Origin: an uncultured Clostridia bacterium | Lineage (GTDB): Bacteria; Bacillota; Clostridia; Oscillospirales; QAKW01 | NCBI GenBank assembly: GCA_947627315.1 | Contig: CANQVN010000004.1 | Span: 1-43,155, forward strand | Length of the DNA stretch: 43,155 nt | Direction: 5' to 3' | Shown here: piece after piece, positions 1 to 43,155 of the stretch | How positions within the stretch are numbered: the first letter of the stretch is position 1 | Layout of the letters: every line of letters starts with the position of its first letter | Made by a program: the position numbers and the translations under genes | Notes under the pieces: model-generated | What the model was told of the DNA's origin: nothing | Databases searched by the model: none | Seen by the model: the letters and a program-made list of their open reading frames with translations, nothing else

Positions 1-173
1 TGTACACCAGTATGACGTCCGTCGGCGGACTTTATGCCAACGTGGATAAGCTGCTTATCTATCCTATATGGCGCGCGGGCATCATCTTGTATATACTGCC
101 TCTGCTTGTTATTTTCCTGCTGTTCCAGAGAAAGTTTACAGAGTCTATTGCAAGATCGGGTATCGTCGGCTAA
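1..173 (+). CDS. Carbohydrate ABC transporter permease (MalG-like), C-terminal end only
   Basis: Frame from nt 3: YTSMTSVGGLYANVDKLLIYPIWRAGIILYILPLLVIFLLFQRKFTESIARSGIVG*; last TM helix plus FQRKF...G.VG tail typical of binding-protein-dependent permeases; truncated by window edge. Confidence 0.75.
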   Translation, partial: YTSMTSVGGLYANVDKLLIYPIWRAGIILYILPLLVIFLLFQRKFTESIARSGIVG

Positions 174-197
174 AGCTGTCTCAAATACAAAATCCCC

Positions 198-226
198 CTG
201 TTTTCAGGGGGATTTTATCTTGTTTT
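198..226. terminator. Rho-independent terminator between convergent genes
   Basis: aaaatccccctgttttcagggggatttt hairpin with A/T flanks. Confidence 0.8.
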
Positions 227-937
227 TTACTCGGTCTTGCTTTGTCTTTGTTTACAGAGCGATTTCAGCGCGCCAAGCGCGTCCGACAGTCCGCCGACTC
301 TGTCTATAAGCCCCACCTGAACGGCTTGCTTTCCGTCCAGCGTCGAGCCGACGTCCGTCACAAGCTCGCCCACGGTTGTCAGCAGCTCGTTAAAACGGTT
401 TTCGGAGATGTTCGAGTTTGCGACTATGAAATTCGTGATGCGCTTCTGCATTCTCTCGAAATTGTTAAAGCTCTGCGGCACGCCGATTATAACGCCGTTT
501 GTCCGCACAGGGTGAATGGTCATTGTCGCGCTGGGTACAATATATGATATGTCGCTTGCCACCGCCAGCGGCACGCCTATCGAATGTCCGCCGCCCAGCA
601 CGATCGATACTGTCGGTTTGCTCATCGAGGAGATAAGCTCGGCGATAGCCAGCCCCGCCTCAACGTCGCCGCCGACGGTGTTTATCATAATCAGTAGTCC
701 GCTCACGTTCGGGCTTTCCTCAATGGCGACAAGCGCCGGCAGAATATGCTCGTATTTTGTCGTTTTACTCTGGTCGTTTAAGACAAAATGCCCTTCTATC
801 TGACCGATTATGGAAATCACTTCAATCCCGCTGTCAGAGCGCACCGCGCCCAGCTCGCGTATGCTTTCAATCGGCAGTCCGCAGCCGTTTTGCTGCTCGC
901 TGTCCTTTTGCCGCTCGTCGTTGTCCTGCTGCATCAA
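227..937 (-). CDS. TepA/ClpP-family serine protease-like protein
   Basis: 236 aa; GLLIMINTVGGDVEAGLAIAELISSMSKPTVSIVLGGGHSIGVPLAVASD resembles ClpP/TepA core. Confidence 0.85.
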   Translation of the reverse strand: MMQQDNDERQKDSEQQNGCGLPIESIRELGAVRSDSGIEVISIIGQIEGHFVLNDQSKTTKYEHILPALVAIEESPNVSGLLIMINTVGGDVEAGLAIAELISSMSKPTVSIVLGGGHSIGVPLAVASDISYIVPSATMTIHPVRTNGVIIGVPQSFNNFERMQKRITNFIVANSNISENRFNELLTTVGELVTDVGSTLDGKQAVQVGLIDRVGGLSDALGALKSLCKQRQSKTE

Positions 938-988
938 TATTACCTCTTTTTTGTTGTGTAATATTATTATGCGGACAGGTATCCGTTT

Positions 989-1930
989 CTATTCGGCGAT
1001 ATTTAATATTCGGGCGCAGTCCTCCCGCGTCGACACGGCACAGCTCATTCGCTTGAGCTCGGCGGCGTTTTTGACGCCTTTAAGGTAGCTTAACATATGC
1101 TTTCTGAACTCAAGCACGGCGACAGCCTCGCCCTTGTCCTCAATAACGCTGTCAAGATGCTCCAAAGCGACGTCCATAAGGCGCGGCAGCTCGAATTTTG
1201 CATTAAACAGCCTGCTTTTTATCAGGGCAAATATAAGCGGATTTCCGATAGCCGCCCGCCCTACCATAAGACTGTGCGCGCCCGTCTCGTTCAATATTTT
1301 TTCCGCCGACTCGCCGTCGCACACGTCTCCGTTTGCAATAACGGGGATTGACACGCTTAAAACGACTTTTCGGATTGCATCGCAGTCGGATACGCCCTTG
1401 TAATACTGCTCCCGCGTTCTGCCGTGGACTGTGATAAAATCCGCGCCCGCGCTCTGACACATTTTTGCAAACTCGACGGCGTTTATATGCTCGCTGTCAA
1501 CTCCGCTGCGAAACTTCACGCTCACAGGAAAGCGGGACGCGCCTGCGACGGCGGCGATAACGTCGCGCGCCTTTTCGGGCGTTTTCATCAGCGCGCAGCC
1601 GTCGCCGTTCTGGTATATCTTAGGCGCGGGACAGCCCATATTTATGTCAATCGCGACGGGGGACAGGTTGTCGCTTATATATCCCGCGGCGTACTCCATA
1701 CAGCGCGGATCGCTGCCGAAAAGCTGTATGATAAACGGCTGCTCGTCGTCCCGGCAGCGCATCAGCGCCTTTGATTTCCCGTCGCCGTAAAAGATGCCCT
1801 TTGAGCTTACCATTTCGCTGACCGTGCCGTCCGCGCCGTATTTTCTGCACACGCGGCGAAAGCCGCTGTCGGTAATTCCCGCCATCGGCGCAAGCAGTAT
1901 TGATTTTTCCGAAAACGGTATGCCGGACAT
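989..1930 (-). CDS. dusB: tRNA-dihydrouridine synthase (DusB-like)
   Basis: LAPMAGITDSGFRRVCRKYGADGTVSEMVSSKG, DINMGCPAPKI, TVHGRTREQYYKG, IPVIANGDV; ATG at 1930 preceded by ggagga. Confidence 0.9.
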   Translation of the reverse strand: MSGIPFSEKSILLAPMAGITDSGFRRVCRKYGADGTVSEMVSSKGIFYGDGKSKALMRCRDDEQPFIIQLFGSDPRCMEYAAGYISDNLSPVAIDINMGCPAPKIYQNGDGCALMKTPEKARDVIAAVAGASRFPVSVKFRSGVDSEHINAVEFAKMCQSAGADFITVHGRTREQYYKGVSDCDAIRKVVLSVSIPVIANGDVCDGESAEKILNETGAHSLMVGRAAIGNPLIFALIKSRLFNAKFELPRLMDVALEHLDSVIEDKGEAVAVLEFRKHMLSYLKGVKNAAELKRMSCAVSTREDCARILNIAE

Positions 1931-2008
1931 TGCTTCCTCCACTGTTTTAATGAGCTAATTTTAACATAAAGCGTGTAAATTGTAAATGTAATTTTTTAGA
2001 TAAATCAC

Positions 2009-2037
2009 TTGACAACACAAGCGTTATAGTGTATTAT
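2009..2037 (+). promoter_or_regulatory. Sigma-A-type promoter of the tRNA cluster
   Basis: TTGACA-N17-TATTAT about 60 nt upstream of tRNA-Met. Confidence 0.75.
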
Positions 2038-2097
2038 ATACCTTGTCGGCGATGGAAAAAGGGGGCTTTTTGCCCGTCTTTTGTCGCTGTAAAGCGT

Positions 2098-2174
2098 GGC
2101 GGCATAGCTCAGTTGGCTAGAGCAATCGGTTCATACCCGATGTGTCGTTGGTTCAAATCCGACTGCCGCTACCA
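2098..2174 (+). tRNA. tRNA-Met (CAT; elongator vs Ile2 not resolved)
   Basis: GGCGGCA...loop with CAT...TGCCGCT-ACCA cloverleaf. Confidence 0.93.
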
Positions 2175-2179
2175 TATCC

Positions 2180-2254
2180 GGCCTGTTGGTCAAGCGGTTA
2201 AGACACCGCCCTTTCACGGCGGTAACACGAGTTCGAATCTCGTACAGGTCACCA
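2180..2254 (+). tRNA. tRNA-Glu (TTC)
   Basis: GGCCTGT...CCGCCCTTTCACGGCGG...ACAGGTC-ACCA. Confidence 0.95.
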
Positions 2255-2259
2255 GAGAT

Positions 2260-2335
2260 GGAAGTTTAGCTCAGCTGGGAGAGCATCTGCCTTACAAGCA
2301 GAGGGTCAGCGGTTCGAGCCCGTTAACTTCCACCA
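2260..2335 (+). tRNA. tRNA-Val (TAC)
   Basis: GGAAGTT...TCTGCCTTACAAGCAGA...AACTTCC-ACCA. Confidence 0.95.
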
Positions 2336-2336
2336 A

Positions 2337-2365
2337 AAAACCCGCATTATATGCGGGTTTTTATT
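2337..2365 (+). terminator. Terminator of tRNA cluster
   Basis: acccgcat-tat-atgcgggtttttatttt. Confidence 0.85.
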
Positions 2366-2459
2366 TTGCACATACGCTTTTTACACGTTTTTCAGATTGG
2401 AAAAATTGTGCCTTTATCTTTGAAAAACTTATGATATAATATACCTTGAGGTAAGTGAT

Positions 2460-3653
2460 ATGAGCGAAAAACGAAAATATAAAAAAACTCTTTTAGCTTG
2501 CTATCTTGGCTTTGTTACGCAAGCTATAGCCGCAAACTTCACTCCGCTTTTATTTTTAACCTTCAAGAATACTTATGGGATTGGGTTGGAAAAGATTGCG
2601 CTGATTCCGTTTGTATTTTATTTGACGCAATTGCTGATTGATTTTGCGGCAACTAAATTTGTCGATAAAATAGGATACCGCGTCTGCGTAGTATCGTCTC
2701 AGATACTATCTGCGGCAGGACTTGCACTGATGGCTGTTCTGCCGGAGCTGCTGCCTGTTCCGTTCTGGGGAATTATGATTTCAGTAATACTCTATGCCGT
2801 CGGCAGCGGTCTTGTCGAGGTTTTGATGAGTCCTATTGTTGAAGCATGTCCCTTTGAAAACAAAAACGGTATGATGAGTTTGCTTCACTCGTTTTACTGT
2901 TGGGGCGCTGTCGGCGTGATTTTGGGTTCGACGCTCTTTTTTTCGGTCTTTGGCATTGCAAATTGGAAGATACTCACGCTTATTTGGGCGGTGGTTCCAT
3001 TATATAATGCGTTCAATTTTATCACCTGTCCCATTGAACGGCTGACAGAAGACGGTGAAGGTATGCGCCCCGGTCAGCTGCTCAGATTGCCGTTATTCTG
3101 GCTGCTTATCCTTCTTATGGTGTGTTCCGGTGCGTCAGAAGCGTCTATGGCACAGTGGGCGTCGGCATTCACTGAGTCGGCCATGGGAGTTTCCAAAACC
3201 GTTGGAGATCTGGCGGGTCCCTGCCTGTTTGCGGCGTTTATGGGAGTGTCCAGGGTCATATACGGCAAAATGAGCGACAAGCTGGACTTGGCTCGGACGA
3301 TGACTGTATGCGGTCTGTTGTGCGTGGTCTGCTATTTAACGGCGTCGCTGGCATCTTTGCCGATTATTGGATTGTTGGGCTGTGCGCTTTGCGGTATTTC
3401 GGTCGGAATTATGTGGCCGGGTTCAATCAGCATTTCGTCCCGGAAATGCCCGAAGGGCGGCACGGCAATGTTCGCATTTTTAGCTTTAGCCGGGGATTTA
3501 GGCGCGACAATAAGCCCTGCAATGGTAGGCGGCGTATCCGATATGGCAGGCGGTAATCTTAAAACAGGATTGTTTGCTGCCACCGTATTTCCAACTCTGC
3601 TGGTATTCAGCTTGATTGTTCTTAACCGGATGTCCGGCAGAACGTCAAAATAA
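2460..3653 (+). CDS. Major facilitator superfamily transporter
   Basis: 397 aa with about 12 hydrophobic segments; MFS-like layout. Confidence 0.85.
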   Translation: MSEKRKYKKTLLACYLGFVTQAIAANFTPLLFLTFKNTYGIGLEKIALIPFVFYLTQLLIDFAATKFVDKIGYRVCVVSSQILSAAGLALMAVLPELLPVPFWGIMISVILYAVGSGLVEVLMSPIVEACPFENKNGMMSLLHSFYCWGAVGVILGSTLFFSVFGIANWKILTLIWAVVPLYNAFNFITCPIERLTEDGEGMRPGQLLRLPLFWLLILLMVCSGASEASMAQWASAFTESAMGVSKTVGDLAGPCLFAAFMGVSRVIYGKMSDKLDLARTMTVCGLLCVVCYLTASLASLPIIGLLGCALCGISVGIMWPGSISISSRKCPKGGTAMFAFLALAGDLGATISPAMVGGVSDMAGGNLKTGLFAATVFPTLLVFSLIVLNRMSGRTSK

Positions 3654-3745
3654 GGACGCTTGTGAGCTTGACGTGAAAGGCTGCGGCAAAATTTCGGCTC
3701 AGAGCGTCCGGCACGAATCTGCAGGCGATTTTCTCACAACCCTGA

Positions 3746-4549
3746 TTATTTCATTTTAACGTCAATGTGCGGGTAGGGTATCTCTATCCCCGCGTCAAAA
3801 AGCGCCGATACCGTGTGTTCCTGCAAGGCGGCGCGCGCCTTGACGCAGTTTTTGCTTTCGGCAAAAACGCGCAGCGTAAGCTTTATTCCCGACTCGCCGT
3901 GCTCCGTGACAAAAACCGTGGGCTGCGGCTCTTTCAGCACAAGCGGCTCCGCCTCGGCGCAGGCTACAAGCGCGTTTCGCGCCGCCTCAACGTCGCTGCC
4001 GTATGCGACGGAGGATGAAATGTCAATCCCGCGCGTATCTTTTTCGGAGAGGTTTGTGACCGTGACGGACGACAGCAGCGAATTTGGGATACTGACGCTC
4101 TTGTTGTCGATTGTCACAAGACGTGTGTAGAAAACCCCGATATCCTCCACCGTACCCTCCGCCTCGGAGGTGCTGATGTAGTCGCCGACGTGGAAGGGCT
4201 TGAACACCATCAGCATCACGCCGCCCGCCATATTTGAAAGCCCGCCCTGTAATGCGAGCCCCACCGCAAGCCCGCACGAGCCTATAACCGCGACTATCGT
4301 CGCGCTCGGCACTCCCAAAATCTGTATCGCGATGATAATGATGAGCGTGTTGAGCAGCACCCGCAGCGTGCTTACAAGCAACGCGCCGATATTACTGTCC
4401 AGCTTTTCGACAAGGCGGTGGCGGGACAGACGGCGGCAGACAAATCCGACAAGCTTAAAGCCGACAATCAAAATCACCGCCGCTATCACAAGATTTATAA
4501 CAAACCTTACGACGTAGGTGTTTACAAAATTTATAATAATGTCTGTCAT
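3746..4549 (-). CDS. Small-conductance mechanosensitive channel (MscS family)
   Basis: 267 aa; GLALQGGLSNMAGGVMLMVFKPFHVGDYI, IPNSLLSSVTVTNLS. Confidence 0.93.
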   Translation of the reverse strand: MTDIIINFVNTYVVRFVINLVIAAVILIVGFKLVGFVCRRLSRHRLVEKLDSNIGALLVSTLRVLLNTLIIIIAIQILGVPSATIVAVIGSCGLAVGLALQGGLSNMAGGVMLMVFKPFHVGDYISTSEAEGTVEDIGVFYTRLVTIDNKSVSIPNSLLSSVTVTNLSEKDTRGIDISSSVAYGSDVEAARNALVACAEAEPLVLKEPQPTVFVTEHGESGIKLTLRVFAESKNCVKARAALQEHTVSALFDAGIEIPYPHIDVKMK

Positions 4550-5946
4550 ACAGAATCTCCCTTTACGTTATGCCCGCTTATCATATCCTCCGGCTTTACA
4601 ATCGCGTCAAACCGTTCGCCCGACACAAGCCCGAGCGTTATGCACGCCTGCCGCAGCGTCACGTCGTTGTCGTAGGCGTACTTTGCGGCGCGCGCCGCGT
4701 TTTCGTAGCCGATTTCGGGCGACAGCGCGGTGACAAGCATAAGCGACCGGTTGAGGTTTTCCCGCATCCTCTCGGCGTTCGGCTTGATTCCGACAACGCA
4801 GTTGTCGGTAAACGAATCTATAACGCCGCAAAGCAAATCGACCGAGCGCAGGCAGTCGTAAGCTATGACCGGCATAAATACGTTGAGCTGAAAATTCCCC
4901 TGCGAAGCCGCCATACTCACGGCGTTGTTGTACGCTATAACCTGTAGCGCGACCATAGTCACCGCCTCGCATTGGGTGGGGTTGACCTTGCCCGGCATTA
5001 TCGAGCTGCCCGGCTCGTTTGAGGGTATTGTGATTTCGCCCAGCCCACAGCGCGGACCGCTCGCCAGCAGCCGGACGTCGTTCGCGATTTTCCACAAATT
5101 TCCCGCAAGCGCGGCAAGCGCGCCCTGAACGAAAGCGACGGCGTCTTTGGTCGACATCGAGGCAAACCGGTTGTCGGTCTCATAAAATTCCGTGCAGGCG
5201 ATGTCCGATATCTTTTCACAGACAAGCTTTCCAAACCCGACAGGGGAACAAACCCCCGTCCCTGTCGCCGTGCCGCCCAGCGGCAGAGGACGCAGATACT
5301 CGGCAGCGTCGCGTACCATTTCCGCGCCATGCTCCACCGCGGCGCGCCAGCCGCTTATCTCCTGAGAAAACGACACCGGCGTTGCGTCCATAAGATGGGT
5401 GCGCCCTATTTTCAAAACACCCTCGTACTCCCGCTCCAATCTTAAAAACGCCGCGCTCAGCCGCTTTGCCGCCGGCAGCAGCCTGTTTTTTATCGAAAGC
5501 AGTACGCTTATGTGTATCGCCGACGGAAAAACGTCGTTTGACGACTGTGACATATTCACGTCGTCGTTCGGGTGAAGCAGCCGCTTTCCCGCAAGCTCGT
5601 TTGCACGGTTGGCGACGACCTCGTTTACGTTCATATTGGTCTGCGTCCCGCTCCCTGTCTGCCAGACGGAGAGAGGGAAATGCATATCCAGCGCGCCCGT
5701 CAGTATCTCGTCGCACGCGGCGGTTATATACCTTGCTTTTTCCTCTGTCATACGCGAGGGCTCCAGCTTTGAATTTACCGCCGCCGCCGCCTTTTTTATC
5801 ATTGCGGCCGCGTGTACGATTTCAAGCGGCATTTTTTCGATACCTATTTTGAAATTTTCAAGACTGCGCTGTGTCTGCGCGCCCCAGTACCTGTCGCTTT
5901 CGACCAAGATCTCTCCCATGCTGTCATGCTCTGTTCTGTATTCCAT
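4546..5946 (-). CDS. fumC: Class II fumarate hydratase
   Basis: GSGTQTNMNVNEVVANRA, GRTHLMDATPV, GSSIMPGKVNPTQCEA signatures. Confidence 0.95.
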   Translation of the reverse strand: MEYRTEHDSMGEILVESDRYWGAQTQRSLENFKIGIEKMPLEIVHAAAMIKKAAAAVNSKLEPSRMTEEKARYITAACDEILTGALDMHFPLSVWQTGSGTQTNMNVNEVVANRANELAGKRLLHPNDDVNMSQSSNDVFPSAIHISVLLSIKNRLLPAAKRLSAAFLRLEREYEGVLKIGRTHLMDATPVSFSQEISGWRAAVEHGAEMVRDAAEYLRPLPLGGTATGTGVCSPVGFGKLVCEKISDIACTEFYETDNRFASMSTKDAVAFVQGALAALAGNLWKIANDVRLLASGPRCGLGEITIPSNEPGSSIMPGKVNPTQCEAVTMVALQVIAYNNAVSMAASQGNFQLNVFMPVIAYDCLRSVDLLCGVIDSFTDNCVVGIKPNAERMRENLNRSLMLVTALSPEIGYENAARAAKYAYDNDVTLRQACITLGLVSGERFDAIVKPEDMISGHNVKGDSV

Positions 5947-5960
5947 TTTTCCTCCGAATT

Positions 5961-7796
5961 TTATATGTTCTGCATCAGCTCCGCGCGAAACTGCGTGTCG
6001 TACAGTACCTTGTAAGTCCCGTTTTGCTTTAAAAGCTCGCTGTGCGTGCCGCGCTCTGCGATAACGCCGTCCTTTAACACCATTATCTCATCCGCCGCCA
6101 TTATGGTGGACAGCCTGTGCGCTATCACAAGGCTGGTGCGCCCCGAGAGAAGCGGGACAAGCGCCTGCTGTATCGCATACTCGCTGATGCTGTCAAGCGA
6201 GCTTGTCGCCTCGTCCAGTATCAAAAGACTCGGGTTTTTGAGTATCGCGCGGGCGATCGACACGCGCTGTTTTTCGCCTCCGGACAGCTTGAAGCCTCTG
6301 TTTCCGACCTGCGTGTCATATCCGTCCGGCAGCGTCATAATAAAGTCGTGAATGTTGGCGTCCCTGCACGCCGATATAAGCTGCTCATCCGTTGCGTCCG
6401 GCTTTGCGAAAAGCAGGTTTTCACGAACCGACGCGTTGAAAAGATAGCTCTCCTGCGTAACAATGGCAATATTTGAACGCAAAAACTTCAAATCGAGCTT
6501 TCGCACGTCCACCCCGTCAAACATAACCTGTCCGTCCGTCACGTCGTAAAGCCGCGGAATAAGCCCTGAAATTGTTGATTTCCCCGCGCCGGACGTTCCC
6601 ACAAGCGCCACCGTTTTCCCGGGGCGGAGGGTGAAATTCACGCCCTTTAATATCTCTTTTTCTTCGTTGTAGGCAAAGTGAACGTTTTTAAATTCCACCT
6701 CGCCCTGCGCCGAGCCGGGCGTTATCGCGTCGGGCGGCGACTGTATGTCGACAGGCATATCGTAATACTCAAACACTCTGACAAAAAGCGCCATTGAGCG
6801 GACGATATCCACCTGAACGCTGAAAAGCTGGTCGATTGGACGGTAAAGTCCGCTAAGAAGCGATACAATCGCGCCGATACCGCCGACCGAGACCGAAGTT
6901 ATGCCAAACTTAATCATCATAATGCCGCCGAGCATATAAATTACAAGCGGACCCATGCCGGTGAGCATATTCATCGCTCGCCAGAACCACATGCCCGCCA
7001 TTCTCTCTTTGATGACAAAGCGCATCCACTCGCGGTTGGTAGCGACGTACTTTTTCAAATCCTGCTCCTCGTGGGTATACAGCTTTGTCAGCTGCTGTCC
7101 GCTTACCGACAGCGTCTCGTTGAGGATTTGGTTTATCTTGTCGGTCTGCTCCTGCGTCTTTTCGGCAAGCTTCCAACGCCGCTTGCCGACCTTTATTGTC
7201 GGTATCGACAGCAGGGGAACAAGGCACAGACCGATAATGGCAAGCAGCCAGTTTTCGGCAAACAGCGCCGCCGCCGTCACGACGACGGTGCAGACGTTGC
7301 TGAAAATGCTTGTCATCGTGTTTGAAATGACACTCTGCACTCCGCTGATGTCGCTTGTCATGCGGGTTATAATGTCGCCCTGCCTGTTCGATGTGAAAAA
7401 GCTGTGCGGCATTTGCTGCAAATGCTCGTACATCTGATTTTTCATATCATAGGCTATGTGCTGGGCAATCCAGGTGTTAAAATAAGTCTCCAGAACCTGA
7501 ATGACGTTTGACAGCAAAAGTACCAGCAGCGATATAAGAACGAGCTTTGCAAGAACGGCAAGATCCTTGCCGATAAGCCCATCGTCTATCATGCGCGCCA
7601 CCAAAAGCTTTGGCATAACCCCTAATATTGCGGAAATCACGATCGCCAAAAACACGAGCAGCAGGCGCAGCCTGTACGGCTTCAGGTATGAAAATATCCT
7701 GAACACAAGCTCCTTTGTTATTTTCGGCATATTACTTTTTTCGTCTTCCGAGAGTGTGCGCCCTATCGCGCTTCTTCCGCCGTAATATGCAGGCAT
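5961..7796 (-). CDS. ABC exporter, fused TM + ATPase domains
   Basis: Walker A GTSGAGKS, LSGGEKQRVSIARAIL, LLILDEATSSLD; internal ATG at 7796 has a better SD than listed start 7832. Confidence 0.93.
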   Translation of the reverse strand: MPAYYGGRSAIGRTLSEDEKSNMPKITKELVFRIFSYLKPYRLRLLLVFLAIVISAILGVMPKLLVARMIDDGLIGKDLAVLAKLVLISLLVLLLSNVIQVLETYFNTWIAQHIAYDMKNQMYEHLQQMPHSFFTSNRQGDIITRMTSDISGVQSVISNTMTSIFSNVCTVVVTAAALFAENWLLAIIGLCLVPLLSIPTIKVGKRRWKLAEKTQEQTDKINQILNETLSVSGQQLTKLYTHEEQDLKKYVATNREWMRFVIKERMAGMWFWRAMNMLTGMGPLVIYMLGGIMMIKFGITSVSVGGIGAIVSLLSGLYRPIDQLFSVQVDIVRSMALFVRVFEYYDMPVDIQSPPDAITPGSAQGEVEFKNVHFAYNEEKEILKGVNFTLRPGKTVALVGTSGAGKSTISGLIPRLYDVTDGQVMFDGVDVRKLDLKFLRSNIAIVTQESYLFNASVRENLLFAKPDATDEQLISACRDANIHDFIMTLPDGYDTQVGNRGFKLSGGEKQRVSIARAILKNPSLLILDEATSSLDSISEYAIQQALVPLLSGRTSLVIAHRLSTIMAADEIMVLKDGVIAERGTHSELLKQNGTYKVLYDTQFRAELMQNI

Positions 7797-7926
7797 ACCA
7801 CCATCCCCCTTTACCCAGACTGTCAACATCATTATAATACAACCTTACCGTCATTTCAACCGATATATTTAAAACCTTGAATTTATGGGCGGCGTGATGT
7901 ATAATTACAAATATAAGGAGAGATGT

Positions 7927-8985
7927 ATGAAAAAGAAGCTGATAATTATAATACCGATAGTCGTCCTGCTCATTGTCGCCGCGGTTATCGCCATACCTAA
8001 AGTAAAGGCGTATCTGCCATATTATTTTGATAAAAAAGGCATTCGCCAGCCGGATATAGAATACACGCTGACCATTGAAAAGAGCGATTTTGAAAACGAG
8101 GTTGCCTCTCGGCTTAAAGAGCAGGGGATTATAGTCTCGTCCGAGCGGTTTTTGGGTTACCTGCATAATCACTACCCGGAGTTTGTCTGGTATAACGGTA
8201 TATATAAGCTGTCCGCCGATATGAGCTACGAGCAGCTCTGCCAAAAGCTGAGCTTGCCCGATACTCGGCTGGAGTATGTCAGCTTCACCGTGCCGGAGGG
8301 GAAAACGGTGCGGGATATCGCGCAGATTGTGGAAAAATCGGGGCTTTGCACACAGGCGCAGTTTTTAGAGGCGGCGGACAGCTACGATTATGACTATGAT
8401 TTTGTAAAAGAGCTTGAAAAAAGGGACGGCTCTCTTGTCGCCTACAAGCTTGAGGGCTATCTGTTCCCCGCGACCTATGAATTTCGCCGCGATACCGCCA
8501 CCGCGCGGGGAATCGTCGATAAAATGCTGGCGACCTTTCAGAGCTATGTGACAGATGAAATAATAAAAAAGGCGCAGGATATGGGGCTGGATTTAAACGA
8601 GCTTATAACCTTTTCGTCTGTCGTTCAGGGCGAGGCGCTGTCCGACGAGTCGATGACAAAGGTGTCGTCGGTGTTCTGGAACAGACTTAATTCCGACAGC
8701 TTTTCCTCTCTCCAGTCAGACCCGACGACAAACTACGCCCGTTCACTGCGCGGACTTGAAAGCTACTCTCAGCAGATGTTTGACGCGTATGATACATATA
8801 CCTGTAAGGGGCTTCCGGTAGCGCCGATAAACAACCCCGGGCTTGAAATGATAAACGCGGTGCTGTCGCCGGAGGATACCGATTACTACTACTTTGTCAC
8901 CGATGCGGACGGTAATTTCTACTATAACAGAACCTATCAGGAGCATGTCAATACCTGCTACGAAATAGGTCTTTGGAAAAGATAA
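7927..8985 (+). CDS. mltG: Endolytic transglycosylase MltG-like
   Basis: N-terminal TM; LEGYLFPATYEF, EAL...VFWNRL, LQSDPTTNY, GLPVAPINNPG; SD aaggaga before ATG 7927. Confidence 0.92.
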   Translation: MKKKLIIIIPIVVLLIVAAVIAIPKVKAYLPYYFDKKGIRQPDIEYTLTIEKSDFENEVASRLKEQGIIVSSERFLGYLHNHYPEFVWYNGIYKLSADMSYEQLCQKLSLPDTRLEYVSFTVPEGKTVRDIAQIVEKSGLCTQAQFLEAADSYDYDYDFVKELEKRDGSLVAYKLEGYLFPATYEFRRDTATARGIVDKMLATFQSYVTDEIIKKAQDMGLDLNELITFSSVVQGEALSDESMTKVSSVFWNRLNSDSFSSLQSDPTTNYARSLRGLESYSQQMFDAYDTYTCKGLPVAPINNPGLEMINAVLSPEDTDYYYFVTDADGNFYYNRTYQEHVNTCYEIGLWKR

Positions 8986-8993
8986 AAATAAAT

Positions 8994-9020
8994 CGCGGCA
9001 AGCACAAAGTGCTTGCCGCG
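8994..9020 (-). terminator. Terminator hairpin, mainly for tRNA-Gln
   Basis: Perfect 12-bp stem CGCGGCAAGCAC-AAA-GTGCTTGCCGCG; T-rich tract follows on minus strand. Confidence 0.85.
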
Positions 9021-9023
9021 ACA

Positions 9024-9100
9024 TGGCTGGGATAGCAGGACTCGAACCTGCGTAATCCTGGAGTCAGAATCCAGTGCCTTACCAACTTGGCTATATCCCA
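9024..9100 (-). tRNA. tRNA-Gln (CTG)
   Basis: Reverse complement TGGGATA...CTGGATTCTGACTCCAG...TATCCCA-GCCA. Confidence 0.94.
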
Positions 9101-9129
9101 AAATGAATTGCCATAATAGTGTACCACCA

Positions 9130-9161
9130 TTTTGGAAAAAAGTAAAGTCTTTTTTCCAAAA
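9130..9161. repeat. Perfect 13-bp inverted repeat between tRNA-Gln and galK
   Basis: TTTTGGAAAAAAG-taaagt-CTTTTTTCCAAAA. Confidence 0.85.
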
Positions 9162-9183
9162 ATGCAAAAAAATTTCCGTACCG

Positions 9184-9212
9184 TTGCAATCTCAACAAAT
9201 ATTATATATAAT
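9184..9212 (+). promoter_or_regulatory. galK promoter
   Basis: TTGCAA-N17-TATAAT. Confidence 0.7.
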
Positions 9213-9244
9213 TGCATTTGAAATATTCAAAAGGGGGCGGGCAA

Positions 9245-10483
9245 ATGAAAATTGAAAAGGAAAGCCTGAGCTTTTACCCCGCGCACACGCTTGAATACCA
9301 GCTCGCGCGATATAAGCGCGCGGTATCGGATTATAGGGCGGAGTTTGGCAAAGACCCGAAGTATGCGTTCAGCACTCCCGGCAGGAGCGAGATATGCGGC
9401 AACCATACCGACCATAACCTCGGAAAGGCTGTCGGCGCGGCAATAGACCTTGATATTATCGCGCTCGTATCCCCGCGCGACGATAACAGGATAATAATAA
9501 GATCAAACGGGTTTTCCGATATCGATATCGACGTCTCAAGGCTTGATATAAATCCCGCGGAAACCGGCAAATCGCCGTCGCTTGTGAGGGGCGTATGCCG
9601 CAGACTTTCCGATATGGGCTGTAAAATCGGCGGGTTTGACGCATACACTCAAAACGATTTGCCGCGAGGCGGCGGGCTCAGCTCGTCCGCCGCGTTCGGG
9701 GTGCAAATCGCGTTTATTATAAGCCGCCTTTTCGGAAACGGCAGGATAGGCGCGTCGGAGCAGGCGGATGCGGCGCACTATGCGGAAAACATCTATTTCG
9801 GCAAAGGCTCGGGACTTCTCGACCAGCTCTGCTGTGCGTTCGGCGGCGCGATATCCATTGATTTTGAAAATAAAGCGAAGCCGAAAATAGAGCGGCTGCC
9901 GTTTGACCTTTCAAAAAGCGGCTGCACTATGATAATCACCGATACTCACAGCAGCCATTCCGACCTGTCGGGCGACTACGACGCGATAAAGGCGGATATG
10001 CAGGCGGTATCTGCGGCATTCGGGAAAAATTATCTGCGGCAGGTGAGCTATGCCGAGTTTTACGAAAGTCTGCCGCGCCTGAAAAATGAGCTTTCCGAGC
10101 GGGCGATAGTCCGCGCGTTCCACTATTTTGATGAAAACGACAACGTCGCCGCGCTGTCAAGGTCGTTAAAGGACGGCGACTTTGAAAAGTTTTTCGGTAT
10201 TGTAAACCGCTCGGGCGGATCGTCCTTTCGCTATCTGCAAAATATTTACTCCGATAAAACGCCCGAAAGCCAAGGCGTGACGCTGGCTTTGTGCCTGTCC
10301 GAGCATATTCTTGCCGGCAGGGGCGCCGTCCGTGTGCATGGCGGCGGGTTTGGCGGCACGATTCAGGCGTATGTGCCAAACGATGCGACAGCCGCCTACA
10401 TAGAAAAGATGGAAAGCGTTTTCGGCGCGGGCAGCTGCCATAAGCTCACTATACGAAATCAGGGACCTGTGAGGGTTATATAA
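9245..10483 (+). CDS. galK: Galactokinase
   Basis: PGRSEICGNHTDHNLGKAV, DLPRGGGLSSSAAFGVQIA, GAVRVHGGGFGGTIQAYV; SD agggggcgg before ATG 9245. Confidence 0.93.
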   Translation: MKIEKESLSFYPAHTLEYQLARYKRAVSDYRAEFGKDPKYAFSTPGRSEICGNHTDHNLGKAVGAAIDLDIIALVSPRDDNRIIIRSNGFSDIDIDVSRLDINPAETGKSPSLVRGVCRRLSDMGCKIGGFDAYTQNDLPRGGGLSSSAAFGVQIAFIISRLFGNGRIGASEQADAAHYAENIYFGKGSGLLDQLCCAFGGAISIDFENKAKPKIERLPFDLSKSGCTMIITDTHSSHSDLSGDYDAIKADMQAVSAAFGKNYLRQVSYAEFYESLPRLKNELSERAIVRAFHYFDENDNVAALSRSLKDGDFEKFFGIVNRSGGSSFRYLQNIYSDKTPESQGVTLALCLSEHILAGRGAVRVHGGGFGGTIQAYVPNDATAAYIEKMESVFGAGSCHKLTIRNQGPVRVI

Positions 10484-10506
10484 AAACGGGGCGATAGCCT
10501 CCGTTT

Positions 10507-11199
10507 TTATATTTTCATAATTTTTCTTGCCCGCTCAACGTCGTCGCCGGTTGCCGCGCGCACGCCCTCCAGCGGGTAGGGGGACTTCCATTTGTGCCGT
10601 CCCAATGTGTGATAAGGCAAAATCTCCGCTTTTTTCACGCTTTTAAGCCCGCGGATAAACTCGCCCAGCCGCCTCAGCTCGTCGTCGCTTTCATATCCCG
10701 GCACCAGAACGTGGCGTATCCATAAAGGCTTCCCGTTTTCGGCAAGCGCTTTTGCAAATTCCAAAATATTGTCGTTGCCGTACCCTGTAAGGCTTTTATG
10801 CTTTACAGGGTCGATGTGTTTTATGTCCAAAATCACAAGGTCGCACGTCTCCAGCATCGCCGCTATTTTATCGTCACGCGGGTCGTATGGCTGGGCGGAC
10901 GTGTCAAGCGCGGTGTTAAACCCGCGCTTTTTTGCAAGCGCGAAAAGCTCACGCACAAACTCGGGCTGAAGCATAGGCTCGCCGCCGCTTGCGGTAATCC
11001 CGCCGCAAAAATCGCGGTACTCCTCCGCCTGCGCTATAAGCGCCTCAGCGCTTGTTTTTTTGCCGCCGCAAAGCTCCCGGCTGTCGGGGTTGTGACAGTA
11101 TAAGCAGCGCATCCTGCATCCCTGCAAAAATACGACAAACCGCAGCCCGGGACCGTCCGCCGCGCCGAAGCTTTCTGTTGAGTGAACTCGCCCTTCCAC
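10507..11199 (-). CDS. pflA: Pyruvate formate-lyase-activating enzyme (radical SAM)
   Basis: GCRMRCLYCHNPD CxxxCxxC motif; adjacent to pflB. Confidence 0.95.
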   Translation of the reverse strand: MEGRVHSTESFGAADGPGLRFVVFLQGCRMRCLYCHNPDSRELCGGKKTSAEALIAQAEEYRDFCGGITASGGEPMLQPEFVRELFALAKKRGFNTALDTSAQPYDPRDDKIAAMLETCDLVILDIKHIDPVKHKSLTGYGNDNILEFAKALAENGKPLWIRHVLVPGYESDDELRRLGEFIRGLKSVKKAEILPYHTLGRHKWKSPYPLEGVRAATGDDVERARKIMKI

Positions 11200-11200
11200 G

Positions 11201-13444
11201 CTACAGAACCGTATGCGCCGAGCGAGCTATAACGTCGAGCTGCTGCTCGCGTGTAAGGGCGATAAACTTTACAGCGTACCCCGAAACCCGAATGGTAAAG
11301 TTTGAGTATTCCTCCTTTTCGGGATGCTCCATCGCGTCTTTAAGCTTGTCGACGCCAAACACGTTTACGTTCAGGTGATGCGCACCGCGCTTAAAATATG
11401 CGTCGAGCAGGGCTACAAGGTTGTCCTTCCGCTCGTTATCGCTGTTGCCGAGCGCGGAGGGCGAGATTGTCTGCGTGTTTGAAATGCCGTCCAGCGCGTA
11501 GCTGTATTTGAGCTTTGCGACAGAGCAGAGCGAGGCGATAAGTCCGTGCTTTTCCGCGCCGTATGACGGGTTTGCTCCGGGCGAGAGCGGCTCGCCCTCC
11601 CGTCTGCCGTCCGGCAGGTTGCCCGTCGCCTTGCCGTAAACGACGTTTGACGTTATCGTGAGGATTGATGTGGTAGGCTCGGCTCCGCGGTAGGTCGCAT
11701 ACCGCCGTATCTTTCCGATAAAGGTTTTCAGCACCCACCGCGCGATGTCGTCCGCGCGGTCGTCGTTGTTGCCGTAGCGCGGAAATTCGCCATCAATCCC
11801 GTAGTCGACGGCAATGCCGTTTTCGTCACGAATCGGGCGCACCCTTGCGTATTTTATAGCGGAAAGCGAGTCGACGACGTGCGAAAAACCGGCGATGCCT
11901 GTGGCAAAGGTGCGCTTGAGATCGGTGTCGATAAGCGCCATCTGCGCCGCCTCGTAGTTATATCTGTCGTGCATATAGTGAATCACGTTGAGCGTGTTGA
12001 CGTAAAGCCCTGCAAGCCAGTCCATCATCTGCTCAAACTTGCCGAGTGCCTCGTCAAAATCCAATACGTCGCTTGTCACCCTCTCGAAAAGCGGGGAGAC
12101 CTGCTGCTTTGTTCTCTCGTCCACGCCGCCGTTTATCGCGTACAGCAGGCACTTGGCAAGGTTTGCCCTCGCGCCGAAAAACTGCATCTCCTTGCCAGTC
12201 TGCGTGGCGGACACGCAGCAGCAGATGGAGTAATCGTCGCCCCAGACCGGGCGCATCACACCGTCGTTTTCGTACTGTATGGAGCTTGTATCGACCGAGA
12301 TTTTGGCGGCGTATTTCTTGAATTTCTCCGGCAGACGGCGGGAGTACAACACCGTGAGGTTAGGCTCGGGCGATGGACCCATATTTTCAAGCGTGTGTAA
12401 AAACCTGAAATCGGTCTTTGTCACCATATGCCTGCCGTCGCTTCCCATCCCGGCAACCGACAGCGTCGCCCACACCGGATCGCCCGAAAACAGCTCGTTG
12501 TAGCTCGGTATCCGCGCAAATTTCACCATCCGGCACTTTAATACAAAGTGGTCGATAAGCTCCTGCGCCTCGCTCTCGGTCAGCGTTCCGCGCTCCAAAT
12601 CCCGCGTGACGTATATGTCGATAAAAGCCGACACCCTGCCGACGCTCATCGCCGCGCCGTTTTGCGTCTTAATCGCGGCAAGATAGCCGAAATACAGCCA
12701 CTGCACCGCCTCCTTCGCGTTTCCGGCGGGGTAGGATATGTCAAAGCCGTAGATTTTCGCCATCTTTTTCATCTCGCCCAGCGCGCGTATCTGCATTGCG
12801 ACCTCCTGCCGCAGCCGTATCCGCTCGTCGTTGGGCGTGCCGCGCTCCAGCCCGCGCAGGTCGCGCTTTTTTTGCTCGATTAAAAAGTCTATCCCGTACA
12901 GCGCGACCCGCCTGTAATCGCCGACAATGCGCCCGCGCCCGTAAGTGTCCGGCAGTCCTGTTATTATCTTGTTGTGGCGCGCAAGGCGCATCTCGGGCGT
13001 ATATGTGTCAAACACCGCCTGGTTGTGCGTCGTCCTGTACTCGGTGAATATCTTTTCAAGCACGCCGCTCGGCTCGTAGCCGTAGCTGCGGCAGGCCTGA
13101 CACGCCGTCTTTATCCCGCCAAACGGCATAAACGCCCGCTTTAACGGTTTGTCCGTCTGAAGCCCCACGATCTGCTCATCCGCTTTTGAGAGATAACCCG
13201 CCGCGTGGGACGTCATGGTAGACACCACCTCGGTGTCCATGTCCAAAACGCCGCCGCGGGCGCGCTCTTCCTTTTGCAGGTCGCTCAGCTTGCCCCACAG
13301 CCGCTTTGTCGCCGTCGTCGGTCCGCATAAAAAGCTCTCGTCGCCGTCGTAAGGGGTGTAGTTGTCCTGTATGAACTGGCGCACGTCTATTTCGTTTTTC
13401 CACACAGAACCGCTAAAGCCCTGCCACTGTGCCTTGTCTGCCAT
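11201..13444 (-). CDS. pflB: Formate C-acetyltransferase (pyruvate formate-lyase)
   Basis: [26 protein letters not shown] and glycyl radical site [10 protein letters not shown]. Confidence 0.96.
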
Positions 13445-13649
13445 TTTTGTCTCCCAAATGTAGTGTTAGTTAGATTATACCACACAATTTACAAATTTCA
13501 TCATTTAATGATAACTTTAAGCGTAGAATTTTCTCGCCAAAAACATACTATCTATTGTATATATTAACAAATTATATACCCATATATAGATTTTGCATAT
13601 TTTGATTTGCCTTTGTCAATAATAAAATCAAACCGAAAGGAGACAGAAA

Positions 13650-14105
13650 ATGGAACTCAGTACCAAAGAAAAAGAATTGCTTAAAGACCTGAAGGATCAG
13701 GAAAAGCTCTGTATCGAAAAATACGAGCGCTACGCGTCCGGCACTTGCAGCGAGGAGCTTTGCTCGCTTTTCAACTCGATGGCGAAAACGGAGCGTGAGC
13801 ATCACAAGACCATTGTCAATATGATGGACGGCAAGGTGGAGGACGCGCCCGCGACGATATCCAATTCCAACAACTGCGACTGCGGCTGCTGTAACTATTC
13901 GGACGAGGAGAGCCGCCAGAACGACGCGTTTATGTGCAAGGATATGCTTGCGACCGAAAAGCACGCCTCCGCGCTTTACGACACCTGTGTGTTTGAGTTT
14001 ACAAACCCGCAGGCAAGGAAAATGCTCAGCCATATTCAGGACGAGGAGCAGCAGCACGGCGAACAGCTTTACACCTTTATGTCAAATAACAATATGATAG
14101 GCTGA
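13650..14105 (+). CDS. Ferritin-like / coat-F-like protein with Cys-rich insert
   Basis: 151 aa helical, E..H and E..QH motifs; central NCDCGCC; SD aaaggaga. Confidence 0.65.
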   Translation: MELSTKEKELLKDLKDQEKLCIEKYERYASGTCSEELCSLFNSMAKTEREHHKTIVNMMDGKVEDAPATISNSNNCDCGCCNYSDEESRQNDAFMCKDMLATEKHASALYDTCVFEFTNPQARKMLSHIQDEEQQHGEQLYTFMSNNNMIG

Positions 14106-14118
14106 AATCCGCTATAAT

Positions 14119-14152
14119 GTAAAAAGCGCCCCAAGCGGGCGCTTTTTTCGTT
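14119..14152. terminator. Terminator between convergent genes
   Basis: aaaaagcgcccc-aag-cgggcgcttttttcg. Confidence 0.8.
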
Positions 14153-14160
14153 TATATTCT

Positions 14161-14373
14161 TTACGGCTCCTGCCGGTCGTCGGTTCTGTCAAGGAGATAA
14201 TCTATGCTCACGCCGTAATAATCGGCAAGCTTTATAAGCGTTTCCGCCGTCAATGATATAACTCCCGTTTCGTACTGTGAATATGTATTTTGAGATACGT
14301 TTAAGACCTTTGCAATATCCGCCCGCTTCAAATCCCTGTCCTCGCGTATCGCACGCAAATTTTTGAATTGCAT
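14161..14373 (-). CDS. XRE-family HTH transcriptional regulator
   Basis: 70 aa: LRAIREDRDLKRADIAKVLNVSQNTYSQYETGVISLTAETLIKLADYYGVSIDYLL. Confidence 0.93.
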   Translation of the reverse strand: MQFKNLRAIREDRDLKRADIAKVLNVSQNTYSQYETGVISLTAETLIKLADYYGVSIDYLLDRTDDRQEP

Positions 14374-14396
14374 AACAACACCCCGAAATTATTATG

Positions 14397-14445
14397 CAAT
14401 ATCTGGACTAAAGATATTGGCAAATATCTGTAATACAGATATAAT
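14397..14445 (+). promoter_or_regulatory. Promoter with two palindromic operators
   Basis: CAATATCT-N7-AGATATTG (14397-14419), ATATCTGT-AAT-ACAGATAT (14424-14442), overlapping TTGGCA-N17-TATAAT (14417-14445). Confidence 0.8.
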
Positions 14446-14485
14446 AATTTTAGATTTCATCAAAAAAAAGGGGGGGGAATGATGT

Positions 14486-14746
14486 ATGATAGGTTTAGTG
14501 ATTTTTTTGGCTGTTGCGGTGGATCTTGTTATTTCCGGTTTTATAGCGACTAAGTTCGACGATATTGCCAAGCTTAAAGGTCACGACGGGTATTTCTTGT
14601 GGTGTTTTCTTTTGGGTCCTGTGGGCTGGGCGATGGTAATCGCGCTGCCGGACAGAAACGCGCCGACTTCCCAAACATCCGGAGCGGCGCACCCCGCGAG
14701 TAGCCGCACCGCGGCAGAGCCGGACGACACTCTGCCGGATCTTTGA
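14486..14746 (+). CDS. Small membrane protein
   Basis: 86 aa; TM, ATKFDDIAKLKGHDGYFLWCFLLGPVGWAMVIALPDR; low-complexity tail; A8G8 tract at SD. Confidence 0.7.
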   Translation: MIGLVIFLAVAVDLVISGFIATKFDDIAKLKGHDGYFLWCFLLGPVGWAMVIALPDRNAPTSQTSGAAHPASSRTAAEPDDTLPDL

Positions 14747-14762
14747 TAAGGAGGGCGGTAAA

Positions 14763-15557
14763 ATGTCTGACAGGTATACAAAGCTTTCCAAGCTCCCGGA
14801 CAATCTGTATCTTGACGGCGCGCCCGTTTTGATTGCCGCCGGCGCGCTGCTCAAGGACAATATAAACGGCGGCGTCATTTTACAGCTGAAGCTGTGCAAT
14901 TTGTCTCATCATATGCTCACCGCATGCAAGGTGAGCGTCAGGGCGTTTGACCCGAGCGGCGCGGAGCTTGAGGGAGTAGACGGATTTTCATATCTTGATC
15001 TTTTTGTCGGGCAGGGCGATAATTTTGGCGCGAAAGTGCCGATACCGCTGCCGGACAGCACCACGCGGCGCGTTTCGGTCTGCGTTATGCAGGCTGTGTT
15101 CGAAGCTGCTGAATCCGGCAAGCAAGACGTCTGGCAGCATCCCGTCTGCGAGTGGGAACCGCTGCTTGAGCAGCAGATGATAGAGGAAAAATTCTCCGAT
15201 TACGAGCTGCGCCGCCAGTATTTCATTGAAACGGACGGCACGGACGGCGAGTGTCGGTTTGTTCCGCAAAAAGTCGGCAGCGTGTTTCTTTGCGACTGTG
15301 GGACTGTAAATCTTGTAAGTGAAAAGGTATGCTATGAATGCGGCGGAGAGTTTGAAACGCTCGTTTACGCGTTGGATGAAGACATGCTCACCGAAAAGAT
15401 GAATGAGCGTTTGGCAGAAGAGGAAGCGGAACGCATCGAGCGGGAACAAAAAGCGGAGCAGGAGGAAAAAGAGCGTCGACGTAAAATGAAAATCACCGCG
15501 GCAATAGTGTTGTCCGCCGCGGCTGCCTTTATAATTTTTGTTGTTATACTGAAATGA
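14763..15557 (+). CDS. Zinc-ribbon-containing protein ending in a TM helix
   Basis: 264 aa; FLCDCGTVNLVSEKVCYECGGEF, charged coil, then ITAAIVLSAAAAFIIFVVILK; SD aaggagg. Confidence 0.7.
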   Translation: MSDRYTKLSKLPDNLYLDGAPVLIAAGALLKDNINGGVILQLKLCNLSHHMLTACKVSVRAFDPSGAELEGVDGFSYLDLFVGQGDNFGAKVPIPLPDSTTRRVSVCVMQAVFEAAESGKQDVWQHPVCEWEPLLEQQMIEEKFSDYELRRQYFIETDGTDGECRFVPQKVGSVFLCDCGTVNLVSEKVCYECGGEFETLVYALDEDMLTEKMNERLAEEEAERIEREQKAEQEEKERRRKMKITAAIVLSAAAAFIIFVVILK

Positions 15558-15823
15558 GTATCAATGAGGTCAATAAATATTTTAGCTCCGATGCAGCAAG
15601 AATGTGCGCACCGACGGCATATGCCAAAAGCCAAGGAGCATATACAAACGATAATTACACCGTAGGTGGCAAAGCCACCTGTGGGTGGTGGCTCCGGTCG
15701 CCCGGCTCCTATCAGAATAATGCCGCTGGTGTATACGTTGAGGGCGGCGTTTACGGAGACGGTAACTATTTCGGCAATGATACTGGCTGTGTTCGCCCCG
15801 CTTTGTGGATAAATCTGGAGTAG
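15554..15823 (+). pseudogene. C-terminal fragment of a DUF6273-like protein (may still be an 89-aa ORF)
   Basis: SINEVNKYFSSDAARMCAPTAYAKSQGAYTNDNYTVGGKATCGWWLRSPGSYQNNAAGVYVEGG...GCVRPALWINLE; matches only the C-terminal part of such proteins as recalled; overlaps upstream stop by ATGA. Confidence 0.65.
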
Positions 15824-15846
15824 ATCACAAGCGATCATTTACATAC

Positions 15847-15884
15847 AAAAGCCCGTACTCGCAAAACGAGTACGGGCTTTTATT
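15847..15884. terminator. Bidirectional terminator
   Basis: aaaagcccgtactcg-caaaa-cgagtacgggctttt. Confidence 0.9.
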
Positions 15885-15896
15885 ATGCCGAAATTA

Positions 15897-16211
15897 TCAC
15901 CGCAGTTTGACGGCGGTGCCGTAGGCTGTGACCTCGGCGGCGCTCTGCATAACGGAGGAGGACGTAAGCCTGATGCCGACGACAGCGTCCGCGCCGAGCG
16001 CTTCCGCCTGAGCGATCAGCCGCTCTATGGCAACCTTCCGCGCGTCGTCCAGCATTTCCGTATACCCCTTTATCTCGCCTCCGACAATGGTTTTCATGCC
16101 CGCCATAAAGTCCTTGCCGAAATGCTTGGACGTCACGACGCTGCCGGTGACCAGCCCGAGGTTCTGTTCTGTTTCTCTTCCGGGTATGCAATCTATAGTT
16201 GAAAGCAACAT
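15897..16211 (-). CDS. YbjQ/UPF0145-family protein
   Basis: GLVTGSVVTSKHFGKDFMAGMKTIVGGEIKGYTEMLDDARKVAIERLIAQAEALGADAVVGIR. Confidence 0.93.
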   Translation of the reverse strand: MLLSTIDCIPGRETEQNLGLVTGSVVTSKHFGKDFMAGMKTIVGGEIKGYTEMLDDARKVAIERLIAQAEALGADAVVGIRLTSSSVMQSAAEVTAYGTAVKLR

Positions 16212-16213
16212 TT

Positions 16214-18106
16214 TTAATCCAGCTCCTTTTTACCTGTGTAAAGCTCGTAATATCTGCCCTTTTGCGTCAGCAGATCGTCGTGGTCGCCCCGCTCGATAAT
16301 CTCGCCGTGCTCCAGCACCATAATGGCGTTGGCGTTGCGGACGGTGGACAGCCTGTGCGCTATAACAAAGGTGGTGCGCTCCTTCATCAGTCTGTCCATG
16401 CCGTGCTCGATGTGCCGCTCGGTTCGCGTGTCGACCGAGCTTGTCGCCTCGTCCAGTACCAGTATCGGCGCTTTGGACAGCGCCGCGCGCGCTATGTTGA
16501 GCAGCTGCCGCTGCCCCTGCGACAGGTTCGCCCCGTCGCCCTCTATCACGGTGTTATATCCGTCCGACAGCCGCATGATAAAGCTGTGCGCGCTCGCTGT
16601 TTTCGCGGCGGCTATAACCTCGTCGTCCGTCGCGTCCAGCCTGCCGTAGCGTATGTTTTCCATAATCGTGCCGGAAAACAGGTGGGTGTCCTGAAGTACC
16701 ATCGTGATGCTGCGGCGCAGGTCGTCAAGCGGGTAGTCGCGCACGCTGACCCCGTCTATCGTAATCTCGCCCTCCTGTATGTCGTAAAACCGGTTGAGCA
16801 GGTTGGTAACGGTGGTCTTGCCCGCGCCTGTCGAGCCGACAAACGCTATTTTCTGCCCCGGCTTTGCGTAAAGTGAAATGTCCTTGAGTATCGTTTTGTT
16901 CGGATCGTAGCCAAAGGTGACGTGCTTCAGCTCGACGTACCCCTTCATACCCTCCGTTGACGCGGGAGAGGGGATATCGGCGGGCTCCGGCTCAAGGTCA
17001 AGTATCGTGAACACCCGCTCCGCGCCCGCCAGCGCGGAGAATATCGTCGCCATCTGCTGGGAGATGTTGTTTATCGGCATCGAAAAGTGACGCGCGAAGT
17101 TTACAAATACGGTAAGTCCGCCCGTGTCAAACCCGCGCAGCACACACAAAATCCCGCCGATGCCCGCCGCCAGCGAATAGCTTATCTGCGAGGTGTTGCC
17201 CATAATGGGACCCATCACGCCGCCCCAGAACTGCGCGCCTATCTGCTTTGAACGCAGATCCTCGTTGAGAAATGAAAACTCTTTTTCACAAATCTGCTCG
17301 TGGTTGAACACCTTGACGACCTTCTGCCCCGACACCGACTCCTCGATATAGCCGTTTACCGCGCCGAGCGCCTCCTGCTGCGCCGTGTAGTATTTCCGGC
17401 TGATTTTGGCTATCGCCGAGCCGCCGAAAATGAATATCGGTGCAAAAAACAGAGTGATGAGGGTGAGCCACACGTTGGTGCAAATCATCAGCGTCAGCGT
17501 GCCGACAAGCGTTATCGCGCCCGATATCAGCGAGACTACCGAGTTATCGAGCATAACGCCGATGTTGTCAACGTCGTTTGTAAACCGGCTCATCACCTCG
17601 CCCGTGCTGTTGGAGTCGAAAAAGCGCACCGGCAGCGACTGGATTTTTTCAAACAAATCGTTGCGTATTTTCTCAATCGCGCTCTGCGATACCAGTATCA
17701 TGCTGCGCTGCTGGCAGTAGGTGAAGGCGACGCCGACAAGGTATATCCCCAGCATGACAAAAATCATGGTTAAAAGATATCTCAGACGCTCCTCCATCGA
17801 CTTGCTGCCGTCGATAAGGTTGTTTATCACAGGTCTGAGTATGTACGACCCGCCGAGCGACGCCGCGGTGGAGCCGAGCATACATATCAGCGCGACGATA
17901 AGCCGCGTCTTATATACCGCGATGTAATGAAGCAGGCGCGACAGGGTGCGCTTCATATTTTTGGGTTTGCCGTGCGGATGCCCGCGCCGCCCGCCGCCCG
18001 GACCTCTGCCGGGACCGCCGCGCCGTGCCGGCGCGCCTGCAAGCGCGCTTGACGCGCCCTTGTATTGCTTTTTCAGCTCTTCAAGACTGCGTGCTCCCAT
18101 GCTCAC
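16214..18106 (-). CDS. ABC exporter (TM-ATPase), second subunit of pair
   Basis: Walker A GSTGAGKT, LSQGQRQLLNIARA, LDEATSSVD; G/P/R-rich N-terminal extension. Confidence 0.94.
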   Translation of the reverse strand: MSMGARSLEELKKQYKGASSALAGAPARRGGPGRGPGGGRRGHPHGKPKNMKRTLSRLLHYIAVYKTRLIVALICMLGSTAASLGGSYILRPVINNLIDGSKSMEERLRYLLTMIFVMLGIYLVGVAFTYCQQRSMILVSQSAIEKIRNDLFEKIQSLPVRFFDSNSTGEVMSRFTNDVDNIGVMLDNSVVSLISGAITLVGTLTLMICTNVWLTLITLFFAPIFIFGGSAIAKISRKYYTAQQEALGAVNGYIEESVSGQKVVKVFNHEQICEKEFSFLNEDLRSKQIGAQFWGGVMGPIMGNTSQISYSLAAGIGGILCVLRGFDTGGLTVFVNFARHFSMPINNISQQMATIFSALAGAERVFTILDLEPEPADIPSPASTEGMKGYVELKHVTFGYDPNKTILKDISLYAKPGQKIAFVGSTGAGKTTVTNLLNRFYDIQEGEITIDGVSVRDYPLDDLRRSITMVLQDTHLFSGTIMENIRYGRLDATDDEVIAAAKTASAHSFIMRLSDGYNTVIEGDGANLSQGQRQLLNIARAALSKAPILVLDEATSSVDTRTERHIEHGMDRLMKERTTFVIAHRLSTVRNANAIMVLEHGEIIERGDHDDLLTQKGRYYELYTGKKELD

Positions 18107-19833
18107 GCCTCCTTTCTGTCGTTTTGTGAATAGTATATCTCCTGATATTCTTTGTTGCTTTCCAAAAGCTCGGCGTGCGAACCGATACCCGTTATCTGTC
18201 CGTCGTCCATAACGACTATCACGTCCGCGTCCGCAACGGAGGATATCCGCTGTGCGATGATTATCTTTGTCGAATCCGCAAGCTCGTTTTTGAAGGCGCG
18301 GCGGATGTTTGCCTCGGTCGCCGTGTCGACCGCGCTTGTCGAGTCGTCAAGAATGAGTATTTTCGGCTTTTTAAGAAGCGCGCGGGCTATACACAGCCTC
18401 TGCTTCTGCCCGCCCGACACGTTCGTGCCGCCTTGGTCAAGCTCTGTCTTATACCCGTCCGTAAAGCTGTCGATAAAGATGTCCGCCTGCGCGCTGCGGC
18501 ATGCCGCCCTGACCTCCTCGTCCGTAGCGTCGCTGTCGCCCCAGCGCAGATTGTCCTCAATAGTGCCGGAAAACAGCACGTTTTTCTGTAATACCATGCC
18601 GACGCCCTCGCGCAGGTTATGCAGGCTGTAATCGCGCACGTTCACGCCGTCTATCAAAACCTCGCCCTCGTCCGTGTCGTACAGCCGCGGTATCAGCGAC
18701 ACAAGCGTCGTTTTGCCGCAGCCTGTCGAGCCGATTATGCCGACGGTCTGCCCCGGCTCTATTGTCAGATTTATGTTATTCAACACCTTGCTTTCGCTGT
18801 TTTTGTAGTAGCGAAAGCCCACGTTTTTAAATTCTATTCTGCCGTCCTTGACGGTGAGCGTTTTATGCGCGGCGTTATCGTCGCTTATGTCCGTTTTTTC
18901 GTCAAGCACCGCCGAAATACGCTTTGCGGACGCCATCGCGCGGGATGAGAACATAAACAGCATTGTAACCATGACAAGCGACATAAGTATCTGGGTTATG
19001 TATGTGATAAACGCGATAAGGTCGCCGTCCAGCATCGCGCCGTTCATAACCATCCTGCCGCCCAGCCACAGCACAGCGACGGTGGTGAGATTCATAAGCA
19101 GCGTCATTACCGGCTGCATACATATCATAACGAACATCGCGGAAAGCCCCGCGTTTTTGAGGTCGCCGTTTGATTTTCTGAACTTTGCTATCTCAAAATC
19201 CTGCCGTACAAACGACTTTACCACCCGCACGTTTGTTATGTTTTCCTGAATGTTGGAGTTGAGCTTATCTACCTTTTCCTGCATTACGCCAAACCGCGGA
19301 AAGCCGGTGCGGATAATGAACAGCATCACAACTACAAGTATCGGTATCGCCACCGCAAGCACGGTCGCAAGCGACGGGCGCAGCATTATCGCCATAATAA
19401 GCGCGCCTATCAGCATGCCGGGCGAGCGCAGGAACATTCGCAGCAGCATATTCACAAAATTCTGCATCTGCGTTATGTCGTTTGTAAGCCGGGTTACAAG
19501 CGAGCCTGTCGAAAACTTGTCGATGTTTGCAAAGGAAAAGCTTTGTATTTTCGCAAACACGTCCCGCCGCAGGTCGGTTGCAAAGTTGACCGAGGCTTTC
19601 GCGCCGAAGTACGCCCCGCCGACGCCGCCCGCCATCATAAGCAGCGCGGTAAGCACCATAAGCGCGCACGTTCCGACTATACTGTGCCAGTCTCCCTTGT
19701 TTACGCCGTCTGTTATGATGATTGACAGAAACCGCGGCATAAGCACCTCGCCTATAACCTCTACGATCATGCAGAGCGGTCCCAATATGAAAAACAGCTT
19801 ATACGGCTTTACATATTTCATCCATCGTCTCAT
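18103..19833 (-). CDS. ABC exporter (TM-ATPase), first subunit of pair
   Basis: Walker A GSTGCGKT, VSGGQKQRLCIARALL, LDDSTSAVD; translationally coupled. Confidence 0.94.
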   Translation of the reverse strand: MRRWMKYVKPYKLFFILGPLCMIVEVIGEVLMPRFLSIIITDGVNKGDWHSIVGTCALMVLTALLMMAGGVGGAYFGAKASVNFATDLRRDVFAKIQSFSFANIDKFSTGSLVTRLTNDITQMQNFVNMLLRMFLRSPGMLIGALIMAIMLRPSLATVLAVAIPILVVVMLFIIRTGFPRFGVMQEKVDKLNSNIQENITNVRVVKSFVRQDFEIAKFRKSNGDLKNAGLSAMFVMICMQPVMTLLMNLTTVAVLWLGGRMVMNGAMLDGDLIAFITYITQILMSLVMVTMLFMFSSRAMASAKRISAVLDEKTDISDDNAAHKTLTVKDGRIEFKNVGFRYYKNSESKVLNNINLTIEPGQTVGIIGSTGCGKTTLVSLIPRLYDTDEGEVLIDGVNVRDYSLHNLREGVGMVLQKNVLFSGTIEDNLRWGDSDATDEEVRAACRSAQADIFIDSFTDGYKTELDQGGTNVSGGQKQRLCIARALLKKPKILILDDSTSAVDTATEANIRRAFKNELADSTKIIIAQRISSVADADVIVVMDDGQITGIGSHAELLESNKEYQEIYYSQNDRKEA

Positions 19834-20282
19834 ATTCTGCTATCTTGCTCCTTGTCTGTAAGATTGTCTTTCATTCGTTCAAGCATTGCGGCAAGCTCCG
19901 CAAGCTCGCTGTCGTCAAATCCGTAAAACATCCGTTTGTCCGTCGAGCGGAAAATGTCCTTGGAACGCCTTACCGTGTCCTTGCCCTTTTCAGTGAGCAG
20001 GATACTGTTTTTCCGAAGGTCGGTTTCCGACTGCCCGCGACGGATATATCCGCCGTTTTCCAGCTTGTTTAGCGTCACCGCCACCGCGGCGGGGGACACG
20101 TTAAAAGCGCCCGCCAGCTCGTTTTGCGACGGCGTTATCTCCTTGTCCGACAGATACATCAGCATCTTGTGCTGGGTGTGGTGAATGCCGAGCGGCTCAA
20201 GCTGCTTTTCATACTGCCTGCGGTGCTGGCGTATCGTGCAAATCATAAGGTGAAGCATATCGGCATATTTGTCCCTTTTCAT
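19830..20282 (-). CDS. MarR-family regulator
   Basis: Winged-helix ITPSQNELAGAFNVSPAAVAVTLNKLENGGYIRRGQSETDLRKNSILLTEKG; ATG at 20282 with SD gagg. Confidence 0.92.
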   Translation of the reverse strand: MKRDKYADMLHLMICTIRQHRRQYEKQLEPLGIHHTQHKMLMYLSDKEITPSQNELAGAFNVSPAAVAVTLNKLENGGYIRRGQSETDLRKNSILLTEKGKDTVRRSKDIFRSTDKRMFYGFDDSELAELAAMLERMKDNLTDKEQDSRI

Positions 20283-20433
20283 TGCATCCTCACTTTCAAA
20301 AAACGTTAACGTGTTAAACAAACATTACTTATTATAGCACCTGAAAATAATATGTCAATAGTATTTTTTCACTTTTAAAAAATAAAATATCCCATCATCA
20401 TCGGGATTTTTTTGAAAAAAATGAAATTTATTA

Positions 20434-20461
20434 TTGACAAACCGAAAAAAGCGTGTATAAT
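20434..20461 (+). promoter_or_regulatory. cysK promoter
   Basis: TTGACA-N16-TATAAT. Confidence 0.75.
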
Positions 20462-20465
20462 AAAA

Positions 20466-20520
20466 CATATAAAACAGATAGGAATTAGGGTAATGCCTTT
20501 TTCCCGGGGCGTTTTATATG
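20466..20520 (+). promoter_or_regulatory. Inverted repeat bracketing the cysK 5' leader
   Basis: CATATAAAAC (20466-20475) and GTTTTATATG (20511-20520), perfect 10-bp complement, enclosing GATAGGAATTAGGG. Confidence 0.6.
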
Positions 20521-20540
20521 ATAAATAAGGAGTGATTTTT

Positions 20541-21473
20541 ATGTCTGAAATCTACGGTTCGGCTGACAGCCTTATAGGCAAAACCCCGCTTTTGGAGCTT
20601 GCCCACATCGAAAAGGAGCTTGACCTTAAAGCGAGGCTTGTCGCAAAGCTGGAGTATTTCAACCCGGCGGGTTCCGTCAAGGACAGGATAGCCAAAGCAA
20701 TGATAGACGACGCGGAAAAAAGCGGAAAGCTGAAGCCCGGCTCGGTTATAATCGAGCCCACCTCCGGCAACACGGGGATAGGGCTTGCGTCCGTCGCCGC
20801 GGCGCGCGGGTACAGGATAATTGTCGTTATGCCGGAGACCATGTCGGTCGAGCGCAGGCAGCTTATGAAGGCATACGGCGCGGAGATTGAGCTTACCGAC
20901 GGCGCGAGCGGTATGAAGGGCGCGATAGCGCGGGCAAACGAGCTTGCCTCCGCCTTAGAGAACAGCTTTATCCCCGGGCAGTTTGTAAACCCCGCCAATC
21001 CGCAGATTCACTTTGAGACGACAGGACCCGAGATATATAACGATACCGACGGCAAGGTGGACGTATTTGTCGCGGGTGTCGGCACCGGCGGCACGATAAC
21101 GGGCGTCGGCAAATATCTGAAAAGCAAAAATCCCGATATCAGGGTCGTCGCGGTCGAGCCGGAGTCGTCGCCCGTGCTTTCAAAAGGCACGGCGGGACCG
21201 CATAAGATACAGGGCATCGGCGCGGGCTTTGTGCCGGAGGTTCTTGATACCGGAGTTTACGATGAGATTATCCCCGTTTCAAATGAAAATGCGTTTGCCA
21301 CCGGTAAGCTTATAGGCAGAAAAGAGGGCGTGCTTGTCGGCATATCGTCGGGCGCCGCGGTATATGCGGGCGTTCAGCTTGCAAAAAGACCTGAAAACGC
21401 GGGCAAGACGATAGTCGTTTTGCTGCCGGACACGGGCGACAGATATCTGTCTACGCCGATGTTTGAGGATTGA
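20541..21473 (+). CDS. cysK: Cysteine synthase A
   Basis: [47 protein letters not shown]. Confidence 0.95.
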
Positions 21474-21482
21474 TTTATAATT

Positions 21483-22007
21483 ATGAAAAAAGAAAATTTT
21501 GTAAGGCTGACTTTCGCGGCGCTGTTTGCCGCGCTCGTGTTTGTAGGCACGGTGTGTATCACGGTGCCGCTGCCGTTCGGGTATTTTAACCTCGGCGACG
21601 GGTTTTTGCTGATTGCCGCGTGGGTTGTCGGCGGCGCGTATGCCGCCGTCGCCGCCGGCGCTGGCGCAGCGATAGCCGACCTTATGCTTGCCCCCATCTA
21701 CGCACCTGCGACTGTTGTCATAAAGGTGATAATGGTGGTTTTGGCTATAGTTATTTCAAAAGCGATAATCAAGGCGGCGCCGTCGCTTAGCATTGTGGGA
21801 TACGGCGTGAGCGCCGTTGTGGCGGAGCTTTTTATGGTTGCGGGCTATTATGTCTATGAGTCGGCGCTGTATGGCTTTGTCCCGGCGCTTGCCTCTGTCA
21901 CGGGCAACCTTTTGCAGGGCGCGGCGGCGACGGCTATAAGTGTTGTCGTGATATCTATTCTTTCCTCGTCGGGCATATTAAAACGCCTGCCGTTTAATAA
22001 AAAGTAG
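21483..22007 (+). CDS. ECF transporter S component
   Basis: 174 aa; FNLGDGFLLIAAWVVGG and about 5 TM segments; ligand unknown. Confidence 0.8.
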   Translation: MKKENFVRLTFAALFAALVFVGTVCITVPLPFGYFNLGDGFLLIAAWVVGGAYAAVAAGAGAAIADLMLAPIYAPATVVIKVIMVVLAIVISKAIIKAAPSLSIVGYGVSAVVAELFMVAGYYVYESALYGFVPALASVTGNLLQGAAATAISVVVISILSSSGILKRLPFNKK

Positions 22008-22011
22008 GCGG

Positions 22012-22446
22012 CTATATTACATAGTTATCCTGAGATTGGCGCGCGCTGTCAAGCAGATCCTGCAGCGTTATTCCGTCCAAATACTCGCAGATAACCTTGT
22101 AAAGCCCTTTCCACATCGGCAGCGTGGCGCACTCGCCCGCGCGCTCGCAGCCGGCGGGCGTCTCGTCGAGGCAGGCGACGGGCGCAAGACTTCCCTCTGT
22201 CAGCCTTAAAATCTGACCGACGGTATATTTTGACGGCGGCTTTGCCAGCATATACCCGCCCTGAAACCCGCGGTTTGTCTTTAATATGTCTGAGCTGTTG
22301 AGAATTGGGACTATCTGTTCAAGATATTTTTTGGAAATGCCCTGTCGCTCGGCGATATCCTTGAGCGACACATATTCCGTCCCGCGGTGCTGGGCGAGGT
22401 CAACAAGCATGCGCAGCGCGTATCTTCCTTTGGTGGATATTTTCAT
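22012..22446 (-). CDS. Rrf2-family regulator
   Basis: MKISTKGRYALRMLVDLAQH, LKDIAERQGISKKYLEQIV, GGYMLAKPP. Confidence 0.95.
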   Translation of the reverse strand: MKISTKGRYALRMLVDLAQHRGTEYVSLKDIAERQGISKKYLEQIVPILNSSDILKTNRGFQGGYMLAKPPSKYTVGQILRLTEGSLAPVACLDETPAGCERAGECATLPMWKGLYKVICEYLDGITLQDLLDSARQSQDNYVI

Positions 22447-22474
22447 GGTAAAGCACACTCCGTATCTTTTTTAA

Positions 22475-22543
22475 CGTCATTATACCATTTAATGACGCTG
22501 TGTTCAAGTATTTTTACAATAAATCCGATAGGAAACATCGGAT
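22475..22543. promoter_or_regulatory. rrf2-metY divergent control region
   Basis: CGTCATTA-N7-TAATGACG palindrome (22475-22497) over minus-strand TTGAAC-N17-TATAAT; ATCCGAT-N7-ATCGGAT hairpin (22523-22543). Confidence 0.75.
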
Positions 22544-22568
22544 ATAAAACAAAAGAAGGGAAAAACCA

Positions 22569-23852
22569 ATGTCTGAATATAAATTTGAAACGCTTCAAGT
22601 ACACGCGGGGCAGGAGAGTCCCGACCCTGCGACAGACGCGCGCGCCGTCCCGATTTACGCGACGACCTCGTATGTTTTTAAAAACTCGGCTCAGGCGGCG
22701 GGCAGGTTCGGGCTTACCGAAGACGGAAATATTTACAGCCGCCTTATGAACCCCACGTCCGACGTGTTTGAAAAGCGCATCGCGTCATTGGAGGGCGGCG
22801 CGGCGGCACTTGCGACCGCCTCCGGCTCTGCGGCGATAACCTACGCCGTGCAGAACATAGCTCTCGCGGGCGACCATATAGTATCGTCCACAAACCTGTA
22901 CGGCGGCACATATAACCTATTTGCAAACACACTCAAAGACCAGGGGATAACGACCGACTTTGTTGACCCGTCCGACCCCCAAAACTTTGAAAAGGCGATA
23001 AAGCCGAACACCAAGCTGATTTACGCCGAGACGCTGGGCAACCCCAATTCGGACGTTGTCGACCTTGAGGCAATATCGGAAATTGCGCATAAGCACGGCA
23101 TTCCGCTTATCGTTGACAACACCTTTGCGACCCCCTATCTGCTCCGTCCTATCGAGCACGGCGCGGATATCGTCGTCCACTCCGCCACCAAGTTTATCGG
23201 AGGACACGGCACGGTAATGGGCGGCGTTGTCATAGACTCGGGCAGGTTCGATTGGGGAAAAAGCGGGAAATTCCCGGGGCTTTCTCAGCCAAACCCGTCC
23301 TATCACGGCGTTGTGTTTACAAAGGCGTGCGGCAACATCGCATATATTATGAAGCTGCGCACGACGCTGATGCGCGACCAGGGCGCGACCATTTCGCCCT
23401 TCAACTCGTTTTTGCTGCTGCAAGGGCTGGAGACGCTGTCGCTTCGCGTTGAAAGGCACGTTCAAAACGCGCTGCGCGTTGTGGATTTTCTCAAATCCCA
23501 CCCGCAGGTCGAGCGGGTAAACCACCCCTCGCTTGCAAAGGGCAGGGCAAAGGAGCTGTATGACAGCTATTTTAAAAACGGCGCGGCGTCAATATTCACC
23601 TTTGAGATAAAAGGCGACGCCGAAAAGGCGAAAAAATTCACCGAGAGCCTGCGTCTGTTCTCACTGCTTGCCAACGTGGCGGACGTCAAATCGCTTGTGA
23701 TACACCCCGCCTCCACTACCCACTCTCAGATGACCGAAAGCGAGCTTTTGACAAGCGGGATAAAGCCGAACACCGTCCGGCTTTCGATAGGAACCGAGCA
23801 TATCGACGATATTATTGCCGACCTTGTCCACGGCTTTGAAGCGGTAAAATAA
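22569..23852 (+). CDS. metY: O-acetylhomoserine aminocarboxypropyltransferase/sulfhydrylase
   Basis: [58 protein letters not shown]. Confidence 0.94.
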
Positions 23853-23892
23853 CCCGCCCCACGCGACATACGCCATGCCGGAAACCCCAAAC

Positions 23893-23924
23893 AAAAGCGA
23901 GGGAATAAAACTCCCTCGCTTTTA
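23893..23924. terminator. Terminator after metY
   Basis: aaaagcgaggga-ataaaac-tccctcgctttt. Confidence 0.85.
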
Positions 23925-23925
23925 C

Positions 23926-23954
23926 TTGATTTATATAACCGTTGATGGTATAAT
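23926..23954 (+). promoter_or_regulatory. metF operon promoter
   Basis: TTGATT-N17-TATAAT. Confidence 0.7.
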
Positions 23955-23985
23955 AGACCGGTAATTTCCCGAAAGGTAAAAGTAT

Positions 23986-24861
23986 ATGAAGCTTACCGAG
24001 ATACTTAAAAAAGATGCGCTGTCGCTTTCCTTTGAGGTGTTTCCGCCCAAGACGGACAGCGACTTTGAAAGCGTTCGCGCCGCAACCGAGAAAATAGCAA
24101 GGCTTTTGCCCGCCTTTGTCAGCGTCACCTACGGCGCGGGCGGCGGCACGAGCAAATATACGCTGGAGATTGCAAAGAACATAAGGGACAGCGTCGGCGT
24201 GCCGACGCTGGCGCACCTCACCTGCGTTTCCTCCACCCGCGAAACGGTGCGGCAGAAAATAGCGGATATGCAAAAGGCGGGCATTGAAAACGTGATGGCG
24301 CTTCGCGGCGACCTTACGCCCGAGCTTGAAAAGTCGGACAGGTCGCGCTGGGCATATCGCTACGCTGTCGATCTTATCCGTGAAATTAAAGAGAGCGGGG
24401 CGGACTTTTGTATCGGTGGGGCGTGCTATCCCGAAATTCACCCCGAAAGCGCAGACCGGAGAGAGGATATACTCCACTTAAAGGAAAAGGCGGACGCCGG
24501 CTGCGACTTTTTCACGACCCAGATGTTTTTTGACAACAACCTGCTTTATAATTTTCTCTATAAAATACGCGAGGCGGGCATCACGCTGCCCGTGATACCG
24601 GGAATAATGCCGATAACCCGCGCGGGGCAGGTGGCGCGCGCGATAAAGCTTTCCGGCTCGTTTATGCCTCAGCGGTTCAAGAGCCTTGTGGACAAATTCG
24701 GCTCCTCTCCCGCGGCAATGAAGCAGGCGGGTATAGCCTACGCCACCGACCAGATAATCGACCTTTATGCAAACGGCGTTAAAAACGTACACGTCTACAC
24801 CATGAACAATCCCGACGTTGCCGAGCAGATACAGCGCAACCTGTCGGACATCCTCGGCTGA
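23986..24861 (+). CDS. metF: Methylenetetrahydrofolate reductase
   Basis: LSFEVFPPKTDSD, VSVTYGAGGGT, FITTQ-like DFFTTQMFFDN, PGIMPI. Confidence 0.95.
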   Translation: MKLTEILKKDALSLSFEVFPPKTDSDFESVRAATEKIARLLPAFVSVTYGAGGGTSKYTLEIAKNIRDSVGVPTLAHLTCVSSTRETVRQKIADMQKAGIENVMALRGDLTPELEKSDRSRWAYRYAVDLIREIKESGADFCIGGACYPEIHPESADRREDILHLKEKADAGCDFFTTQMFFDNNLLYNFLYKIREAGITLPVIPGIMPITRAGQVARAIKLSGSFMPQRFKSLVDKFGSSPAAMKQAGIAYATDQIIDLYANGVKNVHVYTMNNPDVAEQIQRNLSDILG

Positions 24862-24863
24862 AT

Positions 24864-25460
24864 ATGCAAAGCACGGTGATTGTAAAAACATATCCCGCGC
24901 CGCCGGTTGACAGGCGGCAGGCGCTGCGCTACTGCGGCGGCGGGGAGAGCGCCGCTCTAACGGAGCTTTTGGAGGCGTGCGCCGCAGAGGCTGAGGACAA
25001 GCTTGTATATAAGGTCTGCTTTTGCGAGTTTGAACTTGAGCTGTCGGGAGACGCCGCCGATATGACTTTTGCAAAGGCGGACTCGCGCTCGCTTTGTAAA
25101 AACCTTGCGGGCTGTCGGAAAATAATTCTGTTTGCGGCGACCGTCGGCATCGGTATTGACAGGCTTATAACGAAATACAGCTCGATTTCGCCCTCCCGCG
25201 CGCTGATGCTTCAGGCGCTGGGCGCGGAGCGTATCGAGAGCCTGTGCGATGCGTTCTGCAAAGATATCAGCACGGAATATGCGGATTTTACGCCACGCCC
25301 GCGCTTCAGCCCCGGCTACGGCGACCTGCCGCTTACGCTGCAAAAGGATATATTCGCGGCGCTCGACTGCCCGCGTAAAATCGGGCTTTCGCTCAATGAC
25401 AGTCTGCTGATGTCGCCATCCAAATCGGTCACGGCGATAATCGGGCTTGCAAAGAGGTAA
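24864..25460 (+). CDS. Stand-alone methionine synthase activation-domain-like protein
   Basis: 198 aa; ATVGIGIDR..., FSPGYGDLPLTLQKDIF; between metF and a metH lacking this domain. Confidence 0.8.
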   Translation: MQSTVIVKTYPAPPVDRRQALRYCGGGESAALTELLEACAAEAEDKLVYKVCFCEFELELSGDAADMTFAKADSRSLCKNLAGCRKIILFAATVGIGIDRLITKYSSISPSRALMLQALGAERIESLCDAFCKDISTEYADFTPRPRFSPGYGDLPLTLQKDIFAALDCPRKIGLSLNDSLLMSPSKSVTAIIGLAKR

Positions 25461-25462
25461 CA

Positions 25463-27871
25463 ATGGATTTAAGACAGTTTATAAAACACAATATCGTCCG
25501 GCTGGACGGCGGTATGGGTACGCTTTTGCAGCGGCAGGGGCTGGAGGCGGGTCAGCTGCCCGAACGGTGGAATATCACCCGCGCCGATGTGATAAGAGAT
25601 ATCCACCGCGCTTATTTTGATGCGGGAAGCAATATCGTCTGCACCAACACCTTCGGCGCAAATTCGCTTAAATTCAGCGATTTTGAGCTTGAAAGCATAA
25701 TCGCCGCCGCATTTGATAACCTGCGCGCCGCCGCAGAGCAAAGCCGAGAAAAACAGCCGAAATTTGCAGCTCTTGATATAGGTCCTGTCGGGCGGCTGCT
25801 TGCGCCCTACGGCGATTTGGATTTTGAAGATGCCGTTTCGATTTTTTCAAAAACGGTAAAGCTCGGCGTAAAACACGGGGCGGATTTAATTTTCATCGAA
25901 ACGATGAACGACAGCTACGAGACTAAGGCGGCGCTGCTCGCGGCAAAGGAAAGCTGTGATTTGCCGGTGTTTGTGTCAAACGCCTACGGTGAGGATGGAA
26001 AGCTTATGACAGGCGCGTCTCCCGCCGCGATGACAGCGCTGCTCGAGGGCATGGGCGCGGATATGATAGGGGTAAACTGCTCGCTTGGACCCGATAAGCT
26101 GATACCTGTCGTAAAAGAGTATCTGAAATACAGCTCCACTCCGGTTTTGTTCAAGCCGAACGCGGGGCTTCCGTCTGTAAAAGACGGGGTCACGGTGTAC
26201 GATATTCAGCCGCCCGAGTTTGCCGCTTTGATGAAAGAAGCGCTCGCGCTCGGCGTGCGCGCCGTCGGCGGCTGCTGCGGCACAACGCCCGAGCATATCG
26301 CCGCGCTTTCGAAGCTTACGCGGGATATGCGCCCGTCCGATGTTGAAAAAAAGGAAATAACCTGCGTAAGCTCCTACACCCACGCGGTCGAGTTTAAGGA
26401 TGAGCCTGTGCTGATAGGGGAGCGCATCAATCCGACCGGGAAAAAGCGGTTTAAGCAGGCGCTTGTCGAGCGGGATATCGACTATATCCTGACCGAAGGG
26501 TTAAACCAGCAGGAGCGCGGCGCGCATGTGCTGGACGTAAACGTCGGGCTTCCCGAAATCGACGAACCGGAGCTTTTGACCGAGACCGTGACACGCCTTC
26601 AAGCGGTGTGCGACCTTCCGCTTCAGATAGACACGTCCGACACCGTCGCTATGGAGCGCGCGCTTCGCCGCTGCAACGGCAAGGCGATGATAAACTCGGT
26701 AAACGGCAAAGCGGAGAGTATGTCCGCCGTGTTCCCGCTTGTAAAAAAGTACGGCGGGCTTGTCGTCGCGCTGACGCTGGATGAAAACGGAATACCGGAC
26801 ACGGCGTCCGGCAGGTGTGAAATTGCAAGGCGCATTTTAGAGACGGCGGCGCGGTACGGCATTTCAAAAAAGGATATTATTTTCGACCCTCTTGCAATGA
26901 CGGTCAGCGCCGATAATAATGCGGCGGCGGTCACCCTCGGCGCGCTGCGCCTGATACGGGAAAATCTCGGCTGCCGCACCCTGCTCGGCGTGTCAAATGT
27001 GTCGTTCGGTCTGCCGGACAGAGACGCAGTCAACAGCGCGTTTTTTATAAGTGCGCTTGAAAACGGGCTTTCGGCGGCGATAATGAACCCCTATTCCTAT
27101 GATATGATGCGGGCGTATCACACCTACCGCGCGCTGCACGGTATGGATGAAAACTGCGCCGGTTATATCGCCTTTTCGCAAAACAGCAAGCCTGCGGCAA
27201 AGGATATAATTTCACCCGCGCCCGAACCCGAGGCGGCTGAGCAGACAGAGCTGCGGCAGGCGATAGTCAAGGGCATAAGCGAAAGCGCGGCAGTTATCAC
27301 CGACAGACTTCTTGATAAAACTCCGCCGCTCGATATCGTGCAAAACGAAATTATCCCCGCGCTGGACAAGGTGGGGCGCGGCTTTGAGAGCAAAAAGGTG
27401 TATCTGCCTCAGCTTTTGATGAGCGCGGAGGCGGCAAAGTCCGCCTTTGAGCGGATAAAGCGGTTTATGGCGGGAAAAGAGGACGCGGCTGCCGGCAAGT
27501 GCGATTTTGTCATCGCGACCGTCAAGGGAGACATTCACGACATAGGCAAAAACATTGTAAAGCTGCTGCTTGAAAACTACGGCTTTAAGGTGACGGACCT
27601 TGGAAAGGACGTGCCGCCCGAAGCGGTGGCGGACGCGGTCTGCCGCCTGCATGCGCCGCTCTGCGGACTCAGCGCGCTGATGACGACGACCGTTCCCGCC
27701 ATGGAGGAGACGATAAAGCTTTTGCGTTATCGCGCGCCATGGTGCAGGATAGTTGTGGGCGGCGCTGTGTTAAACCGCGAGTACGCGCAGAAAATCGGCG
27801 CGGACAAATACTCGGCGGACGCTATGGAAACGGTGCGCTACGCCGACAAGATAAACTCAAATCTGTCTTAG
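25463..27871 (+). CDS. metH: Cobalamin-dependent methionine synthase without activation domain
   Basis: 802 aa; LDGGMGTLLQRQGL, GGCCGTTPEHI, GERINPTGKKRFK, VKGDIHDIGKNIV; ends after B12 domain. Confidence 0.93.
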   Translation: MDLRQFIKHNIVRLDGGMGTLLQRQGLEAGQLPERWNITRADVIRDIHRAYFDAGSNIVCTNTFGANSLKFSDFELESIIAAAFDNLRAAAEQSREKQPKFAALDIGPVGRLLAPYGDLDFEDAVSIFSKTVKLGVKHGADLIFIETMNDSYETKAALLAAKESCDLPVFVSNAYGEDGKLMTGASPAAMTALLEGMGADMIGVNCSLGPDKLIPVVKEYLKYSSTPVLFKPNAGLPSVKDGVTVYDIQPPEFAALMKEALALGVRAVGGCCGTTPEHIAALSKLTRDMRPSDVEKKEITCVSSYTHAVEFKDEPVLIGERINPTGKKRFKQALVERDIDYILTEGLNQQERGAHVLDVNVGLPEIDEPELLTETVTRLQAVCDLPLQIDTSDTVAMERALRRCNGKAMINSVNGKAESMSAVFPLVKKYGGLVVALTLDENGIPDTASGRCEIARRILETAARYGISKKDIIFDPLAMTVSADNNAAAVTLGALRLIRENLGCRTLLGVSNVSFGLPDRDAVNSAFFISALENGLSAAIMNPYSYDMMRAYHTYRALHGMDENCAGYIAFSQNSKPAAKDIISPAPEPEAAEQTELRQAIVKGISESAAVITDRLLDKTPPLDIVQNEIIPALDKVGRGFESKKVYLPQLLMSAEAAKSAFERIKRFMAGKEDAAAGKCDFVIATVKGDIHDIGKNIVKLLLENYGFKVTDLGKDVPPEAVADAVCRLHAPLCGLSALMTTTVPAMEETIKLLRYRAPWCRIVVGGAVLNREYAQKIGADKYSADAMETVRYADKINSNLS

Positions 27872-27880
27872 CTTTATATA

Positions 27881-27922
27881 AAAAGCCCTTGCTTTGCAAG
27901 CCTGCAAAGCAAGGGCTTTTTT
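27881..27922. terminator. Bidirectional terminator
   Basis: aaaagcccttgctttgcaagcctgcaaagcaagggctttttt. Confidence 0.9.
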
Positions 27923-28826
27923 AGACGACGCTTATTTTAACGTCGCCGACGTCGGTTGTTATTTCACATTTTCCGCCTGTCAATGTTTTCGGCACGTCAA
28001 CGTCTCCCACCGAGCTTTGGACAATAAACACTTTATCCGACAAAAGCGTTCCCGTAACGCTGCCCACATCGGTTTTCACCAAGATTGACTGCGCGTCGCA
28101 ATTTTCAAATTCTATGTCGCCGACGTCGCTTTCAATACTAAAAGATGATTTTGCAATCACGTTTTTCAAAATTACATTTCCGATATCGTTTTTGGCAATA
28201 AGCTCGCCGCAGTCCACATCCGTCAAAGCCGCCGTTCCCACTTCGCTTTCAATGTAAGCGGCGCCGCTTATATCCGCCGTATTCAGGCGGATGCCGCCCG
28301 TGTCCGTGCGGATTTTGACAGAGTCTGCTGTTATGCCGCCGCAGACAATGTCCGCCGTGTCGGTCGTGATGTCGACGCTTTTAAAGGTAAACCCGCTCGG
28401 TATTTTAATGCCGCCTGTGTCGGTTTCGATAAATAATGAACTATATTCGGCTTTCGGCAGATAAACGGTTACGGACTCAGTGCCGAAATTTATGCCGATG
28501 TTGTCATACCATTTTCGGGTGTCTTTTGTATCTATTATAAGCGTTCTATTCCTTACTGTGACGCTGTGCCGCAGCTTTTCCCGCTCCCTGCACACAACCC
28601 TGCACCCTTTGCCATCGGTCGGCATAAACGATATGTCGGATATCTGACTGGCAATGCTTATTTTATCAAAATCCCCGATTTGCTCATAGGTGTTTTCCTC
28701 GTATTTTGTCGTGCTTATCTTTTCAAAGTCAAAGCCCAACGCGGCAAATGCGCCGGTGAAAATCACAGCCCCTGTGATAACGAGGATAATGGCGGCTATC
28801 AGCCATCCTTTTCGCGCCTTTCTCAT
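27921..28826 (-). CDS. DUF4097-type membrane-anchored beta-repeat protein
   Basis: N-terminal TM then repeated DTGGIK, DTADI, SDVGDIE, DVGSV strand units. Confidence 0.82.
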   Translation of the reverse strand: MRKARKGWLIAAIILVITGAVIFTGAFAALGFDFEKISTTKYEENTYEQIGDFDKISIASQISDISFMPTDGKGCRVVCREREKLRHSVTVRNRTLIIDTKDTRKWYDNIGINFGTESVTVYLPKAEYSSLFIETDTGGIKIPSGFTFKSVDITTDTADIVCGGITADSVKIRTDTGGIRLNTADISGAAYIESEVGTAALTDVDCGELIAKNDIGNVILKNVIAKSSFSIESDVGDIEFENCDAQSILVKTDVGSVTGTLLSDKVFIVQSSVGDVDVPKTLTGGKCEITTDVGDVKISVV

Positions 28827-29431
28827 TATTTCACCCTCTTTACAAACGACAATTTTATTTTAATGATAATTTCCTTTGTTAAAACAAACAGCCCCTTTGT
28901 CGCATACCCGCAGCCGATGAAAAGCAAAATCGCAGCCCCTGCGAACGCAAGTCCTGCCCCGAAAAAGGCAAGCCCCTGCAAAAAGCTGCTCTTTGCGATA
29001 AACACGGCGGCGTAAACAACAAGGCTTACGGAAAATCCTGCCGCGCTCAAATCTACCGCCCAGAGAGACAGAGCCGCTGCCCATATCACCACATATGCGG
29101 ACAATACCACCGCCGCCAGCGAAAGCAGGAGGGGAAGCCATACGGGAAAGCCCAACACCAAAAGGACGATTTCCCAAATTCTCAGCGTTCGTTTTGGCTT
29201 CACCCTTTCCATTACAAGCCTGGGCAAGGGAATTTCGGACATGATCTGAGCTATCACGTCCTCCGCACTGCCTATTTCGTCGACCGCCTGCTGCTCTGTA
29301 ATACCGTCTTCCTTTCTGTCGTCAATCATTTCACTGTAAAATAACAGCCGCTCGGCTATGTCCTCCTCGGGCAGCCCCGCAAGCCCTTGCCGCAGCTTTT
29401 GCAAAAACGCTTCTTTATCCATTTGCCTCAT
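28826..29431 (-). CDS. DUF1700-family membrane protein
   Basis: FLQKLRQGLAGLPEEDIAERLLFYSEMIDDRKEDGITEQQAVDEIGSAEDVIAQI then TMs. Confidence 0.88.
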   Translation of the reverse strand: MRQMDKEAFLQKLRQGLAGLPEEDIAERLLFYSEMIDDRKEDGITEQQAVDEIGSAEDVIAQIMSEIPLPRLVMERVKPKRTLRIWEIVLLVLGFPVWLPLLLSLAAVVLSAYVVIWAAALSLWAVDLSAAGFSVSLVVYAAVFIAKSSFLQGLAFFGAGLAFAGAAILLFIGCGYATKGLFVLTKEIIIKIKLSFVKRVK

Positions 29432-29735
29432 CCTCCTTTGTCACAAACCGATAGACAGACATAATTTCTTTCCATTCCCTCTTAAATTCCTCTATTTTAC
29501 GCAGCCCCTGTCCCGTGATTTTGTAATATTTTCGGAGTCTGCCCCCATGCTCCGCCGTTCGCACTTTCAGCATGCCCGCCGTTTCCAGCCGTTTCAAAAT
29601 TGTATATAACGTCGATTCGGACATCTCAATAAACGGTTTTACGTCTTTGATAATCTGATACCCGTAGGTCTCCTTGTCCTTGATGGCGGCAAGTACGCAA
29701 ACATCCAAAAGCCCGCGTTTTAACTGAATGTCCAT
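29415..29735 (-). CDS. PadR-family regulator
   Basis: KRGLLDVCVLAAIKDKETYGYQIIKDVKPFIEMSESTLYTILKRLETAGML; ATG 29735 with SD aaggaggt. Confidence 0.93.
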   Translation of the reverse strand: MDIQLKRGLLDVCVLAAIKDKETYGYQIIKDVKPFIEMSESTLYTILKRLETAGMLKVRTAEHGGRLRKYYKITGQGLRKIEEFKREWKEIMSVYRFVTKEDEANG

Positions 29736-29890
29736 GCAATACCTCCTTTTGTCATATATATCGTAACACGAAGTATTCATCCTGTCAACAGCTTTTATAA
29801 TTTTTTGTTTTTATCGTCCGCAAATTTTTCTGCGGGCGGTTTTTTTTAGACCTGCCGTAAATAATAAAAAATAAAAGGAGATGACGCTTC

Positions 29891-31336
29891 GTGGATTTTT
29901 ACGGTGATTTTGAAAAAAACATACAGCTTGTAAAAGACGCGTTTGACCGGGACGACACCTTCACGGTCAAGCGGATTGTAAACAGGCACAACCCCGCCCT
30001 TAAAATTGCGGTGGCAGTCGTAAACTGTATGGTGAGCAACGACGTCGTCGACCGCGACGTGATAGCCCCGCTTGCCGAAAGTCCGCTGTCCGAAGATATC
30101 GACGCCGCCGAAAGGGAGGGAATATTTTCCCACAGCTCGGAGCTTAAAAAGGACGCCGACGCCGCGCTTATAAGCATAGCGTCGGGCGACTGCGCGGTGT
30201 TTGTCGGAAACAGCGACAAGGTAATTATAATAGATACCAAGGGCATCCCCTCCCGCGGAACCGACGCGCCCGAAAGCGAGATATCGGTCACAGGGCCCGC
30301 GGAGGGATTTAACGAGAATATAATGACCAATCTGTCGCTTGTCAAGCGCAGGATAATGAACCCGCGCCTTAAAAACGAGTTTATGACAAGCGGCAGGCAG
30401 AGCAACTCCAAATTCTGCGTCTGCTATATCGACGGGATTGCCCGTCCCGAGCTTGTAAAGCGGCTGAAGGAACGCTTAAAGTCGATTGATACCGACTATA
30501 TAGGCGACATAAACTACATCGCGGAAATGATAAGGGACGATAAAAGCTCTTTTATCAAAACCTACGGCAAGACATCCCGCCCCGACGTGTTTGCGGCAAA
30601 GCTGATGGAGGGCAGGGTAGGAATAATACTCAACGGCTCGCCGGTCGCCGTCACGCTGCCCTATCTGTTCATAGAAAATTTCCAGACCCCCGATGATTAC
30701 TATCTCAACTGCTACTACGCCAACGTCGGCAGGCTTTTGCGACTTGTCGGATTTTACGTCTCGCTTTTGCTTCCCGCGGCGTATATCGCCGTGATACTTC
30801 ACCATCGCGCTCTGCTCCCGCCCGAATGGCTTTACAGCATAAGCGCGTCGCAGACGGGCGTACCCGTCTCGTCGGTGGTGGAGATAGTCCTGCTTTTCGC
30901 CGCGTTTGAAATACTGCGTGAAACGGGCGCGCGGATGCCGTCCAGTATCGGACTTGCGCTCAATGTCGTGGGCGCTATCATTCTCGGTCAGTCGGCGGTC
31001 GACGCCAAGCTTGTTTCCGCGCCGATGGTTATTGTCGTCGCCTTTTCCGGCGTGATGGGGCTTATGGTCTATGAGCTTAAAGGCGCGGTGTTTTACGTCA
31101 GAGCGGCTCTTATATTTCTCGGCGCGGGTGCGGGGCTGTACGGCGTTCTTGTCGGCTTTACCGCCTTTTTGCTGCTGCTTTACAATATGTCCTCTCTCGG
31201 CGTGCCGCTGATGTACGTCAGCTCCCCGTTTTGGAAGCAGGGCAGAAGCGATACCTTCCTTCGCGCTCCGATATATAAAATGAACTACCGTCAGGAAAAA
31301 TTTACCGATAATCTGAAAAGGCAGGGCAGAGTATGA
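29891..31336 (+). CDS. Spore germination protein GerA family
   Basis: 481 aa, GTG start with SD aaaggag; SSKFCVCYIDGIARPELV, EGRVGIILNGSPVAVTLPYLFIENFQTPDDYY. Confidence 0.93.
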   Translation: MDFYGDFEKNIQLVKDAFDRDDTFTVKRIVNRHNPALKIAVAVVNCMVSNDVVDRDVIAPLAESPLSEDIDAAEREGIFSHSSELKKDADAALISIASGDCAVFVGNSDKVIIIDTKGIPSRGTDAPESEISVTGPAEGFNENIMTNLSLVKRRIMNPRLKNEFMTSGRQSNSKFCVCYIDGIARPELVKRLKERLKSIDTDYIGDINYIAEMIRDDKSSFIKTYGKTSRPDVFAAKLMEGRVGIILNGSPVAVTLPYLFIENFQTPDDYYLNCYYANVGRLLRLVGFYVSLLLPAAYIAVILHHRALLPPEWLYSISASQTGVPVSSVVEIVLLFAAFEILRETGARMPSSIGLALNVVGAIILGQSAVDAKLVSAPMVIVVAFSGVMGLMVYELKGAVFYVRAALIFLGAGAGLYGVLVGFTAFLLLLYNMSSLGVPLMYVSSPFWKQGRSDTFLRAPIYKMNYRQEKFTDNLKRQGRV

Positions 31337-31914
31337 AAAAGCTATACGCGCTCCTTGGCGCGGCGGCAGCGCTTTTGGCGCTGATATTCCTGTGCCTTGG
31401 CAGGTACTTTGAGATATCCGACTACGATATCGTAAGCGGCGCGGCAATCGACCGTGAGCAGGACGGCTGGCTTGTCACCTGCGAGATTTGCGTACCGTCA
31501 AGCGACAACGATTTCGGAAGCGCATGCACCTATGTCGAGGGCAGGGGAGAAACGATTGAAAAGGCGTTCGAGCGGGTGAACAGCGCGAGCGCGGGTCAGC
31601 TTTACACCGGCTGCTGTCAGCTGTATGTGATAGGTCCGTCGGCGCAGAGCGAGCGGCTTTATGAATATCTGCTGAGCGACAGCGTAAACCTCCGCGCCGT
31701 CACCTGCCTTTCAAAGGGACAGGCGCGCGACGTGCTGAAAAGCGGCAAGGACAGCGAAAACTCACGCGCGAAAAGCCTGTCCGTCGCAAAAAAAGTGAGC
31801 AGGTACTGCGCCGACTCCGGAAAGCCCTCGCCAAAGGTGACAGAGTACGTCAAAACCGGCAAGGCGGTCGTCGTCTCCGAAACGGAAACTCCCGTAAAGG
31901 CGGTGGAAAAATGA
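31333..31914 (+). CDS. Ger(x)C-like germination protein, short form
   Basis: 193 aa; N-terminal hydrophobic segment; position between GerA-type and GerB-type genes. Confidence 0.65.
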   Translation: MKKLYALLGAAAALLALIFLCLGRYFEISDYDIVSGAAIDREQDGWLVTCEICVPSSDNDFGSACTYVEGRGETIEKAFERVNSASAGQLYTGCCQLYVIGPSAQSERLYEYLLSDSVNLRAVTCLSKGQARDVLKSGKDSENSRAKSLSVAKKVSRYCADSGKPSPKVTEYVKTGKAVVVSETETPVKAVEK

Positions 31915-32849
31915 ATAGACTCGGCGACATATCGACGGCGTTTTGCCTGTCGCTTGGCGGGCTTTCGCTTTTGCTTGCAGGGCAGGGGAGCGTCACGGGC
32001 GTTTTGATTGTGACTTTCGGCGCGGCGATTTATTTAACGCTTTGCTGCCTTGCTGCAAGGAAAACCCGCGAGACTATGGCTTTAGGCCGGATTAGGTACT
32101 TTGTCGGCGGCTATGCCGTCGTCTCGTCCGCCGTTTCCGTTTTCCTTTCGTCAAGGCTTGTCGTCGACGCCGGCGTTATCGACAGCGGCTTTTATCCGCT
32201 GATGGTACTGCTCACACTGCTGCTTGCGTTTTGCTTTTCCGTTTCAAAGCAAAACGCCGTAAGCTCGGTCGCTTTTGTCACGTCGTTTGCCGCCGCGGTG
32301 CTGCTTTGCGTTATGCTGTTTCTATGCGTTGTAAAAACGAGCTTTTCGCCAATCTCTTTTTCGCCGCCCGACCCGAAGCTGCTATTCCTGATTTCGGCGT
32401 TTTCGGTGTTCGACGTGTCGCTTGCACTGCCGCGGCTTTGCGGCAAAAGCCGAATGCTGTTTTTCGGCGGTATGGCGGCTCAGCTTTACGGCGCGGTGAC
32501 GACGCTTGTGGCGGCAAGCGTCCTTTCGGGCAAGGTGTTTGAAGGCGCAAACACGCCTTTGCTGCTTCTCTGGCGGTCGACCTTTATAGCCTCCTTTTTC
32601 AACAGCTTTGAGATAGTGGGAGTATGTATGTTCTGCCTTATGTGCGCTGTTAAAGCGGGCTATACGCTGAGCCTTGCCGTCTCGGTTTTCGGTAAAAAAG
32701 CCGCGTTGCCGGCGGTTTTGGCTTCGGCGACGGCGGTCGTGATATTAAGCGTGTGGGGCGGCGTCATTTACGCCGCGGCGCTGCTGTCGGTAATCAGCGG
32801 TATCCTGCTGCCCGTCGCATTGCTTGCAAAACAAAAACCGAGACCGTAG
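31911..32849 (+). CDS. Spore germination permease, GerB-like
   Basis: 312 aa polytopic; ATGA overlap with upstream gene. Confidence 0.7.
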   Translation: MNRLGDISTAFCLSLGGLSLLLAGQGSVTGVLIVTFGAAIYLTLCCLAARKTRETMALGRIRYFVGGYAVVSSAVSVFLSSRLVVDAGVIDSGFYPLMVLLTLLLAFCFSVSKQNAVSSVAFVTSFAAAVLLCVMLFLCVVKTSFSPISFSPPDPKLLFLISAFSVFDVSLALPRLCGKSRMLFFGGMAAQLYGAVTTLVAASVLSGKVFEGANTPLLLLWRSTFIASFFNSFEIVGVCMFCLMCAVKAGYTLSLAVSVFGKKAALPAVLASATAVVILSVWGGVIYAAALLSVISGILLPVALLAKQKPRP

Positions 32850-32932
32850 TCTCGGTTTTTGCGTGCTCCGGCGTTCCCACTTGCCGCCGGAGTGTGGTTT
32901 TTGATATGCCTTAAAGCTTTTTTTGGTGCGCG

Positions 32933-33460
32933 TCAGCTTTCGGCAATTTTTGACTGAAGTACGCCGTAGTCGCCGTCGTCCCGCCTGTATACGACGCATA
33001 CGCTGTTTGTGTCCTCGTTCAAAAACATAAAAAACGAATGTCCCAGCATGTTCATTTCAAGTATCGCGTCGTCTGCGCTCATCGGGAACAGCTCCACTGT
33101 TTTATGTCTTGCTATGTCATAGCTGTCCTCGTCCATATACTCGTTGTCAAAGTTCATCGTCGCGCCCTGATACAGCCGCTTTTCAAGCCTTGTTTTGTTT
33201 TTGCGTATCTGGCGGGTGAGCAGGTCTATTATCTCATCGACGCACATTGTCGCGCTTTTGCCCGAACGCTCGGCGCGGAAGTGCATTCCCTTTTCCGAAA
33301 CGGTCGTTTCAACGGTGAAATTTTCCCGTGTTTTGGAGACGGTGACCGTCGCCGTCGCGTCGCTGCTGAAAAATTTGTCAAGCCGCGTCAGCTTTTTTTC
33401 GACAAGCCGCTTGTCGCGCTCGCTTATGTCAACTTTTCTTAAATTAAAGATAACTTTCAT
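32933..33460 (-). CDS. hpf: Long-form ribosome hibernation promoting factor
   Basis: 175 aa; RLVEKKLTRLDKFF...ATVTVSKTRENFTVETTV, C-terminal KTVELFPMSADDAILEMNMLGHSFFMFLNEDT. Confidence 0.94.
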   Translation of the reverse strand: MKVIFNLRKVDISERDKRLVEKKLTRLDKFFSSDATATVTVSKTRENFTVETTVSEKGMHFRAERSGKSATMCVDEIIDLLTRQIRKNKTRLEKRLYQGATMNFDNEYMDEDSYDIARHKTVELFPMSADDAILEMNMLGHSFFMFLNEDTNSVCVVYRRDDGDYGVLQSKIAES

Positions 33461-33483
33461 GCTTTCACCCTCCGTTTGTTGTG

Positions 33484-33515
33484 ATACAGATAATCTTACT
33501 TACCTGTATCTGTAT
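33484..33515. repeat. Inverted repeat upstream of hpf
   Basis: ATACAGATA (33484-33492) and TATCTGTAT (33507-33515), perfect 9-bp arms. Confidence 0.75.
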
Positions 33516-33679
33516 TTTAGCATATAGTAACAACAAAATAAAGTCTTTTTGAAAATTTTTAATAATATTTTTACAAAAAACTGACCGTCGACAATTTTGC
33601 GTACTCATGAGTATATTATTTTGAATAAACCTCTTGACTTTTTTAGGATTTTTGATATTATATTAAATGTGTCAAAAAT

Positions 33680-33766
33680 GCGGGTATGGCGGAATTGGCA
33701 GACGCGCTAGATTCAGGTTCTAGTGGTAGCAATACTGTACAGGTTCAAGTCCTGCTACCCGCACCA
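33680..33766 (+). tRNA. tRNA-Leu (CAG)
   Basis: GCGGGTA...CTAGA-TTCAGGT-TCTAG...long variable arm...TACCCGC-ACCA. Confidence 0.94.
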
Positions 33767-33767
33767 T

Positions 33768-33822
33768 ATCGAGTGTTCATAACCAACCTGAGAGTTGGGA
33801 ATGGGCACTCGATTTCTTTTTG
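33768..33822 (+). terminator. Long structured terminator after tRNA-Leu
   Basis: ATCGAGTGttcat...CCAAC-ctgaga-GTTGG...atgggCACTCGAT then TTCTTTTT. Confidence 0.8.
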
Positions 33823-34136
33823 CCGTTTCGTCCTTTTGTATGTATGGGCAGGAGCTTGTAACTCCTGCTCTTTTGTTATGCGGGCTGAGCAGTTGGAATA
33901 TACTCTACCGCAACGCCTTTTCGGGTTTCCTCACGGTAATTGTGCCTGCCCGCAACGCTCGGCATTTCCAAATACCCCACGAATTTGTAGCGTATGCCGA
34001 TTGCCGGAATGACGATGATCTTGTATTGTATCTATCGAAACGCGTATGATCCTCATTTCCGTGCAAAACTTTAGCCATATGCTTTTCGTTGTTTTTAAAC
34101 ATAAAATTCCGAGCGCCGGATTTTGCCCGGGTTAGA

Positions 34137-34159
34137 TGTGCATTGTGACACAATGCACA
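34137..34159. repeat. Perfect palindrome
   Basis: TGTGCATTGT-GAC-ACAATGCACA. Confidence 0.85.
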
Positions 34160-34213
34160 ATTATTTTATAAATACTTTGTTAAAAATAACTGATAAAATC
34201 TTGCTTCTATTTA

Positions 34214-34242
34214 TTGACAAATGGCAAATATGGATATAAAAT
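34214..34242 (+). promoter_or_regulatory. Promoter of surface-protein operon
   Basis: TTGACA-N17-TAAAAT. Confidence 0.7.
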
Positions 34243-34297
34243 TAAAGATGTATAGGACCCAACTATGCACCAAAAATTTACAAAGGAGTTGAACACA

Positions 34298-37200
34298 ATG
34301 AGCAAAAATTCAAAGCGCATTATATCGATAGTGATTTCGGCGTTGATGCTGATTTCACTCCTGTCGGTGTTCTGCGTGCCGACTTTCGCGGAGCCTGAAG
34401 CTGTGTCGTTTGCGGAAAATTTCCCCGACACGGAGATTGATGGCTCGGACGACGGAACGGGTCAGCCGGTAAAACTCACAAAGGATGCCGTTCTTATGGT
34501 TGACCCTGCTAAAGGAGCGCAGTATGAGAAGACCGACGCGTCAAACGGTGATTTACACGAGAAGATAGAGGTCACCATTAACGGTACGCTGTACTATTTT
34601 GAGTACGGTGTAAACGCTTTCATTGGTGACGGCACAGCGTATAATGGACTCGCAAGTACTGACCAGCTAATTAAAAAAATGTATAAGGGCGGTGGTACTC
34701 CGCAGGTTGTTATAGCTGAATGGTCTAATACCACAACGGCGCTTCAGATTAAAACACCTGTTAATCTCTTTGGTCCCAACTTCAATACCAAGCCTTACAC
34801 AAACAAGGGCGGAGTTTGGCAGGAAAACACAGCTTATAACGAAAATAGCGTAACCATCGGCTTTGTCGCGGCTAACGATAAAACCACGACAGGCAATTTT
34901 GGTCTTTACGGGCTTACAATCGACGGTTATGTTGCCGCCAACTCTGTATCTGGAGCGGGACTTAACGTTTCGGTTCAGAACTGTGTGATTAACCAGGATA
35001 AATTCCCGACGATAAAAGGGATATACATTAACGCCAGTAAAGATCATATATACAATCTTTTCAACATCGGCGGCGGTAAAAAAGCGCCCGGCGGTACTCT
35101 TCAAAGTACTGCCGCGAACAATGACAAGTTGATTGTTAAAGATACTTACATTAAAAAAGTAATTGTACCTTGGAAAGATGACGCGTATAAGCCGGAGAAC
35201 GCATATGAAGATGAGACGATAAGACTTATCGGCAACTACGTATACGACAACGTTACGTTTGACGGTCTGTGGATTCCCGAGGAAGTGGGCAAACACATGT
35301 CTGCGTCGACAGCCACCCTCAAAAACAACTCGCCGGAGTTCCACTTCACCGTTAAAAACAGCAATATAGGCGGATTTTTGCCGCAGGCGGACGGTCACAA
35401 CGGTATGTTCTATTTCGATTCAACGGCGGATGAGGTCGCTCCCGAGTTTACCGACAGAACCGTTGAATTTTCCAACAACGTTTTCACCAACGTCTACGGC
35501 AACTCTGACAAAGACGTATTTGCCTTTGCGGATGCTTCGGTATTCACAGGCATAACCATTAAAGACAACACCTTTACATTTGGCGAAGCGGCTGCCGATA
35601 TGATTGATTTCGGAGCTGCCACCGAGAATAGTCAGGTTACCGACGTTACCGTCACCGGCAACGTTATCAACGGACTTGGCGGCAAATGGAGCAGCAACGA
35701 ACAGCTCCCGAACGGTACGTTCACATTTGACAAAAACTACGTCTGTGAAGCAATACCGGAAGTAACGAGCGGCAGGATAGAAGACGGCATTTTCCCCGAA
35801 TTCAGCGGAGAGACCGCCATCAACAACGGCTATCGTGCCTACGACTACACTGAAAAGGAATTTTCACAGTACAGCGCGGAGCTTAAAGAAGTCAAGGTCG
35901 GCGAAGTTGCCGCTTTACCTCTTCTTGGCGAGGAAAACACTTATACAATAGATATCAGCGAAAATGCGGACGAGACCGCGCGGGAAATAACCGCCGCGCC
36001 TTATGACACCCGCGAGGGTCACGTCACGGTGCAGATAGACGGACAGGACTCCGCGACGGTAGCCGGTGATATTTGCAAATACGGCGAAAATGGCAAAAGC
36101 AACACAATTACCCTAACCAACAAATGCGAATATGAGGGCAATACCAAAACCTACACTCTCAAGGTGACAAAGGCTCACAGCTGGGGCGAGCCTGTAATCG
36201 AACAGCCCGACTGTACAAAGCCGGGTACGCGGAGCCAGACCTGCACTGCCTGCGGGGAGAGCAACCCTGCGGTTGACAACCCAACTGTTCCCCAAAAAGA
36301 CGCTCACAACTGGAGCAATTGGGAAGACGCAGGCGACGGCACGCATGAAAAGCGCAAATGTCAAAACGAGCCCTGCGAGCAGACAGAGCAGAGACTGAAA
36401 GGCGAAAATATTGCCATTACGCCGTCTCTCACCCTTTACGACAACCTTAACGTCAATTTCAAGGTGACAAAATCTCAGCTTACGGGCTATGAAAACGAAG
36501 GCGACATAAAGCTCAAAGTCACAATGAACGGCGAAACGCAGGAGATTGAAGCAAAAGAGGGTACTACCAACCTGCTGTCGGGCGATGCAAACGAGCCCGC
36601 CTGGGTGTTCACCTTCGAGGGAATTGCTCCCGACAAGTTTGGAGATGAAATCACAGCAAAGCTCTATGCAGGCGAAAAAGAGCTTACCGGGAAAACGTAC
36701 AGCGTTAAAGAATACTGCAAAAATATGCTGGAAAATCCCCAGGTTACCGAAAACGAAGCGCTTTACAAGGTGCTTGTCGACCTTTTGAACTACGGAGCCG
36801 CGGCACAGGAATACAAGGACTACAAGCCGGACGCGCTTGTAAACGGCGATCTTACCGGCGAGCAAAAACAGCATGGCACGCAGCAAGACGTCACACCCGT
36901 CGATGCGCTGAATATCGAAAACAAAGACGATGCAAGTCACACTGTACCGTGGCTTGGCGCAGGTCTCAGCCTTGGCAGCACGATAGCGCTGCGTTTCACG
37001 GTGAGAGTCGAGGAGGAAGGTATTACCGACCCGAACAGTGAGCTTAGCGTTGCGATTAACGGATTGAATGGCTGCACCCACGAATTTGTCAAGAACGAAA
37101 GCAGCTCCGACAATCGCTACTACCTCTATATCAGAGGTATTGCCGCAAATCAGATGAGCAAGGAGTTTACGGTTGTAATAAGCAAAGACGGCAGCCCCGT

Positions 37201-37342
37201 AAGCGGAAAGCTTACCTACACCGTCGACAGCTACGCCGCAGAGGTAGCAAAGGACGGTAAAGCCGATAAAGAGCTTAAAGACTTTACGCAGGCTATGGTA
37301 AACTACGGTCATTCGGTGGCGGAGTATCATCCCGCAAACTAA
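34298..37342 (+). CDS. Secreted beta-helix-like surface protein with duplicated C-terminal domain
   Basis: Signal peptide MSKNSKRIISIVISALMLISLLSVFCVPTFAEPE; N/V/T-rich repeats (VTVTGNVINGL); Cys cluster CTKPGTRSQTCTACG; SD aaaggag before ATG 34298 rather than listed 34265. Confidence 0.8.
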   Translation: MSKNSKRIISIVISALMLISLLSVFCVPTFAEPEAVSFAENFPDTEIDGSDDGTGQPVKLTKDAVLMVDPAKGAQYEKTDASNGDLHEKIEVTINGTLYYFEYGVNAFIGDGTAYNGLASTDQLIKKMYKGGGTPQVVIAEWSNTTTALQIKTPVNLFGPNFNTKPYTNKGGVWQENTAYNENSVTIGFVAANDKTTTGNFGLYGLTIDGYVAANSVSGAGLNVSVQNCVINQDKFPTIKGIYINASKDHIYNLFNIGGGKKAPGGTLQSTAANNDKLIVKDTYIKKVIVPWKDDAYKPENAYEDETIRLIGNYVYDNVTFDGLWIPEEVGKHMSASTATLKNNSPEFHFTVKNSNIGGFLPQADGHNGMFYFDSTADEVAPEFTDRTVEFSNNVFTNVYGNSDKDVFAFADASVFTGITIKDNTFTFGEAAADMIDFGAATENSQVTDVTVTGNVINGLGGKWSSNEQLPNGTFTFDKNYVCEAIPEVTSGRIEDGIFPEFSGETAINNGYRAYDYTEKEFSQYSAELKEVKVGEVAALPLLGEENTYTIDISENADETAREITAAPYDTREGHVTVQIDGQDSATVAGDICKYGENGKSNTITLTNKCEYEGNTKTYTLKVTKAHSWGEPVIEQPDCTKPGTRSQTCTACGESNPAVDNPTVPQKDAHNWSNWEDAGDGTHEKRKCQNEPCEQTEQRLKGENIAITPSLTLYDNLNVNFKVTKSQLTGYENEGDIKLKVTMNGETQEIEAKEGTTNLLSGDANEPAWVFTFEGIAPDKFGDEITAKLYAGEKELTGKTYSVKEYCKNMLENPQVTENEALYKVLVDLLNYGAAAQEYKDYKPDALVNGDLTGEQKQHGTQQDVTPVDALNIENKDDASHTVPWLGAGLSLGSTIALRFTVRVEEEGITDPNSELSVAINGLNGCTHEFVKNESSSDNRYYLYIRGIAANQMSKEFTVVISKDGSPVSGKLTYTVDSYAAEVAKDGKADKELKDFTQAMVNYGHSVAEYHPAN

Positions 37343-37355
37343 GGAGGAATAAGCT

Positions 37356-37508
37356 ATGAAAGAACAGTTTACAGAACCGAGCGCGGAAATCGTGAAATTT
37401 TCACGGCAGGACATAGTGACGGCAAGCGCGTTTATCGACGAGGACGATTCTTCTAATCAGAGCGGTTTTTACACTCCGACAGTTGGCGGAGACGCTTGGG
37501 AGTCATAA
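37356..37508 (+). CDS. 50-aa small protein of unknown function (absent from ORF track)
   Basis: MKEQFTEPSAEIVKFSRQDIVTASAFIDEDDSSNQSGFYTPTVGGDAWES*; SD aaggagg 8 nt upstream; 13 nt after upstream stop. Confidence 0.75.
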   Translation: MKEQFTEPSAEIVKFSRQDIVTASAFIDEDDSSNQSGFYTPTVGGDAWES

Positions 37509-37540
37509 AATCCGGATAAAGCGATTAAATTTAACCCCGC

Positions 37541-37578
37541 GCGTCGGAGCAAAGAAAGCTTTGCTCCGACGCTTTTTT
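37541..37578 (+). terminator. Strong terminator
   Basis: GCGTCGGAGCAAAG-AAAG-CTTTGCTCCGACGC-TTTTTT, 14-bp perfect stem. Confidence 0.93.
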
Positions 37579-37608
37579 ACGCCCGCGCGGGCGGCTATTA
37601 AAAACAAT

Positions 37609-37633
37609 AAGCCACGCGTCTTGCGCGTGGCTT
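37609..37633 (-). terminator. Second hairpin, likely terminator for the convergent operon
   Basis: AAGCCACGCG-tcttg-CGCGTGGCTT. Confidence 0.7.
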
Positions 37634-37712
37634 AAAAAATAAAACAGTTAAAAGGAAGCTGCGGGCGCGAAAGGGGCAAAACGTGAAATCTCCCGCGCAG
37701 GTCTTGCTTGAC

Positions 37713-38606
37713 TTATTTAAAATCCGCAAGGCTCCACGAAACGCCGCTGTTTTCCGACGGATTGAAATCGGAAGCGCCTGCACCCTTCGCGCCGATAAAA
37801 CGAAGGAAATTTTCCGCGTAGATTAGCTTGCGGATTGAATCGGGCACCTTAAATTTGTCATAAAGGCTGTTGTCGCGTTGTATGATGTCGAGTACCCGGC
37901 TGCTGCAGCCATACGTCGACGTGTAGCTGTCCGTGCCGAACATAATGTTGTGCGGCACGTCATAACCGATAAAGAACAGCTTATAAATCAGATCCTCCCG
38001 GTAAATTGCCGGCGTACCCGGCGTCAGGTCAAAAAACATTTCACAGCTTATTTCCGGATTGATTTTGTACGCCCTTAAAAATTTTCCGTACATAGCGATG
38101 CACTCGTCATGCCAGGGCCATGAACAGTGCCCCATGGAAAAGCGCAGATTTGGAATGGTAATCAGCGATTCCCAGTTTACGGGTTTGTTGTACTGCGAGG
38201 AAAACGCGCCGTTCCAGATAATGCCGGAATGGAAAATCACAGGCTTTTTCAGCTCGGCGATGACGCGCAGCGCCCGCATAACCCTTTCGTCGTAAACGTA
38301 ATAGTTGTCGCAGATCATTTTATATCCCGTGATTCCGCGAGCCGCGGCGTCGCGTATCCGACTCTCGAGCTCCGGCTCGTCCGGGTGAATCCAAAGTACG
38401 GGGAACAGCCGTCCCTCATAGCCCCGCGTCCAGGCAAGTACGTTTTCGATTCGTTGCTCGTAGGTCGCATTCCCGTCGCAGGATTCAAGCGGTTCGGGCG
38501 AAAGCACCGCGCCGCCATATATGCCGACCGACTCCATACGATAAATCAGCTCGTCGGCATTCGGTTCACCGCTGTCCGCGTGAATGTGCATATCATAAAT
38601 TTTCAT
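37713..38606 (-). CDS. Amidohydrolase-like TIM-barrel metal-dependent hydrolase
   Basis: MKIYDMHIHADSGEPNADELI, PVIFHSGIIW, MFGTDSY, YAENFLRF. Confidence 0.85.
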   Translation of the reverse strand: MKIYDMHIHADSGEPNADELIYRMESVGIYGGAVLSPEPLESCDGNATYEQRIENVLAWTRGYEGRLFPVLWIHPDEPELESRIRDAAARGITGYKMICDNYYVYDERVMRALRVIAELKKPVIFHSGIIWNGAFSSQYNKPVNWESLITIPNLRFSMGHCSWPWHDECIAMYGKFLRAYKINPEISCEMFFDLTPGTPAIYREDLIYKLFFIGYDVPHNIMFGTDSYTSTYGCSSRVLDIIQRDNSLYDKFKVPDSIRKLIYAENFLRFIGAKGAGASDFNPSENSGVSWSLADFK

Positions 38607-39421
38607 AAGCTTCCATCCTCTCTCCCGGATGCGCCCACAGAGCCTGAGCCTTCAAAGCGCGTCTTGTCAATCACGCCGTAGCCGTCGTGCAGCTTTCCGC
38701 CGCTTTCTTTATATTCCCGGATTTTCCGCTGCAAGCCGCTTTCCTTTGTTTTGTCCGGGTTCAGCTCAAACAAATACCGCAGCGCCGAATCCGACTCCTT
38801 ATAGTAAAAAATCGTAAAATCAGACCGGAATTTTAATATGTTGGATTCCGGTTTTAAAAATTCGCGAAGCTGATCCCCCAAAAGCCAGGAAAAACAGGTG
38901 AAATACCTATATGAATATTCCGGGAAATAGGTCGTAAAAAAGGCGATTGCCTGTCGGTAGGAGCGCAGACAGTCCTCGTGAATGAGCGGCTCTCCCTGCG
39001 GGATATGTACCTCCACAATCGGCTCTCCGACCGGAATCCCCAGCGGCTCGCACGGTACTCTCAGCTTTCCTTTGCGAAATTGCAGCCGACCCAGCCGAAA
39101 GATTTCCATATTAAAATGCAGATCCATCCACGCAGTCGAGGTGACGCCGACCCCGCCCGTCACCGTATGGCAGTTTTTCGCCCACAAAACCAGATCGGAC
39201 AGCGTGTCCATCAAAATTTTTCGGTCTATTCCTTTTTCCTCATAGCGCGCCGCCAGTATGTCGCAGCTTGCAAGGTAATTCAAAAGGTTCTCCATCGGTG
39301 TTCGCTCCTCCGCGTTCGGGCACAGCCGCGCAGGATCAAAGCGCGCCGCTGCCTCGGCGACCGTCATATCCCACTCCTTCGGGAACCGTAAAAGCCTGTA
39401 CCATTTCAAAATACTGTCCAT
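38603..39421 (-). CDS. Acyltransferase-like/DUF5596-like protein
   Basis: MDSILKWYRLLRFPKEWD...VEVHIPQGEPLIHEDCLRSYRQAIAFFTTYFPEY...CFSWLL; ATG 39421 with SD ggaagga; translationally coupled to hydrolase. Confidence 0.65.
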   Translation of the reverse strand: MDSILKWYRLLRFPKEWDMTVAEAAARFDPARLCPNAEERTPMENLLNYLASCDILAARYEEKGIDRKILMDTLSDLVLWAKNCHTVTGGVGVTSTAWMDLHFNMEIFRLGRLQFRKGKLRVPCEPLGIPVGEPIVEVHIPQGEPLIHEDCLRSYRQAIAFFTTYFPEYSYRYFTCFSWLLGDQLREFLKPESNILKFRSDFTIFYYKESDSALRYLFELNPDKTKESGLQRKIREYKESGGKLHDGYGVIDKTRFEGSGSVGASGREDGSL

Positions 39422-39595
39422 CGCTTTTCCTTCCTCTCCCGGACGAATTCGCGCCCGCATCGTTTCCATTATACAGGCTTTCTCCGACACTGTCAACTGA
39501 TAAAAACAAAGCAAACGGGAGTAAAAAATCCCGCTTCGGCTTTTCGTTTTCGTATACAGCCTACAGCGTGTTTTGCTAAAAATCCGATTATTTTA

Positions 39596-39624
39596 TTGAC
39601 ATTAAAATGGCTGTATGTTAATAT
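39596..39624 (+). promoter_or_regulatory. Promoter of glycan locus
   Basis: TTGACA-N17-TAATAT, with TATAAT immediately after. Confidence 0.7.
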
Positions 39625-39758
39625 TATAATGATTTTAATATTTATTTTACATTTTGGTTTTCAACTTTATTACCGTTTTTAGAAAAATCTGACCCGCCGT
39701 CGAAAGTAATCGTGGGAGGGTCGTTATTATATTAACTGAATTAGAGGGGAGTCGCTTT

Positions 39759-39821
39759 ATGGGAATATTGCTTTACGGACACAACGAGCAAGCCTGCAAG
39801 GCGGCTCTTTTATTACTGTAA
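39759..39821 (+). pseudogene. 20-aa ORF, likely N-terminal remnant of a DEAD/DEAH helicase (or leader peptide)
   Basis: SD aggggag then MGILLYGHNEQACKAALLLL*; resembles LY.HN..A...A..(M/L)L start of such helicases. Confidence 0.45.
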
Positions 39822-39902
39822 AAAAGCGGCAGGTCTTAACGGAATTTATCACAAGGTAAAAACCGCCGAGTCTGACGGCGGAAAACAGGGAGCGGATTTG
39901 TT

Positions 39903-41180
39903 TTGATAACAGAGAAAATAATACCATTTGAAAAAAAGGTATGGCTTTCATCGCCGACTATGCACGGCAAGGAGCTCGAGTATGTGACAAAAGCGATTGA
40001 CACCAACTGGGTGTCCACCGTGGGAGAGAATATCGACGAGATTGAAAGGCGGATAGCGGAATACGTCGGCTGTAAATATGCGGTCGCGCTGTCCTGCGGC
40101 ACGGCGTCGCTGCACCTTGCGGTAAAGCTTGCGGGCGAGCGGCTTTACGGTATGCCGAAGGCGGGGGAGGGGACGCTGCGCGGGCATCGCGTCTTCTGCG
40201 CCGATATGACCTTTGACGCGACGGTGAACCCCATCGCCTATGAAAACGGCGAAGCGGTGTTTATCGACACGGAGTATGACACCTGGAATATGGATCCGAA
40301 TGCGCTTGAAAAGGCGTTTGAGATATATCCCGACGTGCGGCTTGTGATGCTTGTGCATCTCTATGGCACGCCCGCCAAAATAGATGAGATACGGGCGATA
40401 TGCAAAAAGAACGGCGCGCTGATTATCGAGGATGCGGCGGAGTCGCTCGGCGCGACCTATAAGGGCAGGCAGACGGGTACTTTCGGCGACTATAATGCCA
40501 TCAGCTTTAACGGAAATAAAATCATAACCGGCTCGGCGGGCGGTATGTTTCTGACCGACAGCAAAGCCGACGCCGAAAAAGTCCGCAAGTGGAGCACCCA
40601 GAGCCGCGAGGCTGCGCCCTGGTATCAGCATGAGGAGATAGGTTATAACTACCGTATGTCAAACATTGTCGCGGGCGTTGTGCGCGGACAAATTCCGTAC
40701 CTTGCCGAGCATATTGCTCAGAAAAAGGCGATTTACGAGCGGTATAAGGCGGGTTTTAAGGATTTGCCGGTGCAGATGAACCCGTACACCCCCGACAGCG
40801 AGCCGAATTTCTGGCTTTCCTGCCTGCTAATTTGTCCCGAGGCGATGTGTAAGCAGGTGCGGGGCGACAACGACGCCGCGTATATAAAGGAGAGCGGCAA
40901 AAGCTGTCCTACCGAGATACTCGAAGCCCTTGCAAGCTGTAACGCCGAGGGTCGACCGATATGGAAGCCGATGCACCTCCAGCCGATTTACAGAACGAAT
41001 CCGTTCATTACCGTGTCCGGCAGCGGCAGAGCCGGGAGCAACGCCTATATCGCGGGAGATAAGACGGCGGATATCGGCGCGGACATCTTTTCGCGCGGGC
41101 TTTGCCTGCCGAGCGATAACAAGATGACCGCCGCCGAGCAGGACGCGGTTATAGAAATTGTAAAAAGTTGTTTTGCGTGA
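39903..41180 (+). CDS. DegT/DnrJ/EryC1/StrS (PglE-like) PLP aminotransferase
   Basis: ELEYVTKAIDTNWVSTVGENIDEIERRIAEYVGCKYAVALSCGTASLHLA, SFNGNKIITGSAGGM. Confidence 0.93.
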   Translation: MITEKIIPFEKKVWLSSPTMHGKELEYVTKAIDTNWVSTVGENIDEIERRIAEYVGCKYAVALSCGTASLHLAVKLAGERLYGMPKAGEGTLRGHRVFCADMTFDATVNPIAYENGEAVFIDTEYDTWNMDPNALEKAFEIYPDVRLVMLVHLYGTPAKIDEIRAICKKNGALIIEDAAESLGATYKGRQTGTFGDYNAISFNGNKIITGSAGGMFLTDSKADAEKVRKWSTQSREAAPWYQHEEIGYNYRMSNIVAGVVRGQIPYLAEHIAQKKAIYERYKAGFKDLPVQMNPYTPDSEPNFWLSCLLICPEAMCKQVRGDNDAAYIKESGKSCPTEILEALASCNAEGRPIWKPMHLQPIYRTNPFITVSGSGRAGSNAYIAGDKTADIGADIFSRGLCLPSDNKMTAAEQDAVIEIVKSCFA

Positions 41181-41187
41181 TGTGATT

Positions 41188-41868
41188 ATGGAAAACTTAC
41201 ATAAACCTTACGGTCCGTACGAGCGGTGGTTCAAGCGCCCGCTTGACTTTGTACTTTCGCTTGCCGCGCTGATAGTGTTGTCGCCGCTTCTTTTGGTGTT
41301 AACGGTTGTCGGCGCGATAGCGATGCACGGCAATCCGTTTTTCGTACAGCGCCGCCCGGGCAGGATTGATAAAAAGACGGGTCGGGAGAAAATATTCCCG
41401 CTTTTCAAATTCAGGACGATGAGCAACCAGAGGGATAAGGACGGCAGACTTCTGCCGGACGAGCGGCGGCTGAATAAGTACGGAAAGCTGCTTAGAGCTA
41501 CCTCATGCGACGAGCTGCCTTCGCTTGTCAATATCCTCTGCGGTCACCTTTCCATCGTCGGTCCCCGTCCGCTGCTGGTAGAATACCTGCCGCGGTACAG
41601 CAGCGAGCAGAGACACCGTCACGATGTTCGCCCGGGACTTACCGGATACGCCCAGGTACACGGCAGAAACGCAATTTCGTGGGATGCTAAATTTGAGCTT
41701 GATCTTGACTACATAAGAAAGATTACATTTGCAGGCGACTTAAAAATATTGTTTTATTCAGTCTATGTTGTCATAAAACATACCGGTATCAGTTCGGATA
41801 CGTCTGTGACCATGGAGGAATTTCAAGGCGCGGCGCAGGAGGCTTTGAAAGAGAGCGTCAACGTGTAG
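41188..41868 (+). CDS. Sugar transferase (PglC-like phosphoglycosyltransferase)
   Basis: KRPLDFVLSLAALIVLSPLLL, FVQRRPGRIDKKTGREKIFPLFKFRTM, DELPSLVNILCGHLSIVGPRPLL; ATG 41188 preferred over TTG 41173. Confidence 0.95.
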   Translation: MENLHKPYGPYERWFKRPLDFVLSLAALIVLSPLLLVLTVVGAIAMHGNPFFVQRRPGRIDKKTGREKIFPLFKFRTMSNQRDKDGRLLPDERRLNKYGKLLRATSCDELPSLVNILCGHLSIVGPRPLLVEYLPRYSSEQRHRHDVRPGLTGYAQVHGRNAISWDAKFELDLDYIRKITFAGDLKILFYSVYVVIKHTGISSDTSVTMEEFQGAAQEALKESVNV

Positions 41869-41923
41869 GTATATTCTCTGAATAACGAGCTGCGAGTCCT
41901 GAAAGAGAGAAAAAGGAATAATT

Positions 41924-42532
41924 ATGGATGACAGATTGATTATAATCGGTGCCGGAGGGCATGGGCGCGTTGCGGCGGATATAGCAGGTATGAACGGGTA
42001 TGATGTTTCTTTTCTTGACGATAGGCAAGATATATCTGCAAACGCGGCGTTGTGCGGAAAGGTATCCGACGTTGAAAAATTTCTGGATAATCCGTTTTTT
42101 GTCGCCATAGGCGATCCGGATATACGCAGAGATATTTCGATGAAAATAACGAATCTCGGCGGAAGGCTGGTTACGCTGTTACATCCAAACTCGGTGTGTC
42201 ATCCGAATGTCCATCTCGGAATCGGAAGCATAGTTATGGCGGGGGCTGTCCTGTCCACAAATGCCGCGATAGGGAACGGAGCTATAATAAATACCTGCAG
42301 TTCTGTTGATCATGACTGTGTTGTCGGGGATTTTTGCCACATATCAGTCGGGGCGCATTTAGCCGGAACAGTCAGCGTCGGCGATTATACGATGATAGGA
42401 GCGGGCGCCACTATAATAAACAATATCTCAATTTGCGGCAGATGCGTGGTAGCGGCGGGAGCTGTAGTTGTAAAAAATATAACTGACAGAGGTACGTATA
42501 TGGGCGTACCCGCCGTTAAAAAGGTTAAATAA
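41924..42532 (+). CDS. PglD/NeuD-family acetyltransferase
   Basis: LIIIGAGGHGRVAADIAGMNGYDVSFLDD and hexapeptide repeats, ending GVPAVKKVK. Confidence 0.93.
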   Translation: MDDRLIIIGAGGHGRVAADIAGMNGYDVSFLDDRQDISANAALCGKVSDVEKFLDNPFFVAIGDPDIRRDISMKITNLGGRLVTLLHPNSVCHPNVHLGIGSIVMAGAVLSTNAAIGNGAIINTCSSVDHDCVVGDFCHISVGAHLAGTVSVGDYTMIGAGATIINNISICGRCVVAAGAVVVKNITDRGTYMGVPAVKKVK

Positions 42533-42554
42533 GAGGATTGATAAAAAGCAGTTT

Positions 42555-43155
42555 ATGAAAATATTGTATGTGACAACCGTAGGCGGCACGATGATATTTT
42601 TTCCGGCTTTCATAAAAGCGTGCCTTGAAAACGGGCATAGCGTCGATATTGCGGCAAATGAGACGGACAGCGAGGTTCCCGCCTGTTATCGTGAGTGGGG
42701 ATGCAAAATATACGGACTGCCCTGCTCGCGCTCGCCCTTGAAAAAAGAAAATGCAGATACGGTAAAAATCATAAAAAACATAGTTGATTCCAATAACTAT
42801 GATATTGTGCATTGTCACACGCCGATAGCGGCGATGTGTACTCGGATTGCCTGCCGCGGCGCGCGTAAAAAAGGAACCAGGGTTGTATATACCGCCCACG
42901 GTTTTCATTTTTATAAAGGCGCCCCGCTGATAAACTGGCTTGTTTACTATCCCGTCGAATGGATTTGCGCACATTGGACAGACGCCCTGATTACCATAAA
43001 TCAAGAGGATTACGCGCTTGCAAAAAAGCATATGCACTCAAAACATGTGCATTACATACCCGGGGTCGGGATAGATATTTCAAGATTTTCAGAAAACAGA
43101 ATATCGCCGCAGGAGACGGAAAAGCTGCGCGGCTCTCTCAACGTCGGCAGTAGGG
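42555..43155 (+). CDS. Glycosyltransferase (GT4-like), 3' truncated
   Basis: MKILYVTTVGGTMIFFPAFIKACLENGHSVDIAAN...YDIVHCHTPIAAMCTRIACR...VVYTAHGFHFYKGAP; runs off window end. Confidence 0.9.
   Translation, partial: MKILYVTTVGGTMIFFPAFIKACLENGHSVDIAANETDSEVPACYREWGCKIYGLPCSRSPLKKENADTVKIIKNIVDSNNYDIVHCHTPIAAMCTRIACRGARKKGTRVVYTAHGFHFYKGAPLINWLVYYPVEWICAHWTDALITINQEDYALAKKHMHSKHVHYIPGVGIDISRFSENRISPQETEKLRGSLNVGSR

Follow-up and report, generated by a model that had tools for sequence, protein, structure and literature searches.

The question raised by this locus is what is made, and to what end, from an open reading frame of only 50 amino acids that sits directly behind the gene for a large secreted protein in an uncultured Clostridia bacterium (the 'window' below is the whole stretch of 43,155 nucleotides that was analysed). 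Three roles had been suggested for its product in an earlier note: a chaperone or assembly factor, a leader-plus-core modified peptide, or a surface partner. The analysis described here favours the second of these; with a probability of roughly 0.8, the reading frame encodes an LPP-like RiPP precursor (LPP, linear polyphosphorylated peptide) that undergoes maturation in trans and is coupled to the secreted protein as its partner. A general role in chaperoning or assembly found no support, and a function of the mature peptide as a surface partner is possible.

RiPP precursors are usually looked for beside their enzymes. Most members of the family described below lie away from such enzymes, behind secreted-protein genes, and are easily missed, both because of that distance and because their length falls below what gene annotation usually picks up. 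No account of the precursor family, or of its pairing with secreted proteins, was found in a search of literature available without subscription, and a text search of the literature with the letters of the core motif returned nothing relevant.

The locus and its secreted partner

The layout of the gene pair (Table 1) was confirmed in the sequence as it had been described: the secreted-protein gene and the short reading frame are separated by 13 nt, a Shine-Dalgarno sequence (aaggagg) overlaps the stop codon of the former (TAA, 37340-37342) and stands 8 nt from the ATG of the latter, and a terminator with a 14-bp stem follows. The 50-aa protein has no cysteine, no signal peptide and no transmembrane segment. 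Searches with it against Pfam and NCBIfam gave no match, nor did tblastn against phage records. The promoter-like sequence before the secreted-protein gene is considered weak, because the number of such sites in the region is no higher than expected by chance. A tRNA-Leu gene (cag; 33680-33766) precedes the secreted-protein gene by about 500 nt and may have served as the insertion site of the two-gene unit. On the opposite strand downstream (37713-39514) are encoded an amidohydrolase (PF04909) and a GNAT-like acyltransferase (PF18164/PF18082), both probably unrelated.

Table 1. Features of the two-gene unit, in positions of the window
Feature	Position	Strand	Basis
Promoter-like TTGACA-17-TAAAAT before secreted-protein gene	34214..34242	+	consensus scan, 11/12 matches; weak
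Partner, 1014-aa secreted protein, Sec-type signal MSKNSKRIISIVISALMLISLLSVFCVPTFA	34298..37342	+	paralogs on contigs C16 and C43 share signal region
Partner C-terminal domain, residues 710-1010	36425..37327	+	iterative profile search; in 31/81 partner proteins
Shine-Dalgarno aaggagg of 50-aa reading frame	37341..37347	+	sequence
Candidate 50-aa precursor peptide gene, encoding MKEQFTEPSAEIVKFSRQDIVTASAFIDEDDSSNQSGFYTPTVGGDAWES	37356..37508	+	sequence, core-profile relatives
Predicted leader M1-T22	37356..37421	+	family core; LPP/lasso leader comparison (PMC13381572); cleavage point predicted
Predicted core A23-S50 = ASAFIDEDDSSNQSGFYTPTVGGDAWES	37422..37505	+	variable acidic family tail; tail Cys tracks radical SAM; boundary predicted
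Ser24, predicted HprK-like kinase site	37425..37427	+	invariance; analogy to S3 of LppA
Intrinsic terminator	37541..37572	+	perfect 14-bp stem, GCGTCGGAGCAAAG-AAAG-CTTTGCTCCGACGC, then TTTTTT

The partner gene contains an alternative ATG at 34265, from which a product of 1025 aa would be made. Its description as 'beta-helix-like' was not confirmed: no Pfam family scored above cut-off, and an AlphaFold model of the N-terminal part, computed from the single sequence, was of low confidence (pLDDT 37). The C-terminal ('NYG') domain was modelled as two beta-sandwich plus helix modules (AlphaFold, pLDDT 81.6); a structure search with it returned no close solved structure, only a generic likeness to Ig-like beta-sandwiches with TM scores near 0.2.

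Additional copies in the source genome

Elsewhere in the source assembly (149 contigs, 86.5% complete), a 52-aa reading frame that is 55% identical to the 50-aa protein lies on contig C16, 12 nt behind the gene for a 1103-aa paralog of the secreted protein. A divergent third copy (MKKEYKTPELEMVLFETENKVMVNGDLDS...) is found on contig C112, 37 nt behind the gene for another secreted protein; it has lost the DIxTxS part of the core. Given the paralogous pair and the additional copy in the same genome, the arrangement in the window is more than a product of chance. The secreted protein has a third paralog, near-identical in its signal region, which is cut off by the edge of contig C43 (L105:3-2648). 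That edge falls where its precursor would be expected.

A family of short proteins behind secreted-protein genes

A profile built from two source-genome copies identified relatives in 53 of the 394 genomes of the order, and a profile restricted to the core did so in 114 of the 394 (E<=0.05), single genomes holding as many as 10. Among 399 genomes sampled from the whole phylum, the core profile matched in 4 (E<=1e-4). The named members come from rumen and gut metagenome-assembled genomes labelled Ruminococcus, Roseburia, Lachnospiraceae, Oscillospiraceae and similar. The pattern scan for members relied on a 4-row core alignment, the 31-row alignment being too diverse, and the start codons of partners and precursors were picked by rule.

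The shared core, [YF]xxPxxE[IV][IV]xFxxxD[IV][IV]TxS, is ungapped in the first 31 members that were aligned. Numbered from its final serine (position 0, invariant in 31/31), it has tyrosine or phenylalanine at -19, proline at -16, glutamate at -13, phenylalanine, leucine or tyrosine at -9, near-invariant aspartate (or glutamate) at -5, isoleucine or valine at -4 and -3, and threonine at -2. In the window protein the corresponding residues are F5xxP8xA10, E11, F15 and D19-I20-V21-T22. The tails that follow in these 31 members are 9-38 residues long, rich in aspartate and glutamate, and almost free of lysine and arginine. The core is under constraint at the level of protein, with a pN/pS of 0.26 when nearest pairs are pooled, and the proposal that the short reading frame is coding is supported.

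In 81 of the 108 distinct members that could be evaluated, a same-strand reading frame ends between -20 and 60 nt upstream. Where that upstream frame was complete (54 cases), its product began with a strongly hydrophobic segment in 49, and 44 of these reached 300 aa or more; ordinary same-strand gene pairs from these loci, taken as a control, showed this combination in 24 of 339 (the assignment as 'secreted' rests on a crude hydrophobicity test rather than on a signal-peptide predictor). The impression that homologs with a conserved N-terminal core are found repeatedly in gut Clostridia close to such proteins was upheld, their place being directly behind the secreted-protein gene. The 'NYG' domain of the window's partner, for which a test of co-occurrence had been suggested, is carried by 31 of the 81 partners; the other 50 end differently.

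These observations bear on one alternative, that the members of the family stay unmodified inside the cell, act there as chaperones or assembly factors of the secreted protein, and share operons with RiPP enzymes by chance. The close coupling of the genes, and the lack of a signal peptide or transmembrane segment, would suit such a factor. Against it, the core stays constant although the C-terminal domains of the partners are unrelated (50/81 lack the shared domain), the tails vary freely and gain cysteines where a radical-SAM enzyme is present, the core matches an RRE-binding leader, and precursors are found inside RRE, peptidase (SpI) and kinase cassettes. This explanation is regarded as very unlikely.

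Association with RiPP enzyme cassettes

Evidence for the precursor reading comes from loci in which members of the family are physically linked to sets of modifying enzymes, and such linkage is stronger evidence than co-occurrence. (Domains in L081 and L084 were called with Pfam and NCBIfam; the remaining loci were annotated by profile searches.) Three loci (L046, L051 and L052) present the same order of genes: secreted protein, precursor, lipoprotein, HprK-like kinase, RRE, SpI peptidase, ABC exporter and NTP transferase. A fourth (L043) follows this order from the precursor on, and only its partner, at a contig edge, is missing. One variant (L055) comprises secreted protein, precursor, RRE, HprK, SpI and ABC; another (L081) runs secreted protein, precursor, lipoprotein, second precursor, HprK, RRE, SpI, ABC and NTP. 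In all, precursors were additionally found in the cassettes of L055, L059, L081/L013, L083, L084, L064, L049 and L134. In L081 the partner (9964-13938, minus strand) is secreted, is 1324 aa long and contains a transglutaminase-like domain (PF01841).

The RRE of the complete loci is a discrete PqqD-like protein and the exporter an MsbA-like ABC transporter, which recurs in many cassettes. The kinase gives weak matches to Hpr_kinase_C and ScmC and conserves the P-loop (GTGKST); the peptidase is SipW-like, with weak matches to TIGR02228 and SipW below cut-off and conserved serine and histidine motifs. The short gene and its secreted partner had been viewed as a dedicated two-gene operon. The unit itself stands, as part of something larger: in complete loci it forms the front end of an RRE, kinase, peptidase and exporter operon, and so is not an isolated, dedicated pair.

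At the level of whole genomes, a discrete RRE (PF05402) was detected in 39 of 41 family-positive genomes (and went undetected in the other 2) versus 23 of 119 family-negative genomes (p=1e-18), a comparison in which the positive genomes had been selected for strong matches, phylogeny accounts for part of the association, and the cut-off (E<=1e-8) was set after the data had been seen, in order to exclude RRE-like parts of long proteins. The negative genomes with an RRE at this cut-off numbered 6/39 in a first set and 17/80 in a second. Within the families f17, f19, f20 and f23, the RRE was present in 29 of 30 positive and 10 of 24 negative genomes (p=7e-6). The NTP transferase (PF14907) was similarly found in 38/41 family-positive versus 11/39 family-negative genomes.

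Four cassettes (L064, L084, L086 and L134) include a radical-SAM/SPASM maturase. All six precursors in these loci have a cysteine in the tail, versus 3 of 108 elsewhere (p=3e-8), the six being not fully independent in that they derive from four loci. Such a correspondence between tail cysteines and an adjacent radical-SAM enzyme is what one would expect of a tail on which that enzyme acts, and these cassettes apparently form a thioether or otherwise cysteine-modified sub-branch. In this they are like radical SAM RiPPs with SPASM maturases (for example, the TIGR04463 and Clo7bot families); unlike those systems, the window precursor has no cysteine and most loci have no maturase.

Relationship to LPP and lasso peptides

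The closest known system is that of the LPPs (lppAKBSDN in Paenibacillus alginolyticus), published examples of which are from Bacilli, with no mention of Clostridia (PMC13381572). Their core genes encode an HprK-like kinase, a discrete RRE, a SipW-like peptidase, an MsbA-like exporter and an NTP transferase (PMC13381572). The kinase phosphorylates Ser3 of the core (S3 of LppA), and the SpI peptidase, aided by the RRE, cuts after a threonine (PMC13381572). The leader motif is YxxPxVLxHQxIxFETxxS, in which YxxP binds the RRE; more generally, the discrete RREs of lasso and LPP systems bind [Y/W]xxPx[L/V/I/F/A] (PMC13381572).

The present family resembles the LPPs in its set of enzymes, with no cyclase seen in the cassettes examined, and in its short precursors with a conserved YxxP leader, a conserved serine at the junction of leader and core, and a variable core. 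It differs in the leader itself: only the YxxPx[hydrophobic] part and a serine near the junction are held in common, HQxIxFET is absent, with both HQ and the FET spacing differing, the spacing from tyrosine to serine is one residue longer, and the window leader has phenylalanine instead of tyrosine at the first position of the motif. It also differs in that its precursors trail secreted-protein genes, most of them scattered at sites away from the cassette, and in that some cassettes add a radical-SAM maturase and a lipoprotein. Because the published LPP precursor motif is not matched, the family is classed as a variant of the LPPs and not as a member; it shares the enzymes of the LPP system and appears to work like it. 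The LppA junction reads F-3, E-2, T-1 | A1 Q2 S3 (PMC13381572), and by analogy that of the family would read [IV]-3 [IV]-2 T-1 | x1 S2.

The YxxPx[hydrophobic] motif and the threonine before the core also resemble lasso leaders (PMC10368454, PMC13381572), and paeninodin-like and other phosphorylated lasso peptides have, like this family, a [W/Y]xxP leader, a discrete RRE, an HprK-like kinase and an NTP transferase. Unlike them, the family shows no B2 peptidase, cyclase or ring acceptor pattern in the genomes and loci examined, and its tails are linear and acidic. The leader peptidase B2 (PF13471) had no match above cut-off in any of the 41 family-positive genomes; many tails (for example, in L018, L027 and L028) have no aspartate or glutamate at core positions 7-9, leaving no consistent ring residue; and no macrolactam cyclase was seen among the cassettes examined. 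A lasso precursor was thus considered and dropped, the absence of PF13471 largely refuting it, and is held to be extremely improbable.

Proposed maturation of the window precursor

The defining properties of a RiPP precursor (a conserved leader, a variable core, and encoding with modifying enzymes) are all found in the family, with the enzymes for the window copy on other contigs. No kinase, RRE, peptidase or NTP transferase gene lies within the window. In the source genome, contig C120 carries an HprK-like kinase followed by an RRE, contig C21 an RRE followed by an SpI peptidase with a second SpI at its start, and contigs C43 and C91 the two copies of the PF14907 NTP transferase; the P-loop of the kinase and the serine and histidine of the peptidase are conserved. 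Scoring of the source-genome ABC transporters singled out no cassette-type exporter. The ABC transporter on C112, considered as a candidate, scores no better than several others in the genome, and was not counted as part of a cassette, lying about 300 nt from the third copy and behind an inverted repeat. Because the window holds none of these four enzyme genes and they are found on other contigs, its precursor would be matured in trans.

The same scatter of cassette-type genes over contigs could indicate a degenerate orphan, in which the operon layout was inherited from a full cassette and the satellite copy is no longer processed, as could the position of the window copy outside a cassette and the loss of DIxTxS in the copy on C112. 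Standing against this are the two source-genome copies that retain the full core, Shine-Dalgarno sequence and coupling, the low pN/pS of the core, its retention in genomes with up to 10 copies, and the persistence of the kinase, RREs, peptidases and NTP transferases in the source genome; degeneration is accordingly judged unlikely.

Returning to the favoured reading of a precursor matured in trans, we infer binding of the leader by an RRE, phosphorylation, a cleavage point, export and a physical link to the partner. Partner and precursor would be translated from one transcript, with translational coupling. The precursor is predicted to consist of a leader of about 22 residues with an [YF]xxPx[AILVM] motif, which the RRE would read as F5xxP8xA10, followed by an acidic core that makes up the remaining 28 or so residues. 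The RRE would hand it to the HprK-like kinase, probably for phosphorylation of the conserved Ser24, and to the SipW-like Ser/His peptidase, by which the leader would be removed, probably after T22. A further group is probably attached by the PF14907 NTP transferase, and an MsbA-like ABC transporter would export the acidic core of 28 residues. Since the pairing with secreted proteins is consistent, the mature peptide is suggested to act outside the cell, most likely together with its secreted partner.

If this is true, many unannotated small genes of gut and rumen Clostridia gain a pathway, and the role of LPP peptides becomes testable via their secreted partners. A broader and more speculative possibility, held to be rather doubtful, is that one RiPP pathway serves secreted surface proteins genome-wide in Clostridia, each having its own exported modified peptide as a ligand, adaptor or anchor; under that proposal, the tethered lipoprotein and the free peptide of one sublineage look as if they compete for the secreted protein. 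In eight precursor loci (L013/L081, L042, L043, L046, L049, L051, L052 and L084), the precursor has beside it a lipoprotein or TM-anchored protein of about 140-210 aa. These proteins have a low-complexity linker, either acidic or rich in Thr, Pro and Glu, and end in (I/N)ELPFVPxx (ELPIITV in L084); several precursor tails, such as GELPFVPAE and GDTPFVPAEP, are of the same sequence type.
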